From Palleronia pelagia (GTDB lineage Bacteria; Pseudomonadota; Alphaproteobacteria; Rhodobacterales; Rhodobacteraceae): a DNA stretch of 64,000 nucleotides. Positions 1-64,000 of this stretch are shown here, one piece after another (the first letter of the stretch is position 1; each line of letters opens with the position of its first letter). The DNA lies in the NCBI RefSeq assembly GCF_900110115.1, contig NZ_FOCM01000006.1:62001-126000 (forward strand). The letters are read 5' to 3'. The position numbers were made by a program, and so were the translations under genes. The notes below the pieces were generated by a model. It was not told where the DNA came from and made no database searches. It saw only the letters and a list, made by a program, of their open reading frames with translations.

Positions 1-330
1 TGCGTCGACCAACGCCTCGGCCCGGTCCGCCAGAACCGGGAAGGCCCCCAAGGCGCGCGCCATGTCGTCGGCTGCGATCGGGTGCGCCTCGAAGCTGGTG
101 AACCGCAGGTCGCCCGATTGCCCGCTCTCCTGCCACGCCACCCAGGCGGCCAGCGCGTTCAGGCCGGTGCCGAAGCCAAGCTCGCCGATGTGAAAGCCCG
201 GGGCGAAGCGCGCGGGCAGGTCGTTGCCACGCAGGAACACGTGATGCGTTTCATCCAGCCCGTGCGCGAAGGAATAGTAGGGATCGTCGTAGATCTCGCT
301 GACGGGCACGCCGTCCTGCCACTGGGTCAT
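1..330 (-). CDS. mnmD: tRNA (mnm5s2U34) methyltransferase MnmD, partial (3' end outside window)
   Basis: The minus strand encodes 110 residues from an ATG at 330 down to the window edge, in frame and without a stop. It begins MTQWQDGVPVSEIYDDPYYS and carries the SAM-binding motif GELGFGTGLNAL, typical of Methyltransf_30 (the N-terminal half of MnmC). This family methylates the aminomethyl group of the wobble uridine in tRNA. The C-terminal half of the enzyme lies outside the window. It is divergent from an FAD oxidoreductase that resembles the other half of MnmC, so the two activities seem to be on separate genes here. The family call is firm; the full length is unknown. Confidence 0.85.
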   Translation of the reverse strand, partial: MTQWQDGVPVSEIYDDPYYSFAHGLDETHHVFLRGNDLPARFAPGFHIGELGFGTGLNALAAWVAWQESGQSGDLRFTSFEAHPIAADDMARALGAFPVLADRAEALVDA

Positions 331-399
331 GGGCCATCCCTTGCCGCTTCGCGTCGACCCGATTACCTGACGGGACCACGCGCGGAAAGGGGATGCGAC

Positions 400-1434
400 A
401 TGCAGGACGTTACCGTCTACGGCGCGGGCATCTTCGGGCTGTCGGTGGCCTGGGCGTGCCTGACCCGCGGCGCGCGGGTGCAGGTGATCGACCCCCACGG
501 CCCCGGCGCGGGCGCGTCGGGCGGGATCGTCGGCGCGCTGGCACCCCATGTCCCCGAGAACTGGAACCCGAAGAAGGCCTTCCAGCTCGACAGCCTGCTG
601 GCGGCCGAAGGCTTCTGGGCGGCGGTCGAGAATGCGGGCGGCGTGGCGTCCGGATACGGGCGCACCGGCCGTATCCAGCCCGTCGCGGACCCGCAGGCGC
701 ATGACCGGGCCGACGCGCGCGGCGCGGGGGCGCGCGACCTGTGGCGGGGGCAGGCCGCGTGGTCGGTCACCGATGCCGCAAGCGACCCGTGGGGCGTCGC
801 GGCGCCCTTGGGCGTCGTCATCCACGACAGCTTGACCGCGCGCATTCACCCGCGCCGGGCCTGCGACGCGCTGGTTGCCGCCATCCGCGCGCGCGGGGGC
901 GCGGTGCTGGGCGAGGGGCGCGCGCGGGGCGCCGTCGTCTGGGCCACCGGTGCCGCGGGCCTTCAGGACCTGTCCCGGGAGCTTGGGCAGGAGGTCGGCC
1001 GCCCGATCAAGGGGCAGGCGGCGCTGCTCAAGCTGGACATGGGCGATGCGCCGCAACTGTTCGTGGACGGTCTGCACGTGGTGCCCCATGCCGACGGCAC
1101 GGTGGCCATCGGCTCCACGACCGAGCGGGACTACGACGATCCTTCGGGTTGCGACGCCTTGCTGGACGACGTGGTGGCGCGCGCCCGCGCGACGGTGCCA
1201 AGGCTGGCCGGGGCGCCCGTGATCGCGCGCTGGGCCGGGCTGCGCCCCCGCGCCCGGTCGCGTGCGCCGATGCTGGGGGCGTGGCCGGGACGGCCCGGCC
1301 ATTTCGTCGCCAATGGCGGGTTCAAGATCGGCTTCGGCATGGCGCCGGGCGTGGCCGGGGTCATGGCCGCGCTCGTGCTGGACGGGCGGGACGGAATCCC
1401 CGAGGGCTTTCGCCTGGAGGACAGCCTGCGCTGA
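400..1434 (+). CDS. FAD-dependent oxidoreductase (DAO/MnmC-C-like)
   Basis: 344 residues from an ATG at 400; the open frame extends upstream to 82 but that part overlaps mnmD antisense. The N-terminus has a Rossmann FAD motif GAGIFG (residues 8-13) followed by an acidic strand end (VIDP) and GAGASGG, as in DAO-type oxidoreductases. The C-terminal part has the typical WAGLRPR and FKIGFGMAPG stretches. Its place next to mnmD suggests it is the cmnm5U-tRNA oxidoreductase half of MnmC (converting cmnm5 to nm5), but a D-amino-acid or glycine oxidase role cannot be excluded from sequence alone. The stop codon abuts a dispersed hairpin element. Confidence 0.8.
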   Translation: MQDVTVYGAGIFGLSVAWACLTRGARVQVIDPHGPGAGASGGIVGALAPHVPENWNPKKAFQLDSLLAAEGFWAAVENAGGVASGYGRTGRIQPVADPQAHDRADARGAGARDLWRGQAAWSVTDAASDPWGVAAPLGVVIHDSLTARIHPRRACDALVAAIRARGGAVLGEGRARGAVVWATGAAGLQDLSRELGQEVGRPIKGQAALLKLDMGDAPQLFVDGLHVVPHADGTVAIGSTTERDYDDPSGCDALLDDVVARARATVPRLAGAPVIARWAGLRPRARSRAPMLGAWPGRPGHFVANGGFKIGFGMAPGVAGVMAALVLDGRDGIPEGFRLEDSLR

Positions 1435-1494
1435 GGGGGCGCCGCCCCCCGTCCGCTGCGCGGACTCCCCCCGAGGTATTTTGGGAAAGATGAA
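1435..1494 (+). repeat. Dispersed intergenic hairpin element, copy A
   Basis: Starts at the base after the TGA of the FAD oxidoreductase. It holds two adjacent hairpins, GGGGGC-gcc-GCCCCC (1435-1449) and GTCCGC-tgc-GCGGAC (1451-1465), then a CCCCCCGAGGTATTTT tail. Related copies lie at 33309-33367 (inverted) and 38011-38071, and the tail part recurs at 56721-56780. Position between converging genes suggests a terminator or an mRNA 3'-end stabilising element. Confidence 0.7.
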
Positions 1495-1531
1495 GCGGCG
1501 GGGCGACCGGGACGGTGCCGCGCCCTCCGGC

Positions 1532-2647
1532 TCAGGCGAGAACGGTGTCGAGCGCCACGTGATCGCGGCCCAGCGCCTCGGCCACCGGGGCGTTGGTGAT
1601 CTGGCCCGCGTGCACGTTCAGGCCTTGCGCCAGGTGCGCGTCGTCGCGGCAGGCCTGTTTCCAGCCCTTGTCGGCCAGCGCCAGCATGAACGGCATGGTC
1701 GCGTTGCCGAGCCCGATGGTCGACGACCGCGCGACCGCGCCGGGCATGTTCGCCACGCAGTAATGCAGGATGCCGTCGACCTCGAAGATCGGGTCCTGGT
1801 GGGTGGTCGCCTTCGACGTCTCGAAGCAGCCGCCTTGGTCGATCGCCACGTCCACCAGCACCGCGCCGGGCTTCATCGTGGACAGCATGTCGCGGGTGAC
1901 GAGCTTGGGCGCGGCGGCGCCGGGGATCAGCACCGCGCCGATGACCATGTCGGCCTCGGCCACCGCCTCGGCGATGTTGCCGCCCGAGGCATAGCGGGTG
2001 TTCATGTCGCGGCTAAAGAGCTCATCGAGCTGGCGCAACCGGGGCAGCGACTTGTCGAGCACGGTGACGTCCGCGCCCATCCCGGCGGCGATGCGCGCCG
2101 CGTGGGTGCCGACGACGCCGCCGCCGATCACCACGACGCTGGCCGGCGTGACGCCGGGAATCCCGCCCATCAGCACGCCGCGCCCGCCATTGGCCTTCTG
2201 CAGGGTCCAGGCACCCATCTGCGGCGCCAGGCGGCCCGCGACCTCGGACATGGGGGCGAGCAGCGGCAGGCCGCCACGCGCGTCGGTCACCGTTTCATAG
2301 GCGATGCAGGTGGCGCCCGATTTCAGCAGGTCGTCGGTCTGCGCCGGATCGGGGGCCAGGTGCAGGTAGGTGAACAGCAGCTGGCCCTCGCGCAGCATGG
2401 CGCGCTCGGCGGCCTGCGGCTCCTTCACCTTCACCACCATCTCGGCGCGCTCGAAGATCTCGTCGGCGGTCGCGACGATGCTGGCGCCCGCGTCGGCGTA
2501 GTCCTCGTCCGGGAAGCCCGCGCCCAGGCCGGCACCCGACTGGATCAGCACCTCGTGGCCGTGGCTCACCGCCTCGCGCGCGGCGTTGGGCGTGATGCCG
2601 ACGCGGAATTCCTGGGCCTTGATCTCGGTGGGACAGCCAATGCGCAT
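1532..2647 (-). CDS. ald: Alanine dehydrogenase
   Basis: 371 residues, the usual length of NAD-dependent L-alanine dehydrogenase, which interconverts alanine with pyruvate plus ammonia. The active-site residues seen in the family are in place: R15 in the RVGITP segment, K75 (KVKEPQ) and H96 (YLHLAPD). The NAD Rossmann motif GGGVVG is at 175-180, with the ribose-binding acidic residue at D198. It starts at an ATG at 2647 and is transcribed away from an Lrp/AsnC regulator about 135 bp upstream. That arrangement is common for ald and its own activator (AldR-like). It probably serves alanine catabolism or ammonium assimilation in the cytoplasm. Confidence 0.95.
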   Translation of the reverse strand: MRIGCPTEIKAQEFRVGITPNAAREAVSHGHEVLIQSGAGLGAGFPDEDYADAGASIVATADEIFERAEMVVKVKEPQAAERAMLREGQLLFTYLHLAPDPAQTDDLLKSGATCIAYETVTDARGGLPLLAPMSEVAGRLAPQMGAWTLQKANGGRGVLMGGIPGVTPASVVVIGGGVVGTHAARIAAGMGADVTVLDKSLPRLRQLDELFSRDMNTRYASGGNIAEAVAEADMVIGAVLIPGAAAPKLVTRDMLSTMKPGAVLVDVAIDQGGCFETSKATTHQDPIFEVDGILHYCVANMPGAVARSSTIGLGNATMPFMLALADKGWKQACRDDAHLAQGLNVHAGQITNAPVAEALGRDHVALDTVLA

Positions 2648-2742
2648 AATCTTCTCCTCGTGTCCTGGGTTGCGCGGAGATTAACGCCGTCGGGACGGGA
2701 GTGCTTTGAATTCCCTGCGTGCGATGGCATCATTCCGGCAAG

Positions 2743-2762
2743 ATCCGTGCGCTATCACGGAT
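2743..2762. promoter_or_regulatory. Inverted repeat in the ald/lrp divergent region (candidate operator)
   Basis: ATCCGTG (2743-2749), a 6-base spacer and CACGGAT (2756-2762) form a perfect 7-bp dyad in the 136-bp gap between ald and the Lrp-type gene, just upstream of the regulator's ribosome binding site (GGAG near 2770). Its position suits autoregulation or control of ald by the Lrp-type protein. The role is inferred from position only. Confidence 0.4.
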
Positions 2763-2783
2763 AATCGCAGGAGAAATGATCGC

Positions 2784-3245
2784 ATGATCGGCCTCGACCA
2801 GATGGATCGCCGAATCCTCGCGTTGCTGCAGCGCGAGGGGCGGCTCACCAATGCCGAGCTGAGCGAGCGGGTGGCGCTGTCGCCCTCGGCCTGCCACCGG
2901 CGCGTGGCGCGCCTGGAACAGGCGGGGGTCATTCGCGGCTACGTCGCGCTGCTGGACCGCGCCGTGCTGGGGCGGCGCACCACGGTCTTCGTTGAGATCA
3001 CGCTGTCGGGGCAGGCGGACGAGGTGCTGGACGCGTTCGAAGCGGCGGTGGCGCAGATCCCCGAGGTGCTGGAATGCCACCTCATGGCGGGCACGGCCGA
3101 TTACCTGCTGAAGGTCGTGGTCTCGGATACCGAGGATTTCGCCCAGCTGCACCGCCGCCACCTGGCACGGCTGCCGGGGGTGGCGCAGATGCAGTCGAGC
3201 TTTGCCCTGCGCCGCGTGCGCGAGACGACGGCGATCCCGGTCTAG
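2784..3245 (+). CDS. Lrp/AsnC family transcriptional regulator
   Basis: 153 residues. The start chosen is the ATG at 2784, preceded by GCAGGAG about 10 bases away, giving the classic N-terminus MIGLDQMDRRILALLQ. Residues 1-60 form the AsnC-type winged helix (LTNAELSERVALSPSACHRR as recognition region). Residues 65-150 form the RAM effector domain (ELECHLMAG-type: VLECHLMAGTADYLLKV). Divergent placement from ald suggests it senses alanine or another amino acid and controls ald. Its stop overlaps by 4 bp the converging DUF2834 gene. Confidence 0.9.
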   Translation: MIGLDQMDRRILALLQREGRLTNAELSERVALSPSACHRRVARLEQAGVIRGYVALLDRAVLGRRTTVFVEITLSGQADEVLDAFEAAVAQIPEVLECHLMAGTADYLLKVVVSDTEDFAQLHRRHLARLPGVAQMQSSFALRRVRETTAIPV

Positions 3246-3544
3246 GCCTTGCGCATCCGCAGGAACAGGTAGAGCGGCAGGCCGCAGCTGACCCCGATGC
3301 AGAAGGTCGCCGGGATGGCGACCAGGTCCAGCCAGCGGCGGCGGCCGATCGCCTCGATCAGGATCCAGACGGTCAGGGTGATGGCGGCGATGGTCAGGTC
3401 CCAGACCAGCCCGGTGGTCGATTTGTTCACGTACCAGGCGTCGATCAGCTGACCCAGCGAATTGCCGTCGGCCATGTAGCCCAGGAACCAGTACATCGGG
3501 TGGATCGCACCCCAGACGGCCAGGGCCAGGAAAATCCAGCGCAT
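3242..3544 (-). CDS. DUF2834 membrane protein
   Basis: 100 residues with three hydrophobic segments (about 2-20, 45-65 and 74-96) and a short basic tail (RMRKA). The pattern MYWFLGYMADGN...YVNKSTTGLVWDLTI matches DUF2834, a family of small membrane proteins without known function. It is the last gene of an argH-lipoprotein-DUF2834 run; its ATG overlaps the lipoprotein stop codon (TGATG), so translation is probably coupled. The family call is good, but nothing in the sequence points to a function. Confidence 0.75.
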   Translation of the reverse strand: MRWIFLALAVWGAIHPMYWFLGYMADGNSLGQLIDAWYVNKSTTGLVWDLTIAAITLTVWILIEAIGRRRWLDLVAIPATFCIGVSCGLPLYLFLRMRKA

Positions 3545-3696
3545 CAGAAGCTGCCGCCGCTGATGCCGATCTCGGCGGTGCCCGATACGGCGATGCCGCC
3601 GCGCCGCGCGGGGTCGTCCACCACCGGTTCGGGCGGCGCGTCGGCCCCGCAGGCGGCAAGGGTGGCAAGGGCGATCAGCGCGGCGATGCGGGTCAT
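3544..3696 (-). CDS. Small lipoprotein downstream of argH (LptM-like)
   Basis: A 50-residue frame from an ATG at 3696: MTRIAALIALATLAACGADA, then a Pro/acidic stretch and a short tail ending GISGGSF. It has a textbook lipoprotein signal with lipobox LAAC (Cys16), so the mature part would be only about 35 residues anchored in a membrane. Small lipoproteins just after argH are common in alphaproteobacteria, and some belong to the LptM (YifL-like) family that assists LPS translocon assembly. That assignment here is inference from size and position. Its stop overlaps the DUF2834 start. Confidence 0.65.
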   Translation of the reverse strand: MTRIAALIALATLAACGADAPPEPVVDDPARRGGIAVSGTAEIGISGGSF

Positions 3697-3729
3697 GGCG
3701 GGCCTTCGGTCAGGTGCGATGCCCTCAAA

Positions 3730-5139
3730 CTAGGCGTGGGGCGAGGCTTCGGCCAGTGTCTTGCGCCAGCGGGTCACCTGCGCGCGCACGTTGGCGGGCG
3801 CCGTGCCACCGTAGGACGTGCGCGAGGCCACCGAATTGTCCACGCCCAGCACGTCGAAGACGGCCTCGGTGATGGCCGGGTGCGCGTTCTGCATGTCCTC
3901 CAGCGTGAGGTCCGGCAGGTCGCAACCACGGCGTTCGGCCAGGGCCACCAGCGCGCCAGTCACGTGGTGCGCGTCGCGGAACGGCAGGCCCGCCTCGCGC
4001 GTCAGCCAGTCGGCCAGGTCCGTGGCGGTCGAGAACCCGTGCGACGCGGCGGCGCGCAGCGCCTCGCGGTTGGCGGTCATGTCGCCCACCATCCCCGTCA
4101 TCGCCGCCAGTGCCAGCATGAGCGAGTCGGCGGCGTCGAAGGTCTGTTCCTTGTCCTCCTGCATGTCCTTTGAATAGGCCAGCGGCAGCCCCTTCATCAC
4201 AGTCATCAGCGCCACCTGCGCGCCGAAGATCCGCCCCAGCTTGGCGCGCAGCAGCTCGGCCGCGTCGGGGTTGCGTTTCTGCGGCATGATCGACGACCCG
4301 GTGGACCAGCGGTCGGACAGCGACACGAACCGGAACTGGGCCGAGGACCAGATCACCAGCTCTTCGGCCAGGCGGCTCAGGTGCATGGCGGTGATCGAGG
4401 TGGCCGACAGGAACTCCAGCGCGAAATCGCGGTCGCTGACGGCATCCAGCGAATTGGCGCAGGGCCGGTCGAAGCCCAGCGCGTGGGCCGTGGCGTCGCG
4501 GTCCAGCGGGTAGGACGTGCCGGCCAGCGCGGCGGCGCCCAGGGGGCTTTCGTTCATCCGCGCGCGCGCGTCGCGCAGGCGGCCGATATCGCGGTCGAAC
4601 ATCTCGGCATAGGCCAGCATGTGGTGGCCCCAGGTCACCGGCTGCGCGGTCTGCAGGTGGGTGAAGCCGGGCATGACCCAGTCGGCGCCCGCCTCGGCCT
4701 GGTCGACCAGCGCCGTCTGCAACGCGCGCAGTCCTTCCATGGCCGCGTCGCACTGGTCGCGGACCCAGAGCCGGAAATCGGTGGCCACCTGGTCGTTGCG
4801 CGACCGGCCCGTGTGCAGGCGCCCGGCAGGCTCGCCGATCATCTCCTTCAGGCGGGCCTCGACATTCATGTGGATGTCTTCCAGCGCGGCCGAGAACGGG
4901 AAGTCGCCGGACTCGATCTCTGACAAAACGGTGAGAAGGCCTTCCCGGATCGCCTCGGCATCCTTACTGCTGATGATGCCTTGGGCGGCCAGCATGGCGG
5001 CGTGGGCGCGCGACCCCGCGATATCCTGCGGGGCCAGGCGCCGGTCATAGGCGATCGAGGCGTTGATCGCCTCCATGATCGCGTCGGGACCGGTGCTGAA
5101 GCGTCCGCCCCACATCGCGTTGGAAGTCTTGTCGGCCAT
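3730..5139 (-). CDS. argH: Argininosuccinate lyase
   Basis: 469 residues from the ATG at 5139 ([14 protein letters not shown], the typical argH start); the open frame runs further upstream but over the divergent thioredoxin gene. It catalyses the last step of arginine biosynthesis, argininosuccinate to arginine plus fumarate. The fumarase/ASL signature [10 protein letters not shown] is at 281-290 with the catalytic Ser283, and the HTGRSRNDQ substrate loop is at 109-117. It is divergent from a TlpA-type thioredoxin and followed about 33 bp later by a small lipoprotein gene. The call is firm. Confidence 0.97.
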
Positions 5140-5163
5140 GTTGAGAAGCCCCCGGAGGACGTT

Positions 5164-5709
5164 GTGAAATTTCTGACCCTCGCCCTTTATCTGGGCCTCG
5201 CCACGATCGCAAATGCCGAGCCCGCCGCCTGGTCGGACCTGCGCCAGGGGGACATGCGCAAGCTGGTGTTCCACGACACGCCCCGCGCGGTCACCGACGC
5301 GACCTTCACGACCCCCGACGGCGCGGAGCGCCGGCTGTCGGACTACGCGGGCAAGTGGGCGCTGGTGAACTTCTGGGCATTGTGGTGCGCCCCCTGCCGC
5401 GAGGAGATGCCGGCGCTGGATACCCTCAACGCCGAGATGGGCGGCGAGGATTTCGAGGTCGTGACCATCGCGGTCTGGCGCAACGCGCTGCCCGCGATCG
5501 AGGATTTCTTCGCCGAGCACGAGATCGGGACGCTGCCGATCCTGCTGGACCCCGACCGTAGAGTGTCTTCGGCCATGGGCGTGCTGGCCATGCCGATCAC
5601 CGTCCTGCTGAACCCCGAGGGGCAGGAAGTCGCGCGCATGACGGGCGACGCCGACTGGGCGGGCGACGACGCGCGGACGCTTCTGCAGGGTGTGATGAAC
5701 GGCGGCTAG
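5164..5709 (+). CDS. TlpA-family thiol:disulfide oxidoreductase
   Basis: 181 residues from a GTG at 5164 ([18 protein letters not shown]), chosen because GGAGG lies 5-6 bases upstream and it gives a clean Sec signal peptide of about 18 residues. The longer frame from 4981 runs antisense to argH. The thioredoxin-fold domain carries the redox motif C75-A-P-C78 within FWALWCAPC, and the cis-proline region [11 protein letters not shown] is present. It should act in the periplasm, for example in cytochrome c biogenesis or general thiol redox. Its stop overlaps the converging tag gene by 4 bp. Confidence 0.9.
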
Positions 5710-6275
5710 CCCATGGCCGCGACCGCATCGTGCCGTGGGCACGGGACAAGGTGGTCGTTGAAAAAGCCCGAGGCCTGCATGAAGGCATAGACGATGGTCG
5801 GCCCGCAAAAGCCGAAGCCCCGCGCCTTCAGGTCCTTCGAGATGCGTTGCGACAGCGGCGTCTGCGCCGGAACCTCGGCCATGCTGTGGAACCGGTTCTG
5901 CACCGGGCTGCCATCCACGAAATCCCAGAGGTAGTTCGAGAACCCCCGCTCGGCTTCGATCTGCTGCCAGGAGCGGGCATTCTTGATCGCCGCCTCGATC
6001 TTGCCGCGGTGGCGCACGATGCCCGGGTCCTGCGCCAGCCGGTCGACCTCGGCCGTGCCCCAGGTGGCGATCTCGTTTGGGTCGAACCCGTTGAACGCCG
6101 CGCGGAAATTGTCGCGCTTGCGCAGGATGGTGATCCAGGACAGCCCCGCCTGGAATCCGTCCAGCACCAGCTTCTCGTATAGCGCGCGACCGTCATACTC
6201 GGGCACGCCCCATTCCTTGTCGTGGTAGGCCACGTAAAGCGGATCGTCGCCGCACCAATCGCACCGTTCCCCCAT
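5706..6275 (-). CDS. tag: DNA-3-methyladenine glycosylase I
   Basis: 189 residues, the family length. The Tag hallmarks are all present: N-terminal [19 protein letters not shown] with zinc ligands Cys5 and His18, [17 protein letters not shown] around the base-binding pocket, and the C-terminal [11 protein letters not shown] holding the other zinc His and Cys. It removes 3-methyladenine from alkylated DNA. It converges on the thioredoxin gene with a 4-bp overlap. The call is firm. Confidence 0.95.
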
Positions 6276-6351
6276 ACCGCGCCCCCTTATCGGCGAAAAT
6301 TGTCCGTTTTACCCTGCGTTAGCCGCCGTCGGTCATTCTGCGCGCAGTCAG

Positions 6352-7212
6352 ATGAGGCAGGCCATGATCCACCCATTTTCCCCGAAGCCCGGCGCGACGA
6401 CGGCATCGCCGGACCCGCTGAGCTTTGCCGTGGCCGCGCGGGATCGCGACACCGTCGCCATGGTGACGCGCGCGGTGGACGAAGACAACGTCATGCTGGC
6501 CTTCCAGCCCGTGGTGCCCGCGCTGCGCGACGACCGGCCGGCCTTCTACGAGGGGCTAATCCGCCTGCTCGACGCCTCGGGCCGGATCATCCCCGCGCGC
6601 GATTTCATGTCCACGGTCGAGCCGACCGAGCTCGGACGCCGCATCGACACCCTGTCGATCACCCACGGGCTCGAGGTGCTGCATCACCGCCCCCGGCTGC
6701 GGCTGGCGATCAACGTGTCGGCCCGCTCCATCGGCCATTCCCCGTGGCTCGAAGCGCTGGAGCGGGGGATCACGCGCGATCCCACGGTGGCCGAGCGGCT
6801 GATCCTCGAGATATCCGAGCGCTCGACGATCGAACTGCCCCAGATGGTCGGCGATTTCATGCAGGCGATGCAGCTGCGCGGGCTGAGCTTCGCGCTCGAT
6901 GATTTCGGCGAGGGGTATACCTCGCTGAAATATCTCAAGGATCTCTATTTCGACATCGTCAAGATCGACGGCCAGTTCGTGCGCGGCATCGCCGGGAACC
7001 CCGACAACCGCGCGCTGATCAAGGCCATCGTCTCGATCGGGCGCCATTTCGACATGGTGACCATCGCCGAACAGGTCGAAACCCGGGCCGACGCCGCCGC
7101 TTTGGCCAAGCTGGGGGTCGATTGCCTGCAGGGCTACTATTTCGGCGCACCCACGATCCGCCCCCGCTGGGAACCTGCTGGGGCGCCGCCTAGAAAGGGG
7201 TCGGACCCGTAA
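6352..7212 (+). CDS. EAL domain protein, predicted c-di-GMP phosphodiesterase
   Basis: Up to 286 residues; starts at 6352 or at the ATG at 6364, which leaves the domain unchanged. It is a stand-alone EAL domain with no sensor domain or membrane segment. Visible motifs are EGL (67-69, in place of EAL), NVSARS (121-126), LEISE (152-156), DDFGEGYTSL (183-192), K204, AEQVE (239-243) and QGYYFG (260-265). Most metal- and substrate-binding positions are kept (E67, N121, E153, D183, D184, K204, E240, E243). The loop-6 motif reads DDFGEG rather than DDFGTG, so activity is likely but not certain. It could lower the c-di-GMP that the glucan synthase cluster at 28-33 kb may depend on. Confidence 0.88.
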   Translation: MRQAMIHPFSPKPGATTASPDPLSFAVAARDRDTVAMVTRAVDEDNVMLAFQPVVPALRDDRPAFYEGLIRLLDASGRIIPARDFMSTVEPTELGRRIDTLSITHGLEVLHHRPRLRLAINVSARSIGHSPWLEALERGITRDPTVAERLILEISERSTIELPQMVGDFMQAMQLRGLSFALDDFGEGYTSLKYLKDLYFDIVKIDGQFVRGIAGNPDNRALIKAIVSIGRHFDMVTIAEQVETRADAAALAKLGVDCLQGYYFGAPTIRPRWEPAGAPPRKGSDP

Positions 7213-7335
7213 ACAATGGATCGGTTCTCGCCTAGTGGTGTGGCAGGGTAGCTCTTGAAGCGCCCAGTCCCGGCAGCGCTGAAATACCGGCGGTCATCTT
7301 CGACCAAGCTATCCAATAATTCAAAGGGGTGGGAG

Positions 7336-7854
7336 ATGCCTGACTACTCACAGGACCATCCCGGGATGAGCAGGGAACGCGATGAAGTGATGCCAATCGA
7401 GCATTTTCACAGCGTTCTCGTCGGGTACCTCATGCATTGGCACCGCCTTTCGCTCGACGCTTCGTTATTTTTTGCAACCGCGAGCCTTACGCTCACCGCT
7501 GTAGCCTTGTCCAACTCGAATTTGGCCAGCGAAAGAGCGCTGACCGTCAGCTTTATGCTTATCATGATTGCGGTTGCTGGCGGAGTGGTAACCAAGACAA
7601 TCATGCGTCAGATGATGGCTTTGAGGTCCGCCATTCAGAAGCTTGACGAAGCAGGCGGTGCGTTCAGCACGGGGGCTCACCTCAAATGTTCGACTGTTTA
7701 TCCGATGCACTGGAAGGTGCCGGCCGAAAAAACGTGGCATGACCCGATCAAGCCAATCGTTCTGGCCTCAACGGTTCTGCTTCCCTTGGCGCTCGCGTGT
7801 ATGATTATTGCTTCAGCGCTGGGCCTGATCGAGATGATCGCGATCGCGCTATAG
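7336..7854 (+). CDS. Hypothetical membrane protein in an A+T-richer patch
   Basis: 172 residues from the ATG at 7336, which follows GGGGTGGGA by one base (the frame itself opens at 7255). I do not recognise the family. The soluble N-terminus is acidic and His-rich (about 1-40). Two hydrophobic segments lie near 50-68 and 72-95, and a strongly hydrophobic C-terminus near 145-172. Codon choice is much less G/C-biased than the neighbours (for example tcg-ttatttttt and ttg-tcc-aac-tcg runs), and the flanks to about 7950 are also A+T-richer. This suggests recent acquisition. No partner gene lies beside it. Confidence 0.6.
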   Translation: MPDYSQDHPGMSRERDEVMPIEHFHSVLVGYLMHWHRLSLDASLFFATASLTLTAVALSNSNLASERALTVSFMLIMIAVAGGVVTKTIMRQMMALRSAIQKLDEAGGAFSTGAHLKCSTVYPMHWKVPAEKTWHDPIKPIVLASTVLLPLALACMIIASALGLIEMIAIAL

Positions 7855-7931
7855 TCAGGGATGAAGCCAGCATTCGGGGTTGGCCATAACCAGAACTTCT
7901 GCGTTCGTCTCAGTGGCGGAAAGCATCGGTT

Positions 7932-7947
7932 GTGTCCTTTATGACAC
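7932..7947. promoter_or_regulatory. Dyad upstream of phaA (weak candidate operator)
   Basis: GTGTC (7932-7936), a 6-base spacer and GACAC (7943-7947) form a 5-bp dyad about 100 bp upstream of the phaA start, the only obvious symmetrical site in the 194-bp gap. It may be an operator or lie within the phaA promoter. It is short enough to be chance. Confidence 0.2.
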
Positions 7948-8048
7948 TGGCATAGGGTCTGCGTGACGATCCCGGCGGCGCTGCTACGTTGTACCGCGGC
8001 GGCCCGCCCGGGCGACCAACGAACCGCACGCAGCAAAAGGGTAATCCC

Positions 8049-9224
8049 ATGACCAATGTCGTTATCGCGTCCGCAGCCCGCACTGCCGTGGGCAGCTTCA
8101 ACGGATCCTTCGCCAACACGCCCGCCCACGATCTCGGGGCCAAGGTGTTGGAAGAAATCGTTGCGCGGGCCGGCATCGACAAGGCCGACGTGTCCGAAAC
8201 CATCCTCGGCCAGGTACTGACCGGCGGCCAGGGCCAGAACCCGGCGCGCCAGGCCCACGTGAACGCCGGCCTGCCCATCGAATCCGCCGCCTGGGGCATC
8301 AACCAGGTCTGCGGCTCCGGCCTGCGCGCCATCGCGCTCGGCGCCCAGCACATCCAGTTGGGCGATGCCCAGGTCGTCGCCGCCGGCGGCCAGGAAAACA
8401 TGTCCATGAGCCCCCATGTCGCCAACCTGCGCCAGGGCCAGAAGATGGGCGACATGAAGTTCATCGACTCGATGATCCGCGACGGCCTGTGGGACGCCTT
8501 CAACGGCTATCACATGGGCCAGACGGCCGAGAACGTCGCCGAGAAATGGCAGATCAGCCGCGAGGAGCAGGACAAGTTCGCCGCGATGAGCCAGAACAAG
8601 GCCGAGCGTGCCCGCGCCGAGGGCAAGTTCAAGGACGAGATCGTTCCCTTCACCGTCTCGACCCGCAAGGGCGACACGGTGGTCGACGCGGACGAATACA
8701 TCCGCGAGGGCGCCACGCCCGAGGGGATGGCCAAGCTGCGCCCGGCCTTCACCAAGGACGGAAGCGTCACCGCCGGCAACGCCAGCGGCATCAATGACGG
8801 CGCCGCCGCCGTTCTGCTGATGTCCGCCGACGAGGCCGAGCGTCGCGGGGTCGAGCCGCTGGCGCGCATCGTCAGCTATGCCACCGTCGGGCTCGACCCG
8901 TCGATCATGGGCACCGGCCCCATCGGCGCGTCGCGCAAGGCGCTGGAAAAGGCGGGCTGGAAGCCGGGCGACCTGGACCTGGTCGAGGCGAACGAGGCTT
9001 TCGCCGCGCAGGCCTGCGCCGTGAACAAGGACATGGGCTGGGACCCCGAGATCGTGAACGTGAACGGCGGCGCCATCGCCATCGGCCACCCCATCGGTGC
9101 CTCGGGCGCCCGGATCTTCAATACCCTGCTGTTCGAGATGCAGCGCCGTGGCGCCAAGAAGGGCCTTGCCACCCTGTGCATCGGCGGCGGCATGGGCGTG
9201 GCCATGTGCGTCGAACGTCCCTGA
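8049..9224 (+). CDS. phaA: Acetyl-CoA C-acetyltransferase (beta-ketothiolase)
   Basis: 391 residues from the ATG at 8049. A biosynthetic thiolase that joins two acetyl-CoA to acetoacetyl-CoA. The nucleophile Cys88 sits in [17 protein letters not shown] is present, the catalytic His lies in [14 protein letters not shown], and the second Cys lies in [11 protein letters not shown] near the C-terminus. It is the first gene of phaA-patatin-phaB, all on the plus strand, so its main role is probably polyhydroxybutyrate precursor supply. The polymerase phaC is not in the window. Confidence 0.95.
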
Positions 9225-9272
9225 CCCAGGCCGCCGCGCGCCCGCCGCGCGGCCCCGAGCCGGAGACCGTCG

Positions 9273-10127
9273 ATGGCTGACCAAGCGACATGGTTCGATC
9301 AGGTCGTCTTTTCCGGGGGCGGGACGCGCTGTCTGTGGCAGGGTGGCTTCATGGACGTGCTGAAGCAGGAAATCCCGATCACGCCCGAGCGCATCACGGG
9401 CGTGTCGGGCGGTGCGTTGACCTGCTGCGGCTTCCTCACCTCGCGCGGTCCCGAAATCCGCGACCTGATGATGGAGACCTTCGCGGCGCATGACCGCAAC
9501 GTGCCGCTGCACGAACCGTTCGACGAGGTCGACGGGCATTCCCCGCACCAGCGCATGTATCAAGAGGTGGTCAGCCGCGCCGTGGGCGATCCGCAGGCCG
9601 CTCGGCAGATCGCCGACGGGGTCTCGGTCCAGATTCTGCTCGGGCGGCCCCCGAAGGATGGCTGGGCCAAGCTGTCTGGCGCCATGATGACCATGGTTTA
9701 CGAGGCCGACACCGTTATCCGGTCGAACCCTCACCTCGCCTGGGCGGAAATGACCGGCATGGGATCTGACCTTGTTGACGCTAACGCCGCCGCGCGGGAC
9801 GGCAAGCTCGTGGATCTCGTCTGCGCTGCCGCGACCATCCCCCCGGCGTTCGAGCCGCCGCTGTGGGACGGTCGTCCGGCCATCGACGCGGGGATGATCG
9901 ACCAGGCGCCGCTGCCCCGTCCCGATCGCGGAAGAACGCTGATCCTGCTGACAAAAGAGTTCCGCGACATACCTCAACACGACGACCGGATCTACGTGAT
10001 GCCGTCCCGGGAAGTGGCGGCCGACAAGATCGATTTCACCGATCCGGACAAGCTGGCCCTGACCTGGGAGCAGGGGGAGGAAGACGCCCGGCGGCTGTTG
10101 GCCGACGGCACGTTGATAAGAAACTGA
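9273..10127 (+). CDS. Patatin-like phospholipase/acyl hydrolase
   Basis: 284 residues with no signal peptide, so probably cytoplasmic. Patatin motifs are visible: the oxyanion loop GGGTRCLWQGG (15-25), the nucleophile elbow GVSGG (43-47, Ser45) and the dyad aspartate in DAG (205-207, in place of DGG/DGA). The family cleaves acyl esters of lipids. It lies between phaA (48 bp upstream) and phaB (22 bp downstream), an uncommon insertion into this gene pair. Granule-associated lipid or polyester hydrolysis is a possibility, but only the location suggests it. Confidence 0.85.
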   Translation: MADQATWFDQVVFSGGGTRCLWQGGFMDVLKQEIPITPERITGVSGGALTCCGFLTSRGPEIRDLMMETFAAHDRNVPLHEPFDEVDGHSPHQRMYQEVVSRAVGDPQAARQIADGVSVQILLGRPPKDGWAKLSGAMMTMVYEADTVIRSNPHLAWAEMTGMGSDLVDANAAARDGKLVDLVCAAATIPPAFEPPLWDGRPAIDAGMIDQAPLPRPDRGRTLILLTKEFRDIPQHDDRIYVMPSREVAADKIDFTDPDKLALTWEQGEEDARRLLADGTLIRN

Positions 10128-10149
10128 AACCAACGAGGAGGAGAAAGAC

Positions 10150-10872
10150 ATGGGACGCGTAGCAATCGTGACCGGCGGCACCCGGGGCATCGGGGCGGCC
10201 ATCGCCAAGGCGCTGAAGGCCGAGGGGCACACCGTCGCCGCCACCTATGGCGGCAACGACGAGGCCGCGAAGGCCTTCACCGACGAGACGGGCATCCCGA
10301 CCTACAAGTGGGACACGGGCGACTACGACGCCTGCAAGGCGGGGATCGAAAAGGTCGAATCCGAGCATGGGCCCGTCGAGATCCTGATCAACAATGCCGG
10401 CATCACCCGCGATGCCCCGTTCCACAAGATGACGCCCGACCAGTGGAACCAGGTCATCGGCACCAACCTGACCGGCGTGTTCAACATGACGCACAATGTC
10501 TGGAACGGCATGCGCGACCGCGGCTTCGGCCGGATCGTGACCATCAGCTCGATCAACGGGCAGAAGGGCCAGTTCGCCCAGGCCAACTATGCCGCGGCCA
10601 AGGCGGGGGATATCGGCTTCACCAAGTCCCTGGCCCAGGAAGGCGCGAAGAAGGGCATCACCGTGAACGTGGTCGCGCCCGGCTACATCAACACCGACAT
10701 GATGAGCACGATCCCGGACAAGGTGATGGAGTCCATCGTCGGCGGCATCCCGGTGGGGCGCCTGGGCGAGCCGGAAGAAATCGCGCGCTGCGTGAGCTTC
10801 CTGTGCGGTGACGACGCCGGGTTCATCACCGGGTCCACGATTTCCGCCAATGGCGGCCAGTACATGACCTGA
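10150..10872 (+). CDS. phaB: Acetoacetyl-CoA reductase
   Basis: 240 residues of a short-chain dehydrogenase with TGGTRGIG near residue 10, NNAG, a catalytic Ser in ITISSINGQKGQFAQ and the YAAAK pair. The GQKGQFGQ-like stretch and the C-terminal ITGSTISANGGQYM are typical of PhaB. It reduces acetoacetyl-CoA to (R)-3-hydroxybutyryl-CoA with NADPH for polyhydroxybutyrate synthesis. A good ribosome binding site (GAGGAGG) precedes the ATG. A hairpin follows about 45 bp after the stop. Confidence 0.95.
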   Translation: MGRVAIVTGGTRGIGAAIAKALKAEGHTVAATYGGNDEAAKAFTDETGIPTYKWDTGDYDACKAGIEKVESEHGPVEILINNAGITRDAPFHKMTPDQWNQVIGTNLTGVFNMTHNVWNGMRDRGFGRIVTISSINGQKGQFAQANYAAAKAGDIGFTKSLAQEGAKKGITVNVVAPGYINTDMMSTIPDKVMESIVGGIPVGRLGEPEEIARCVSFLCGDDAGFITGSTISANGGQYMT

Positions 10873-10917
10873 TCCGGGTCCCAGGGCGGGGCGCGTTGCC
10901 GTCCCGTCCGCCCTCAT

Positions 10918-10945
10918 CCGGAAATCTGCCCCGCAGATTTTCCGG
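10918..10945 (+). terminator. Hairpin downstream of phaB (likely terminator)
   Basis: CCGGAAATCTGC (10918-10929), loop CCC, then GCAGATTTTCCGG (10933-10945) form a 12-bp stem with one bulged T. There is no U-run beyond the arm, so termination efficiency is uncertain. The rest of 10873-11119 shows nothing gene-like. Confidence 0.5.
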
Positions 10946-11119
10946 GGGACGTGCACCACGTGGCCCGTTCCCACCGTAACGCCGATGGACCCGCCTAATT
11001 CCACTCAGGCGGCGGCAAGGCGCGGATTTTCGCAAAGAATTTAAGACGAGATCGACGCCGGGAAGGCGGATCCGGTCACCAAGAGCGCTGGCGATGTCGC
11101 CAGCGCCAAGTTTGTCCGA

Positions 11120-11284
11120 TCAGTGGGTCAGACGTTCGATCTGCTCTTTCAGGCGAAGCTTCTGCTTCTTGAGATCTGCAATGCGGATGGTGTCGCTTCC
11201 GGGGCTCCGTTGCTCGGACTCGACCAGCTCCGAGAGGTGTTGATGTTTCTTCCGAAGTTCCTGCACATGCGAACTCAAAGCCAT
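11120..11284 (-). CDS. YdcH family (DUF465) small protein
   Basis: 54 residues starting at the ATG at 11284, preceded on the minus strand by a strong AGGAGG 6-7 bases away; an in-frame upstream start would add 13 residues but lacks such a site. The sequence ALSSHVQELRKKHQHLSELV...IADLKKQKLRLKEQIERL is a two-helix hairpin typical of DUF465/YdcH. Function is unknown in the family. It is monocistronic, with about 100 bp upstream before the next gene. Confidence 0.8.
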   Translation of the reverse strand: MALSSHVQELRKKHQHLSELVESEQRSPGSDTIRIADLKKQKLRLKEQIERLTH

Positions 11285-11387
11285 CGAGATCCTCCTTTTT
11301 TGCTGAGACTCGTATTGAGCCACAAAATCGGAAAAAAGTCACGCGGCTGTCGCCTGATCGTTACAATGCGACGCGGTTTTACGCAAT

Positions 11388-12143
11388 TTACGGCAAGGGC
11401 GCGCCGTCTCGCAGCACCGCACGAATGGCGGGCGCGTAATCCTCGCCGTCTTTTCCGTGACTTGCACCGTCGTGCATGACGACGGGCGGGTGCAGCACCA
11501 AAGGCGTTTTTCCGCCCTTCCGTCCGCTCACGATGACCAGCGAGGCGGCCCGCCCCGTCCGGGGCTGCAGGGGGCGGATCGCGAGGCTACCCAGATTCGC
11601 CGCCATCGCGCCCAGCAGATCGGCCAGCCGGTCGGCCCGCTGGATCACCGTCATCAGCCCCTTGGGGGCCAGCCTGCGGGCGCCTGTTTCGATCCAGCGC
11701 GCTAGCGGCAGGTCCTCGCGATGGGCGGTGGCGCGGTCGGCGCCCCGGGGCGGCGTGCCCGACCGCGGGGCGTAGTAGGGCGGGTTGGCGACGACGTGGT
11801 CGAATCGCCGCTGCCGCACCGGTTCGGGCAGGTCGGCCAGGTCGGCCGTGTGGATCCGCGCCGTCAACCCGTTTCGCACGGCATTGGCGCGGGCCAGTGC
11901 GGCATACCCGTCCTGCACCTCGACCCCCGTCAGGTCCAGCCCGTCCACCCGGGTGGCCAGCGCGAACAGCGCGCAGCCGACCCCGCATCCCAGCTCGAGC
12001 ACCGATTGCCCCGCGCGCGCCGGCACGGCTGCGGCCAGAAGCACCGGGTCGACGCCCGCACGGTATCCCCTGCGCGGCTGTTCCAGCACCAACCGCCCGC
12101 CCAGGAACGCGTCGCAGCTGGTCTCAGCGTCCGAAGTCGACAT
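11388..12143 (-). CDS. SAM-dependent methyltransferase, TrmN6-like
   Basis: 251 residues with SAM motif ELGCGVG (50-56) and the amino-methyltransferase motif NPPYY (120-124). It has the N-terminal FLGGRLVLEQPRRGYRAGVDPVLLAAAV typical in pattern of the tRNA1(Val) adenine-37 N6-methyltransferase (TrmN6/YfiC) group, shown here in two pieces: FLGGRLVLEQ and RAGVDPVLLA. The likely substrate is an adenine in tRNA; a protein or rRNA substrate is not excluded. Its start overlaps the end of the upstream DUF2007 gene by 20 bp, so the two are co-transcribed. Confidence 0.8.
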   Translation of the reverse strand: MSTSDAETSCDAFLGGRLVLEQPRRGYRAGVDPVLLAAAVPARAGQSVLELGCGVGCALFALATRVDGLDLTGVEVQDGYAALARANAVRNGLTARIHTADLADLPEPVRQRRFDHVVANPPYYAPRSGTPPRGADRATAHREDLPLARWIETGARRLAPKGLMTVIQRADRLADLLGAMAANLGSLAIRPLQPRTGRAASLVIVSGRKGGKTPLVLHPPVVMHDGASHGKDGEDYAPAIRAVLRDGAPLP

Positions 12144-12339
12144 CGTTGTCCTGCAGCACGGCGGTGGCGCGGAAGTGGTCCCGATCGGCCACCATCAACC
12201 GGCGCGGCAATATGCCGAGGCTGCCTTCCAGCACGCTCATATGGACGTCGAGTTCAAAGCATTCTATCCCCTCGCCCTGAAGAAGTGCCTTGGCGAAGGC
12301 GATGCTGGTCGGGTCGCTGCTGCGCATGAGTTCCTTCAT
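12124..12339 (-). CDS. DUF2007 domain protein
   Basis: 71 residues from the ATG at 12339 (MKELMRSSDPTSIAFAKALL). The pattern 'position on the sequence, LLQGEGIECFELDVHMSVLEGSLG, then a short strand RRLMVADRDHFRA' is that of DUF2007 (putative signal-transducing domain). It is the promoter-proximal member of a pair with the TrmN6-like gene (20-bp overlap) and is divergent from the polyprenyl synthase, with about 50 bp between starts. Function is unknown. Confidence 0.75.
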   Translation of the reverse strand: MKELMRSSDPTSIAFAKALLQGEGIECFELDVHMSVLEGSLGILPRRLMVADRDHFRATAVLQDNDVDFGR

Positions 12340-12389
12340 GGGGCGAGCGATACAAAGGCGCCATTGCCTTGTCGAGAAGCGGAGACCAC

Positions 12390-13379
12390 ATGGACGCACA
12401 GGTCAAACCCCACGAACGCCTGGCCCACGCGCTGGCCGAGCCGCTGGCCGAGGTCGACGCGATGATCCGCGCCCGCATGGCCAGCGAGAACGCGCCGCGC
12501 ATCCCCGAGGTGACCGACCACCTGATCGGGGCGGGCGGCAAGCGTATCCGGCCCATGCTGACGCTCGCCGCCGCGCGGATGAACGGATATCTCGGCCCCT
12601 ACGACGTGCATCTGGCGGCGACGGTGGAGTTCATTCACACCGCGACCCTGCTGCACGACGACGTGGTGGACGAATCCGGCCAGCGGCGCGGGCGGCCCAC
12701 GGCGAACCTGCTGTGGGACAACAAGTCCAGCGTGCTGGTGGGCGACTACCTGTTTGCCCGGTCGTTCCAGCTCATGGTCGAGACGGGCTCGATGCGGGTG
12801 CTCGACATCCTCGCGAATGCCGCCGCCACCATTGCCGAGGGCGAGGTGCTGCAACTCACCGCGATGTCGGACCTTTCGACCGGGGAAGAGACCTACCTGA
12901 AGATCGTGCGCGGCAAGACGGCGGCGCTGTTCTCGGCCGCGACCGAGGTCGGGGGCGTCATCGCGGGCGCGCGGCTGGACCTGGTGCAGGCGCTGGAGCG
13001 CTACGGCGACGCGTTGGGCATCGCGTTCCAGATGGTCGACGACCTGCTGGACTGGCAGCGCGGCGACGATATCGGCAAGAACGTGGGCGACGATTTCCGC
13101 GAACGGAAGATGACCCTGCCGATCATCCGCGCCGTGGCCGCCGCCGAGGGCGAGGAATGGACCTTCTGGGTCCGCACGATCGGGCGCGGCAAGCAGGAGG
13201 ACGGCGATCTCGAGCGGGCCGAGGAACTGCTGCACCGCCACGGTGCGCTGGACGGCACCCGCGAAACGGCGATCGCCTGGGCCGAGGACGCGAAAGAGGC
13301 GCTGTCGCCGCTTCCCGATAACGAGCTTCGGGACATGCTGCGCGACCTGGCCGACTACGTGGTGGCGCGCATCCGCTAG
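12390..13379 (+). CDS. ispB: All-trans polyprenyl diphosphate synthase (ubiquinone side chain)
   Basis: 329 residues from the ATG at 12390 (ribosome binding site GGAG 8 bases upstream). Both aspartate-rich motifs are present: DDVVD (90-94) after LLH, and DDLLD (217-221). GGKRIRP at 49-55 binds pyrophosphate. The length and motif spacing fit long-chain synthases (IspB/SdsA/DdsA) that make the octa- to decaprenyl tail of ubiquinone; Rhodobacterales mostly use Q10, so a decaprenyl product is the likeliest. It converges with ispE with a 4-bp overlap, placing two isoprenoid genes side by side. Confidence 0.9.
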   Translation: MDAQVKPHERLAHALAEPLAEVDAMIRARMASENAPRIPEVTDHLIGAGGKRIRPMLTLAAARMNGYLGPYDVHLAATVEFIHTATLLHDDVVDESGQRRGRPTANLLWDNKSSVLVGDYLFARSFQLMVETGSMRVLDILANAAATIAEGEVLQLTAMSDLSTGEETYLKIVRGKTAALFSAATEVGGVIAGARLDLVQALERYGDALGIAFQMVDDLLDWQRGDDIGKNVGDDFRERKMTLPIIRAVAAAEGEEWTFWVRTIGRGKQEDGDLERAEELLHRHGALDGTRETAIAWAEDAKEALSPLPDNELRDMLRDLADYVVARIR

Positions 13380-14200
13380 GCCAGCGCCGTGGCCCGCACC
13401 CACCAGCCCGGATGCGCCGCCGCCAGCGTCTCGGCGGCCACGCGGGCTTGCGGCGCGGCGGTGTAAAGCGCGAAGCAGGTCGCCCCGCTACCCGACATGC
13501 GCGCGATCAGCGGCTCGGTCGCCTGAAGCCGCGCCAGAACGACCCCAATGGCGGGGCAGGCGGAGCGGGCGGGGTCCTCAAGGTCGTTACGCTGCGCCGA
13601 CAGCCATTCAGCCAGCGCGCGGGCGTCGGACCACGGCGCGGGGCGGGGCAGGGGCGCGTTGTCGGTCGTCGTCAGCCCCCGGAACACGTCGCCGGTGCCG
13701 ACCGCCACGCCGGGGTTCACCAGCACGGCGTGCAGCGGCGGCAGCGCCGGCAACGGCTCCACCCGCTCTCCGATCCCTTCCATCAGGCCGGCGCGGCCCA
13801 GCAGGCACACGGGCAGGTCGGCACCGATGCGCTCCGGCGCCCCCGGAAAGGCGCGCCCGTCCATCGCCCACAGCGCGCGCAGGGCTGCCGCCGCGTCGGC
13901 CGTACCGCCGCCGATGCCCGAGGCCGGGGGCAGGTTCTTTTCCAAGGTGAACGCGGCGGGCGGGCCGTCCGTGGCCATGGCGGCCTTCAGCACGAGGTTC
14001 GAATCGTCGGTCGGAACCCCTTCGGCGAAGGGGCCATCGACGGTCAGCGACCAGTCGTCGGCGGGGGATGCCGTCACCCAGTCGCCCACATCGGCGAAGG
14101 CCACCAGCGACGACAGCATGTGATAGCCGTCATCGCGGCGGCCCGTGACGTGCAGGGCCAGGTTGATCTTCGCGGGGGCGAAGAACCGGCCGTCAGCCAC
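13376..14200 (-). CDS. ispE: 4-diphosphocytidyl-2-C-methyl-D-erythritol kinase
   Basis: 274 residues of a GHMP kinase. The N-terminal FAPAKINLALHVTGRRDDGYH and the ATP-binding loop PPASGIGGGTADAAAAL (91-107) are diagnostic. It phosphorylates CDP-methylerythritol in the non-mevalonate (MEP) pathway. It sits downstream of a TPR lipoprotein-like gene with an 8-bp overlap, an arrangement seen in many Rhodobacterales, and converges on the polyprenyl synthase. Confidence 0.95.
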   Translation of the reverse strand: MADGRFFAPAKINLALHVTGRRDDGYHMLSSLVAFADVGDWVTASPADDWSLTVDGPFAEGVPTDDSNLVLKAAMATDGPPAAFTLEKNLPPASGIGGGTADAAAALRALWAMDGRAFPGAPERIGADLPVCLLGRAGLMEGIGERVEPLPALPPLHAVLVNPGVAVGTGDVFRGLTTTDNAPLPRPAPWSDARALAEWLSAQRNDLEDPARSACPAIGVVLARLQATEPLIARMSGSGATCFALYTAAPQARVAAETLAAAHPGWWVRATALA

Positions 14201-15884
14201 CGTCTTCGGCCACGAGCGGGGTGCCGTCTTCCTCTTCCAGAACCACGTCCAGCCCGACTTCCAGCTTGCGGCGGATGCGGTCGGGATCGACCTCGTCGTT
14301 CTGATCGTTCTCGACGAAGCTCAGCGCGCGCTGCCACTGGAACCGCGCCTCGAGCTTGCGGCCCACCATCCAGTAGACGTCGCCCAGGTGGTCGTTCACC
14401 ACCGGGTCCACGGGCATCAGCGCCACGGCGCGTTCCATGGGTTCCACCGCCTCGTCGAAGCGGCCCAGGCGATAAAGCCCCCAGCCGAGCGAATCGACGA
14501 TGGCGCCCGATTGCGGGCGCGCCTCGACGGCGCGTTCGATCATCGACAGGGCCTCTTCGAAATCCTCGCCCCGCTCCAGCATGGAATAGCCGAGATAGTT
14601 CAGCACGGCGGGGCTGTCGGGGTTCAGGTCCAGCGCCCGGCGGAAATCGGACTTGGCCGCTGGCCAGTCGTCCAGCCGTTCATGGGTCACGGCGCGGGCG
14701 AAGAAGGCGACCCAGAAATCCGGCTCGTCGCCCGAGAACAGGTCGATGGCGTCGGTATAGGCCTCCTGCGCCTCGGCATACATCTCCTCGTTGCGCAGGG
14801 CGTCGCCCAGCGTCATGTGCACCATGGCCACGTCGGGATGTTCCTCGGCCATCTGCCGCAGGACGGCGATGCCTTCCTCGGGGCGCCCCGCCGTCGCCAG
14901 GATCTCGGCGCGCCCGACCTCGGCCGCGGTGAAGGCCGGGTCGTCCTCGGGCACGGCGGCCAGCGCCTCGATGGCCAGGTCGTACTGCTCCAGCTGTTCC
15001 AGCAGCGACGTGTTCATCAGCAGCGCCTCGACATGGTCGGGGCGCAGATACTCGACCACGCGACCGTAAAGCAGCGTGTAGGCCGGCGCGGCCTCGGACA
15101 GCAGGACATTGGCGATGTCGAAGGCCAGTTCGGCCGTGCCGGCGGTGGCGTCGGGCGCGATGGTGAAGTCCAGCGTCTGGCCTTCGGCGATGGCCTCCTT
15201 CATCGCTGTCAGCGGCGCATCCAGCGTGCCGCCCCCGAAGCCCGCGTCCAGGACCGCCGCCGCCTCGTCGAAGCGGCCCACCTGCGTCAGCACCTGCGCA
15301 TGGGCCATCAGCCCGCGGCGGGTCAGTTGCAGGTCGTCGGTGGAAAACAGCGCCTCGGCCTCGTCGAACCGCCCGAGCGAGGCCAGCGCCAGGCCCTTGT
15401 GGTAGGTGCCGTAGGCCGCCAGCCCGTCTTCCTCGGCCACGGCGTCGAAGGCGGCGAGCGCGGCGTCGACCTGCCGGTCGCCGATCAGCGCCCAGGCCTT
15501 GGCCAGCCCGTCGAACAGGGGGCCCACGGTCATGCCCGCATCCATGTCGGCCAGGATGTCGGCCCAGTCGCCCTGCTTGGCCCGCTCGGTCAGCAGCGCA
15601 AGGTTGGCCAGTTGCGACGTGCCGCCTTCCTGCGCCAGCCGCAGGGCGATGGTGTCGGCGCGGTCGATCTCGCCCAGCGACATGAACGCGCCGGTCAATT
15701 GCTCGAGGATCGCCAGGTTGTTGGGATCCTGCAGCATGGCCTGGGTCAGGTAGCGCGTCGCCTCGCGATAGTCGTTGTCCATCTGCGCCTGGCGCGCGGC
15801 CAGGTAGGCGCCCGGGTTCACGTCGGCCAGGACGGCGGGGGCGGGCAGGCTCAGCGCTGCGGCCAGGAGAAGCGGGCGAAACAT
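14193..15884 (-). CDS. TPR-repeat periplasmic/secreted protein
   Basis: 563 residues starting MFRPLLLAAALSLPAPAVLA, a clear Sec signal peptide cleaved near residue 20. The rest is a long array of TPR-like helix pairs, with the most regular repeats at about 410-540 (AKSDFRRALDLNPDSPAVLNYLG, then ALSMIERAVEARPQSGAIVD and AVEPMERAVALMPVDPVVND, each shown in under 24 residues by key blocks: NPDSPAVLNYLG, RPQSGAIVDSLG, MPVDPVVNDHLG). It is probably a scaffold in the cell envelope. Its end overlaps ispE by 8 bp. No catalytic domain is seen. Confidence 0.85.
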   Translation of the reverse strand: MFRPLLLAAALSLPAPAVLADVNPGAYLAARQAQMDNDYREATRYLTQAMLQDPNNLAILEQLTGAFMSLGEIDRADTIALRLAQEGGTSQLANLALLTERAKQGDWADILADMDAGMTVGPLFDGLAKAWALIGDRQVDAALAAFDAVAEEDGLAAYGTYHKGLALASLGRFDEAEALFSTDDLQLTRRGLMAHAQVLTQVGRFDEAAAVLDAGFGGGTLDAPLTAMKEAIAEGQTLDFTIAPDATAGTAELAFDIANVLLSEAAPAYTLLYGRVVEYLRPDHVEALLMNTSLLEQLEQYDLAIEALAAVPEDDPAFTAAEVGRAEILATAGRPEEGIAVLRQMAEEHPDVAMVHMTLGDALRNEEMYAEAQEAYTDAIDLFSGDEPDFWVAFFARAVTHERLDDWPAAKSDFRRALDLNPDSPAVLNYLGYSMLERGEDFEEALSMIERAVEARPQSGAIVDSLGWGLYRLGRFDEAVEPMERAVALMPVDPVVNDHLGDVYWMVGRKLEARFQWQRALSFVENDQNDEVDPDRIRRKLEVGLDVVLEEEDGTPLVAEDGG

Positions 15885-16032
15885 GGCGGTCCTTTCAGCA
15901 TGGTGCCTTGCGCGACAAGGTAGCCACGACCCGACCCGACGGCAATGAAGGGCCCGGTGAAAAGAACGTGGGGCGCGGCACCACGCCACGCCCCACACTT
16001 GTCTTCGGTGCTGCCCGGGCGGCGATGCCCGC

Positions 16033-17685
16033 TCACATGTTCGGGTAATTCGGCCCGTCGCCGCCCTGCGGCGTGGTCCAGACGATGTTCTGGTGCGGAT
16101 CCTTGATGTCGCAGGTCTTGCAGTGGACGCAGTTCTGGAAGTTGATGACGAACCGGTCCTCGCCGGTCTTGTCGTCCTTCACGAACTCGTACACGCCCGC
16201 CGGGCAATACCGCTGCGAGGGGCCCGCATACTTGGGCAGGTTCACCTCGACGGGCACCGCCGCGTCCTTCAGCTTCAGGTGCGCGGGCTGGTTCTCGTCG
16301 TGGTTGGTGTTGGCGAAGCTCACATTGGTCAGCCGGTCGAAGCTGATCTTGCCGTCGGGCTTGGGATACTCGATCGGCTTGTGCCTGGACGCGGGCTGGG
16401 TGGCCGCCGCGTCGGTCTTGCCGTGCTTCAGCGTGCCCAGCAGCGAGAACCCGGCCGTGTTGCACCACATGTCGAAGCCGCCCACGGCCAGCGACGCGGT
16501 CAGGCCGTATTTCGACCACAGCGGCTTGACGTTGCGCACCTTTTTCAGGTCCTGGCCGATCGCGCCCTCGCGCACCTCGGTGTCGTAGGTCTCCAGCGTG
16601 TCGGACGCCCGGCCCGCTTCGAGCGCGGCATGCGCCGCCTCGGCCGCCGCCTTGCCCGACAGCATGGCGTTGTGGTTGCCCTTGATGCGCGGGACGTTGA
16701 CCATCCCCGCCGCGCAGCCCAGCAGGGCGCCGCCCGGGAAGGCCGTCTTGGGCAGCGACTGGTATCCGCCCTCGGTGATCGCCCGCGCGCCGTAGCTGAT
16801 GCGTTTGCCGCCGGTCAGCAGCTCTTTCACGTAGGGATGGTGTTTGAACTGCTGGAACGCCAGGTAGGGGTTCACGTGCGGGTTCTCGTAGCCCAGGTGC
16901 ACGACGAAGCCCACGTAGACCTGGTTGTTGTCCAGGTGATAGATGAAGGACCCGCCGCCCGCGGTCTTGCCCAGCGGCCAGCCCATGGTGTGCACGACCG
17001 AGCCTTCCTTGTGCTTCTCGGGGTCGATCTCCCACAGCTCTTTCATACCGAGCCCGTATTTCTGCACGTCCGAGCCGGAATCGAGCGCGAACTTCTCGAT
17101 CACCTGCTTCGACAGCGACCCGCGCACGCCTTCGCCCAGCAGCACGTACTTGCCGTGCAGCTCCATCCCCGGCTCGTACCCGTCGCCCTTGGTGCCGTCG
17201 GGCGAGATGCCGAATTCGCCGGCCACGACGCCCTTCACCGATCCGTCCTCGGCATAAACCAGCTCGGAGCAGGCCATGCCCGGGAAGATCTCGACGCCCA
17301 ACTCCTCGGCCTGTTCGGCCATCCAGCGGCAGACATTGCCCATCGAGACGATGTAGTTGCCGTGGTTGTTCATCAGCGGCGGCATCAGGCCGGTGGGGAT
17401 GCCCACCTTGCCCGACTCGCCCATGTAGAAGAACTTGTCGGACTTCACCGGCGTCTTCAGCGGCGCGCCCTTGTCCTTCCAGTCGGGGATCAGCGCGTCC
17501 AGGCCCACGGGGTCCAGCACGGCCCCCGACAGGATATGCGCGCCGACCTCGGAGCCTTTTTCCAGCACCACGACCGACCGTTCGGGGTCGAGCTGTTTCA
17601 GGCGGATCGCCGCCGACAGGCCGGCGGGGCCGGCGCCGACGATGACGACATCGTATTCCATCGCTTCGCGCGTGATCTCGGACAT
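16033..17685 (-). CDS. Electron transfer flavoprotein-ubiquinone oxidoreductase
   Basis: 550 residues, the normal ETF-QO length. The N-terminal FAD motif GAGPAG is at 17-22. The C-terminal 4Fe-4S domain has a Cys in [10 protein letters not shown], then [16 protein letters not shown] with the clustered Cys ligands, ending [10 protein letters not shown]. It passes electrons from reduced ETF (fatty acid, amino acid or dimethylglycine dehydrogenases) to ubiquinone at the inner membrane. It is apparently monocistronic; the etfBA genes are not in the window. Confidence 0.95.
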
Positions 17686-17833
17686 GGGGGCTCCTCACGG
17701 AAATTCCGGTTCTTGGCTTGGTATAAGGGGGGGCGACCGGGGGTCAATTGTGACACTGCGTTGCGCCTGCCCCGCGACGTGGCGTCGAAAGGCCGGCGAT
17801 GGCCCGCTGGAACGCGCATTCCGGCCCCGTTGC

Positions 17834-17861
17834 TTGACTTTGCCCGGCCCGCTTGAATTAA
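17834..17861 (+). promoter_or_regulatory. Candidate greA promoter
   Basis: TTGACT at 17834-17839 and an A+T-rich AATTAA at 17856-17861, separated by 16 bases, lie about 50 bp upstream of the greA start in otherwise GC-rich DNA. The -35 match is good (5/6) and the -10 match is modest, as is common in GC-rich alphaproteobacteria. Confidence 0.4.
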
Positions 17862-17911
17862 CAGGGGGAAGACCCCCACGTCACATCGATACCCAAAGAC
17901 GAGCGATCCCG

Positions 17912-18382
17912 ATGGAAAAGATTGCACTGACCCGCGATGGCCAAGCGGCCCTGAACGCCGAACTGAAGCATCTGAAAAGCGAAGAACGCCCGGCCATCAT
18001 CCGCGCGATCTCCGAGGCGCGCGAACATGGCGACCTGTCCGAGAACGCCGAATACCACTCGGCCAAGGAAAAACAGTCGTTCATCGAGGGCCGCATCAAG
18101 GAGATCGAGGGCATCCTGTCGCTGGCCGACGTCATCGACACGTCGAAGCTGTCGGGCTCGATCAAGTTCGGCGCCCACGTCACCCTGGTGGACGAGGATA
18201 CCGACGATGAGAAGACCTATCAGATCGTGGGCGAACCCGAGGCCAATCTCGAAGCCGGCAAGCTGAACATCAAGTCGCCGCTGGCCCGTGCCCTGATCGG
18301 CAAGGAAGAGGGCGACAGCGTCGAGGTGCGCACGCCCGGCGGCGAGAAATCCTACGAAATCCTCAGCGTGGTCTACCGCTGA
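17912..18382 (+). CDS. greA: Transcription elongation factor GreA
   Basis: 156 residues from the ATG at 17912. The N-terminal coiled coil contains [19 protein letters not shown] with the acidic tip residues that act in RNA polymerase's secondary channel. The C-terminal FKBP-like domain contains [16 protein letters not shown]. It stimulates cleavage of backtracked transcripts. The start is preceded by a long upstream open frame in the same phase (from 17435) that is not supported by any protein similarity. Confidence 0.97.
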
Positions 18383-18413
18383 GCCGACGCTTTCGCGAAA
18401 GGGGCGCGGTGCC

Positions 18414-19448
18414 ATGTCCGACGATTCGGGCCTGAACTTCCCGCAGGATGCCGCCGACCGCATCGGTCGCGTGCAGAAGATCGGCGGCGGCGCTGCGCTG
18501 GGCTGGTCGATCCTGTGCGCGATCTTCTTCGTGCTGATCGGCCGCAGTGACGGTGAAACCTCGGGGATGCTGGCCGCGATCCTCGTGGTCATGGCGCTGG
18601 TGCTGCCGCTGGCCCTGATCCTCGTGGCGACCGCCCTGGCAGTCCAAAGCGCGCGCAGCGACGGACGCGCGCTGGCGCTGCGCCACGCCATTTCCGCCGG
18701 GCGTCGGCAGGCCCTGCCCGAGCCGCCGAGCGTCGACCTGTCGCCCATCGAGGCTCAACTGGCCGAGCTGTCCAGCCGGATTGAGGACGTGGAAATCTGG
18801 CTCAGCGACCGGGCCGGTGCCATCGACACGATGGCACAGCAGGCGGCTGCCCCCACCCCCCCGCCGGTGCCATCCGAGGATGCTGCCGTGACGGTGCCCG
18901 GTCCTGCGCCGGAGGAGAGCGATCCCGACGCGCCCGACCTTGGCCTGTCGCCCGCGCCCGAGCCAGGCTCCGGGCCGCTCTCTCTCGACACCCTGATCCG
19001 CGCACTGGAATTCCCGTCGGACGCCAATGACCAGGCCGGCTTCGACGCCATGCGCGCCGCGTTGCAGGACCACCGCGCGGCCCAGCTGGTGACGGCGGCG
19101 CAGGACGTTCTGACCCTGCTCAGCCAGGACGGCCTCTACATGGACGACATGCCACCCGACCGCGCGCGGGTCGAGCTGTGGCGCGCCTTCGCCGACGGCC
19201 TGCGGGGCGGCGAAGTCGCCCCCCTGGGCGGCATCCGCGACGAAGAGGCGCTGGCCATCTGCATCTCGCGGATGCGCAGCGACACGATCTATCGCGACGC
19301 GATGCACCATTTCCTGCGGCTGTTCGACCATCGCTTCGCCGAGATCGCGCCCGAGGCCAGCGACGCGCAGATCGCCGCGCTGACCGACACCCGCTCGGCT
19401 CGCGCCTTCATGCTGCTCGGCCGCGCGACGGGCATCTTCCAGGGCTGA
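18414..19448 (+). CDS. Hypothetical membrane protein with coiled coil
   Basis: 344 residues, not recognised. Two transmembrane segments lie at about 26-45 and 52-76. A short predicted coiled coil follows (LSPIEAQLAELSSRIEDVEIWL), then a Pro/acidic linker (about 143-190). The soluble C-terminal domain (about 195-344) is rich in helices, with KNOWN-family features lacking. It starts 31 bp after greA with GGGGCG before the ATG, so it may be co-transcribed with greA. No function can be assigned. Confidence 0.7.
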   Translation: MSDDSGLNFPQDAADRIGRVQKIGGGAALGWSILCAIFFVLIGRSDGETSGMLAAILVVMALVLPLALILVATALAVQSARSDGRALALRHAISAGRRQALPEPPSVDLSPIEAQLAELSSRIEDVEIWLSDRAGAIDTMAQQAAAPTPPPVPSEDAAVTVPGPAPEESDPDAPDLGLSPAPEPGSGPLSLDTLIRALEFPSDANDQAGFDAMRAALQDHRAAQLVTAAQDVLTLLSQDGLYMDDMPPDRARVELWRAFADGLRGGEVAPLGGIRDEEALAICISRMRSDTIYRDAMHHFLRLFDHRFAEIAPEASDAQIAALTDTRSARAFMLLGRATGIFQG

Positions 19449-19741
19449 AGGGCTCTCACCGCACCCCTACTATCTGAACGACCGGCCGGTGACGCGGCCT
19501 GAGGGCTTGGCCGCGACCGGTTCGCGGACGGCGTTCCTCGGACCGGCTGTGATCTCCCGCAGCGGCGCTGGCGTGCCTGACCCGCGGGGCGCGATCAGGA
19601 CGTCCGCGCTCGGCGGGAAATAAACGTCACGTGGATCACCTTGCGGCGATCCGCGAGGTGACCGTTTCGCTGTTCTTCAGCACTTAGCGACAAGAGGGCA
19701 AAGCCGACACTTGGCCTTGCCACGAGGCGAAACGCGCGGCC
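19449..19741. other. Intergenic stretch without a recognisable gene
   Basis: About 290 bp between two converging genes. CGCGGCC (19493-19499) and GGCCGCG (19509-19515) can pair into a 7-bp hairpin that could terminate either transcript, but there is no T-run. Both strands lack a credible coding frame; I see no repeat or RNA gene. Confidence 0.5.
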
Positions 19742-22354
19742 TCAGAACCGGTCCAGCAGGCGGCGCAGGTAGTCGCGTTCGGCCTCGGGCCGGGCCTGCT
19801 CGCCCGAGCGGCGGCGGATCTCGTCCAGCAGTTCTTCGGCGCGGCGATAGACATCTTCCTGGCCCAGCATCTGCTCTTCCGAGCCCATCTGACCGTTCTG
19901 CCCCGCCTCGCGGCCCAGCGGGTCGCGTGACCGGCCGTTTGGGTCGCCCTCGGCGGTGGCCTGACCCTGTCCCTGGCCTTGCTGCTGTTGCTGCTGGTTC
20001 TCGGCCAGGGCTTCGCCCAGCGACCGCATCCCTTCGCGCAGGGCTTCCATGGCTTCGGACTGGTCGTCCAGCGCGCGGGAATAGTCGCGCTCGCGCAGGG
20101 CTTCCTCGGCGCCGTCCATGGCGCGGCCCGCGCGGTCCAGCGCGTCGCGCGCGGCGTCGCCGGCCTCGGTGCCTGCGCCGGGCAGGTTGCCCTCCTGACG
20201 TCGCAGTTCGTCGCGCAGGGCCTGCTGGCGCTGGGCAAGCGAGTCGCCCATCCCCTGCTGGCCGTTCTGACCCTGCTGGCCGCCCTGGCCCTGTTGCTGG
20301 CCTTGCTGCTGACCCTGGCCGGGCTGCTGGCCCTGCTGGCCTTGCTGGCCCTGACCTTGCTGCCCCTGTTGCTGGCCCGGCTGCTGACCCTGTTGACCCT
20401 GCTGCTGGCCCTGTTGGCCCTGCTGGCCGAACTGCTCCTGCAGGTCGCGGAAGGCTTCGTCGCTCAGCTCCTGCTGGTCGCGCAGGGCCTGCTGCATGTC
20501 CTGCATGGCCTGCTCGCCGGGGCTGGGTTCGCCCTGGCCGCCCTGGGTCACCTGCATGTTCTCCATCATGCGGTTCAGCTGTTCCAGAAGCTGCTGCGCC
20601 TCGGCCATGCGACCCTGCTCCATCAGCTCCTGGATGCGGTCCATCATCTCCTGGATCTGGTTGCCGGTGATCTGCTGGCTCTCGCCCTGGGCCTGCTGCT
20701 GTTCCTGACCCTGGCTCTGCTCGGCCAGCTGGCGGATGTAGTCCTGCGTCGCCTCGCGCAGTTCCTGCATCAGCTCGGCGATCTCGGCCTCGTCCGCGCC
20801 GTTCTCGATGGCTTCGGACAGGCGCTCCTGGGCGCGGCGCAGGCGTTCCAGCGCGTCGGCCAGGTCGCCGTATTCCAGCTCCTGCGCGATGTCCCAAAGC
20901 TCGGCCGCGATCTCCTCCTGCCGCTCGACCGACAGGGGGCCGTCGGCGATGCCGGATTCGAGGCGCCGGATCACCACCCGCAGCCGCAGGTAAAGGCTCT
21001 GGTCGCGGAACGCCTCTTCGGGGCGCCACGACACGGCGCGCAGGATCTGGGCCACCCGGCGGGCGTTGTCGCGCGCCCACAGAAGGTCGCGGCGCTGTTC
21101 GATCACGGCCTTGGCCATCGGGTCGAAATAACGCAGGCCGGCAAGATCGGCCGAGACCGCACCGGTGCCGCCTTCCTGTCCCAGTTCGTCCGACACGACA
21201 TAGCGCAGCGTCACGGGCAGGTTCGCCCAGGGGTGTTCGCTGAAATTCTCGATCAGGGTGCCCGTGAACTCGGACCGGTCGCCGCTGATGGGCAGGGGCA
21301 GGTCCACGACCAGCGGGTCGCGCGGGTCGGGGTCGGCGGCAAGGCCGTAGCGGCGGTCGATCGCATCCATGTCCAGCGTGATCTCGACCTGGCCGCCGGT
21401 CACGCCGTAATCGTCGCTGGCCGCGAAGGGCTGGCGGAATTCACCCGATTCGCCGCGCTCAGGCGTGCCGGTGACCTCGATCGCCGGGGGGGCGTCGGGG
21501 GACAGGTCCACGTCGAAGCTGCGCCCGCCCGGGCCGTCGATGGCGATCTCGCCCGGTTGCATGACACGGAAACTCTGGACCGGGGCGGCGGCGCTGCCCG
21601 GGTCGCCGATGGCCGCCGACACGGTTTCCGACACCGTCAGATCGCCCGCCGCGCCGTAAAGGCGCAGCGTGACATCCGCGCCCTCGGGCACCGTGATCGG
21701 CCCGTCGGGCATGTCGGCCAGGTAAAGCGACGGCAGGCCGGTATAGGCCGGCGGCTCGATCCAGCCCTCCCAGCTCGGGCCCGAGGCCATGGCGGGGCCG
21801 CCCGGCCCCATCTGCGCCACGCTGCCCACCCGCAGGAAGGATCCGAACAGCAGCGCCACGGCGAAGGCCAGAAGCGCGACGTATCGCAGCGCGAAAGGGT
21901 CGCGCGCGGCGATGCGCAGGTCGGGCTCCACCGCGCGGGCGGCGCGGATGCGGTCGGCCATGCGGGCCAGGTGCGCCTCCCATATGGCGCGCGAGGCGGC
22001 ATCGGTTCCGCCGATGGCCTGCGCGTCCGACAGCGCGGTGATCGGCCGGCCGGGCAGCGATTCGTCCAACCGCACCAGGGCATCGGTCTCGCTGGGCCAG
22101 CGGAAGCGGCGGATGCCGAGGACAAGCGCGACCAGCGCCGCCAGCCCGGCGACGAGCGCAAGGCCCCAGACCAGCTCCAGCGGCAGGGCATCCTGCACCC
22201 CCAGCATCAGCGCGGCCAGAACGGCAAGGCAGATGGACCACAACGGCCAGAAGGCGCGGGTCATCCGCTCGGCCAGAAGGCCGGCGCGGGTGAGGGTCAG
22301 CGGTCGCCGCAATCCGCGGCGGGCGATCTCGGGCAGGCGTGTCGAAGGTTGCAT
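19742..22354 (-). CDS. DUF4175 / TIGR02302 family membrane protein
   Basis: 870 residues. Three hydrophobic segments lie near the N-terminus (about 35-53, 59-80 and 150-170). A large periplasmic domain follows, including WEGWIEPPAYTGLP. A long helical region (450-640) comes next, with an extreme Gln/Gly-rich tract, then a charged C-terminus. This layout matches the alphaproteobacterial TIGR02302/DUF4175 family, whose role is unknown but which regularly sits beside lysA, as here (46 bp after it). The opposite strand carries a long open frame (19979-22420) that is only a shadow of the repetitive Gln/Gly codons. Confidence 0.88.
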   Translation of the reverse strand: MQPSTRLPEIARRGLRRPLTLTRAGLLAERMTRAFWPLWSICLAVLAALMLGVQDALPLELVWGLALVAGLAALVALVLGIRRFRWPSETDALVRLDESLPGRPITALSDAQAIGGTDAASRAIWEAHLARMADRIRAARAVEPDLRIAARDPFALRYVALLAFAVALLFGSFLRVGSVAQMGPGGPAMASGPSWEGWIEPPAYTGLPSLYLADMPDGPITVPEGADVTLRLYGAAGDLTVSETVSAAIGDPGSAAAPVQSFRVMQPGEIAIDGPGGRSFDVDLSPDAPPAIEVTGTPERGESGEFRQPFAASDDYGVTGGQVEITLDMDAIDRRYGLAADPDPRDPLVVDLPLPISGDRSEFTGTLIENFSEHPWANLPVTLRYVVSDELGQEGGTGAVSADLAGLRYFDPMAKAVIEQRRDLLWARDNARRVAQILRAVSWRPEEAFRDQSLYLRLRVVIRRLESGIADGPLSVERQEEIAAELWDIAQELEYGDLADALERLRRAQERLSEAIENGADEAEIAELMQELREATQDYIRQLAEQSQGQEQQQAQGESQQITGNQIQEMMDRIQELMEQGRMAEAQQLLEQLNRMMENMQVTQGGQGEPSPGEQAMQDMQQALRDQQELSDEAFRDLQEQFGQQGQQGQQQGQQGQQPGQQQGQQGQGQQGQQGQQPGQGQQQGQQQGQGGQQGQNGQQGMGDSLAQRQQALRDELRRQEGNLPGAGTEAGDAARDALDRAGRAMDGAEEALRERDYSRALDDQSEAMEALREGMRSLGEALAENQQQQQQGQGQGQATAEGDPNGRSRDPLGREAGQNGQMGSEEQMLGQEDVYRRAEELLDEIRRRSGEQARPEAERDYLRRLLDRF
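20246..20429 (-). repeat. Gln/Gly-rich low-complexity tract inside the DUF4175 gene
   Basis: About 60 consecutive codons encode runs of GQQ, GQQQ and PGQ units (for example GQQGQQGQQQGQQ). The DNA is a degenerate CTGCTGGCC-type repeat on the plus strand. Such tracts are prone to length change and probably form a disordered, flexible segment between the helical region and the C-terminus. Confidence 0.85.
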
Positions 22355-22400
22355 GAAACTCCGCGACGGCAGGCGGCGCCGACGGCGGAGGATGCCACCG

Positions 22401-23666
22401 TCAGAGCCATTGAGGAATGATATCCCGTGCGATCATATCGTCAAACGTCGGGCGGGGGCGAATGACGGCGCTGTGATCGCCGTGAACCAGCACCTCGGGC
22501 ACCAGCGGGCGCGAGTTGTATTCCGACGCCATGACCGCGCCATAGGCGCCCGCGCTGCGAAAAGCGACCAGGTCCCCGGCCTTGAGCGGCGGCATCGACC
22601 GCGTCTTGGCGAAGGTGTCGCCGCTTTCGCAGACCGGCCCGACGATATCCATCGGCGCGTATTCGACGCCCGGCGCGGGCTCGACCAGGGGCACGATATC
22701 GTGATGCGCGCCGTACATGGCCGGGCGCAGCAGGTCGTTCATCGCTGCGTCGAGAATCAGGAAGGTGCGATCCTCGCCCTCCTTCACGTAGATCACCCGC
22801 GACACGAGGATCCCCGCGTTGCCCGAGATCAGGCGCCCCGGCTCGATCTCGATCTCGCAGCCCAGGTCGCCCACGGTGCGGCGGATCAGGTCGCCGTAAT
22901 CGCTGGGCAGGGGCGGGGCGAGGTTGTCGCGCGTATAGGGGATGCCCAGCCCGCCGCCGAGGTCGAGGCGCGAGATCTCGTGCCCGTCCGCGCGCAATTG
23001 CCGCGTCAGGTCGGCCACCTTGCCATAGGCGGCCTCGAACGGCGCGAGTGAGGTCAGCTGGCTGCCGATATGCACGTCGATGCCGATGACCTTGATGCCG
23101 GGCAGGCGTGCCGCCTCGGCGTAAATCTCGCGCGCGCGGGCGATGGGGATGCCGAACTTGTCCTCTTTCCGGCCGGTGGCGATCTTCTCGTGCGTCTGCG
23201 CGTCCACGTCGGGGTTCACGCGCAGGGTGATCGGGGCGGTGGCGCCCATACCGGCGGCGACCTCGGACAGGGCCAGCAACTCGGGCTCGGATTCCACGTT
23301 GAATTGGCGGATGCCGCCCTCCAGCGCCTGCGCCATCTCCTCGCGGGTCTTGCCCACGCCCGAGAACACGATGCGCTCGCCCGGGATGCCCGCGGCGCGG
23401 GCGCGGGCGTATTCCCCGCCCGACACCACGTCGACGCCCGCGCCCAGATCGCCCAGAAGCTTCAGCACGGCCACGTTCGACAGGGACTTCATGGCGAAGC
23501 ACACCAGGTGATCCATGCCCGCCAGCGCCTCGTCGAACAGGCGGAAATGGCGGGACAGGGTCGCGGCCGAATAGCAGTAGAACGGCGTGCCGACCTCGGA
23601 CGCGATCTGGGCCAGATCGACGTCTTCGGCCATGAGGCGTCCGTCACGATACAGAAAATGGTCCAT
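22401..23666 (-). CDS. lysA: Diaminopimelate decarboxylase
   Basis: 421 residues from the ATG at 23666 (MDHFLYRDGRLMAEDVDLAQ). A fold-III PLP enzyme: the PLP lysine is K60 in CFAMKSLSN, HIGSQL and DLGGGLGIPY form the phosphate-binding part, and GPVCESGDTF gives the active-site Cys. It makes lysine from meso-diaminopimelate. It is followed by the DUF4175 gene on the same strand. The longer upstream frame is not needed to reach family length. Confidence 0.96.
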   Translation of the reverse strand: MDHFLYRDGRLMAEDVDLAQIASEVGTPFYCYSAATLSRHFRLFDEALAGMDHLVCFAMKSLSNVAVLKLLGDLGAGVDVVSGGEYARARAAGIPGERIVFSGVGKTREEMAQALEGGIRQFNVESEPELLALSEVAAGMGATAPITLRVNPDVDAQTHEKIATGRKEDKFGIPIARAREIYAEAARLPGIKVIGIDVHIGSQLTSLAPFEAAYGKVADLTRQLRADGHEISRLDLGGGLGIPYTRDNLAPPLPSDYGDLIRRTVGDLGCEIEIEPGRLISGNAGILVSRVIYVKEGEDRTFLILDAAMNDLLRPAMYGAHHDIVPLVEPAPGVEYAPMDIVGPVCESGDTFAKTRSMPPLKAGDLVAFRSAGAYGAVMASEYNSRPLVPEVLVHGDHSAVIRPRPTFDDMIARDIIPQWL

Positions 23667-23976
23667 GGGGCCGATCCCCGCGCTGCTGGTGTGTTCCTGG
23701 GTGCGAAGGAGCCAGTAAGCCGCGCGACGCGACGGCACAAGCCCCGCCCACAGGATCGCGGGGCGAGGTGAAGCAGCGGGGCGCCGCGCGGGCGACACTT
23801 TGCGCCCCGTGCGCAAGGCATCCGTGTGCCGAGGGTCCAATCACAGTTTTGCGCGGAGCGAGAAAACTGGATTCTCAATTCGCCGCGAAGGGACCATACC
23901 TAAAAGTGAAGACCGGAACGGGGGAACTTTCTGGTCTGGATGCGACTTTTTTATTTTATACGACGAGGATTCAAAG

Positions 23977-24291
23977 ATGACGAATACCGCCGCATTGTCG
24001 GAACTGGCTGAACTTCGGGTCGCACTGCACCAGATGGAGGCCACGCTCGGGCTGAACGATATGACCCGCAACGAACGCGACGTTCTGTGCGCATTTCAGT
24101 ACGCCGGAGCCGAAGATGGCCCGGTTTCGAGCGAGTCCGCCAAATCCTCGGACCTGCTGTCCTCTGTGTCCCACGCAACATTCCACCGCTCGCTTCGGTC
24201 GTTGCTCGAAAAGGGGTACGTCCAATTGGCACCCGACCACCGGGCGAAGCACTACGTGATCCCCTCTCGCGCGCTGCCCTGGGAGGCCTGA
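23977..24291 (+). CDS. Small winged-helix DNA-binding protein (hypothetical)
   Basis: 104 residues from the ATG at 23977; GAGGA lies 8 bases upstream. The N-terminal third is a helix (LSELAELRVALHQMEATLGL). The rest has the order of a MarR-like winged helix: TRNERDVLCAFQYA, then SHATFHRSLRSLLEKGYVQ as recognition helix and wing start, ending in HYVIPSRALPWEA. It is probably a transcription regulator, with unknown targets. The upstream region (about 23850-23970) is unusually A+T-rich (a TTTTTTATTTTATA run), which may be its promoter. Confidence 0.65.
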   Translation: MTNTAALSELAELRVALHQMEATLGLNDMTRNERDVLCAFQYAGAEDGPVSSESAKSSDLLSSVSHATFHRSLRSLLEKGYVQLAPDHRAKHYVIPSRALPWEA

Positions 24292-24328
24292 CCGAAGCCC
24301 TCAAGCGCGCAACTGAGTCACACGCAAT

Positions 24329-24358
24329 AAAAAACCCCCGAACGCGAATTCGGGGGTT
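24329..24358 (-). terminator. Rho-independent terminator of rpsU
   Basis: On the minus strand, a perfect 10-bp stem (AACCCCCGAA / TTCGGGGGTT, arms at 24333-24342 and 24349-24358, loop of 6) is followed directly by a run of T (24329-24334 as A on the plus strand). It lies about 30 bp after the rpsU stop and also ends 38 bp after the winged-helix gene on the other strand. Confidence 0.92.
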
Positions 24359-24386
24359 CGAGCGTTTGTCAGGCGACGACGGGTGC

Positions 24387-24593
24387 TTACAGCAGCCCCT
24401 CGCGCTGGGCCTTCTTACGCGCCAGCTTGCGCTGACGGCGGATGGCCTCGGCCTTCTCGCGCGCCTTCTTCTCCGAGGGCTTCTCGAAATGCTGCTTGAG
24501 CTTCATCTCGCGAAAGACACCCTCACGCTGGAGCTTCTTCTTCAGGGCACGCAACGCCTGATCGACGTTGTTGTCACGAACGCTGACCTGCAT
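24387..24593 (-). CDS. rpsU: 30S ribosomal protein S21
   Basis: 68 residues: [20 protein letters not shown], then the [12 protein letters not shown] region and a Lys/Arg-rich C-terminus. Typical S21, a small-subunit protein needed for initiation on many mRNAs. Monocistronic, with a strong terminator downstream, and divergent from COQ9 as in many Rhodobacterales. Confidence 0.97.
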
Positions 24594-24723
24594 GTGGTTT
24601 TCACCACCTTTCTAGCTAGAGTTTCGAACAATTGCAGGAGGCTGGCGATTTAGCAGGCAAAGCTTAGATTGTCCAGCAACAACACGCGCCGCCGCGCGCC
24701 GACCCGTGACCAAAGGACCCCGC

Positions 24724-25398
24724 ATGACCGATACCAAGGACGCCCTGCTCGACGCCGCCATGATGCACGTGCCTTTCGACGGCTGGTCCGAGACCACGCT
24801 GCGCGCCGCCGCCCGCGACGCCGAGCTGCCGCTGGAACAGGCGCGGGCGCTGTTTCCGCGCGGTGCGGTCGACATGGCGCTGGCCTTTCACAAGCGCGGC
24901 GACGACCAGATGGCCGCCGCTCTGCGGGACGAGGCGCTCGAGGACATGCGCTTTCGCGACCGGGTCGCCCGCGCCGTGCGGCTCAGGATCGAGGTGATCG
25001 ACGACAAGGAGGCCGTGCGCCGCGGCACCACGCTCTTCGCCCTGCCGCAGCACGCCGCGGACGGCACGAAGGCACTCTGGGGCACCGCCGACCGGATCTG
25101 GCGGGAACTCGGCGACAGCTCGGACGACATCAACTGGTACACCAAACGCGCAACGCTGTCGGGGGTCTACGGCAGCACGGTGCTCTACTGGCTGGGCGAC
25201 GATTCGCTCGGCGCGCAGGATACCTGGGCCTTCCTCGAGCGCCGCATCGACGACGTGATGCGCATCGAGAAGGTGAAATCGGCCGTGAACGCCAACCCGC
25301 TGACGCGCATGCTTTTTGCCGGCCCCAACTGGCTGGCCTCCAAGGTCCGCGCGCCGGGCGACATGTCGGGCTATCCCGGCCGCTGGACCGACGGCTGA
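24724..25398 (+). CDS. COQ9 family ubiquinone biosynthesis protein
   Basis: 224 residues from the ATG at 24724. The N-terminus has a TetR-like helix bundle (ALLDAAMMHVPFDGWSETTL). The COQ9 domain follows: WGTADRIWRELGDSSDDINWYTKRATLSGVY in two blocks (IWRELGDSSDDINWY, KRATLSGVYGSTVLYWL). COQ9 binds isoprene lipids and supports COQ7 in ubiquinone synthesis. Clear family match. It is followed 40 bp later by a quinone oxidoreductase gene on the same strand, a plausible operon. Confidence 0.92.
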   Translation: MTDTKDALLDAAMMHVPFDGWSETTLRAAARDAELPLEQARALFPRGAVDMALAFHKRGDDQMAAALRDEALEDMRFRDRVARAVRLRIEVIDDKEAVRRGTTLFALPQHAADGTKALWGTADRIWRELGDSSDDINWYTKRATLSGVYGSTVLYWLGDDSLGAQDTWAFLERRIDDVMRIEKVKSAVNANPLTRMLFAGPNWLASKVRAPGDMSGYPGRWTDG

Positions 25399-25438
25399 AC
25401 CGCGCGCGGCTCCACCTGAACACGAACGAGGACTGTCC

Positions 25439-26425
25439 ATGACCGACCAGATGCGGGTGATCGAGATTTCACAACCCGGCGGCCCCGAGGTGCTGACAGA
25501 GGCGCTCCGTGCGATGCCCGAGCCAAAGGCGGGCGAAGTTCTGATCCGCGTGGCCTTTGCCGGGGTGAACCGCCCCGACGCGCTGCAACGGGCGGGCGCC
25601 TATGACCCGCCGCCCGGCGCCAGCGACCTTCCGGGGCTCGAGTGCGCGGGCGAGATCGTCGCGGTGGGCGAGGGCGCGGATTGGAACGTGGGCGACCGGG
25701 TCTGCGCGCTGCTGCCCGGCGGCGGCTATGCAGAATACGTCACCACCCCCGGCGCGCATTGCCTGCCCGTCCCAGACGGAATGGACCTGAAACAGGCCGC
25801 CTGCCTGCCCGAAACCTTCTTCACCGTCTGGACCAACGTCTTCGACCGCGGGCGCCTGCAAGGGGGCGAGCGGCTGCTGGTTCATGGCGGCTCGTCCGGC
25901 ATCGGCAGCGTCGCGATCCAGCTGGCCAAGGCCTTCGGCGCGCGGGTCTTCACCACCGCCGGCTCGGACGAGAAATGCGCCTTCTGCTCCGACCTGGGCG
26001 CCGACCGCGCGATCAATTACCGCGACGAGGATTTCGTCGCCGTCCTGCGCGACGCGGGCGGGGCCGACGTGATCCTAGACATGGTGGGCGGCGACTACAT
26101 CGCGCGCAACCTCAAGGCATTGGCCGAGGACGGGCGGGTGGTGCAGATCGCCTTCCTGGGCGGCCCCAAGGCCGAGATCAACTTCGCCCCCCTGATGGTG
26201 CGGCGGCTGACCATCACGGGCTCGACCCTGCGACCGCAAAGCGACGCGGCCAAGGCGGCCATCGCCGACGCGCTGCGCCAGCATGTCTGGCCGCTGCTTT
26301 CGTCCGGCAAGGTCGGCCCGGTGATCCACAGCACCTATCCGCTGGCCGAGGCGGCGGCGGCGCACGCGCTCATGGAAAGCTCGGAACACATGGGCAAGAT
26401 CGTCCTGGAAGTCGCAGGCCAATGA
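25439..26425 (+). CDS. NAD(P)H-quinone oxidoreductase (MDR/zinc-free QOR, PIG3-like)
   Basis: 328 residues. The N-terminus MRVIEISQPGGPEVL, AGVNRPDALQRAGAY, the GLECAGEIVAVG core and the nucleotide-binding GGSSGIGSVAIQLAKAFG mark the quinone oxidoreductase branch of medium-chain dehydrogenases. No zinc-binding cysteine cluster is seen. It likely reduces quinones or enones with NADPH. Its stop overlaps the start of the serine hydrolase gene (ATGA), so the two are translationally coupled. Confidence 0.9.
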   Translation: MTDQMRVIEISQPGGPEVLTEALRAMPEPKAGEVLIRVAFAGVNRPDALQRAGAYDPPPGASDLPGLECAGEIVAVGEGADWNVGDRVCALLPGGGYAEYVTTPGAHCLPVPDGMDLKQAACLPETFFTVWTNVFDRGRLQGGERLLVHGGSSGIGSVAIQLAKAFGARVFTTAGSDEKCAFCSDLGADRAINYRDEDFVAVLRDAGGADVILDMVGGDYIARNLKALAEDGRVVQIAFLGGPKAEINFAPLMVRRLTITGSTLRPQSDAAKAAIADALRQHVWPLLSSGKVGPVIHSTYPLAEAAAAHALMESSEHMGKIVLEVAGQ

Positions 26426-27429
26426 GCATGTCCCTGTCCCGCCGCACCGTTCTGGGCGGCCTCGCCGCGATGGGCGCCGCCCGTCCCGGCTGGACCGCCG
26501 AGGCGCGCTGGTCCGAACTGTCGGACCGCGCCGCGGAATTTCCGCAGATCCGGTCGATGATCGTCTCGCGCGGCGGCACGCCGCTGGTCGAACGGGTCTT
26601 CGCCGGCCCGTCGCTCGACACGCCGGTGAACGTGAAATCGGTGTCCAAGACCATCGTGTCGGCGCTGGCCGGCGTGGCGCTCGACCGGGGGGAGCTTCCG
26701 GCGCTCGACGCCACGCTCGGCGACGTGGCGCCACGGCTGATCCCGAACGGAGCCGATCCGCGCGTCCGCGAGATCACGGTCGAGAACCTGCTCTCGATGC
26801 AAGCGGGGCTGGAGCGGACATCGGGCGGCAATTACGGCGGCTGGATCGCGTCGTCCAACTGGGTTTCCGACGCGCTGTCCCGTGAATTCGTGGCTGATTC
26901 CGGCGGGCGGATGCTCTATTCCACCGGCTCGACCCACGTTCTCGGTGCGGTGCTGTCCGAGGTCACGGGCCTCTCGCTCCTCGACCAGGCGCGGCAGCGG
27001 CTGGGCGACCCGCTGAACATCCAGATTCCGCCCTGGACCCGCGATCCCCAAGGCCGCTACATGGGCGGCAACCAGATGGCGCTCAGCCTGCGCGGAATGA
27101 TCCGCTTCGGGCAGCTCTACGCCCGCGACGGCATGTGGGACGGGGAGCAGGTCATCGGCGCCGACTACGTGGCCCAGTCCCACCGGCCGCGCACGCGCTC
27201 GCCCTGGTCCGGCCTCGGCTACGGCCTCGGGTGGTTCCTGGGGCAGGAAGCGGGCGCCGATTTCGCCCTCGCGCGCGGCTATGGCGGACAGGTCATTTGC
27301 GTCGCGCCCTCGCTGGACCTCGTGGTGGCGATCACGTCCGATCCGAACCAGCCCGCCCGCTCCCAAGGCTATTTCGGCGAGCTGATGACCCTTCTGCGCG
27401 ACGCCATGCGGATCGCCGCCAGCGCGTGA
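26422..27429 (+). CDS. Serine hydrolase of the class C beta-lactamase family, exported
   Basis: 335 residues. The N-terminus MSMSLSRRTVLGGLAAMGAA has a twin-arginine signal (SRRTVL). The catalytic SxxK is S73-V-S-K76 in VKSVSKTIV. The second motif reads YST (usually YxN) in LYSTGSTHVLG, and the third, near the C-terminus, is GYGGQ. The family includes esterases, D-aminopeptidases and amidases, and true beta-lactamase activity is unlikely with these motifs. Translation overlaps the quinone oxidoreductase stop. It probably acts in the periplasm. Confidence 0.88.
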   Translation: MSMSLSRRTVLGGLAAMGAARPGWTAEARWSELSDRAAEFPQIRSMIVSRGGTPLVERVFAGPSLDTPVNVKSVSKTIVSALAGVALDRGELPALDATLGDVAPRLIPNGADPRVREITVENLLSMQAGLERTSGGNYGGWIASSNWVSDALSREFVADSGGRMLYSTGSTHVLGAVLSEVTGLSLLDQARQRLGDPLNIQIPPWTRDPQGRYMGGNQMALSLRGMIRFGQLYARDGMWDGEQVIGADYVAQSHRPRTRSPWSGLGYGLGWFLGQEAGADFALARGYGGQVICVAPSLDLVVAITSDPNQPARSQGYFGELMTLLRDAMRIAASA

Positions 27430-27756
27430 CGCGCGCGTGGGAGAGGACGCGGGCTGGACTTTGAGCTGATGACGTTATCGAGCCCGCGTCACCGGTTCCG
27501 GGAAGCCTGTCGGGCCGTTCGCGCAACAAGACACAGATCTTCCCTTCCTTGCGCCGATGGTTGGTCACCCCGGTCTGGCGTGGCGCTGGCCCCGGCCAAC
27601 CAGAACGAACCGGCAGGCCGGGGGTGAAGGCCGCTTATTCGGGCAGATCGGCCAGATCCGGCATGAATGATGCGACAACGGTTGCGACCCGACGAAAGAG
27701 CGCCACAGTCTGAGGCAATGCTCGCCAACGACCCTCCGAGACTCGAAGGAACGCTC
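27430..27756. other. Intergenic stretch between serine hydrolase and Cache-HAMP gene
   Basis: About 327 bp. It begins with a hairpin (27446-27490, listed separately). The remainder has no supported coding frame on either strand; the in-frame extension upstream of the Cache protein (27667-27756) lacks a signal-like N-terminus and is not needed. It probably holds the promoter of the Cache-HAMP gene. Confidence 0.5.
27446..27490 (+). terminator. Inverted repeat after the serine hydrolase (possible terminator)
   Basis: GACGCGGGCT (27446-27455) and AGCCCGCGTC (27481-27490) are perfect 10-bp arms separated by 25 bases, 17 bp after the stop codon. There is no T-run after the second arm, so it may be a rho-dependent end or RNA-stabilising hairpin. 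Confidence 0.45.
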
Positions 27757-28857
27757 ATGGTTTCGCACTCCTCCGCTCCAATAACAGTCACGCTGGCCGC
27801 CGCCATTTACGGCTTCATGGCGCTCGTCTGCAGCGCGCTGGTCGTCTTCTCGGCATGGATCTACCAGTCGCGCGCCGACTCCACGATCGACGCCGAGCTC
27901 GACGGCGCGGTTCGCGTCCGCACCCAGGCGGCTGGTGCGGCCCTGGCGCGGACCATCTACTCGGACTGGCGGGACCTGACGTTCCTCGCTTCCCAATTTT
28001 CAGGCGCGCGCGACCGGCGGCAGGGCATGCTGGAAGGCTTGCGGGGCGATGGCGGGCGGATCTCCTGGATCGGCTACGCGCGTCCGGACGGAATCGTGGC
28101 GCAGGCGACCGGTAGTCTCCTGGTTGGCGAAAGTGTCGCGGAACGGCCGTGGTTCCGGAACGGCCTGCGCGGGCAGTTTGCCTCGGACGTGCACGATGCC
28201 GTTCTGCTGGCGCGGCTGCTTTCCCCTGGTACGGGCGAGGTCCCTCGCTTCGTCGATCTCGCGCTGCCCGTGAGGGACGATACCGGGACTGTAACGGGTA
28301 CTCTGGGGATGCATATCGATGCCGACTGGGTCGAGAACGAGATCGAGGAACTGGCGCAAAGCCTGGGGCTGGAGCTGTATCTGGTCGGCGCGCAGGGCGA
28401 CGTGGTCCTGTCCAGCGCCGATACCGTGCCCGACCCGCAATCGCTCGAGATCCTGCGGACCGCGCGGACCGGCAACACCACCGCGCTGCGCGAGACCTGG
28501 TCCGATGGCGAGACCTATTTCGCCAGCCTCGTGCCGCGGGTCGGATACGCGGATCTGCCCGATTTCGGATGGTCGCTGGTCGGCCGGCTCGACCCGGATC
28601 AATTCCGGCCCGCACTGGATAGCGCGGGTCGCGGTCTCACACTGATCCTCGTGGGCGGGGTGCTTCTGATCATCATCATGACATCGGCCTTCGTGATCGC
28701 CTTCGTGCGGCCCCTGGAAAGGGTTGTCGACGCGGCCGAGCGCATCGCCGAGGGCCAGGATGTCTATCCGCCCGAACCACGCGCCCCGCGCGAAGCGCAG
28801 CGCATCTCGGGCGTTCTGGCGCGGTTGCAGGACGGGCTCAGCGACCGCCGGAACTGA
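27757..28857 (+). CDS. Cache-HAMP transmembrane sensor-like protein without output domain
   Basis: 366 residues from the ATG at 27757 (GAAGGA 7 bases upstream). Transmembrane segment 1 lies at about 11-33. A periplasmic domain of about 255 residues shows Cache signatures (ISWIGYARPDGIVAQATG, ERPWFRNGL, VPRFVDLALPVRDD). Transmembrane segment 2 is at about 293-316, then a HAMP domain (FVRPLERVVDAAERIAEGQD). The protein ends about 15 residues after HAMP, so no kinase, GGDEF, EAL or chemotaxis output domain is present. The stop is clean and lies 20 bp inside the converging glycosyltransferase gene. It may regulate that neighbour by direct contact; this is inference. Confidence 0.85.
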   Translation: MVSHSSAPITVTLAAAIYGFMALVCSALVVFSAWIYQSRADSTIDAELDGAVRVRTQAAGAALARTIYSDWRDLTFLASQFSGARDRRQGMLEGLRGDGGRISWIGYARPDGIVAQATGSLLVGESVAERPWFRNGLRGQFASDVHDAVLLARLLSPGTGEVPRFVDLALPVRDDTGTVTGTLGMHIDADWVENEIEELAQSLGLELYLVGAQGDVVLSSADTVPDPQSLEILRTARTGNTTALRETWSDGETYFASLVPRVGYADLPDFGWSLVGRLDPDQFRPALDSAGRGLTLILVGGVLLIIIMTSAFVIAFVRPLERVVDAAERIAEGQDVYPPEPRAPREAQRISGVLARLQDGLSDRRN

Positions 28858-30829
28858 AACTGAGGCGCCGCGCAAGATCGGCGATCAGGGCCGGACCACG
28901 CACCCGCGCCACACCGGGTGCAAGGTCGTCCTGGGTATAGAAACGCAGCATCAGCGCCTCGTGCTGCTGCTCGTCTGGAGACAGGTGCAGCCGCACGCCG
29001 TCCTCGTACCGGGCAATGACCCGGGCGGGGATTTCTCCTACCCCGTCGATCGCCAAGGTGCCCCGGGTCCCCAGTGGCATCCCCCGCCCGCGCAGGCGCA
29101 CCGTGTCCGCGGTCAAGGAGGTGATCCATGGGCGGCTCTCGGATCCGCCCGTGCGGAAGGTCGCGCGTTCAGGCGCGTCCGCCACGTGGCGCTCGCGCCG
29201 GGGCAGCTCGATACAGGCCAGGATCGTGATCGACAGCACGATCAGATTGTAGAGGGTCCAGAACAGGATCACCCACTTGCCGTCACCCGCATCGGAAAAG
29301 GCGAAGCGGTCGCTGAAGATGCCGACCAGCAGCCCGGCCAGGGTCAGCGCCAGCAGGAAGATGAAGGGCGCCATAAGCCGCCACTGGATGACGATGCGCG
29401 ATCGGTCGCCGCCCTTCGCGGTGACCGAGAACGGGTGCCCTTTCGGCCGCAGCAACCCGGTGAAGGCCGCCCGGCTGATCGCGGCGGCCCCCAAAAGTTG
29501 GCTGACATCCGACAGGACCGGCACGATCATGCCCCGGCTCAGCACGTTCAGCGCCACGATGATCCACAGGAAATACGTGCCGAAATAGCTGATGACGTCG
29601 GGCAGGGCGGCGTCGACAACGGTCACGTTGAAGAACCAGTAAAGCAGCGGGTAGACGATGGCCGCCAGCCGGAAGGGAAACGTGGTTGTCCAGTAGAAGA
29701 CCGAGTCCGCCACGCTCCATCGGTCTCGCAGCCGCAGGCCACTACGGGCGAAGGGCCCCAGCGAGGAACGTGCGATCTGCATCAGTCCAAGGCACCAGCG
29801 GGCGCGCTGGGTCACGTATTCCTTCAGGCCCTCGGGCGCGAGACCCTCGGTCAGCGGCTCGGCGAGGTAGGCCGTCTTCCAGCCCTTCTCCTGCAGCGCG
29901 AGCGTCAGCATGAAATCCTCGGTGACGCTCTCCGTGGGCAAGCCGCCGATCTCCTGCAGGGCCTTCCACCGCACGACCGACGACGTGCCGCAGCAAAAGG
30001 CGATGCCCCAGCCGTCGCGGGCGGGTTGCATGTGGTCGAAGAAGAAGCGCTGCTCGTCCGGATAGGACCGCGTCAGCCCCAGGTTGTGCTGGATCGGATC
30101 GGCATTGAAGAAATGTTGTGGCGTCTGGACCAGGCCCACCTCCGGGTCATGGAACAGCGCCAGGCAGCGCGAGGCGAACCCCAGGTGCGGAACGAAGTCG
30201 GCGTCCAGCACCGCCACGAAGTCGGGCGGCATGTCGCTTTCCGCCAACCGCTCCAGCGCGTGGTTGATGTTGCCCGCCTTCGATCCCTTGTTGTCGGGGC
30301 GCCTCAGGTATTCGACGCCCTGCTTCGCGCAGAAATCGCGCAGCCAGTCGCGTCGCCCGTCGTCCAGCACCATCACCACCTTGTTCGGGTGGCGCAGCGA
30401 CCGCGCGCCCACGATCGTGCGTTCCAGCACGGCAAGCTCTTCGTTGTAGGTCGCGATGAGGATGGCCAGCCGCGGCGGCGTCGCATCGCCCCACCAGCCC
30501 CAATGGGCATCGGCCTCGGCGCGCCGGTCCCTGAACCGCGCCATGATGAGGAACGAGCTCAGCGAACCCGCGAGCACCAGCATTTCCAGCGCGAACAGCG
30601 ACCAGCTGGCGGCCATGTCGACCGTCAGCCCGGCGGGGGCCAGCGTCTCGGTCGCCCGCCACCAGGCATAGCGCAGGGCCAGCACGGCCGAGATCGCCAT
30701 CAGCACGGCGCGGTGCCAGACCCGCGTCGGATCGACGACCGACGGCAGAAGGCAGGCCAGCCCTATGACCAGCAACAGGTGGATGCCGGCCGATCCCAGT
30801 TCGCCGAAATGCGGAAAGAACGGCATCAT
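28838..30829 (-). CDS. BcsA-like family 2 glycosyltransferase (beta-glucan synthase; BgsA-like candidate)
   Basis: 663 residues. Hydrophobic segments near 16-50, 73-97, 382-440, 484-505 and 518-541 surround a cytoplasmic GT-A domain. The processive beta-glycan synthase motifs are complete: DDG (156-158), DAD (209-211), TED (303-305) and QRARW (341-345). The roughly 120-residue cytoplasmic tail (541-663) looks PilZ-like in size but lacks clear RxxxR and D/NxSxxG motifs. It overlaps the HlyD-type gene by 4 bp (ATGA), and there is no bcsB or bcsC. Cellulose or a related glucan is the likely product; the layout is closer to BgsA of Sinorhizobium meliloti. Confidence 0.88.
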   Translation of the reverse strand: MMPFFPHFGELGSAGIHLLLVIGLACLLPSVVDPTRVWHRAVLMAISAVLALRYAWWRATETLAPAGLTVDMAASWSLFALEMLVLAGSLSSFLIMARFRDRRAEADAHWGWWGDATPPRLAILIATYNEELAVLERTIVGARSLRHPNKVVMVLDDGRRDWLRDFCAKQGVEYLRRPDNKGSKAGNINHALERLAESDMPPDFVAVLDADFVPHLGFASRCLALFHDPEVGLVQTPQHFFNADPIQHNLGLTRSYPDEQRFFFDHMQPARDGWGIAFCCGTSSVVRWKALQEIGGLPTESVTEDFMLTLALQEKGWKTAYLAEPLTEGLAPEGLKEYVTQRARWCLGLMQIARSSLGPFARSGLRLRDRWSVADSVFYWTTTFPFRLAAIVYPLLYWFFNVTVVDAALPDVISYFGTYFLWIIVALNVLSRGMIVPVLSDVSQLLGAAAISRAAFTGLLRPKGHPFSVTAKGGDRSRIVIQWRLMAPFIFLLALTLAGLLVGIFSDRFAFSDAGDGKWVILFWTLYNLIVLSITILACIELPRRERHVADAPERATFRTGGSESRPWITSLTADTVRLRGRGMPLGTRGTLAIDGVGEIPARVIARYEDGVRLHLSPDEQQHEALMLRFYTQDDLAPGVARVRGPALIADLARRLSFSSGGR

Positions 30830-31995
30830 CCGCCGAAAAGACCGCGCAGCCCGTCGAGCGGACGGTCCTCGAAGAAGACGCGTCCGGTGCGCCCGACGGG
30901 GCAGCCCAGCTCGGGATCCTGCGACAGTTCCGGCACCAGGAGGGTCACGTCATAGCGTTCCAGGTGCCGCTGGCTGGGGGCCACGGCAAGATGCTCGTAG
31001 ACGGTCGCGGCACCGGAGCCTGCCAGCCGCGTAACGGTCGCATCGAACAGCCGTGTCTCGTTCTCGAAGCGGAAGCGCGCCGCATCCCCCAGGCGCAAGC
31101 CGTTATAGGTGCCCTCGGGCACCGACAGCGAAACGACCAGCGACGCGCAGTCGACGAGACGCAGCAGCGGGTCGCCCCGTTGCACCACGACCCCGTCGGC
31201 CTCCAGAACCTCCCACAGCAGCCCGTCCACGGGGGACGCCAGGTCGCCGCCGGTCAGCGCGTTCACGCGCACCCGCTCGCGGTCGATCCGTTCGGCCACG
31301 GCGGCGACGCGCGCCTCGGCCTCGGCGTGTTCCGCGTCGAGCGCGGCGATGACGGAGTCGAGCTCGGTGGCCCTTTGCGTGGCATTGGGCGAATCGTTGT
31401 AGCCGTCACCAAGGAAGACGCCCGCCTCGGCAGCCCTGAGCTCGATCTCCAGCACCTCGACCCGTTCCCGAGCGTAGTCGAGCGCCAGCGACTCGAGGTT
31501 CGGTTCGGTCGGCAGGCGCCCGCCGTCGCTGTCCAGCGCGTCGCCCAGCCGGCGCGTCTCGGGATCGGTCCCGTCTTCAAGCAGCGCCAGCCGCGCGCGG
31601 GCGTGTTCGAGCCGCGTGCGCAGCTCGTCCAGTCGGTTTTCGCGGAAGGACTCGCCGCGCGCGTCCAGGTCGCCCTGGATGCCGCGCTGTGCCTCGCGCT
31701 GCGCGGCGATACGGGCCCGCGCGGCGCCCTCGAACGCGCGCTCCATCAGAAGGTCGTTCAGCCGTATCCTGTCGACGAGCGGATCAGTGATCGAGGCGAC
31801 GACCTCGCCTTCGTTGACCCGCGCTCCCGGCGGCCGGTCGACCAGCGTCAGCGTGCCCGCGACATCCGAACGGACGGTCACGACGGGGGCGTTCACGAAC
31901 GCGTTGGCGCTGGTCCGCGCCATCTGTTCGCCGACGATCACCCAGAGCGCGAACAGGATCACGACAAGGCCGACGATCAAACGGGTGAATTTCAT
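30826..31995 (-). CDS. HlyD-type membrane fusion/adaptor protein
   Basis: 389 residues from the ATG at 31995. One transmembrane helix (6-25, FTRLIVGLVVILFALWVIVG) anchors it in the inner membrane. A lipoyl-like half (VVTVRSDVAGTL...GARVNEGEVVASI) comes next, then a long coiled coil (about 85-240, with RLEHARARLALLEDG and AALDAEHAEAEARVAAV), the second lipoyl half (GDLASPVDGLLWEV...GVVVQRGDPLLRL) and a beta-barrel part. It likely spans the periplasm and guides the glucan made by the adjacent synthase. It overlaps that gene by 4 bp. This is the expected partner type of BgsA (BgsB). Confidence 0.87.
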   Translation of the reverse strand: MKFTRLIVGLVVILFALWVIVGEQMARTSANAFVNAPVVTVRSDVAGTLTLVDRPPGARVNEGEVVASITDPLVDRIRLNDLLMERAFEGAARARIAAQREAQRGIQGDLDARGESFRENRLDELRTRLEHARARLALLEDGTDPETRRLGDALDSDGGRLPTEPNLESLALDYARERVEVLEIELRAAEAGVFLGDGYNDSPNATQRATELDSVIAALDAEHAEAEARVAAVAERIDRERVRVNALTGGDLASPVDGLLWEVLEADGVVVQRGDPLLRLVDCASLVVSLSVPEGTYNGLRLGDAARFRFENETRLFDATVTRLAGSGAATVYEHLAVAPSQRHLERYDVTLLVPELSQDPELGCPVGRTGRVFFEDRPLDGLRGLFGG

Positions 31996-32039
31996 ATCCT
32001 TAACTCTCCTCTGGGGCGAATCCAGCACATACTGTGCAA

Positions 32040-32054
32040 ATTGCCCTGGGCAAT
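32040..32054. promoter_or_regulatory. 15-bp perfect palindrome in the glucan operon
   Basis: ATTGCCCTGGGCAAT, symmetrical about one central base, lies between the GH8 stop (32083) and the adaptor start (31995). A second small dyad, GCACA-tac-TGTGC, lies at 32025-32037. A one-base loop cannot form a hairpin, so a dimeric repressor or activator site controlling an internal promoter is the more likely reading. Confidence 0.4.
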
Positions 32055-32082
32055 AAACCTTCCTGCGGTTGGTCGATCACGA

Positions 32083-33096
32083 TTATCCGCAATCGTCGCC
32101 TTCTCGCTGCGCCACCAATGCAAGCAGCCATAGCGTCGCCGGGTAGTAAAACCGTTGGGCACCGGCCGCAGGCAGCGGGTCGCAGACCGACAGCGCCTGG
32201 ATCGCGCGATACCCCGCCGCATCGCTTTCGCTGACCACGGTGCCGCCGGGATCGGTCACGACCGCGACATGTCCTGCTGTCGGGGCCCGTGCCAGCGCTG
32301 CTGCCATCACGCCCACGGCCGGATGGTCCCGGCGCCCCGACCAGCACAGGTAAAGCGGGATGCGCAAGGCGTCATAGCCAGAGCGCGCGGCGTGGTTGGC
32401 CGGCGCCCGGAAGCCTTCGGGGGCCACGTCGATCCAGTCCGGTATCGCGCCGCGCGCGGCGAGTTCGGCCAGGACCGTTTCACCATGATCGGCGGCGCGG
32501 ACGAGGTCCGGCAGATCGAAGGCGGCGCCAAGCTCGCGCAGCGCGACGCTCACGAAGTATGACGGGTTGATCGTGATCCTGCCCCGGCCCCCTGCGGCCG
32601 CGTCCGCCTGTGGCAGCAGCAAGCGCTCAGCCGGCGCCCGCGGATCCGGCGCGAGGCATCGTGCCGCGATCGCGTGCGCAACGGCGTCGGCCCGCCCGGC
32701 GAATTCCTGCCAGCCTGAATCGCGCATCGCCCGCAAAAGCGCCCACGCCCGCAGCAGGTCACCATCGGTTGCCGTGACGTTGTCGACCGATCCGGAACCC
32801 GGGTCGAAGCGCCATCCCATGAAAGGGGCATCCGGCCTGACCAGGGTCGCCACGGTCCAAGCCTCGATCTTCGAGAACGCATCGCGGTCACCGAAGGCCT
32901 GGGCCAGCAGCAGACCATAGGCTTGCCCCTCGGAATGGCTGATCTGCTGGTCCCGGTCCATGACGCGGCCGGATGGGTCGAGATATCGCGCTTTCCAGGA
33001 ATGCCAGGCGGACTCGGACGCCGCGGCACGCTTGGCCGCGACGAACGTCCCGGCATGCAGCAGGCCGGCGATCAGCAACTCCCTGCGATTGACCAT
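32083..33096 (-). CDS. Glycoside hydrolase family 8 (endoglucanase, BcsZ-like)
   Basis: 337 residues. The N-terminus VNRRELLIAGLLHAG resembles a twin-arginine or Sec signal, so the enzyme is exported. GH8 motifs are present: SEGQAYG with the proton donor E56, TATDGDLLRAWAL with D111, NPSYF, and YDALRIPLYL. BcsZ-type enzymes trim beta-1,4-glucan during synthesis. It is the first gene of the operon with the adaptor and the glycosyltransferase (87 bp gap). The substrate here would be the operon's own glucan, cellulose or mixed-linkage. Confidence 0.88.
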   Translation of the reverse strand: MVNRRELLIAGLLHAGTFVAAKRAAASESAWHSWKARYLDPSGRVMDRDQQISHSEGQAYGLLLAQAFGDRDAFSKIEAWTVATLVRPDAPFMGWRFDPGSGSVDNVTATDGDLLRAWALLRAMRDSGWQEFAGRADAVAHAIAARCLAPDPRAPAERLLLPQADAAAGGRGRITINPSYFVSVALRELGAAFDLPDLVRAADHGETVLAELAARGAIPDWIDVAPEGFRAPANHAARSGYDALRIPLYLCWSGRRDHPAVGVMAAALARAPTAGHVAVVTDPGGTVVSESDAAGYRAIQALSVCDPLPAAGAQRFYYPATLWLLALVAQREGDDCG

Positions 33097-33308
33097 GGTT
33101 CTTTGTCCGATCCGTGCGCTCGTCGATTTCGCAAAGTGGATCCGCGGGTTTGATCGGCAAGGTCCGGCCTTCCGATCCGACCGTCCCGACCTCAGGGCGA
33201 TGGTGACCGGACACCCGATCTGCGCGCCGCCTGGTCCAATGCGGCTTCATCCTAGACCATCGGCGTGTTGGACCCACTGGATCCCGCCCCACTCTCGACC
33301 TCGCACCC

Positions 33309-33367
33309 CATCACTGGTCGTCAAATACCTCCGGGAGAGTCCGCGCAGCGGACGGGGGCAGCGCCCC
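33309..33367 (-). repeat. Dispersed intergenic hairpin element, copy B
   Basis: Read on the minus strand, it starts at the base after the TGA of the FAD-linked oxidase. It has GGGGC-gct-GCCCC, GTCCGC-tgc-GCGGAC, then CTCTCCCGGAGGTATTTG and ends GACCAGTGATG. Same order and spacing as copies A and C. The rest of 33097-33308 (upstream of the GH8 gene) shows no coding potential and probably contains the operon promoter. Confidence 0.75.
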
Positions 33368-34777
33368 TCAGGCCGGAAGCACCTTGCCCGGGTTCATGAT
33401 CCCGCCGGGGTCCAGCACCGCCTTGATCTGTCGCATCACGGCCAGCGCGGCGGGGTCCTTGCGCCGCCGCATGGAGCCCTGCTTGCCCAGGCCGATGCCG
33501 TGCTCGGCCGAGAACGAGCCGCCCAGCTCGGCGACGATATCCTCGACCAGCTCCATCATCGCGTCGTGGGCCGCCTCGGAATGGTCCGACGGCCAGATCG
33601 TCAGGTGGATGTTGCCGTCGCCCAGGTGCGATACGACCATGCTGCGGGCGCCCGGGTCGGCCTTGGCGATGGCGTCGTCCGCGCGCTCGAGGAACCGCGC
33701 CACGGCGTCCAGCGGCACCGACACGTCGGTGATGACGCCCGGGCCGCCCGCGACGGTCAGCTCGCCCGCGATCTCGCGCCGGGCCCAGATCTCGCGCCGC
33801 TGCGCCTCGGACCGCGCCACCATGGCGTCCAGCACCTGGCCGCTCTCGATGCGCTCGGCCAGGACCTCCTCCAGGTAGGACTGTACCGGCACCGTGCCGT
33901 CCGCCGCGACCTCGGCGTCGCGCGGGGCGGTGGCGCCGATCTCGACCATGATGTTGTGCTCGTAGTCGTCGTCGAAGGGCCGCTTGGCCTTCGGATCATG
34001 CGCGATATGGGCGTCGATGTAGGTCTTCGGCATGTACTCGAACGCCTCGACCGCGCCGCCGGTGGCGGTCTGCAGTTCGTTCAGCAGCTGAAGCCCCGCG
34101 TCGAGATCGGGCACCGAGACCATGGCGGTGGCATAGGCGGCGGGCTTCGGAAACAGCCGCACCACGGCGGCTGTGATGATGCCCAGCGTGCCCTCGGCGC
34201 CGATGAACAGGTCGCGCAGGTCGTAGCCCGAGTTGTCCTTTACCAGCTCGGTCATCAGGTCCATCACCTCGCCCGAGGGCAGGACGACCTCCAGCCCCAG
34301 GCACAGCGCGCGGGTGTTGCCGTATCGCAGCACGTTCGACCCGCCTGCGTTGGTGCCCAGCACGCCGCCGATCCGCGCCGATCCGCGCGCGCCGAAGGTC
34401 AGCGGGAACACAAGGTCCTCGGCTTCGACCGCCTCGTGCAGCTGGCTCAGAACCACGCCCGCCTCGACCACGGCCAGCCGCGACGGGGCGCGCACCTCGC
34501 GGATGCGGTTCATCCGTTCCAGGCTCAGCGCGATGCGGCCCGGCGCGTGGGTGCCCCCCATCAGGCCGGTATTGCCCGCAACGGGCACCACCGGCACGCC
34601 CGCCCGACCCGCGAGCTTCACCACCGCCGCGACCTCGTCGGTCGAGCCCGGGCGCACGGCGGCCAGCGGCTCGCCCTCGTAGGCACCGGTCCAGTCGCGG
34701 GCGAAGGGCGCCGCGTCGGCGCCGGTCAGCACGTGCGCGTCGCCAACGATGTCGCGCAGCTCGGCGATCACATCCAT
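33368..34777 (-). CDS. FAD-linked oxidase (D-2-hydroxyacid dehydrogenase / GlcD-like)
   Basis: 469 residues from the ATG at 34777. N-terminal FAD_binding_4 domain: PVAGNTGLMGG, GARGSARIGGVLGTNAGG, LRDLFIGAEGTLGIITAA. C-terminal FAD-oxidase domain with SHLGDGNIHL, SAEHGIGLGK and DPGGIMNPGKVLPA. This is the D-lactate / D-2-hydroxyglutarate / glycolate dehydrogenase group, flavin enzymes that oxidise 2-hydroxy acids. No GlcE/GlcF partner lies nearby, so D-2-hydroxyglutarate or D-lactate is likelier than glycolate. Its stop abuts repeat copy B. Confidence 0.88.
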   Translation of the reverse strand: MDVIAELRDIVGDAHVLTGADAAPFARDWTGAYEGEPLAAVRPGSTDEVAAVVKLAGRAGVPVVPVAGNTGLMGGTHAPGRIALSLERMNRIREVRAPSRLAVVEAGVVLSQLHEAVEAEDLVFPLTFGARGSARIGGVLGTNAGGSNVLRYGNTRALCLGLEVVLPSGEVMDLMTELVKDNSGYDLRDLFIGAEGTLGIITAAVVRLFPKPAAYATAMVSVPDLDAGLQLLNELQTATGGAVEAFEYMPKTYIDAHIAHDPKAKRPFDDDYEHNIMVEIGATAPRDAEVAADGTVPVQSYLEEVLAERIESGQVLDAMVARSEAQRREIWARREIAGELTVAGGPGVITDVSVPLDAVARFLERADDAIAKADPGARSMVVSHLGDGNIHLTIWPSDHSEAAHDAMMELVEDIVAELGGSFSAEHGIGLGKQGSMRRRKDPAALAVMRQIKAVLDPGGIMNPGKVLPA

Positions 34778-34876
34778 GGTTCGTCCTCCCTGATCCGCGC
34801 CCTTTCTGGCGCAAGCCCCGGCGCTTGACCATCCCCGCCGCGCGGCCATCTGAGGGGCAGGGCGAAAGGAGTGACC

Positions 34877-35389
34877 ATGGCGCTGCACGGCAAGCTGATC
34901 GACGACGCAAGCGGCCCCGCCGCCGAGACCGATACCGAGTGGGAGCTGATCTCGGACCGGGTCATGGGCGGGGTGTCCGAGGGCGCGCTGACCACGCACG
35001 AGGTCGCGGGCCGCCGCGCGCGGCACATGACCGGACAGGTCAGCCTCGAGAATGACGGCGGCTTCCTGCAGATGGCACTGGACCTGTCGCCCGATGGCGG
35101 CGCGATTGACGCCTCGGGGCTCGAAGGGATCGAGGTGACCGCACGCGGCACCGGCAGCGATTACAACATCCACCTGCGCACCGAGGCGGTCGCGCGGCCG
35201 TGGCAAAGCTATCGCCTGACCTTCCACGCGGGCCCCGACTGGGCCACCCACAGGCTGCCATTCGCCGATGTCACCGCCCACCGGATCGACGCGCCTTTCG
35301 ATGCGGCCACGCTCCGGCGCATCGGCATCGTGGCCATCGGTCGGCGCATGCAGGTGGACCTCGCCGTGGCGCGACTGGCGTTCTACTAG
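34877..35389 (+). CDS. CIA30 family protein
   Basis: 170 residues from the ATG at 34877, chosen over the GTG at 34871 because AAAGGA is correctly spaced from the ATG. The sequence WELISDRVMGGVSEGAL, SLENDGGFLQM, IEVTARGTGSDYNIHLRT and WQSYRLTFHAG match the CIA30 (complex I intermediate-associated protein 30) galactose-binding-like domain. Bacterial members have unknown roles. It converges with a nitroreductase gene (4-bp overlap). Confidence 0.85.
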   Translation: MALHGKLIDDASGPAAETDTEWELISDRVMGGVSEGALTTHEVAGRRARHMTGQVSLENDGGFLQMALDLSPDGGAIDASGLEGIEVTARGTGSDYNIHLRTEAVARPWQSYRLTFHAGPDWATHRLPFADVTAHRIDAPFDAATLRRIGIVAIGRRMQVDLAVARLAFY

Positions 35390-36066
35390 CTTTCGTCGAA
35401 GCCGCGCAGGTCGGCGTATTCCGCCAGCGGCAGGCGCTCGGTCCGGACCGCGTTGACCGGGGCGTCCGGGTCGGCATGGCCCAGCGCGATACCGCAGACC
35501 ACGATCTCGCCCCCGGGCAGGCCCAGCTGTTCCGCCGCCACGTCCCCGTGATTGGCCAGCGCGCCGATGCCCGACGTGCCCAGCCCCCTGTCCTCGGCCG
35601 CCAGCATCAGCGCCATCATCGACAGGCCCAGGTCCATGAAGCATCCCTTGCCCATGTCGGCGCGGATGGTGACGACGATGCCCACCGGCGCGTCGAAGAA
35701 GCGGTAGTTGCGGGCGAACTGCGCCCGGCGGCCCGCCACGTCCCGCCGGGCGATGCCCAGCGCCTGGTAAAGGGCGTAGCCCGCCGCGCGCTGGCGTTCC
35801 TTCAGGTCGGGCGTCATGTCATCTGGGAAATAGCTGTATTGCGACACGTGCGGCCGGCCCTCGGCGGCGGCGCCGGTCAGCGCGTCGGTCAGGGCGGCCA
35901 GCGGGGCGCCGGTCAGCGCGATGAAGCGCCCCGGCTGCAGGTTGGCGCCCGAGGGCGCTTGCCGCGCCGCGGTGAGGATGGCCTCGATCTCGGCGCGCGG
36001 CACGGGGGTGTCGCGGAAGGCGCGGACCGACCGGCGCCGCGCCAGAAGCTCGGCCACGCGCGTCAC
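35386..36066 (-). CDS. Nitroreductase family protein
   Basis: 226 residues. FMN-binding nitroreductase fold: RRSVRAFRDTPV at the N-terminus, AARQAPSGANLQPGRF, a central ARNYRFFDAPVGIVVTI and GLGTSGIGALANHGD. The family reduces nitro-aromatics, quinones or unsaturated compounds with NAD(P)H; the real substrate cannot be told. It follows bioY by 7 bp on the same strand and may be co-transcribed with bioMNY. Confidence 0.9.
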   Translation of the reverse strand: MTRVAELLARRRSVRAFRDTPVPRAEIEAILTAARQAPSGANLQPGRFIALTGAPLAALTDALTGAAAEGRPHVSQYSYFPDDMTPDLKERQRAAGYALYQALGIARRDVAGRRAQFARNYRFFDAPVGIVVTIRADMGKGCFMDLGLSMMALMLAAEDRGLGTSGIGALANHGDVAAEQLGLPGGEIVVCGIALGHADPDAPVNAVRTERLPLAEYADLRGFDES

Positions 36067-36073
36067 GGGCGGC

Positions 36074-36619
36074 TCAGGCCCGCGACAGCACCGACCGGGG
36101 CCGCGCGCGATACAGCATCAGCGTCAGCATTCCGGCCAGCACCGCCTTGATCAGGTCGCCCGGGATGAAGGCCGTGACCAGCAGCGCGGCTTCGCCCCAG
36201 CTGCGTCCCAGCACCAGCGACATGCCAGTGATCCCGCACAGGTAGAGCACGCCGATGCCGCCCACGATGGCGCCCGCACCGGCGGCCAGGCCCACGGGCA
36301 GGCGCGACAGGCGCTCGGTGATGAACCCGGTGGCGAAGGCCGCCGCGGGGAAGCCCAGCGCGAAGCCCACGGTGGGCGAGGCCAGCACGCCCAGCCCGCC
36401 GCGCCCGCCCGACAGAAGCGGCAGGCCCAGCAGCGTCAGGCCAAGAAACAGCAGTGCCGCCAGCCCGCCGCGCTTTGCGCCCAGCACGGTGCCGGCCAGC
36501 ATCACGCCCAGCGACTGCGCGGTGATCGGCACGCCGAAGGCCAGCGTGATCGGCGGGATCAGCCCCAGCACGGCGATCAGCGCCGCGAACATCGCCACCA
36601 TGGTCAGGTTACGTTCCAT
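36074..36619 (-). CDS. bioY: Biotin ECF transporter S component BioY
   Basis: 181 residues with about six transmembrane segments. The BioY pattern is clear: PITLAFGVPITAQSLGVMLAG in two blocks (PITLAFGVPIT, QSLGVMLAGTVLG), SGGRGGLGVLASPTVGF and FIPGDLIKAVLAG. It binds biotin and, with BioM and BioN just upstream, forms an energy-coupling factor importer. Its start overlaps the end of bioN by 11 bp. Confidence 0.95.
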   Translation of the reverse strand: MERNLTMVAMFAALIAVLGLIPPITLAFGVPITAQSLGVMLAGTVLGAKRGGLAALLFLGLTLLGLPLLSGGRGGLGVLASPTVGFALGFPAAAFATGFITERLSRLPVGLAAGAGAIVGGIGVLYLCGITGMSLVLGRSWGEAALLVTAFIPGDLIKAVLAGMLTLMLYRARPRSVLSRA

Positions 36620-37235
36620 CGCTCGTCGTTCCTTCGATCAATCCGCCCCGCGCGCGCAGCGCCAGGGCCACCTGCTCCGCATCGTCCAGCGCGTGCACGG
36701 CCAGCGGGCCGAGGATGCGCCAGGACGGGCCCTTGCGCGCGGAGCGGGCGCGCCAGCTTTGGCGCAGCCGCCCCGCAGCCATGGTCAATGACGGCACGAA
36801 ACGCAAGACCAGCGCAAGCGCCAGCGCCGCCGGGCGGGTGTTCAGCCCCAGCCGGCGCAGCGGCGTCGCTAGCCACTGCACCAGCGCAATCATGTCCGAC
36901 AGGGGCGTGGTCATGGTGACCAGCGTCGCCAGCGCCACCGCCGTTACCAGCCGCAACGCCAGCAATGTGCCCAGGGCGAGGTTGTCCTCGATCCCGTGCC
37001 AGGCCAGCAGGATCGCCACGAAGGGCCAGAGCGGCCAGAGCCGTCGCAGCCCGGCCCGTGCGAAAGTGCCTCCCCCGGCGAGATAAAGCGCCAGCGTGGC
37101 GGCGAAGGCCCCCGCCATCGCGGCCGGGCTGTCCAGCGCGAAGAGAAGGATCGTCGCGCAGGCCAGCGCCCCCAGCTTGGCCCCGGCGGGCCAGCCATGG
37201 GCGCGGGTGCGGTGCGGGGCCGTCAGGCTCAGCAT
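36609..37235 (-). CDS. bioN: Biotin ECF transporter transmembrane component BioN
   Basis: 208 residues with 4-5 hydrophobic segments. The EcfT family coupling motif is present in the form RLRQSWRARSARKG near the C-terminal half. It links the ATPase BioM to the substrate-binding BioY. It sits between bioM (TGATG overlap) and bioY (11-bp overlap). The order bioMNY is that described for Rhodobacter capsulatus. Confidence 0.9.
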   Translation of the reverse strand: MLSLTAPHRTRAHGWPAGAKLGALACATILLFALDSPAAMAGAFAATLALYLAGGGTFARAGLRRLWPLWPFVAILLAWHGIEDNLALGTLLALRLVTAVALATLVTMTTPLSDMIALVQWLATPLRRLGLNTRPAALALALVLRFVPSLTMAAGRLRQSWRARSARKGPSWRILGPLAVHALDDAEQVALALRARGGLIEGTTSDGT

Positions 37236-37945
37236 CAGGCGGCGTCCCCTGCGCCGAGCGCGCGCATCCGCGCCTCGTAGGCGGCCAGCACGCGGTCGGG
37301 CGCGCCGTCCTCGGCCACGCGCCCCTGTTCAAGCCACACGACCCGGTCGTAGGCTTGCAGGTCCGCTGGCGCGTGACTGATCTGGACCAGCGCGCAATCC
37401 AGCCCGTCCAGCACCCGCGACAGCTGCATCGCGGTGGGAATGTCGAGGCCCGCGAAGGGCTCGTCCAGCACGATCAACCGGGGCGCCATGAGCAGAATCG
37501 CCATGAGGCACACCAGCTGCTTCTGCCCGTGCGACAGGTCCTGCGTGGCACGGTCGGCCCAGTCTTCGCGGCCGAAGCGGGCCAGCATGTCGGCCACGGC
37601 ACGCGCGCGATCGGGCTTGCGCTGCCCCATCTGGCCCAGGCCGAAATCGAGTTCTTCCGCCACGGTGGGAAAGATGATCTGGTGCTCGGGGTTCTGGAAC
37701 AGAAGGCCCACGGCCCCCAGCGCGCCGCGCCGGTCGCGCGCCACGTCGACCCCCGCGATGCGGACCCGTCCCGTCACCGGGATCAGCCCGCAGATGGCGC
37801 GGCCCAGGGTCGACTTGCCCGACCCGTTGCGCCCCACGATACCGATCCGCCGCTCGGACCCGGTCAGCGACACGCCGTCGAGGATGGCGCGACCGTCGAT
37901 GCGGTAGCCCAGGTCGGCGATATCGATGAGCGGCGTGTCGGGCAT
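37235..37945 (-). CDS. bioM: Biotin ECF transporter ATPase BioM
   Basis: 236 residues, an ABC ATPase with Walker A GRNGSGKST (38-46), a Q-loop in LLFQNPEHQI (typical of ECF/cobalt-type ATPases), the signature LSHGQKQL and Walker B LIVLDEPFAGLD. It is the first gene of bioMNY and drives biotin uptake. A repeat copy lies upstream of it at 38011-38071. Confidence 0.93.
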   Translation of the reverse strand: MPDTPLIDIADLGYRIDGRAILDGVSLTGSERRIGIVGRNGSGKSTLGRAICGLIPVTGRVRIAGVDVARDRRGALGAVGLLFQNPEHQIIFPTVAEELDFGLGQMGQRKPDRARAVADMLARFGREDWADRATQDLSHGQKQLVCLMAILLMAPRLIVLDEPFAGLDIPTAMQLSRVLDGLDCALVQISHAPADLQAYDRVVWLEQGRVAEDGAPDRVLAAYEARMRALGAGDAA

Positions 37946-38010
37946 GGCGGTCCTTTCGCGGCCCGCTTCTATCCCATGCGGATCACGGCTGCACTAGCGG
38001 TCGGGCGCGC

Positions 38011-38071
38011 GGGGGTTCCACCCCCGTCCGCTGGCGCGGACTCCCCCGGAGGTATTTGAAGACCAGTGATG
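38011..38071 (+). repeat. Dispersed intergenic hairpin element, copy C
   Basis: GGGGG-ttcca-CCCCC, GTCCGC-tggc-GCGGAC, then CTCCCCCGGAGGTATTTGAA and GACCAGTGATG. It lies 16 bp beyond the hemC stop with the tail facing hemC, and about 65 bp upstream of the bioM start. In copies A and B the hairpin end, not the tail, faces the gene. Confidence 0.75.
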
Positions 38072-38086
38072 GGCGCTGGCGCGCGG

Positions 38087-39031
38087 TCAGGCGGTTTTCC
38101 AGTCGAAGAAACCGTCGCCGGCGCGCTCCAGCAGGCGGCGGGCCAGCGTGTCGCCCAGGGCGGGGCCTTCGGCGATGGGGCCCTCGATGCTGTCCGACAG
38201 CGCCTCGGACCCGTCGGTGCGCAGGATCTCGCCTCTGAGCGTCAGGCGGTCGCCGTCGAGCTCGGCCAGCCCGGCGATGGGCGTCTCGCAGGACCCGTCC
38301 AGCGTGGCGAGGAAGGCGCGCTCGGCCGCCAGACGCTGGCCGGTCTCGATATGGTGGATCGCGGCCAGCATCTCGGCCGCGCGGGTGTCGTCGACGCGCC
38401 GCTCGATCCCGATGGCGCCCTGGGCCACGGCGGGCAGCATCTCGGCCTCGGGGACGGGCGCGCGGGGCACGTCCTCCATGCCCAGGCGGTTCAGGCCGGC
38501 CATGGCCAGGAAGGTGGCGTCGGCGACCTTGTCCTCGAGCTTGCGCAGGCGGGTCTGCACGTTGCCGCGGAACTCGACCACCTTGAGGTCGGGGCGGCGG
38601 TTCAGAAGCTGCGCGCGGCGGCGCAGGGACGAGCTGCCCACGGTCGCGCCCTGGGGCAGGTCCGAAAGCGCCCCGCCCGAGAGCGAGATGAAGGCGTCTC
38701 GCGGATCCTCGCGCGGCAGGTAGGTGTCCAGCGTCAGGCCCTCGGGCTGCACCGTCGGCATGTCCTTCATGGAATGCACCGCGATGTCGATGGCGCCCGA
38801 CAGCAGGTCGTCCTCGATCTCGCGCGTGAACAGGCCCTTGCCGCCGATTTCCTTCAGGGGCCGGTCGATGATGCGGTCGCCGGTGGTCTTGATGACCACG
38901 ATGGTGAACGCCTCCGACGGCAGGCGGAAGGCGTCGGCAAGGCGCGCGCGGGTCTCGGTCGCCTGGGCCAGCGCCAGGGGCGATCCGCGCGTGCCGATCT
39001 TCATCGGGGTGTCGGGTGTGGGCAAATCCAT
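38087..39031 (-). CDS. hemC: Hydroxymethylbilane synthase (porphobilinogen deaminase)
   Basis: 314 residues from the ATG at 39031. It condenses four porphobilinogens to hydroxymethylbilane. KIGTRGSPLALAQA near the start, the catalytic D82 in IDIAVHSMKD, VGSSSLRRRAQL and the dipyrromethane-cofactor Cys248 (LDGSCETPIAG) are all present. It is divergent from hemE with a 100-bp shared regulatory region. Confidence 0.96.
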   Translation of the reverse strand: MDLPTPDTPMKIGTRGSPLALAQATETRARLADAFRLPSEAFTIVVIKTTGDRIIDRPLKEIGGKGLFTREIEDDLLSGAIDIAVHSMKDMPTVQPEGLTLDTYLPREDPRDAFISLSGGALSDLPQGATVGSSSLRRRAQLLNRRPDLKVVEFRGNVQTRLRKLEDKVADATFLAMAGLNRLGMEDVPRAPVPEAEMLPAVAQGAIGIERRVDDTRAAEMLAAIHHIETGQRLAAERAFLATLDGSCETPIAGLAELDGDRLTLRGEILRTDGSEALSDSIEGPIAEGPALGDTLARRLLERAGDGFFDWKTA

Positions 39032-39073
39032 GGGGCATGCGTAGCCGTGGCAGGCGGGGCTGACAACCGAAAC

Positions 39074-39091
39074 TGTCTTGACATTCTGACA
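39074..39091. promoter_or_regulatory. TGT-N12-ACA motif between hemC and hemE (PpsR/CrtJ-type) overlapping TTGACA
   Basis: TGT at 39074-39076 and ACA at 39089-39091 are separated by exactly 12 bases, the PpsR/CrtJ consensus. The site contains TTGACA (39078-39083), a perfect -35 hexamer for hemE about 50 bp from its start, so binding would block that promoter. A chance match in a 100-bp region is a few percent. Confidence 0.45.
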
Positions 39092-39131
39092 CTCCGCCCT
39101 GACCCAAGCGGGGCAGATGACGGGGGATGGC

Positions 39132-40169
39132 ATGGCCGAAAAATTGCTGATGCGCGCGCTCGGGGGCGAGACGCTGGACGTGCCGCCCGCGTGGATGATG
39201 CGGCAGGCGGGCCGCTACCTGCCCGAATACCGCGCCACCCGCGCGCAGGCGGGCGATTTCCTGTCGCTGTGCTACAATCCCGAGCTGGCGGCCGAGGTCA
39301 CGCTCCAGCCGATCCGTCGCTTCGGCTTCGACGCCGCGATCCTGTTCGCCGACATCCTGCTGGTGCCGCAGGCGCTGGGCGCCGACCTGTGGTTCGTCAC
39401 CGGCGAGGGGCCGCGCCTGTCGACCATCACCACGCGCGCCGAGGTCGACGCGCTGAAGCCCGTGGACGCGATCCACGAAACGCTGAACCCGATCTACGAG
39501 ACAGTGCGCATCCTGTCGCGCGAACTGCCCGCCGAGACCGCACTGATCGGCTTCGCGGGCGCGCCCTGGACCGTGGCCACCTACATGGTCGCCGGGCGCG
39601 GCACGCCCGACCAGGGGCCGGCCCATGCTTTCAAGGATGGCGACCGGGCAGCGTTCACGGCGCTGATCGACCGGATCACCGCCGCCACGATCGAGTACCT
39701 GTCGGCCCAGATCGACGCGGGCGCCGAGGTGGTGAAGGTCTTCGACAGCTGGGCCGGGTCGCTGAAGGGCGCCGATTTCGACGATTTCGCGCTGACACCC
39801 GCCAAGGCCATCGTCGCGGCGCTGAAGGCGCGGCACCCCGGCGTGCCGGTCATCGTCTTCCCGCGCGAGGCGGGCCAGGCCTACAAGGGCTTCGGTCCTG
39901 CGACGGGCGCCGATTGCGTGGCGCTGGACCAGTCGGTCAGCGCCGAGTGGGCGGCGGCGAACGTGCAGCCCGAGGTGTGCACCCAGGGCAACCTTGCCCC
40001 CGAGCACATGGTGACGGGCGGGCAGGCCCTGGTGGACGAGGTGCGGCGCATCCGCGACGCGTTCTCAGGCGGGCCGCATATCTTCAACCTGGGCCACGGG
40101 ATCACGCCGGACGCGGATCCCGACAACGTGGCGCTGATGCTGGAAACCCTGCGCGAGACGCGCGGCTAG
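39132..40169 (+). CDS. hemE: Uroporphyrinogen decarboxylase
   Basis: 345 residues from the ATG at 39132 (GGGGGA 5-6 bases upstream). [20 protein letters not shown] is the UroD signature 1 region, with the catalytic Asp in [12 protein letters not shown] and [13 protein letters not shown] as signature 2. It decarboxylates uroporphyrinogen III to coproporphyrinogen III; hemF, the next step, lies at 41.8-42.8 kb. Divergent from hemC. Confidence 0.96.
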
Positions 40170-40230
40170 GTCATATTCTGGGCAACTTTGGCGGCGAAGA
40201 TGCCGCCGAACGTGATTGCCGGGGCCTTTG

Positions 40231-40635
40231 ATGCGCCTGATCCTCAAGACGCTGTGGGCGCTGGCCCGTATCGCGGGCATCACCGCGTCGCTGACGGTAT
40301 CGGGCTGGGCGGCGCTGGCCCCGCCCGAGCCGTGGGAGCAGCGCGCGCTCGACCTGCCGCCCCGGTCGCTGACATGGTCCGAACGACAGCCCCTGCGCGA
40401 AATGCGGCTCATGCGCGTCGTGCTGCACGTGGCGCCGGGGCTCGCGACGGACCTGCTGTCGCGGGCGGCCCCGTCGCTGACCCGGACCGAGGTCAGCCGC
40501 GTGCTGGACCGGGCCGCGATGGGCGTATCACCCGAGGACCTCGCGAAAGAGATCACGCCCGCGCCCGAGGTCCGGCCCAACACCGTTCAGCAGCGTCGCG
40601 GCCCGGGCGGGGCCAAGTTCCTGAAAGTGGAGTAG
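40231..40635 (+). CDS. Hypothetical protein with N-terminal membrane segment
   Basis: 134 residues from the ATG at 40231 (an in-frame TTG at 40216 is also possible; neither has a strong ribosome binding site). A hydrophobic helix spans about 2-26. A basic, Pro-rich soluble part follows, with LTRTEVSRVLDRAAMGVSPED and a low-complexity tail. I do not recognise a family. It is 61 bp after hemE on the same strand and may be co-transcribed. Confidence 0.5.
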   Translation: MRLILKTLWALARIAGITASLTVSGWAALAPPEPWEQRALDLPPRSLTWSERQPLREMRLMRVVLHVAPGLATDLLSRAAPSLTRTEVSRVLDRAAMGVSPEDLAKEITPAPEVRPNTVQQRRGPGGAKFLKVE

Positions 40636-40645
40636 GGCGGGCCGC

Positions 40646-41077
40646 TCAGGCCTGGCCGGGACCCATGTCGTTCATGTCGAAGAAGCCGTCGGCCCAGTCG
40701 CCCGACGGGATCAGCTGCGCCGGGTCCACGCGTTCGAGGTAGATATAGACCCAGGCCTCGTGCGCGCCGTCGTCGGTCTGCACGTCCCGGCGCGCGCGCT
40801 TGTACTCGGCCGGATACTCGTTCAGGCCCTCGTAATCGTCCAGCACGGCCATCACGCCGGGTTGGGTCAGGCGCCACAGCTCGCCCCGGACGCTTCCCGG
40901 GCCTTCCTCGATCAGCGCGGGATACCAGCCGGTGGAATACAGCAACCCGGGCAGCCAGCCGGGCGACACCAGCTCGGCGCCGTTGCGAAACGCGATCGTC
41001 GCTTCGTTGTTGATGAACCCGCTGCGCAGCGTGCCGTAGACGAAGACGAGATCGCCCAGATACGGGTCGTCACTCAT
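40646..41077 (-). CDS. Gamma-glutamylcyclotransferase-like protein
   Basis: 143 residues. The N-terminal VFVYGTLRSGF (the phosphate-loop-like substrate motif YGTLR) and the catalytic Glu in LDDYEGLNEYP are the marks of the GGCT/AIG2 fold. Likely acts on gamma-glutamyl compounds such as glutathione breakdown products; a broader cyclotransferase or unknown substrate is possible. Confidence 0.85.
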   Translation of the reverse strand: MSDDPYLGDLVFVYGTLRSGFINNEATIAFRNGAELVSPGWLPGLLYSTGWYPALIEEGPGSVRGELWRLTQPGVMAVLDDYEGLNEYPAEYKRARRDVQTDDGAHEAWVYIYLERVDPAQLIPSGDWADGFFDMNDMGPGQA

Positions 41078-41137
41078 GCCCGCCGTGATGTCACGTCGCG
41101 CGCCCCGTGAACAGAGGCGCGCGACGGATTTCCAGCG

Positions 41138-41752
41138 TCAGAAGCGGTAGTTGATGGACAGGCTGGCGGTGGTGGCATCTGCCTCGGTGCCGGCCAGCGC
41201 GCCGTTGAAATCATCGAACTCGTGATAGAGGAGTTCGGCGCCGGCGGTGACGGTGTCGGTCAGGAAGACCTCGTAGCCCAGGCCCACGAAATAGCCGTCG
41301 CTGTCATCCGATCCGCCGCCGGCAAGATCGACATCGACCTCGGCGTAGCCACCGGTGGCGTAGAAGAAATTGCGGCCGCTGTCGAAACCGGCGCGCAGGC
41401 CCACGCGCAGGACGTTTTCGGTCGTGGCGGCCGTGACGCCCGCGCCGGTCTCGAGGTCGATATCGGCCCAGTCATACTGAACGCCGCCGCCCAGGATGAA
41501 GTTGCCGAAATCGTAATCGTAGTAGGCGCGCAGGCCGTAGAGCAGGCCGTCTCCGTCGACACCGACATTCGTGTCGACATCGCCATATCCGAGCTGAACA
41601 CCGGTGGAAAAGCCGGTCCAGTCATAGAGCGGCGTCGCCGGAGCGAAGACAACCGGCTCGGCTGGCGGAGCGGCGACGGTGCCGCCGGCCAAGGCGGGCG
41701 CCGCCGCCAGCCCCAGCGTCGCCACCATCGAGGAAGCAAGAAGTATACGCAT
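41138..41752 (-). CDS. Outer membrane beta-barrel protein
   Basis: 204 residues from the ATG at 41752. Signal peptide MRILLASSMVATLGLAAAPALA, then alternating aromatic/hydrophobic beta strands (WTGFSTGVQLGYG, LLYGLRAYYDYDFGNF, FFYATGGYAEVDV, DGYFVGLGYEVFL) and a C-terminal Phe in SLSINYRF, the outer membrane insertion signal. Eight strands are expected from the length. Role unknown (porin-like or surface protein). The long frame to 41803 has no reason to be preferred. Confidence 0.85.
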   Translation of the reverse strand: MRILLASSMVATLGLAAAPALAGGTVAAPPAEPVVFAPATPLYDWTGFSTGVQLGYGDVDTNVGVDGDGLLYGLRAYYDYDFGNFILGGGVQYDWADIDLETGAGVTAATTENVLRVGLRAGFDSGRNFFYATGGYAEVDVDLAGGGSDDSDGYFVGLGYEVFLTDTVTAGAELLYHEFDDFNGALAGTEADATTASLSINYRF

Positions 41753-41835
41753 GACAATTGCCTTTCGGGTAATGTTTTCGATACCCCATTTTAGCCTTCG
41801 CACTTGACGCGGTTCACCTCACAGTAGCGTGAAGG

Positions 41836-42756
41836 TCAGATCCACTTCGCCAATGGTGGCAAAGACATCAACACCGCGTTGGCGTCGTGTCCGGTTTCCA
41901 GCCCGAATTTCGTGCCGCGGTCGTAGACCAGGTTGTACTCGGCATAGAGCCCGCGATGCACCAGCTGCGCGTCCTTGTCGGCGTCGTCGAAGGGCTGGGC
42001 GCGGCGCCGTTCCACCAGCGGCAGGTAGGCGGGCAGGAAGGCCTGGCCGATATCGCGGGTCAGCGCGAAATCGGCGGCCCAGTCGCCGGTGCAGTGGTCG
42101 TCCATGAAGATCCCCCCGACACCGCGGGCGCGGCCCCGGTGCGGGATGAAGAAATACTCGTCCGCCCAGGCCTTCAGCCGGGGATAGTGCCCGGCCCCGT
42201 GGGGATCCAGATGCGCCTGCTGGGTCGCGTGGAAATGGGCGGTGTCCTCGTCGTATTCGATGCAGGGGTTCAGGTCCGAGCCGCCACCGAACCACCAGGC
42301 ATGGGGCGTCCAGAACATCCGCGTGTTCATGTGCACGGCGGGCACATGGGGGTTCTGCATGTGGGCGACCAGGCTGATGCCGCTGGCCCAGAAACGCGGA
42401 TCCTCGGCCATGCCGGGGATGCCCTTGCGCGCGGCCATGGCGGCCTGGGCGCGGGGGGCGAGGGTGCCGAACACCTCGGAGACGTTGACGCCCACCTTCT
42501 CGAACACGCGGCCGCCGCGCATGACGCTCATCAGCCCGCCGCCCGCGTCGCTTCCGTCATCGGACGCGCGGCGCGTTTCGGACACCTCGAACCGGCCGGG
42601 GGCCATGTCGGCGAAGGGGCCTTGGTCGTGGCTGTCCTCAAGCGCCTCGAAGGCCTCGACGATGCGGTCGCGCAGGGTGCGGAACCAGGCGGCGGCCTCG
42701 GCCTTCTCCGCGTCGAACGGGGCGGTGGTGGTCATGCTGTCGGTCCGGTTGTCCAT
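41836..42756 (-). CDS. hemF: Oxygen-dependent coproporphyrinogen III oxidase
   Basis: 306 residues from the ATG at 42756 (a second ATG at 42735 would give 299). HemF hallmarks are visible: GGRVFEKVGVNVSEV, AVHMNTRMFWT, WWFGGGSDLNP, and RGVGGIFMDD and YAEYNLVYDRGT. It oxidises coproporphyrinogen III to protoporphyrinogen IX with O2 in haem and bacteriochlorophyll synthesis. Start choice is uncertain. The open frame extends far upstream on the same strand, but over the SDR gene. Confidence 0.95.
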   Translation of the reverse strand: MDNRTDSMTTTAPFDAEKAEAAAWFRTLRDRIVEAFEALEDSHDQGPFADMAPGRFEVSETRRASDDGSDAGGGLMSVMRGGRVFEKVGVNVSEVFGTLAPRAQAAMAARKGIPGMAEDPRFWASGISLVAHMQNPHVPAVHMNTRMFWTPHAWWFGGGSDLNPCIEYDEDTAHFHATQQAHLDPHGAGHYPRLKAWADEYFFIPHRGRARGVGGIFMDDHCTGDWAADFALTRDIGQAFLPAYLPLVERRRAQPFDDADKDAQLVHRGLYAEYNLVYDRGTKFGLETGHDANAVLMSLPPLAKWI

Positions 42757-42806
42757 GCCCGCCGGACTAGCACCCGCGGCAGCCCGGGTCCATCGCGACG
42801 GCGCGG

Positions 42807-43619
42807 CTAGTGCGCCGGCGTGTCCACCACGTCGACCAGGGTGCGGCCGCCGTCGATGGTCAGGATCTGCCCGGTCATGAAGCCGGACCCGTCGGCGGCC
42901 AGGAACTGCACCGCCTCGGCCACCTCGCTGGCGCCCGCGATGCGGTTCAGGGGGGTGGCGTCGATGATCTCGTCCCGCAGGTCGCGGTCGGCCTTGATGG
43001 CGCCCTTCAGCGACGCGCTCATCACGCTGCCGAAGGCCACGGCGTTCACCCGGATGCGATGCGGCGCCAGCGCCACGGCCAGCGACCGCGTCGCCTGGTC
43101 CAGCGCGGCCGAGCTCACGGAATAGGCCAGCAGGTCCGGCTGCGTGCGCCGCGCGGCGATCGAGCTGAGGTTGATGATCGATCCGGCGGGGCCGTCGCTG
43201 TTGCCGTCGTCCTCGGCCTGCTGGCGCATCCGCTTGGCCACCTGCTGGGTCAGGCGCAGGGGCGTCATCAGGTTCTGCTCGATCAGGTCGTTCACGGTGC
43301 GGTCGGTTGGGTCCAGCGGGTCCGAGGTCACCATCTGCCGCGAAGCGTTCACCAGGATGTCGATCCGGTCGAAGGCGTCGATGGTCGCCGACAGCAGGTT
43401 CGCCACGGTCAGCTTTTCCCGCAGGTCGCCGCCGAAGCAGCGGGCGGTGCCCGTGTCCTCGTCGTCGAGCGCGCCCATCTCCTGGCGCAGCCGGTCCTCG
43501 TCTATGTCGCACATCATCACGTTGGCGCCGCGTTCCAGGAAATGGCGGGCCACGGCCAGGCCAACGCCATGGGCGGCGCCGGTGACGATGGCGGTCTTGC
43601 CTGCGATCGAGAAGGACAT
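42807..43619 (-). CDS. SDR family oxidoreductase lacking the catalytic lysine
   Basis: 270 residues. Rossmann motif TGAAHGVG (13-20), NAS in place of NNAG (91-93), the catalytic Ser in IINLSSIAA (152-153), and Tyr166 in LLAYSVSSAA. The lysine four residues after the Tyr (YxxxK) is replaced by Ser170. The C-terminal FMTGQILTIDGGR is normal. The lysine normally lowers the Tyr pKa and binds the nicotinamide ribose, so the enzyme may be inactive, altered, or binding-only. It lies 50 bp after hemF start on the same strand. Confidence 0.85.
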   Translation of the reverse strand: MSFSIAGKTAIVTGAAHGVGLAVARHFLERGANVMMCDIDEDRLRQEMGALDDEDTGTARCFGGDLREKLTVANLLSATIDAFDRIDILVNASRQMVTSDPLDPTDRTVNDLIEQNLMTPLRLTQQVAKRMRQQAEDDGNSDGPAGSIINLSSIAARRTQPDLLAYSVSSAALDQATRSLAVALAPHRIRVNAVAFGSVMSASLKGAIKADRDLRDEIIDATPLNRIAGASEVAEAVQFLAADGSGFMTGQILTIDGGRTLVDVVDTPAH

Positions 43620-43632
43620 GGGGGGCGACCTT

Positions 43633-44592
43633 TCAGCGGGCGCGGCGCGGGCGCGTCGCGCGATAGAGCTTGAACGCGGACGTCCCCGGAAGCTCGGTCA
43701 CGTCGGCGAAATGTTGGGCGAGGGTCCGTTCATAGGGCAGATGGCGGTTGGCCACCAGCCACAAGCTGCCGCGCGGGGCGAGGATGCGCGCCGCGTTGAC
43801 GATGAAGGCCTGTCCCAGGTCCGGCGCGCCCTTGCGGCCCTTGTGGAAGGGCGGGTTGCTGATGACGTGATCGGCCCGCTCGGCCGGGGTGAAGGTGGTC
43901 GCGTCGGCCCAGTGAAAGGCTGCGCGGTCCGACGTGACGTTGCGCCGGGCGCAATCCAGCGTCGCGTGATCCGCCTCGACCAGGTCGATGGCCTTTATCT
44001 CGTCCGCCTCCAGCGCGCGGGCTGACAGGTATCCCCAGCCCGCGCCCAGGTCGACGACCCGGCCTTTCAGACCCCACAGCGCGTCGGCCAGCGCGACCGA
44101 GGCCGGATCCGACGCGTCGGCGGAAAAGCTGCCCGGCGCGGTCCAGAAGCCGTCGGCGTTCCGCGATGGCTCGGCCCGCCAGTCGGCGAAATCGCCGTCC
44201 TCGATGGCGAAGATCTTGCCGTGGGACTTCGAGATCACTGCCCCCACGCTGCCGCGCGCGCGGCAGGCCTTCAGCATGGCATCGACGCCGTCAGTCTTGG
44301 CGCCGTCCACCAGCACCCGCGCGCCAGTCGCGGCGGCCCGCGCGACGCGGTCCCGCGCCAGGTCGCGTTCCCGCGGCAGGGCCACGACGACCGTCGCGGG
44401 CGTGCCGGTCAGGCTGCGCGACACGTCGAAGCCCCGCGCGCCCAGCCGGTCGAAATCCGGTTGCCGGTCACAGACCAGTGTCAGGGGCGCGGGCAGGTCG
44501 GAATAATCCGCGTCGTCGGTGGCGCCGAGAATCGCCAGGGGCGCCTCGATCAGGCCATCGTCCAACGCGATCGACAATCTGGGATCAGCCAT
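43633..44592 (-). CDS. rsmC: 16S rRNA methyltransferase RsmC-type
   Basis: 319 residues with a degenerate N-terminal half and a C-terminal methyltransferase: SAM motif VVDLGAGWGYLSARAL, then ISNPPFHKGRKG (NPPF motif for exocyclic amine methylation), AFIVNAARILAPRGSLWLVANRHLPYE. RsmC methylates G1207 of 16S rRNA; the tandem-domain layout and HLPYE motif fit that group, though RlmG is a close relative. It starts just before clpS on the same strand. Confidence 0.8.
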   Translation of the reverse strand: MADPRLSIALDDGLIEAPLAILGATDDADYSDLPAPLTLVCDRQPDFDRLGARGFDVSRSLTGTPATVVVALPRERDLARDRVARAAATGARVLVDGAKTDGVDAMLKACRARGSVGAVISKSHGKIFAIEDGDFADWRAEPSRNADGFWTAPGSFSADASDPASVALADALWGLKGRVVDLGAGWGYLSARALEADEIKAIDLVEADHATLDCARRNVTSDRAAFHWADATTFTPAERADHVISNPPFHKGRKGAPDLGQAFIVNAARILAPRGSLWLVANRHLPYERTLAQHFADVTELPGTSAFKLYRATRPRRAR

Positions 44593-44611
44593 GCGGGGAC
44601 GGGCGCGGGCC

Positions 44612-44953
44612 CTATTCCTTTTCCATGGTGCATTGGAGCGGGTGCTGGTGGCGCCGCGCGAAATCCATAACCTGCGTCACCTTGGTCTCGGCCACCTCGA
44701 AGGAGAACACGCCGACGACGGCCAGACCCTTCTTGTGGACGGTCAGCATGATCTCGAACGCCTGCGAATGGTTCAGCCCGAAGAATCGTTCGAGGATATG
44801 CACCACGAACTCCATGGGCGTATAATCGTCGTTCAGCAGCATCACCTTGTAGAGCGGCGGCCGCTTGGTCTTGGGCTTGGTCTCCAGCACCACATCCGTG
44901 TCGCCGTCGCCGGGCGTGGGGTCGCTGGACAGGATCGGTGCCTGCGCGATCAT
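44612..44953 (-). CDS. clpS: ATP-dependent Clp protease adaptor ClpS
   Basis: 113 residues from the ATG at 44953. The disordered N-terminus precedes the core: [20 protein letters not shown] (N-degron pocket), [20 protein letters not shown], and [20 protein letters not shown]. It presents N-end-rule substrates to ClpA. clpA is not adjacent. The gene is divergent from the HAD gene. Confidence 0.95.
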
Positions 44954-45030
44954 GTCTCGCCTTTCGCCAAAGGGTGGGAATTCATGCCCGCACCATATAA
45001 GGGCGCAACGCGGCGTGAAAAGGGGGCGAA

Positions 45031-45729
45031 ATGGCACCAATCCGCGCGATCGGCTTCGATGCCGACGACACGCTCTGGCATAACGAGCGTTTCTTCAAGC
45101 TGACCGAGGCCCGGTTCGCCGAGCTCCTGCGCGACTACGCCGCCCCCGATCACCTGGCCGAACGCCTTCTGGCGGCCGAGCGGCGCAACCTCGGCCGCTA
45201 CGGGTTCGGGATCAAGGGATTCGTGCTGTCGATGATCGAAACGGCCATGGACGTCACCGACGACCGCGTGCCCGCGACCGTGTTGCGCCGGATCGTCGAG
45301 GCGGGGCACGACATGCTGGAGCATCCGATCGAACTGCTGCCCGGCGTGCAGGACACCGTCTCGGCCCTGCACGGAAGCTATACGCTCATCCTCATCACCA
45401 AGGGCGACCTGCTGGACCAGGAACGCAAGCTGGCGCAGTCCGGGCTGGGCGACTGGTTCGACGGGATCGAGATCGTGTCGGACAAGACGCCCGACATCTA
45501 TACCCGCGCCTTCGCCCCCCACGGCGGGGCGCGGGCGGGGCTGATGGTGGGCAATTCCATGAAGTCCGACGTGCTGCCGATGATCGCGGCGGGCGGAATC
45601 GGTGTGCACGTTCCGCACGGTCAGGAATGGGCGCTCGAAGCCGCCGAACCGCCGAAAGATGAGGCACGATTCCATGCCCTGGAAAATCTGTCCGCGCTGC
45701 CCGACCTGGTGCGACAACTTGGCGGCTAG
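45031..45729 (+). CDS. HAD-superfamily hydrolase
   Basis: 232 residues. Motif [10 protein letters not shown] (D10-x-D12), motif II in TLILITKG (Thr), motif III K in VSDKTPDIY and motif [10 protein letters not shown] haloacid-dehalogenase phosphatase with a helical cap (about 20-90), like the YjjG/phosphoglycolate group. The substrate is unknown. The gene after it is 190 bp away. Confidence 0.85.
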
Positions 45730-45921
45730 GATCATCTAGAGGTTGTATTGCCGCGCCCCACTAGATCTTGTCGCGCGGCGGCGAGCCGGTCGCAGGACAT
45801 TAAAGCTGCGCCAAAAAACCATGAAAACAAACGGTTTTGCGTGCCGAGATTCCGTGCTAACTTCTATCCACAGATCCCGCCGCAAAGAGCGGGGCTTCGA
45901 GGCAGATAAAGGCAGTGACCC

Positions 45922-47223
45922 GTGGACATTAGACGGTGGCAGTGCGTCCTTGCGACGCTCGTTCTTCTTGGCATTTCAACCTGGACAAACCCGGCACAGG
46001 CGGCGCCCTATGCCGCGATGGTGATCGACGCCCGCTCGGGCGAGGTTCTCCATGCGCGCAACGCGGATACGCGGCTGCATCCCGCGTCGCTCACCAAGAT
46101 GATGACCCTCTACGTGGTCTTCGACGCGGTGAAGCGGGGCGAGATCAGCATGGATACCGAGGTGCGGATCTCGCGCTTCGCGGCCAGCGAACCGCCGTCC
46201 AAGCTGGGCCTGCGCTCCGGCCAGAAGATCGCCATGCGGTATCTCGTGCGCGCGGCGGCGGTGAAGTCGGCCAACGATGCCGCAACCGCGCTGGGTGAGG
46301 CGATCTCGGGCTCCGAGGCCGCGTTCGCACGCCGCATGACCGCCACCGCCAAGGCGCTGGGCATGACGCGGACCACCTTCAAGAACGCCCACGGCCTGAC
46401 CGAATCGGGCCATCTCAGCACCGCGCGCGACATGACGCTGCTGGGGCGGCACCTGTTCTACGACTTCCCCGAGTACTACAACCTGTTCTCGCGCACCTCG
46501 ACGGATGCCGGGCTGCGGACCGTCAACAACACCAACCGCCGCCTGCTGGGCGCCTACAAGGGCGCCGACGGTATCAAGACGGGCTATACCCGCGCCGCCG
46601 GCTTCAACCTCGTGGCCTCGGCCGAGCGTGGGGGCGAGCGCATCATCGCCACTGTCTTCGGCGGCCGGTCCTCGGCCACGCGCAACGCCAAGGTGGCCGA
46701 GCTGCTGGACCTGGGCTTCGCCCGCGCCCCCAGCCGCGTGGCGGTCCGCAAGCCGGTGAAGCCGGACCTGGGCTCGACCAGCGCCGCCTCGGTCGTGGTC
46801 GCCCGGTCGCTGCGCCCGGTCCCCCGTCCCGTGCCCGCCGCGACGCTGGTCGCCGACGCGGGCCCCGCCGCCGAAGAGGTCACCCGCGCCGTCACCGAGG
46901 CCATCACCATCGCCGCCACCCCCATCCCCGAGCCGCGCCCCGAGGGCGAGCTCGAGGTCGTGACCCGCATGTCGTCTTCGGGCGGGCGTCACTGGGGCAT
47001 CAACCTGGGCAATTTCGGCTCGCGCTACGACGCCGAGCGGATCCTGCTGAAGACCGCGCTGGTCGAGATCGGCACGCTGGATGATGCGCTGCGCAAGGTG
47101 GTGCAGGGACCAACTGGCTACCAGGCGAACTTCGTCGGCATGACGCAGGAGCGCGCGGCGCTGGCCTGCCGCCGGCTGGCCGCCCGCGACATGGATTGCG
47201 CGACGCTGGGCCCGGCGGGCTAG
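45922..47223 (+). CDS. D-alanyl-D-alanine carboxypeptidase with SPOR domain
   Basis: 433 residues from a GTG at 45922. Signal peptide MDIRRWQCVLATLVLLGIST to about residue 28. PBP5/6-type serine peptidase: SLTK (S56, K59), SAN (116-118), KTG (219-221). A Pro-rich linker (270-345) leads to a SPOR-like domain (about 350-430, with WGINLGNFGSRYDAERIL and ALACRRLAARDMDC), which binds denuded septal peptidoglycan. It trims the terminal D-Ala and probably localises at the septum. Confidence 0.9.
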   Translation: MDIRRWQCVLATLVLLGISTWTNPAQAAPYAAMVIDARSGEVLHARNADTRLHPASLTKMMTLYVVFDAVKRGEISMDTEVRISRFAASEPPSKLGLRSGQKIAMRYLVRAAAVKSANDAATALGEAISGSEAAFARRMTATAKALGMTRTTFKNAHGLTESGHLSTARDMTLLGRHLFYDFPEYYNLFSRTSTDAGLRTVNNTNRRLLGAYKGADGIKTGYTRAAGFNLVASAERGGERIIATVFGGRSSATRNAKVAELLDLGFARAPSRVAVRKPVKPDLGSTSAASVVVARSLRPVPRPVPAATLVADAGPAAEEVTRAVTEAITIAATPIPEPRPEGELEVVTRMSSSGGRHWGINLGNFGSRYDAERILLKTALVEIGTLDDALRKVVQGPTGYQANFVGMTQERAALACRRLAARDMDCATLGPAG

Positions 47224-48014
47224 TCGCCCTCGGGCGCCGTCCACTTGCCTGACACCCGGAAGAACGAGGCCTCGCGCGACAGCGCGAAGCCGGTGCCGGG
47301 CGTGGCGGCGAAGGTCTGGACCTGCAGCCCGTCGCGGTCGCCCTGCACCAGGTTGAACGTGTTCGGCTCGCCCCGCAGCCGGGTCGACAGCCCCGTGCCC
47401 GCCTGCACGAACAGCAGGCCCTGCGCCGTCTGGAACGGCGCCGTGATCGTGTGATGCAGGTGGCCCGACAGCACCACGTCCGCCCCGCATTCCTGCAACC
47501 GCCCCAGCGCCGCGCGCGCCCCGCGCATCAGCCGCTTCTCCACCTCGGGCCCGTGTTCCAGCGGGTGATGCAGCACCACGATCCGCAACCGGTCGCCCGC
47601 GTCCTCGAACGCGTCGCAGACCTTGGCCACCGTGCGCTCGGAGATCCGGCCCCGCTGCCACGAGAACCGGTTCACCGTGTTCACGCCCTGGATCACCGCA
47701 CCGGGCAACCGCTGCATCGGCTCGAGCTTGCGGTCGATGGCGTGGCGATAACGGCTCCAGGGCCGCAACAGGCGGACCCAGAGATTGTCCAGCGGCGTGT
47801 CGTGGTTGCCCGGCACCGACAGTATCGGCGGCGTCAGTTTCTCCAGGAAGGCGCTGGCGCGTTCGAACTGACCGCGCCGGGCGCGCTGGGTGAAATCGCC
47901 CGACACCGCCACCAGGTCGGGGGCCAGGTCGTTGACGATCTCGACCAGCTGCGGCTCGGCCTCGGCGCGGTCGCGGCCGAAATGCAGGTCCGACAGGTGC
48001 ACGATACGGGTCAT
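47220..48014 (-). CDS. Metallophosphoesterase
   Basis: 264 residues with the calcineurin-like motifs: HLSDLHFGRD (D9, H11), VSGDFTQRAR, VPGNHDTPL, LHHPLEHG and LSGHLHHT. It resembles the YaeI/3',5'-cyclic nucleotide phosphodiesterase (CpdA-like) group. It is co-transcribed with the lipid kinase just upstream (ATGA overlap) and converges with the carboxypeptidase gene by 4 bp. Confidence 0.9.
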   Translation of the reverse strand: MTRIVHLSDLHFGRDRAEAEPQLVEIVNDLAPDLVAVSGDFTQRARRGQFERASAFLEKLTPPILSVPGNHDTPLDNLWVRLLRPWSRYRHAIDRKLEPMQRLPGAVIQGVNTVNRFSWQRGRISERTVAKVCDAFEDAGDRLRIVVLHHPLEHGPEVEKRLMRGARAALGRLQECGADVVLSGHLHHTITAPFQTAQGLLFVQAGTGLSTRLRGEPNTFNLVQGDRDGLQVQTFAATPGTGFALSREASFFRVSGKWTAPEGD

Positions 48015-48916
48015 GACGACGGCTCCCGGTCGACGGGCAGGATGATGCGCAGCGGGTCGTCCGACATGCGGAATTCGAACGGGCTGGTCTCGCGGCGCTT
48101 CTCGCCGTCGAAGGCCAGCGTGGCCTTTTTGCGGGCCGTCTTCACCGTCAGGCTGCGGGCGCTCAGAAGCTCGTAATCCTGTCCCTCGACCGCCTTGCCG
48201 CGCGCCAGCCGCCAGGCCAGCGCCATCAACCGCCGGCGGCTGCGGGCCCGCGCGACCAGCACGGCGAAACGGTCGTCCGAGATCAGGTCGGCCCCGTTCA
48301 GCCCGAAGAAGTCCAGCTGGTAGGCCGAGCGCGCGACGAATATCATGGCCGTGCGTTCTTCGCTGCGCTGCCCGTCGAGGTCGAGTGTCAGCCGCAGCGG
48401 TTTGCGGAACCGCAGCATCGTCTTCAGGACCGACCAGTGCGCGGCGATCCGGCGGCGGCCCCAGCGGCGGTAGACGGTTTCGCGTTCGCGCAGGATCTTG
48501 GGATAGATCCCCAGCGACGCGTTGTTCAGGAAGGTCTGCCCGTTCACCCGGCCGACGCGGATGTCGTGGGGCTGGCCGTCGACGATCTGGCGCGCGGCGG
48601 TCTCGGGATCCTCGCTGAAGCCCAGGCCGCGCGCGAAGAAGTTGAAGGTGCCCAGAGGCAGGACGGCCATGGGCACGTCGCGCCCGACCATGGCGCCGGC
48701 GGTGGCCATGACCGTGCCGTCGCCCCCCGCCGCGACCACCAGGTCGCCGCCATCGGCCACCGCCCGGTCGATCAGCGCGCTCAGGTCGCTGCCCGGCTGC
48801 CAGTCGATGCGGCGCGCGTCGGGCCCGAACACCTCCATGGCCTGTTCGATGGCTTGGCGGTCGCGGCTGTTGCGGCCGGATTTGTGATTGGCGATGACAC
48901 GTATCTGCGCGGGCAT
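48011..48916 (-). CDS. Diacylglycerol kinase-family lipid kinase
   Basis: 301 residues from the ATG at 48916 (a TTG at 48931 is less likely). NHKSGRNSR and AAGGDGTVMATAGAM (the GGDGT ATP/substrate loop), then PLGTFNFFARGLG. This matches the YegS/DAGK_cat family of soluble lipid or sphingoid-base kinases. The exact lipid is unknown. It forms a two-gene unit with the metallophosphoesterase. Confidence 0.9.
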   Translation of the reverse strand: MPAQIRVIANHKSGRNSRDRQAIEQAMEVFGPDARRIDWQPGSDLSALIDRAVADGGDLVVAAGGDGTVMATAGAMVGRDVPMAVLPLGTFNFFARGLGFSEDPETAARQIVDGQPHDIRVGRVNGQTFLNNASLGIYPKILRERETVYRRWGRRRIAAHWSVLKTMLRFRKPLRLTLDLDGQRSEERTAMIFVARSAYQLDFFGLNGADLISDDRFAVLVARARSRRRLMALAWRLARGKAVEGQDYELLSARSLTVKTARKKATLAFDGEKRRETSPFEFRMSDDPLRIILPVDREPSS

Positions 48917-48929
48917 GGGGGCGACTTTC

Positions 48930-48966
48930 AAAGGCTGCGACCGTGCAACGCAGGTCGCGGCCTTTT
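48930..48966 (-). terminator. Hairpin downstream of yejF (likely terminator)
   Basis: AAAGGCTGCGACC (48930-48942) and GGTCGCGGCCTTT (48953-48965) pair over 13 positions (one T-G wobble), with a 10-base loop. It lies 8 bp after the yejF stop and just before the start of the lipid kinase. U-runs are short, so it may be a terminator or an mRNA end. Confidence 0.6.
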
Positions 48967-48973
48967 GTTGCGC

Positions 48974-50581
48974 TCAGGCGCTGCGCGCGGGGGCCTTGCC
49001 GAAGGCGGCCTGCATCAGCGTGCGGGTATACTCGGTTTGCGGTGCGTCGAAGATGGCGTCGGCATCGCCCGCCTCGACCACGTCGCCGCGCTTCATCACC
49101 ATGACCTTGTGGCTCAGCGCGCGGACCACCTTCAGGTCATGGCTGATGAACAGGTAGGCCAGCCCGTATTTCGCCTGCAGGTCGCGCAGCAGGGTCACGA
49201 TCTGGACCTGGACCGTCATGTCCAGCGCCGAGGTGGGTTCGTCCAGCACCACCAGCTTGGGCCGCAGGATCATGGCGCGCGCGATGGCGATACGCTGCCG
49301 CTGCCCGCCCGAAAACTCGTGCGGATAGCGGTGCATGGTCGCCGGATCCAGCCCGACCTCGGACATCATCTGCGCCACGCGGTCGCGCTGTTCGTCGCGC
49401 GAGCCGCCGCCGTGGATCGTCAGGCCCTCGGCGATGATCTCTTCCACGGTCATGCGGGGCGACAGCGACCCGAAGGGATCCTGGAACACGATCTGCATGT
49501 CGGCGCGCAGGGGCCGGATGGCGCGACCGCGCAGCCCCTGGATATCGCGCCCCATGAAGACGATGGGGCCCTCGGACGGGATCAGCCGCATGATCGCCAG
49601 CGCCAGTGTCGTCTTGCCCGACCCGGATTCGCCCACGATGCCGATCGTCTCGCCCTGGCGCACCGACAGGGTCGCGGCGTTCACCGCCTTCACGTGGCCG
49701 GTGGTGCGCTTCAGCAGGCCGGTCTTGATCGGGAACCAGATGCGCAGGTCCTCGGTATGCGCGATCTCCTTCGCGTCTCCGGGGACGGGATCGGGCACGC
49801 CGGTGCTTTCGGCCTCCAGCAGCATTCTTGTATAGGCGTGCTTGGGCGCGTCGAAGATCTTGGCGGTCTCGCCTTCCTCGACGATCTCGCCGTCCTTCAT
49901 CACGCAGACCCGGTCGGCGATCTGGCGGACGATGGTCAGGTCGTGGGTGATGAACAGCATCGACAGGCCCTGCCGCGCCTTCAGGTCGGCCAGCAGGTCG
50001 AGGATCTGCGCCTGGATCGTCACGTCCAGCGCCGTCGTCGGCTCGTCCGCGATCAGCAGGTGGGGGTCGTTGGCCAGCGCCATGGCGATCATCACCCGTT
50101 GCCGTTGCCCGCCCGACAGCTCGTGGGGATAGGCCTTCAGCCGCGACTCGGGGTCGTTGATGCCCACCTCGGTCAGCAGCTCGACGATGCGCGCGCGCGC
50201 CCGGTCGCCGGTGATCCCCTGGTGCAGCTCCAGCGACTCGCGCAGCTGCTTTTCCAGCGTGTGCAGCGGGTTCAGCGACGTCATCGGCTCCTGGAAGATG
50301 AAGCTGATGTCATTGCCGCGCACCTTGCGCAACTGTTTCTCGGACGCGCCGACCATCTGCTGATCGTCATAAAGCACCGATCCGTCCACATGCGCCGATC
50401 CCGGCAGCAGGTCCACCGTGGACAGCGCCGTCACGGACTTGCCCGAGCCCGACTCGCCCACCAGCGCGACGGTCTCGCCCCGCTTCACGTGGAAGGACAC
50501 GCCGCGCACGGCATGGGTCTCGGCCCCGTCCTGGCGGAAGCGGACGTTCAGGTCTTTGACGGTGAGAACGGTGTCGGTCAT
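48974..50581 (-). CDS. yejF: ABC transporter ATPase, fused dipeptide-type (YejF)
   Basis: 535 residues from the ATG at 50581 with two ATPase domains. Walker A (GESGSGKS) occurs twice (near 37-44 and 322-329). Each half has the signature [19 protein letters not shown] / [15 protein letters not shown] and Walker B ([16 protein letters not shown]). YejF-type fused ATPases power the YejABEF peptide importer. A 121-bp gap with strong hairpins separates it from yejE. Confidence 0.93.
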
Positions 50582-50601
50582 GGGTTTCCGCAAAGATCTG
50601 A

Positions 50602-50680
50602 GGGCAGCGCGGACACGCGGGGTGGCGTGAAGCGCCGCCCCGGGGGGGCGTGTCGGCGCTGCCCGGCGTTTCCGCCGGGC
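50602..50680 (-). other. Nested hairpins in the yejE-yejF gap
   Basis: A 17-base arm GGGCAGCGCGGACACGC (50602-50618) pairs with GCGTGTCGGCGCTGCCC (50648-50664), with one mismatch. Inside it, GGTGGCG (50621-50627) pairs with CGCCGCC (50633-50639). A second hairpin, on the minus strand GCCCGGCG-GAAA-CGCCGGGC (50661-50680), overlaps the outer arm by 4 bases, so the two are mutually exclusive. Likely RNA-stabilising or attenuating. Confidence 0.65.
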
Positions 50681-50702
50681 GAAAGGGCTTCGACCGTGTG
50701 CA

Positions 50703-51923
50703 TCACTGGAACGTCTTTCTCGGGTCGAACGCGTCGCGGATACCCTCGAAGATGAACACCAGCAGCGACAGCATGATCGCGAAGGTGAAGAAGGCGGTGA
50801 AGCCCAGCCAGGGCGCCTGCAGGTTCTGCTTGGCCTGCAACGTCAGCTCGCCCAGCGACGGCGCCGACGAGGGCAGACCGAAGCCCAGGAAGTCCAGCGA
50901 GGCCAGCGTGCTGATCGTGCCGGTGATGATGAAGGGCAGCATGGTCACCGTGGCCACCATCGCGTTGGGCAGCATGTGGCGGAACATGATGGTCCAGTTC
51001 GACACGCCCAGCGCCCGGGCGGCGCGCACGTATTCGAAGTTGCGCGCGCGCAGGAACTCGGCCCGCACGATCCCCACCAGCGCGGGCCAGCCGAACAGCA
51101 CGGTGACGAAGACCAGCAGCCAGAAACTTCGCCCCAGGATCGCGAAGAGGATGATGATGACGTAAAGCGACGGTGTGCTCACCCAGATCTCGATCACCCG
51201 CTGGAAGATCAGGTCGGTCCAGCCGCCGAAGAAGCCCTGCACCGCACCGGCGATGATGCCGATGATCGAGGTCAGCACCGTCACCACGATGGTGAACAGG
51301 ATCGACAGGCGGAACCCGTAGATCACCCGCGCCAGCACGTCGCGCGCGGTGTCGTCGGTGCCCAGCCAGTGCTGCGCGTCCGGCGCCGAGGGCGCGGCGC
51401 CGTCGATGTCGTTGATCGTGTCGAAGCTGTAGGGGATCGGCGGCCACAGGATCCAGCCCGCCTGCGCCCCCTCGTCCGTCGTGCCCGCGTCGATGATGCC
51501 CTCGGGGTCGTCGAAACAGTCCACCAGCCCGCCCGAGCGGATCAGGCACTGCACCTCGATATCCGAGTAGACCGCCTCGGTCCGGAAATCCCCGCCGAAC
51601 GCCGTCTCGGGATAGAAGTTGAAGATCGGCGTGTAATACCCGCCGTCGTAGTTTACGAGGATCGGCTGGTCGTTGGCCAGGAACTCGGCGAACAGCGTCA
51701 CCCCGAACAGTACCGCGAAGATGATCAGAGACCAGAACGCCCGACCGTTGCGGCGGAAGTTGCGCCAGCGGCGCTGGTTCAGCGGGCTCAGGAACGGACG
51801 GCGCCGGCGCGGGCTGACCGGGGGCGGCGCGTCGTGGCCGCCACCGCCGGGATGGGGCGGGGGGCTTTCCAGTCCAGGCTCGGTCGGGCCGTGGCTGGCG
51901 GGTTGGTGATCCAGGTGCGCCAT
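50703..51923 (-). CDS. yejE: ABC transporter permease YejE
   Basis: 406 residues. A long N-terminal proline-rich stretch (SHGPTEPGLESPPPHPGGGG) precedes RRRRPFLSPLNQRRWRNFR and a first helix (45-65). The permease domain (about 190-390) has six helices with the EAA-loop RAARALGVSNWTIMFRHMLPN. YejE forms the channel with YejB. The proline-rich extension is longer than usual for the family. Confidence 0.92.
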   Translation of the reverse strand: MAHLDHQPASHGPTEPGLESPPPHPGGGGHDAPPPVSPRRRRPFLSPLNQRRWRNFRRNGRAFWSLIIFAVLFGVTLFAEFLANDQPILVNYDGGYYTPIFNFYPETAFGGDFRTEAVYSDIEVQCLIRSGGLVDCFDDPEGIIDAGTTDEGAQAGWILWPPIPYSFDTINDIDGAAPSAPDAQHWLGTDDTARDVLARVIYGFRLSILFTIVVTVLTSIIGIIAGAVQGFFGGWTDLIFQRVIEIWVSTPSLYVIIILFAILGRSFWLLVFVTVLFGWPALVGIVRAEFLRARNFEYVRAARALGVSNWTIMFRHMLPNAMVATVTMLPFIITGTISTLASLDFLGFGLPSSAPSLGELTLQAKQNLQAPWLGFTAFFTFAIMLSLLVFIFEGIRDAFDPRKTFQ

Positions 51924-51924
51924 C

Positions 51925-53004
51925 TCAGCCCTCCCGCGTCTCGAAATCGATGCGCGGATCGACCAGCACGTACATCAGGTCCGACAGGATCCCGACCACC
52001 AGGCCGATCAGCCCGAAGAAGAACAGCGTGCCGAAGATCACCGGGTAGTCCCGCGCCACCGCCGCCTCGAAGCCAAGCCGCCCCAGGCCGTCCAGCGAGA
52101 AGATCGTCTCGATGATGAGGCTGCCGCCGAAGAACACGCCGATGAACACCGACGGGAAGCCCGCGATCACGATCAGCATCGCGTTGCGGAACACGTGGCC
52201 GTACAGGACCGAACTGTCCTTCAGCCCCTTGGCCCGCGCGGTGACCACGTACTGCTTCTTGATCTCGTCGAGGAAGCTGTTCTTGGTCAGCAGCGTCAGC
52301 GTGGCGAAGGCCGAGATGGTCGAGGCCAGCACCGGCAGCGTGATGTGCCAGAAATAGTCGCCGATCTTGCCCAGAAGGCTCAGGTCCTCGAAATTGTCCC
52401 CCGTCAGTCCGCGCAGCGGGAAGATCTGGAAATACGATCCGCCGGCGAACAGGACCAGCAGCAGGATCGCGAACAGGAAACCCGGGATCGCGTAGGCCAC
52501 GATGATCAGCGCGCTGGTCCAGGTGTCGAACCGGCTGCCGTCGTTCACCGCCTTGCGGATGCCCAGCGGGATCGACACGAGATAGGCGATCAGCGTGGAC
52601 CACAGGCCCAGCGTGATCGACACCGGCATCTTCTCCAGCACCAGCTCCAGCACCCCGATGGACCGGAAGTAGCTGTCGCCGAAATCGAAGCGGATGTAGT
52701 TCCACATCATGTTCAGGAACCGCTCCAAAGGCGGCTTGTCGAAGCCGAATTCCCGTTCCAGCTCGGCGATGAACTCGGGCGGCAGGCCGCGCGACCCGGT
52801 ATAGGCGTCGGTCTCGGCCGCACCCGCCGCGTCACCTGATCCGCCCGAGATCCCCTCGAACACGTCGCCGCCGCCCTCGAGCTGCGCGATGACCTGTTCG
52901 ATGGGGCCGCCGGGCACGAACTGCGTCAACGTGAAGTTGACGATCATGATACCCAGCAGGGTCGGGATGATCAGAAGAAGCCTTCTGAGGATATAGGCGC
53001 CCAT
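51925..53004 (-). CDS. yejB: ABC transporter permease YejB
   Basis: 359 residues with six transmembrane segments. N-terminal [25 protein letters not shown] is the YejB/OppB start (shown as [13 protein letters not shown] and FVPGGPIEQ). The EAA-loop [21 protein letters not shown] is present. It partners YejE. One base separates it from yejE, so the two are co-translated. Confidence 0.95.
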
Positions 53005-53007
53005 GGA

Positions 53008-54927
53008 TTACAGCGCGCCCGCCGCCCGAAGCGCCTCGGCCTTGTCCTCGTTCCACCACCAGAAATCGGCATTGCCCAGCGCGTAGGGGGGCAGCTCGTC
53101 GGGGTATTCGTAGACGTCGTAATAGGCCACCCAGTACGCGCCGTTGTACCAGACCGGCACCATGAAGTAGGCGGCGCGCATGATGCGGTCGATGGCGCGG
53201 ACGCCGGCCTGCATCTCTTCCAGGTTTTCGGCCACCTTCAGCTGCTCGATCAGCGCGTCAACGGCCGGGTCGCAGTAACCGGCCGGGTTGAACACGTCGT
53301 CGCGGTCCTCGCAGCCATAGCGCTGGGCGATGCCGTTCGCCTCTTCCAGACCGTTCACGTAGCTGTCGAAGATCATGTCGAAGTCGTGCCCGCGCACCCG
53401 GTCGGTGTATTGCGCGTCGTCGATCCGGTTATAGACGGCGTCCACGCCCAGGCGCTTCAGGTTGTCGATATAGGGCAGGATGATCCGGTCGAAGCTGGGG
53501 TTGTTCTCGATGAACTCGACGCGCAACACCTCGCCATCCTTGCGGCGCAGGCCGTCGTCGCCCGCGACCCAGCCGGCATCCTCAAGCAGTGCCGCCGCCG
53601 CGCGCAGGTCGCCGCGGTTCAGCTGGCGCGCGCCGCCCGACGGCATGACGTAGACCTCTTCGGTCAGGATCGCGGGGTCGATCTGCTCGGCCATGCCTTG
53701 CAGGTATTCCAGCTCAAGCCCCTCTGGTACGCCCTCGGCCTGGAGATCGCTGTTCTGCCAGAAGCTCTGGCGATGCCGGAACAGCCCGTATTGCAGCGTG
53801 TCGTTGGTCCACTCGAAATTGTACATCAGCCCCAGCGCGCGGCGCACCCGCACGTCCTGGAACTTCTCCTTGCGCAGGTTGAAGACGAAGCCGGCGGCGG
53901 CCGGGAGCGATCCGTCGGGCAGCTCTTCCTTGACGATGGTGCCGTCCTCGATCGCCGGGAAATCGTATTGCGACGCCCAGGTCAGGCTGCTGGTTTCCGA
54001 GCGGAACAGGTATTCGCCCGCCTTGAACGCCTCCAGCGCGGCATTGGTGTCGGCGAAGTATTCCTGCCGGATGCTGTCGAAGTTCCAGCGCCCGATATTG
54101 ATGGGCAGGTCGGCGCCCCAGTAATCCGGGTTGCGCTTGGCGACGATGCGGCGCGGCACGTCCACGGTGTCGATCATGTAGGGCCCGGTGCCCGGCGGCT
54201 GGGTCAGGCGCGACTCGTCCAGCTTGGCGCCCGTCTCCTCGAACCACTTCTTCTGGAACACGATGGACGCGCCCGCCTGGCTGATCAGGCCGTTGCGCGG
54301 CAGCTCGGGGTTGAAGTTGAACTTGATCCGGTGCGGCCCCAGGATCTCGTAGCTCGGGATCATGTTCTTCACCGCGATGCGGAAGGACGGAAAGCCCTCT
54401 TCCATGAAAAGGTCATAGGTGAAGGCGATGTCCTCGGCGGTCATCGGGCTGCCGTCGCTGAAAGTCACGTCCTCGCGCAGGTTGAAGATCACCCAGTCCT
54501 GGCTTTCGGGGTATTCCAGCGTGGTGCACAGCAGGCAGTAGGACGCGTAGGGATCGTCGGCCGTGCTGGTCATGATCCGCTCGTAGGGCAGGACGCTCAG
54601 TGCGGGCGACCGGCCCCGGCGCGAATAGGGGTTCATGCTGTCGAAGCTGCCGCGCCCCCAGTAGGACATCTCGCCCCCCTTGGGGGCATCGGGATTCACG
54701 TAGTCCAGCACCTCGAAATCGGGGCCGTACTTGATCGCGCCCAGGTCCGAGAAGGCGTGCGCGGTGATGATCTTGCCCTCACCCTCGGCGCTGTCGCCGG
54801 TGCCGCTGTCCTGCGCCAGCGCGAAGGTCGCCATGGCAAGCAGGGCCGAGCCGGTCAGAAGCCCGGTCAGGATCGCCTTGCGGCTGGTCTCGGCGCGGGT
54901 CGCGGCGGCGGCAGTGGATCGAGTCAT
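53008..54927 (-). CDS. yejA: ABC transporter substrate-binding protein YejA
   Basis: 639 residues. The N-terminal part (RKAILTGLLTGSALLAMATFALAQ) is a long signal peptide, here from residue 17. A family 5 solute-binding domain follows, with HAFSDLGAIKYGPDFEVLDY and YWGRGSFDSMNPYSRRG at the N-terminus of the domain. YejA binds peptides for import by YejBEF; the E. coli system is needed for microcin C entry. It heads the operon. A -35/-10 pair and a dyad lie upstream. Confidence 0.94.
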   Translation of the reverse strand: MTRSTAAAATRAETSRKAILTGLLTGSALLAMATFALAQDSGTGDSAEGEGKIITAHAFSDLGAIKYGPDFEVLDYVNPDAPKGGEMSYWGRGSFDSMNPYSRRGRSPALSVLPYERIMTSTADDPYASYCLLCTTLEYPESQDWVIFNLREDVTFSDGSPMTAEDIAFTYDLFMEEGFPSFRIAVKNMIPSYEILGPHRIKFNFNPELPRNGLISQAGASIVFQKKWFEETGAKLDESRLTQPPGTGPYMIDTVDVPRRIVAKRNPDYWGADLPINIGRWNFDSIRQEYFADTNAALEAFKAGEYLFRSETSSLTWASQYDFPAIEDGTIVKEELPDGSLPAAAGFVFNLRKEKFQDVRVRRALGLMYNFEWTNDTLQYGLFRHRQSFWQNSDLQAEGVPEGLELEYLQGMAEQIDPAILTEEVYVMPSGGARQLNRGDLRAAAALLEDAGWVAGDDGLRRKDGEVLRVEFIENNPSFDRIILPYIDNLKRLGVDAVYNRIDDAQYTDRVRGHDFDMIFDSYVNGLEEANGIAQRYGCEDRDDVFNPAGYCDPAVDALIEQLKVAENLEEMQAGVRAIDRIMRAAYFMVPVWYNGAYWVAYYDVYEYPDELPPYALGNADFWWWNEDKAEALRAAGAL

Positions 54928-54967
54928 CTGTCATCCAACTTTGTATTGGGGCGGGAAGCTTGGGCTA

Positions 54968-55003
54968 CGCTAAGGTGCCGCTTCGCCGGGTTTCAAGTTG
55001 AAA
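54968..55003 (-). promoter_or_regulatory. yejA promoter with dyad over the -35 region
   Basis: Read on the minus strand, TTGAAA (54996-54991) and TTAGCG (54973-54968) are spaced by 17 bases, about 40 bp before the yejA start. The -35 is part of a perfect palindrome TTTCAA-g-TTGAAA (54991-55003), a likely regulator site. Confidence 0.5.
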
Positions 55004-55170
55004 TAGTGTGATCGACTGTCATGTCGCACTGTCCCGACGCCCGATGTACGCGGGGTGCACGCGGTCGGCCGTTCCGCCCATGCGCTGTGCACGCCGCGGG
55101 GACGCGCGCCCGACGCTTGCGGGACGCTCGCGGGACGGGCCGGGTACGATCGCGGCACGGGCCGTGCACG
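55004..55170. other. GC-rich gap between yejA promoter and cytochrome c terminator
   Basis: No credible coding frame. Three GTGCAC hexamers and a repeated GCGGGACGC-like stretch (55108-55140) are visible, without clear function. Confidence 0.4.
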
Positions 55171-55199
55171 AAAAATGCCGACCCCATGAGGCCGGCATT
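55171..55199 (-). terminator. Rho-independent terminator of the cytochrome c gene
   Basis: On the minus strand, AATGCCG and CGGCATT (arms at 55193-55199 and 55174-55180) are followed by five T (55171-55175 as A on plus). It lies about 27 bp after the cytochrome c stop. Confidence 0.8.
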
Positions 55200-55225
55200 C
55201 GCTCGTTCCGCAGTCGGGGGCGCAA

Positions 55226-55747
55226 TCAGCCGTCGGTCTGGTCCAGGTAGGCGATCAGGTTCGCGCGCTCCTCGACCGAAGGCAGGCCGTTGAAGCTCAT
55301 CGAGGTGCCGGGCGCCCAGCCGCGCGGATCCTCGAGGAAGGCGTTCAGGTTCTCGGGCGTCCAGACATCCGCCTGCTCGCTCAGCGCGCCGGAATAGGCG
55401 CTGTAGCCGTCGGCCACACCGATCTCGCGGCCCACGACGCCATACAGGTAAGGGCCAACGGCGTTCGCGCCGTCTTCCAGCTGGTGGCAGGCGCGGCACT
55501 TGCCGAAGACACGCTCGCCCGCGCCGGCATCGGCGACCTCGAAGGCTTCCTCGAAGGTCGGGCCTTCCTCTTCCTCGACCTCTTCACCGCCGGTCTCGGG
55601 CACCTCGATGGAATAGGCCTGTTCCTCGTCGCCGTGTCCGCCGCCCACGTGATAGATCCCTTCGGCCGCCCAGGCGCCCAGCAGGAATACCAGCAACGCG
55701 CCGCAGAAGCCGCCGACGATCTTGGTCAAAGTCATGGTGTCGAACAT
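55226..55747 (-). CDS. Membrane-anchored cytochrome c (CycM/cytochrome cy-like)
   Basis: 173 residues. An uncleaved N-terminal anchor (9-28, KIVGGFCGALLVFLLGAWAA) is joined by an acidic linker (about 40-65, EEVEEEEGP) to a class I cytochrome c domain: CRACH at 84-88 and the axial Met150 in GTSMSF. It likely carries electrons between the bc1 complex and a terminal oxidase (or reaction centre) while tethered to the inner membrane. It is divergent from pheA (about 120 bp). Confidence 0.92.
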   Translation of the reverse strand: MFDTMTLTKIVGGFCGALLVFLLGAWAAEGIYHVGGGHGDEEQAYSIEVPETGGEEVEEEEGPTFEEAFEVADAGAGERVFGKCRACHQLEDGANAVGPYLYGVVGREIGVADGYSAYSGALSEQADVWTPENLNAFLEDPRGWAPGTSMSFNGLPSVEERANLIAYLDQTDG

Positions 55748-55866
55748 GTCGCTTTACGCCCTCTCGGATGATCGCCGCTTCTCTAGCCCCTTCCGCGCGG
55801 GGTTTTCAAGCGATATGACCCGCGACCAAACGACATGACCGGCCTCGGCCGGGCAGGAGGACGTCC

Positions 55867-56700
55867 ATGCCACAGACGATCGCCTTCCAGGGGGAGCTGG
55901 GGGCCTACTCGCACCAGGCCTGCGTGGAAACGCGTCCGGACCACACGCCGCTGCCCTGCCGGACCTTCGAGGACGTGATCGCCGCGGTGAAGACCGGCAA
56001 GGCCGACCTGGCCATGCTGCCCGTCGAGAATTCGACCTACGGACGCGTCGCCGACATCCATCGCCTCCTGCCCGAGTCGGGCCTGCGCATCGTCGACGAG
56101 GCCTTCGTGCGCGTCCATATCTGCCTGATGGCGCCCAAGGGGGCCACGCTCGACAGTATCCGCCACGTCCGCGCGCACCTCGTCCTGCTGCCCCAATGCG
56201 CCGACTTCCTCGCCTCCCTGGGCATCACCGGCAGCGCCGCCGCCGACAGCGCGGGCGCGGCGGCCGAACTCGCCGCCGATCCGCAGCCGGGCGAGGGCGT
56301 GCTGGCCTCGGCCATGGCCGCCGAAACCTACGGGCTGGAGATCCTCGCGCACAATATCGAGGACCAGGACCACAACGCCACGCGCTTCCTGGTCATGGCG
56401 CCCGAGGGCGACATGTCCCGCCGCGGCGATCACGGCATGATCACCAGTTTCGTCTTCCGCGTGCGCAACATTCCCGCCGCCCTTTACAAGGCGATGGGCG
56501 GGTTCGCGACCAACGGCGTCAACATGACCAAGCTGGAATCCTACATGGTCGGCGGCCAGTTCACGGCGACCCAGTTTTACGCCGATGTCGAGGGCCATCC
56601 CGACGATCCCGCGCTCGCCCGGGCGCTGGAGGAACTCGACTATTTCACCGACCACATCGATATTCTCGGCGTCTATCCCGCCGATCCGGGCCGCCACTAG
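55867..56700 (+). CDS. pheA: Prephenate dehydratase
   Basis: 277 residues: a stand-alone prephenate dehydratase with C-terminal ACT domain. AFQGELGAYSHQA at the N-terminus, LPVENSTYGRV, the conserved NATRF motif and, in the ACT domain, GALYKAMGGF-like PAALYKAMGGFATNGVNMTKLESYM. It makes phenylpyruvate for phenylalanine synthesis and is feedback-controlled through the ACT domain. No chorismate mutase domain is fused. Confidence 0.95.
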   Translation: MPQTIAFQGELGAYSHQACVETRPDHTPLPCRTFEDVIAAVKTGKADLAMLPVENSTYGRVADIHRLLPESGLRIVDEAFVRVHICLMAPKGATLDSIRHVRAHLVLLPQCADFLASLGITGSAAADSAGAAAELAADPQPGEGVLASAMAAETYGLEILAHNIEDQDHNATRFLVMAPEGDMSRRGDHGMITSFVFRVRNIPAALYKAMGGFATNGVNMTKLESYMVGGQFTATQFYADVEGHPDDPALARALEELDYFTDHIDILGVYPADPGRH

Positions 56701-56720
56701 GGACGGCAATCGCCGGATTT

Positions 56721-56780
56721 GAGTATTTGTAGACCAGTGATGGGTGCGCCTGCGCCTTCATCACTGGTCTAAAAATACTC
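56721..56780. repeat. Inverted repeat between pheA and xerC; tail of the dispersed element (copy D)
   Basis: GAGTATTTGTAGACCAGTGATG (56721-56742) is followed by a 16-base loop and its near-perfect complement (56759-56780, one mismatch). Further outside, GGACGG and CCGTCC extend the stem. It is the TATTT...GACCAGTGATG tail of copies A-C arranged as two facing half-elements between converging genes, acting as a bidirectional terminator-like hairpin. Confidence 0.8.
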
Positions 56781-56807
56781 CCGGCCGTCCGGTTGTCCGG
56801 AGCGATG

Positions 56808-57722
56808 TCATCCCCGTGGATGCGCCCGGCTGTAAACTTCCATGAGCCGCGCGGTGTCTACCGCCGTGTAGGCCTGCGTGGTCGACAGCGATCCGTGGCC
56901 CAGCAATTCCTGGATCGCGCGCAGGTCGCCGCCGGCGTCCAGCAGGTGGGTGGCGAAGCTGTGGCGCAGGGCGTGGGGCGTCGCGCTGGCGGGCAGGCCA
57001 AGCTGCAGGCGCGCGGATTCGATCACCTTCTGCACCAGTCGCGGGTTCAGCGCACCGCCGCGCACCCCGCGGAAAAGCGGCGCGTCCGGCGTGAGGTCGA
57101 AGGGGCAGGCGGCCGCGTAGGCACGGACGGCGTCGCGCGCCGCCGGCAGCACGGGGACCATCCGCTCCTTGCCGCCCTTGCCCGTGATCCTCAGCGCCGT
57201 GCCGGGGTCTGCATGAGCGCCCGTCAGGCCCAGCGCCTCGGAGATCCGCAGCCCGCAGCCCCAGAGCAGCGTCACCACCGCCGTGTCGCGGGCGGCGACC
57301 CACGGCTCGCGCGCCTGCGCGGCGGCGAGATCCACAACCGACCGCGCGGCATCGACCGACAGGGGGCGCGGCAGCTTGCGCCGGAACTTGGGGCTGCGCG
57401 CCGACAGGATGGCCGTCGGCTCGAACCCGTCGCGCTGCGCGAGCCAGCGCGCGAAGCTTTTCACCGATGACAGCGCCCGGGCGAGGCTGCGCGAGGACAG
57501 GCCCCGCGCACGCTCGTGGGCCATCCAGGCGCGCATGTCCCGCAGGCCGACCTGGGCCACCACACCCGTGCCGGCGCTCTCGCCGAAATGCTGTTGCAGG
57601 AAGGACAGGAACCCCACCACGTCGGCGCGGTAGGCCGTCACCGTGGCCGGCGACGCGGCATCGATCGCGCCCAGCTGCCGCAGCCAGGCCTCGAGCGCAT
57701 CGGCCAGTCCCGGCGACAGCAT
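56808..57722 (-). CDS. xerC: Tyrosine recombinase XerC
   Basis: 304 residues from the ATG at 57722, whose start overlaps the DUF484 stop (TGATG). An N-terminal SAM-like core-binding domain (SSVKSFARWLAQRDG) and a catalytic domain with R in GCGLRISEALGL, HALRHSFATHLL, and the tyrosine in LGHGSLSTTQAYTAVD. XerC resolves chromosome dimers at dif with XerD. Pairing with DUF484 is the usual alphaproteobacterial and gammaproteobacterial arrangement, so this is the housekeeping enzyme, not a phage integrase. Confidence 0.93.
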   Translation of the reverse strand: MLSPGLADALEAWLRQLGAIDAASPATVTAYRADVVGFLSFLQQHFGESAGTGVVAQVGLRDMRAWMAHERARGLSSRSLARALSSVKSFARWLAQRDGFEPTAILSARSPKFRRKLPRPLSVDAARSVVDLAAAQAREPWVAARDTAVVTLLWGCGLRISEALGLTGAHADPGTALRITGKGGKERMVPVLPAARDAVRAYAAACPFDLTPDAPLFRGVRGGALNPRLVQKVIESARLQLGLPASATPHALRHSFATHLLDAGGDLRAIQELLGHGSLSTTQAYTAVDTARLMEVYSRAHPRG

Positions 57723-58426
57723 CAGATCCAGCGGCGCAGTGTGCGTTCGACCACGCCGGCGAAGAAATCCAGAAGATCGGTGCCCTGTCCGGGCGAGAAC
57801 TGGTGCGGATCCTCGGCGCCCAGGACCAGCATCGCGGGAAGGCGGCCGCGCCCAAGGTTGAGGTACAGGCACGCCTCGGACCGGATGTGGTCGGCCTTTG
57901 CGCCGTGCATGTCCGGGTCGGCCCCGTCGCACTGGCGCAGCGTCACCCGGCGGGGCGTGCCACGGCTGGTCACGCCGGCGTAAAGACAGCAATAGCCCTG
58001 TTCGGCCAGATCCAGCACCGCGCCGAGCGGGCCGAGGTCCACTTCGGTGTCGTCCGCCGCCCGCTCGATCAGCACGCGCAGGCTGTCGACCCGCAGCGTG
58101 TCGGCCACCGGGCCGGCCAGGTCGGTCAGCAGGGTCTGGAAATCCTCGGCGTCCAGCAGCCGCAGGATCGCCCGGTGGATCATGTTGGTGCCGGCCAGGT
58201 TCTCGTAGGCCGCCGCGATGACGTTGCGGTGGGTGTCCTCCAGCCGGTCGAGCCGCGCCTCGAGCCGCTCCATCGCGAGGCCGCGCATGTCGACGACATT
58301 GCCCCCCATGCTGCGTTCGTTCGCCGCGACCAGCGCGCGCATCACGTCCTGGTCCTCGAGAATCAGGTCGGGTTGCGACAGGATCTTTGCGCGGAAGTCT
58401 TCCGCCTTTTCGGGTGAGCTGCTCAT
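57722..58426 (-). CDS. DUF484 family protein
   Basis: 234 residues from the ATG at 58426 (an earlier ATG at 58438 would add four). Helical N-terminus (ILSQPDLILEDQDVMRALVAAN) and a GAF-like C-terminal domain (CLYLNLGRGRLPAMLVLGAED, PGQGTDLLDFFAGVVERTL). Of unknown function but conserved next to xerC; the stop and xerC start overlap. Confidence 0.9.
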   Translation of the reverse strand: MSSSPEKAEDFRAKILSQPDLILEDQDVMRALVAANERSMGGNVVDMRGLAMERLEARLDRLEDTHRNVIAAAYENLAGTNMIHRAILRLLDAEDFQTLLTDLAGPVADTLRVDSLRVLIERAADDTEVDLGPLGAVLDLAEQGYCCLYAGVTSRGTPRRVTLRQCDGADPDMHGAKADHIRSEACLYLNLGRGRLPAMLVLGAEDPHQFSPGQGTDLLDFFAGVVERTLRRWI

Positions 58427-58613
58427 GCCTGTGACCATTCTTGGTGATGGGATTGGGGGTCAGCATACCCGTCGGGGCGTGCGCGGGACAGGGGCAATCC
58501 GGCGCGCGCGGGCGATCGGTGCGCGGATGCGACAGCAGGGCTGTCCGATGATGGCGTGCAATCGGCGCGGGCGCATCTTATGTCGGGGTCCGGCATCGCA
58601 GGGAACCTAGGGT

Positions 58614-60830
58614 TTGGCAGACACGCGCGACGATCAAGATGGCCCGGACTGGTTCGACGAGGGCGCGCTGGTCGCCGTCCTGACCGCCCAGCCGCTGGAC
58701 CGGACCCTGGACTACCGCGCGCCCGAGGGTGGATGCGCGGCGGGCGCCTTCGTCGAGGTGCCGCTCGGCCCGCGCCGGGTGCTTGGTGTGGTCTGGGGGC
58801 CGGGTCTCGGCGATTTCGACGCCGCCAAGGTGCGCAGCGTCCACAAGGTGCTGGACGTGCCGCCCATGACCGAGGAGATGCGCATCTTCCTCGGCCGCGC
58901 GGCCGACTACACGCTGACCCCGCTGCCCGCGATGCTGCGGCTCGCCACCCGCGCGCCGGGTCTGGGCGACGGTCCGGCCATGCGCCGCGTCTTCGCCCGC
59001 GGCCTGGCCGAGCCCGACCGCATGACCGACGCCCGCGCCCGCGTGCTCGACGTGCTGGACGAGCAGGAGGACGCGGTCTTCACCCAGAAGGAACTGGCCG
59101 ACCTCGCCGGTGTCAGTGGCGGCGTGGTGAAGGGCCTGGCGGCGCAGGGCGTGATCGAGGAGCGTGCCGCGCCCCGCGACCTGCCGTTCCCGCGGCTGGA
59201 TCCGGACCTGCCCGGCAAGGCCCTGACCGACGACCAGGCGGCGGCGGCCGGGACCCTGGCGGAAGGGGTCGCCGCGCGCAGTTATGCCACCACCATGCTG
59301 CGCGGCGTCACCGGGTCGGGCAAGACCGAGGTGTATCTAGAAGCGGTGGCGGCCTGCCTGCGCGCCGGGCGGCAGGCACTGGTCCTGCTGCCCGAGATCG
59401 CCCTGACCGCCGAGTTCCTCGACCGGGTCGAACAGCGCTTCGGCGCCCGCCCGGCCGAGTGGCATTCCGGCGTGACCATGACCGAGCGGCGGCGCGTCTG
59501 GCGGATGATCGGCCAGAGCAACGCGCAACTTGTGGTGGGCGCGCGTTCGGCCTTGTTCCTGCCGTACCGCGACCTTGGCCTGATCGTCGTGGATGAGGAA
59601 CACGACACCTCCTACAAGCAGGAGGACGGCGTGCTCTATTCCGCGCGCGACATGGCGGTCCTGCGTGCAGCCATAGCCGGGGCGCAGGTGGTGCTGGCCT
59701 CGGCCACGCCGTCGCTGGAGACCTGGGCGAATGTCGAAGCGGGCAAATACCGCGCGCTGAGCCTGACCTCGCGCTTCGGCCCGGCCCGGATGCCCGAGAT
59801 GCGCGCCATCGACATGCGGTCCGAGGATCTGCCCGGCGGGCGCTGGATCTCGCCCAGCCTGAAGGCCGAGGTCGAGGCGCGGCTGGAGCGGGGCGAGCAG
59901 TCGCTGCTGTTTCTCAACCGCCGCGGCTATGCGCCGGTGACGATCTGCCGGGCGTGCGGCCACCAGGTGGGCTGCGACCACTGCGACGCCCGCATGGTCG
60001 AGCACCGGTTCCTCAAACGGCTGGTCTGCCACCAATGCGGCGAGACCAAGCCGGTGCCCGAGGTCTGTCCGGCCTGCGAGGTCGAGGGCAAGCTGGCCGC
60101 CGTCGGCCCCGGGGTCGAGCGGATGGGCGAAGAGGCGGCGGCGGTCTTTCCCGACGCGCGGGTCGAGGTGCTGTCGTCGGACATGTATTCCTCGGCCCGC
60201 GCGCTGAAGGCCCGGATCGCCGCCATCGCCGAGGGCGAGGCGGATATCGTCATCGGAACGCAGCTGGTGGCCAAGGGGCACAATTTCCCCAAGCTGACGC
60301 TGGTGGGCGTGATCGACGCCGATCTGGGGCTTCAAGGCAGCGACCTGCGGGCGGCCGAGCGGACGTTCCAGCTCATGCGGCAGGTGGCGGGGCGCGCGGG
60401 CCGGGCCGAGGCGCCGGGCACCGCGCTGTTGCAGACGTTCCAGCCCGAGCATCCGGCGATCCGCGCCATCGTCGCGGGCGACGAGGACGGGTTCTGGTCG
60501 GCCGAGGCGGCCGAGCGGCGGGCAGCGGGCGTGCCGCCCTACGGCCGCATGGCCGGTATCGTTCTGAGCGCGCCGGACGTTCAGGCGGTGTTCGATCTGG
60601 GCGCCGACATGGCGCGACGCGACGGTCCCCTGCGCCGGATCGGCGCGCAGCTGTTCGGGCCGGCACCCGCGCCCATCGCGCGGATCCGGGGCCGCCACCG
60701 GGTGCGCCTTCTGGTCAAGGCCGACAAGGCCGCGCCGTTGCAGGCCGCGCTGTCGGACTGGCTGCGGCAGTTCCGCTGGAAGGGCGACATCCGGGTGAGC
60801 GTCGATATCGACCCGCAGAGTTTCTACTGA
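58614..60830 (+). CDS. priA: Primosomal protein N' (PriA helicase)
   Basis: 738 residues. The frame has no ATG near the expected N-terminus, and TTG at 58614 (MADTRDDQ...) gives the right length, so a TTG start is likely. Helicase motifs: Walker A GVTGSGKTE near residue 229-237, DEEHD near 326-330, then the zinc-binding domain with pairs CRACGHQVGCDHC and CHQCGETKPVPEVCPAC. It restarts stalled replication forks. The upstream gap to DUF484 is about 190 bp. Confidence 0.95.
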   Translation: MADTRDDQDGPDWFDEGALVAVLTAQPLDRTLDYRAPEGGCAAGAFVEVPLGPRRVLGVVWGPGLGDFDAAKVRSVHKVLDVPPMTEEMRIFLGRAADYTLTPLPAMLRLATRAPGLGDGPAMRRVFARGLAEPDRMTDARARVLDVLDEQEDAVFTQKELADLAGVSGGVVKGLAAQGVIEERAAPRDLPFPRLDPDLPGKALTDDQAAAAGTLAEGVAARSYATTMLRGVTGSGKTEVYLEAVAACLRAGRQALVLLPEIALTAEFLDRVEQRFGARPAEWHSGVTMTERRRVWRMIGQSNAQLVVGARSALFLPYRDLGLIVVDEEHDTSYKQEDGVLYSARDMAVLRAAIAGAQVVLASATPSLETWANVEAGKYRALSLTSRFGPARMPEMRAIDMRSEDLPGGRWISPSLKAEVEARLERGEQSLLFLNRRGYAPVTICRACGHQVGCDHCDARMVEHRFLKRLVCHQCGETKPVPEVCPACEVEGKLAAVGPGVERMGEEAAAVFPDARVEVLSSDMYSSARALKARIAAIAEGEADIVIGTQLVAKGHNFPKLTLVGVIDADLGLQGSDLRAAERTFQLMRQVAGRAGRAEAPGTALLQTFQPEHPAIRAIVAGDEDGFWSAEAAERRAAGVPPYGRMAGIVLSAPDVQAVFDLGADMARRDGPLRRIGAQLFGPAPAPIARIRGRHRVRLLVKADKAAPLQAALSDWLRQFRWKGDIRVSVDIDPQSFY

Positions 60831-60925
60831 ACCGCGCCAATATTTCTTGACCGACATCAATGCGGGCGTTCAACCCTTGCCCCAAGGTGTCCTTGCCGGA
60901 CCGGGGAAGGGGAGGGGGCCGCAGA

Positions 60926-61714
60926 GTGGACATGCCAGCAGCCAGTGTCACGCGGCCCCCAGCCCTGGGCCGCCCCGACCGGGCCCTTTTCGCCGAGGCA
61001 CTGGCGCTCGCGTGGTCGGATTTCCGCGCCGCGCCGCGCTTCGGGCTGGCGGTGTCGGGCGTCTACGTGGTGCTGGGCTGGCTGATCGCGTGGATCACCG
61101 TCGCCAGCGGCACGACCTATTGGCTGGTGCTCGCCGCCATGGGGTTCCCGTTGATCGCGCCCTTCGCCGCCGTCGCGCTTTACGACGGGTCGCGGCGGAT
61201 GGACCTGCGCCAGCCGCTAACCTGGCGCGCGGTGCTGGCCGAGACGCTGGCGCAGCGCACCGGGCAATTGCCGCTGCTGGGCGCGGCGATGGTCATCCTG
61301 TTCCTGTTCTGGTTCTTCCTCGGCCACATGATCTTCGCGCTGTTCCTGGGGCTATCGCCGATGACGAACGTCTCAACGGGGCTGGACGTCTACCTGACGG
61401 CGAACGGGCTGGGGATGCTGGCTTTCGGAACCCTGGTGGGCGGGCTCTTCGCGCTGGTGCTGTTCTCGACCTCGGTCATGGCTCTGCCGATGCTGCTGGA
61501 CCGGGACATCGACGTGATCACCGCGATGATCGCCAGCGCGGGCTACGTGCGGCGCCATCCCGTCCCGATGCTGGGCTGGGGGCTGATGGTCGCGGGACTG
61601 ACGGTGCTGGCAATCGTGCCGGCGTTCCTTGGCCTGCTGGTGGTGTTGCCGTTGCTGGGACACGCGAGCTGGCACCTTTACGCGCTGGCCGTGGTGCGGG
61701 CGCGGCAGGAATGA
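60926..61714 (+). CDS. DUF2189 membrane protein
   Basis: 262 residues from a GTG at 60926, preceded at good distance by GGAGGGG; an ATG at 60932 would be 14 bases from that site. Six or so hydrophobic segments (from about residue 44 to 255). The pattern FAEALALAWSDFRAAPRFGLAVSGVYVVLG and LLPLLGHASWHLYALAVV is the DUF2189 family, of unknown function. The stop lies 2 bp before a terminator hairpin. Confidence 0.85.
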   Translation: MDMPAASVTRPPALGRPDRALFAEALALAWSDFRAAPRFGLAVSGVYVVLGWLIAWITVASGTTYWLVLAAMGFPLIAPFAAVALYDGSRRMDLRQPLTWRAVLAETLAQRTGQLPLLGAAMVILFLFWFFLGHMIFALFLGLSPMTNVSTGLDVYLTANGLGMLAFGTLVGGLFALVLFSTSVMALPMLLDRDIDVITAMIASAGYVRRHPVPMLGWGLMVAGLTVLAIVPAFLGLLVVLPLLGHASWHLYALAVVRARQE

Positions 61715-61716
61715 AA

Positions 61717-61744
61717 AAGGGCCGCGCGTTGCCGCGCGGCCCTT
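61717..61744 (-). terminator. Rho-independent terminator of the SurA-like gene
   Basis: A perfect 12-bp stem (AAGGGCCGCGCG at 61717-61728 and CGCGCGGCCCTT at 61733-61744, loop of 4). On the minus strand it is followed by TTTTT (61714-61718 on plus). It lies 21 bp after the SurA-like gene stop and immediately after the DUF2189 stop on the other strand. Confidence 0.9.
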
Positions 61745-61765
61745 CGGATCAGACGTCAGGCTGAC

Positions 61766-62539
61766 TTAGCCCTGATCGGCGGTCGTCGCTTCGCGCGGCT
61801 GCCCGTCGGGACCGTAGAAGACGATCTCGACGCCTTCTTCCAGCTCGTCACGCAGCGAGGCGATTTCCTCGGCGCGGAGCTGCTGTTCGATCTGCGGGCG
61901 CACCTGCTCGAGCGGCGGCAGTTCGGCATCGCTGTTGGCGGCCGCTTCGTCGTAGACGCGCTGCACGGCCTCGTCGGTCACGACGCCTTCCATGCGGTCG
62001 CTCACGTAGGCTTCGATGGTGGCGTTCTCGTCCTGCATGCCCTGGCCGGACTGCGCACCGGAGCTGTCGCTGGCGGCCATGTCGGTCGTGTCGTCGCTCA
62101 TCTCGGTCGAACCGGCGCTGTCGGCCGAGGCCATCTCGGTTTCGTCGCCGGTGCTATCCGAGCTGTCGGCGGCGTTGGCCTGCTGTTCGCTCTCGGCGCT
62201 CTGACCGTTCGTGCGGGCGGCATCCATCAGGATCAGCTCGCGCAGGACCAGCTGGTCGACCACGAAGGGAATCAGCTGCTCGGCCGGACGCTGTTGCATC
62301 TGCGGCGGCAGCGACTGCACGGCCGCGGTCACGTCGGACGCGGTGATCTCGGTCGTGCCGACGGTCACGATCAGCGGGTCGGCGGCGGTCTCGGCGCCGT
62401 CCATCCCCGAGCTGTCCATGGTCTCGGTCTGGGCCGTTTCGGTCTGGTCGCCGCTCATCTCGGCATTGGAATGCTCCTCGGCCAGCACCGGGCCTGCGGC
62501 GAGGGTGGCGGCGATTGCGGTCGTCGTCAGAATTTTCAT
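61766..62539 (-). CDS. SurA/PrsA-like protein without rotamase domain
   Basis: 257 residues. Signal peptide MKILTTTAIAATLAAGPVLA. The helical block PLIVTVGTTEITASDVTAAV, PAEQLIPFVVDQLVLRELIL and, C-terminally, TDEAVQRVYDEA and RPQIEQQLRAEEIASLRDELEE resemble the chaperone (SurA_N) parts of parvulin-type isomerases. No parvulin domain is present. Instead, an acidic Ser/Asp/Met-rich insert spans about 115-168. It may be a periplasmic chaperone or holdase. Confidence 0.8.
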   Translation of the reverse strand: MKILTTTAIAATLAAGPVLAEEHSNAEMSGDQTETAQTETMDSSGMDGAETAADPLIVTVGTTEITASDVTAAVQSLPPQMQQRPAEQLIPFVVDQLVLRELILMDAARTNGQSAESEQQANAADSSDSTGDETEMASADSAGSTEMSDDTTDMAASDSSGAQSGQGMQDENATIEAYVSDRMEGVVTDEAVQRVYDEAAANSDAELPPLEQVRPQIEQQLRAEEIASLRDELEEGVEIVFYGPDGQPREATTADQG

Positions 62540-62674
62540 GTCGGATATCCTCCGTTTCGATCAGTTCGGGGGGACAACGGGCACCCCCGGGGCCGGTGTT
62601 CCATCACGATGCCCGACCGGCGCTCGACCGCGCACGGACTTCCCTTCGATCCCGCCGCGGCGTAAGGCACTTCC

Positions 62675-63904
62675 ATGCGCATCGTCCCCCTGTCCCAGGC
62701 GCGCGAGCTGCCCCTGTGGCGCAGGCCCGTGACGCTTCTTCTGCTGATGGCGTTCGCCATGCCGCTGGCCTTTGCCACGTGGTCCGCGCTTCTCAACAAT
62801 TTCGTGATCGAGGTCGCCGATTTCACCGGGGTCGAGATCGGATGGTTGCACACCGTGCGCGAGATCCCGGGCTTCCTGGCGGTCGGCGTGATCGCGCTGA
62901 TCATCTTCATCCGCGAACAGGTGCTGGGCCTCGTGTCCCTGCTGCTGCTGGGCGCGGCCACGGCGATCACGGCCTATTTTCCCAGCCTCGGCGGGATCCT
63001 CACGCTGACCATGCTCAGCTCCATCGGGTTTCACTACTACGAGACCGTGAACCAGAGCCTGCAACTGCAATGGCTGCCGAAGGACCGGGCGCCACAGGTG
63101 CTGGGCTGGCTGGTGGCCGTGGGCTCGGCCGCCGCGCTTCTGAGCTACAGCCTGCTGGTGGTCACGTGGCGCGCTTTCGATCTGAGCTATGCCACCGTCT
63201 ACATGCTGGGCGGCGGCGCGACGGTGCTGATCGCCATCTATTGCATGGTCGCTTTCCCGCAGTTCCAGGCCCCCGACCCGCAGTTGAAGACCTTCGTGCT
63301 GCGCCGCCGCTACTGGCTTTACTACGCGCTGCAGTTCATGTCGGGCGCGCGGCGGCAGATCTTCGTGGTCTTCGCGGCCTTCATGATGGTCGAGCGGTTC
63401 GGCTTCGACGTGCACGAAGTCACGGCGCTGCTGCTGATCAACTTCGTCGCGAACATGATCCTGGCGCCCTTCATGGGCCGCGCGGTGCACCGGTTCGGCG
63501 AACGGGCGACGCTGGGTTTCGAGTATATCGGCCTGATCGTGGTCTTCCTGCTGTATGGCGGGATCTACTATTTCGGCTGGGGCGTGGCGCTGGCCGCGAC
63601 GCTCTACGTGATCGATCACATCTTCTTCGCGCTGGCCTTCGCGCTGAAGACCTATTTCCAGAAGATCGCGGACCCGCGCGATATCGCGCCCACCGCCGCC
63701 GTGGCCTTCACCATCAACCACATCGCGGCCGTGTTCCTGCCCGCGGGGCTGGGTTACCTGTGGGTCGTGTCGCCCGGCGCGGTCTTCGGCCTTGCGGCGG
63801 GCATGGCGGCTACTTCGCTGATGCTGGCGCTGATGATCCCGCGCCACCCCGCGCCGGGGAACGAGACGATCCTGAATCGCCTGGTCCCTGCGCCCGCTGA
63901 ATGA
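62675..63904 (+). CDS. MFS transporter
   Basis: 409 residues with about 12 hydrophobic segments. The loop between helix 2 and 3 and the middle of the protein have the MFS character (REIPGFLAVGVIALIIFIREQ, then VLGWLVAVGSAAALLSY). The substrate is unknown. The gene starts 135 bp after the SurA-like gene on the opposite strand. The last 96 bases of the window hold no gene; ATCGAGC and GCTCGAT (63938-63979) can pair. Confidence 0.88.
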   Translation: MRIVPLSQARELPLWRRPVTLLLLMAFAMPLAFATWSALLNNFVIEVADFTGVEIGWLHTVREIPGFLAVGVIALIIFIREQVLGLVSLLLLGAATAITAYFPSLGGILTLTMLSSIGFHYYETVNQSLQLQWLPKDRAPQVLGWLVAVGSAAALLSYSLLVVTWRAFDLSYATVYMLGGGATVLIAIYCMVAFPQFQAPDPQLKTFVLRRRYWLYYALQFMSGARRQIFVVFAAFMMVERFGFDVHEVTALLLINFVANMILAPFMGRAVHRFGERATLGFEYIGLIVVFLLYGGIYYFGWGVALAATLYVIDHIFFALAFALKTYFQKIADPRDIAPTAAVAFTINHIAAVFLPAGLGYLWVVSPGAVFGLAAGMAATSLMLALMIPRHPAPGNETILNRLVPAPAE

Positions 63905-64000
63905 AGGCGATCCCCGACTTCGACCTCATAGAGCGAAATCGAGCGGCTTGCATCGCGCAGTAGGTGTGCGAGGCTCGATCGCACTCGGACCACAGTCATT

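Follow-up and report, generated by a model that had tools for sequence, protein, structure and literature searches.

Processive beta-glucan synthases are a textbook case of c-di-GMP control. In BcsA, the latch is described in a passage of PMC10374906 as a pairing of R580 with E371. Passages of PMC5567048 report that the tail of Sinorhizobium meliloti BgsA (C-BgsA) contains no PilZ motif and binds c-di-GMP with a KD of 0.23 uM, R599 and H615 being needed, and part of PMC6821405 gives the function of its clades 4 and 6 as not known. We compared with these systems a locus of Palleronia pelagia in which a BcsA-related synthase is encoded beside a receptor that has no output domain.

The window (the whole stretch of DNA analysed, 64,000 nucleotides) corresponds to C21:62001-126000 of a 3.85 Mb genome in 25 contigs. 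Its operon lies on the minus strand and encodes a GH8 glycoside hydrolase of 337 aa (P0003, 32083..33096; Pfam Glyco_hydro_8, 120.8 bits), an HlyD-type periplasmic adaptor of 389 aa counted from its ATG (P0002, 30826..31995; Pfam HlyD_3) and a BcsA-related processive GT2 synthase of 663 aa (P0001, 28838..30829; Pfam GT2 and Cellulose_synt). A preliminary description had named these three reading frames, the presence of their catalytic motifs, the overlap of genes and an operon lacking BcsB and BcsC, all of which we recovered: the HlyD and GT2 frames share 4 nt (30826-30829), neither bcsB nor bcsC lies within the operon, and the motifs of the synthase (D156/D157, DAD 209-211, TED 303-305, QRARW 341-345, FSVTAK 467-472) and of the hydrolase (HSEGQ, ATDGD, YDALR) are intact. 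The gap between the end of the GH8 gene and the likely HlyD ATG (31995) is about 90 nt, with a GTG start at 32028 also open, and the N terminus of P0003 looks Tat-like by eye. Public records annotate proteins of these types singly, as 'cellulose synthase catalytic subunit', 'glycosyltransferase', 'HlyD family' or 'cache domain-containing protein'.

Relatives of P0001 were sampled as the best 80 of at least 567 loci, and among these the relatives in Rhodobacterales and Rhizobiaceae are 60–74% identical to it; several relatives carry the annotation 'cellulose synthase catalytic subunit', including one (62.8% identity) encoded on pAt, a plasmid of Agrobacterium fabrum C58. A tree was built from 107 GT2 cores with the C-terminal domain excluded (left out were L069 and L071, whose GT2 frames are truncated, L125, L128, L131 and the GT2 of contig C6). 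P0001 fell in a clade of 71 members (support 86.6/98), next to a sister clade of 14 (98.3/100); a BgsA clade (95.9/99) took in S. meliloti BgsA and a second GT2 of the window genome, and BcsA formed a separate clade. A mixture-model tree of 31 rows returned the same groups, with 93/90 for the BgsA grouping of the second GT2. AU tests rejected the placement of P0001 with BcsA (p = 5.6e-5) and with the second, BgsA-like GT2 (p = 1.7e-7); for the P0001 clade with rhizobial BgsA alone the test gave p = 0.004, a rejection, and p = 0.17 with the CrdS-like row included. P0001 scores 380.1 bits against TIGR03030 (BcsA), under the equivalog cut-off of 699.1. This score and the first AU test rule out membership of BcsA, and the separate clade in both trees rules out membership of BgsA; by these sequence comparisons, P0001 is neither a BcsA nor, on these trees, a BgsA. 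The preliminary reading of a BgsA/BgsB-like operon therefore survives in part: the HlyD-GT2 layout is that of BgsBA and not of BcsA, and the 663-aa protein, placed on the GT2 tree that had been proposed for it, occupies its own clade outside both families.

The 71 clade loci also bear on gene content. All 71 have an HlyD gene no more than 6 kb from the GT2, and 27 have a GH8 gene in that range, upstream or downstream of the synthase. The GH8, which the preliminary description had taken for the distinguishing addition, is thus an optional accessory, and its variable position and presence in only 27 of 71 loci rule it out as a defining feature. Besides the P. pelagia window, the GH8-bearing loci belong to Rhodobacterales and one Caenispirillum. 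P0003 reached 113.4 bits against the BcsZ model NF008305, below the equivalog cut-off of 299, as did the GH8 of a second operon of the same genome (135.9 bits), on contig C10; both proteins are GH8 by Pfam.

That second operon (L004) is a bcsA-bcsB-GH8 operon whose BcsA passes TIGR03030 (861.7 versus 699.1 bits). At its end the operon overlaps the gene of a protein with weak matches to TPR, and a BCSC_C search of the whole genome gave no match. The genome has bcsB matches on C10 and C6 only. The preliminary description had set against its own reading the case of a bcsB elsewhere in the genome with P0001 inside BcsA: bcsB does occur elsewhere, but the C10 copy sits with its own BcsA, and P0001 is not one. 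The region C6:400500-418500 (L005) encodes a GT2 with an MshEN domain, a BcsB-like protein, a 469-aa unknown protein, a response regulator and a dCache-PAS histidine kinase. The second HlyD-GT2 pair (C21:136080-139543) lies outside the window, on the same contig and some 41 kb away from the operon, and groups with rhizobial BgsA; in this BgsA-like region (L012:10080-14801 = C21:136080-140801) the GT2 is 723 aa long and is followed by an MscS-type channel gene.

A conserved fourth gene, which does not appear in the preliminary description, lies on the plus strand at 27667..28857, convergent with the GT2 gene, and the 3' ends of the two overlap by 20 nt. Pfam, AF2 and Foldseek indicate a receptor consisting of TM1, a periplasmic dCache domain, TM2 and HAMP. 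The dCache_1 match scores 52.6 bits (Pfam cut-off 45), and the HAMP match (residues 346-391; 28702..28839, plus strand), the main cytoplasmic part, is weak at 23.0 bits, just under the 25-bit cut-off; the stop codon follows 5 residues past it. The AF2 model (pLDDT 92.7) shows TM1, a double Cache domain, TM2 and HAMP helices, the predicted dCache fold being near the sensor domains of the chemoreceptors and kinases TlpA, PctA and KinD (Foldseek). None of 67 GT2-linked receptors has an output domain, and there is no space for a usual one, since every protein ends 0-57 residues beyond the matched region. The HAMP domain and tail are the best conserved part of the receptor (mean 0.54 versus 0.46 for the Cache part), as expected if they contact a partner.

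These 67 receptors come from profiles that we built and iterated: 67 of the 71 clade loci have a receptor no more than 6 kb from the GT2, and the same scan gave none in the 14 sister loci (L089 ends right after its GT2, its downstream side not being in view), the 3 BgsA-clade loci or the 2 BcsA loci; three further BgsA loci carry no annotated cache gene. L069 and L071, with their truncated GT2 frames, both have a receptor near the GT2. The receptor lies downstream on the opposite strand in 42 loci, downstream on the same strand in 14, upstream on the same strand in 6 and upstream on the opposite strand in 5, four arrangements which imply that it moved and was kept. Single-sequence queries against the 70 other clade loci recovered the window receptor in 66, HlyD in 70 and GH8 in 25. 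Of the flanking genes used as controls, the four on the upstream side (FAD oxidase, CIA30, nitroreductase, BioY) recurred in 0 of 70 and one downstream gene in 1 of 70 (a sixth query, a serine hydrolase, is probably a wrong-frame piece and was not counted), which rules out shared ancestry of the whole region as the source of the adjacency. Four clade loci have no receptor next to the GT2. For L038, the genome encodes one at another place (E 3.4e-88); L082, whose GT2 is truncated, lies close to the end of its contig, in a genome that has only longer Cache proteins; L021 gave none in a search that covered its plasmid; and L072 has none at E ≤ 1e-10.

Two unselected samples of genomes were also examined. 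Across 121 genomes of the order, P0001 matched at E ≤ 1e-50 in 15, ten of them at ≥60% identity and the others at ≤40%. The receptor (E ≤ 1e-20) was found in the same ten genomes as the ≥60% GT2, once each, with no more than about 1 kb between the two matches, and these genomes span 8 of the 59 genera sampled. Across 385 genomes of the class, the receptor profile matched at E ≤ 1e-30 in 23 genomes (up to five candidates scored per genome) and P0001 at E ≤ 1e-110 in 7 (up to three candidates scored per genome). Among these 7, the receptor is adjacent in the window genome and in G477 (51% identity) and in none of the remaining five (37-44% identity). In G477 (L155, G477:C1:898000-903000), the receptor lies in two frames and the GT2 has one internal stop, as if the pair were decaying together. 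Synthases of this type occur in Alphaproteobacteria from marine and plant-associated settings, in several cases on plasmids.

We then asked what has become of the c-di-GMP gate in the synthase. Pfam PilZ gave no match in P0001 at E up to 0.1. AF2 nonetheless predicts the last 128 residues (pLDDT 82.4) to be a six to seven-strand beta-barrel with a helix, the best structural matches of which are PilZ domains, including that of BcsA (Foldseek best E 1.3e-3, probability 1.00; VIA Z 11.7 to 9fnn, E. coli BcsA, and 8.8 to 4p00). The preliminary statement that there was no canonical PilZ is thus right for the sequence motifs and has to be amended for the fold, which is predicted for the last ~120 residues of the GT2. 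The domain (residues ~546-640; 28910..29194, minus strand) has neither RxxxR nor (D/N)x(S/A)xxG at the aligned positions. Both RxxxR and DxSxxG are kept in 14 of 14 sister-clade sequences and in 3 of 3 from Azospirillum, which branches off first within the P0001 clade; the remaining members group together at 92.8/99 (107-core tree) and 94/90 (mixture model). Motifs were counted in the 65 remaining clade members whose tail is complete, leaving out the short-tailed L050, L074 and L082. Position 546, the equivalent of BcsA R580, is E in P0001 and in 54 of the 65, D in 6 and N in 3; R550 is retained in 11 of 65, and a complete in-place DxSxxG in one sequence only (L078). E333, the equivalent of BcsA E371, is invariant among the members counted. 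Other tail residues are newly fixed (W568 in 64/65, P553 in 61/65, P638 in 64/65), which argues for re-use of the domain, so that its change looks like remodelling rather than decay.

The trees give an order of branching, from intact PilZ motifs and no receptor, through intact motifs with a receptor, to lost motifs with a receptor. Receptor gain and motif loss each look like a single event, and their association therefore amounts to one historical case.

The ancestor of the receptor was probably a dCache-HAMP sensor with an output domain, and probably a diguanylate cyclase whose GGDEF domain has since been lost. In a receptor tree of 71 rows (L155 left out), all 56 aligned GT2-linked receptors form one branch (100/98), and the earliest split within it is that of Azospirillum, in agreement with the GT2 tree; of the 62 loci listed for each of the alignments A2 and A3, 56 and 59 respectively are included. 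Fifteen related proteins from outside these loci, in 14 of 21 other genomes, end in GGDEF (10), another long output region (4) or none (1), and a Pfam scan of ten relatives found GGDEF in 8 and histidine kinase in 2 (L145, L153). The GGDEF assignment of L142 and of the second L150 protein is by motif only, and the tree labels every long non-GGDEF tail HK, a label with a Pfam basis for L145 and L153 and not for L143 and L154. In the class sample, 23 of 27 receptor-profile matches lie in open frames of 555-1200 aa. The tree leaves both GGDEF and kinase proteins as possible sisters of the GT2-linked receptors. One output-less relative (L156, G306:C1:3354000-3371000) lies about 3 kb from an MshEN-type GT2, with a response regulator-GGDEF gene between them, so that a Cache protein and a polysaccharide synthase may have become paired here a second time, independently.

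A receptor that has a sensing part but no signalling part, and whose gene almost always lies beside that of a synthase, suggests direct switching of the synthase. We therefore favour, tentatively and as a reading that comes close to being probable, a c-di-GMP-gated beta-glucan synthase rewired to direct control by a receptor. The computation shows which genes are present and occur together, that the receptor has no output domain, that the motifs are gone and in what order the lineages branched; from this we infer contact between the two proteins, sensing of a ligand, independence from c-di-GMP and the nature of the product. Under this reading, an inner-membrane processive synthase fed by a UDP-sugar, most likely UDP-glucose, would pass its chain to the HlyD adaptor for export as a putative linear beta-glucan, which GH8 may trim in some Rhodobacterales. 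The gate through which c-di-GMP acted in the ancestor, made up of PilZ domain and arginine latch, would have been dismantled, and a dedicated inner-membrane receptor would have taken over control: its periplasmic dCache domain would bind an external ligand, and its terminal HAMP would relay the change of shape directly to the gating loop and the PilZ domain in its remodelled form. A fuller version, possible and somewhat less likely, is a complete bypass of the second messenger, in which a sensor diguanylate cyclase lost GGDEF, the synthase lost its latch together with the pocket for c-di-GMP, and a ligand outside the cell gates synthesis through direct contact of receptor and synthase. Azospirillum, with its receptor and intact PilZ motifs, would then be a living intermediate.

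Missing motifs do not prove lost binding, since BgsA of S. meliloti has no PilZ motifs and yet binds c-di-GMP. The synthase may accordingly still be activated by c-di-GMP through non-canonical residues, as BgsA is, with the Cache protein an accessory sensor that has another job. This is the leading alternative, though we consider it rather unlikely: in an alignment that is weak in this region, R599 falls at the edge of a BgsA loop that P0001 lacks and H615 is opposite an arginine, and such activation gives no account of why the receptor marks the P0001 clade. The precedent may itself be closer to PilZ than its description as a novel c-di-GMP-binding domain suggests, because the BgsA-clade relative L121 keeps both PilZ motifs and the C-BgsA tail may thus be a diverged PilZ domain.

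The receptor could also act on another protein. Cache-HAMP proteins usually work as dimers and pass their signal on by a cytoplasmic output, and relatives of the receptor carry GGDEF or kinase domains; an output-less Cache-HAMP protein might accordingly form heterodimers with a cyclase, kinase or chemoreceptor encoded separately, and be linked to the synthase by regulon membership only. Kinase, EAL or GGDEF genes do occur near some of six annotated GT2 loci, but none is common to all of these neighbourhoods, and we regard this explanation as unlikely. An ordinary BgsBA- or curdlan-type beta-glucan operon with an acquired GH8 and nothing new in its control is very improbable, for although the HlyD-GT2 layout is common to BgsBA and a crdASC-like locus, and the AU test left BgsA and the curdlan-synthase-like L119 (a single long-branch row) both as candidates for nearest kin (p = 0.19), the P0001 clade is separate and supported, and a receptor accompanies it in 67 of 71 loci but was found in none of the 3 BgsA-clade and 2 BcsA loci scanned.

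In the open-access literature, as covered by titles and the openings of abstracts, we found no account tying an output-less Cache receptor to such a synthase. If direct receptor control holds, a PilZ fold that was kept, a messenger pocket that was lost and a dedicated receptor that was gained would illustrate how a pathway can come to dispense with its second messenger, and the locus offers a testable, possibly ligand-gated polysaccharide synthase.

Compared with known systems, the locus resembles BgsBA, the mixed-linkage (1,3;1,4)-beta-glucan synthase of S. meliloti, in having an HlyD adaptor gene followed by an overlapping gene for a BcsA-related GT2, without BcsB or BcsC. P0001 and BgsA both lack canonical PilZ motifs and share the motif QTPQHFFN; however, the two are 36% identical and belong to different clades, the BgsA-clade loci scanned contain neither receptor nor GH8 (0/3), and BgsA is activated by c-di-GMP, in contrast to the control proposed for P0001. 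The curdlan locus crdASC likewise has an HlyD-like gene and then a GT2, which joins the P0001 clade (96.9/99 in the 107-core tree, 89/83 under the mixture model), but this CrdS-like GT2 sits on a long branch at 37% identity, and a third gene of 460 aa without a Pfam match replaces the Cache receptor. We take the locus concerned, L140 of an Agrobacterium genome, to be crdASC from its three-gene layout, from the gene names and the CrdS length of 654 aa, and from one crdA-start primer that matched with 2 of 18 mismatches; 5 of 8 published primers, including both for crdS, had no match within 5 mismatches. With BcsA-BcsB the locus shares catalytic motifs, the gating loop FxVTxK, a predicted C-terminal PilZ fold and a GH8 in the operon, whereas it has no BcsB, and P0001 lacks the 19-residue stretch that follows the first DD motif in BcsA and has lost the PilZ motifs and the latch arginine. 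Finally, the receptor has the same sensor and HAMP region as alphaproteobacterial dCache-HAMP-GGDEF diguanylate cyclases but, unlike them, it lacks an output domain, GGDEF or other, and is linked to a synthase gene.
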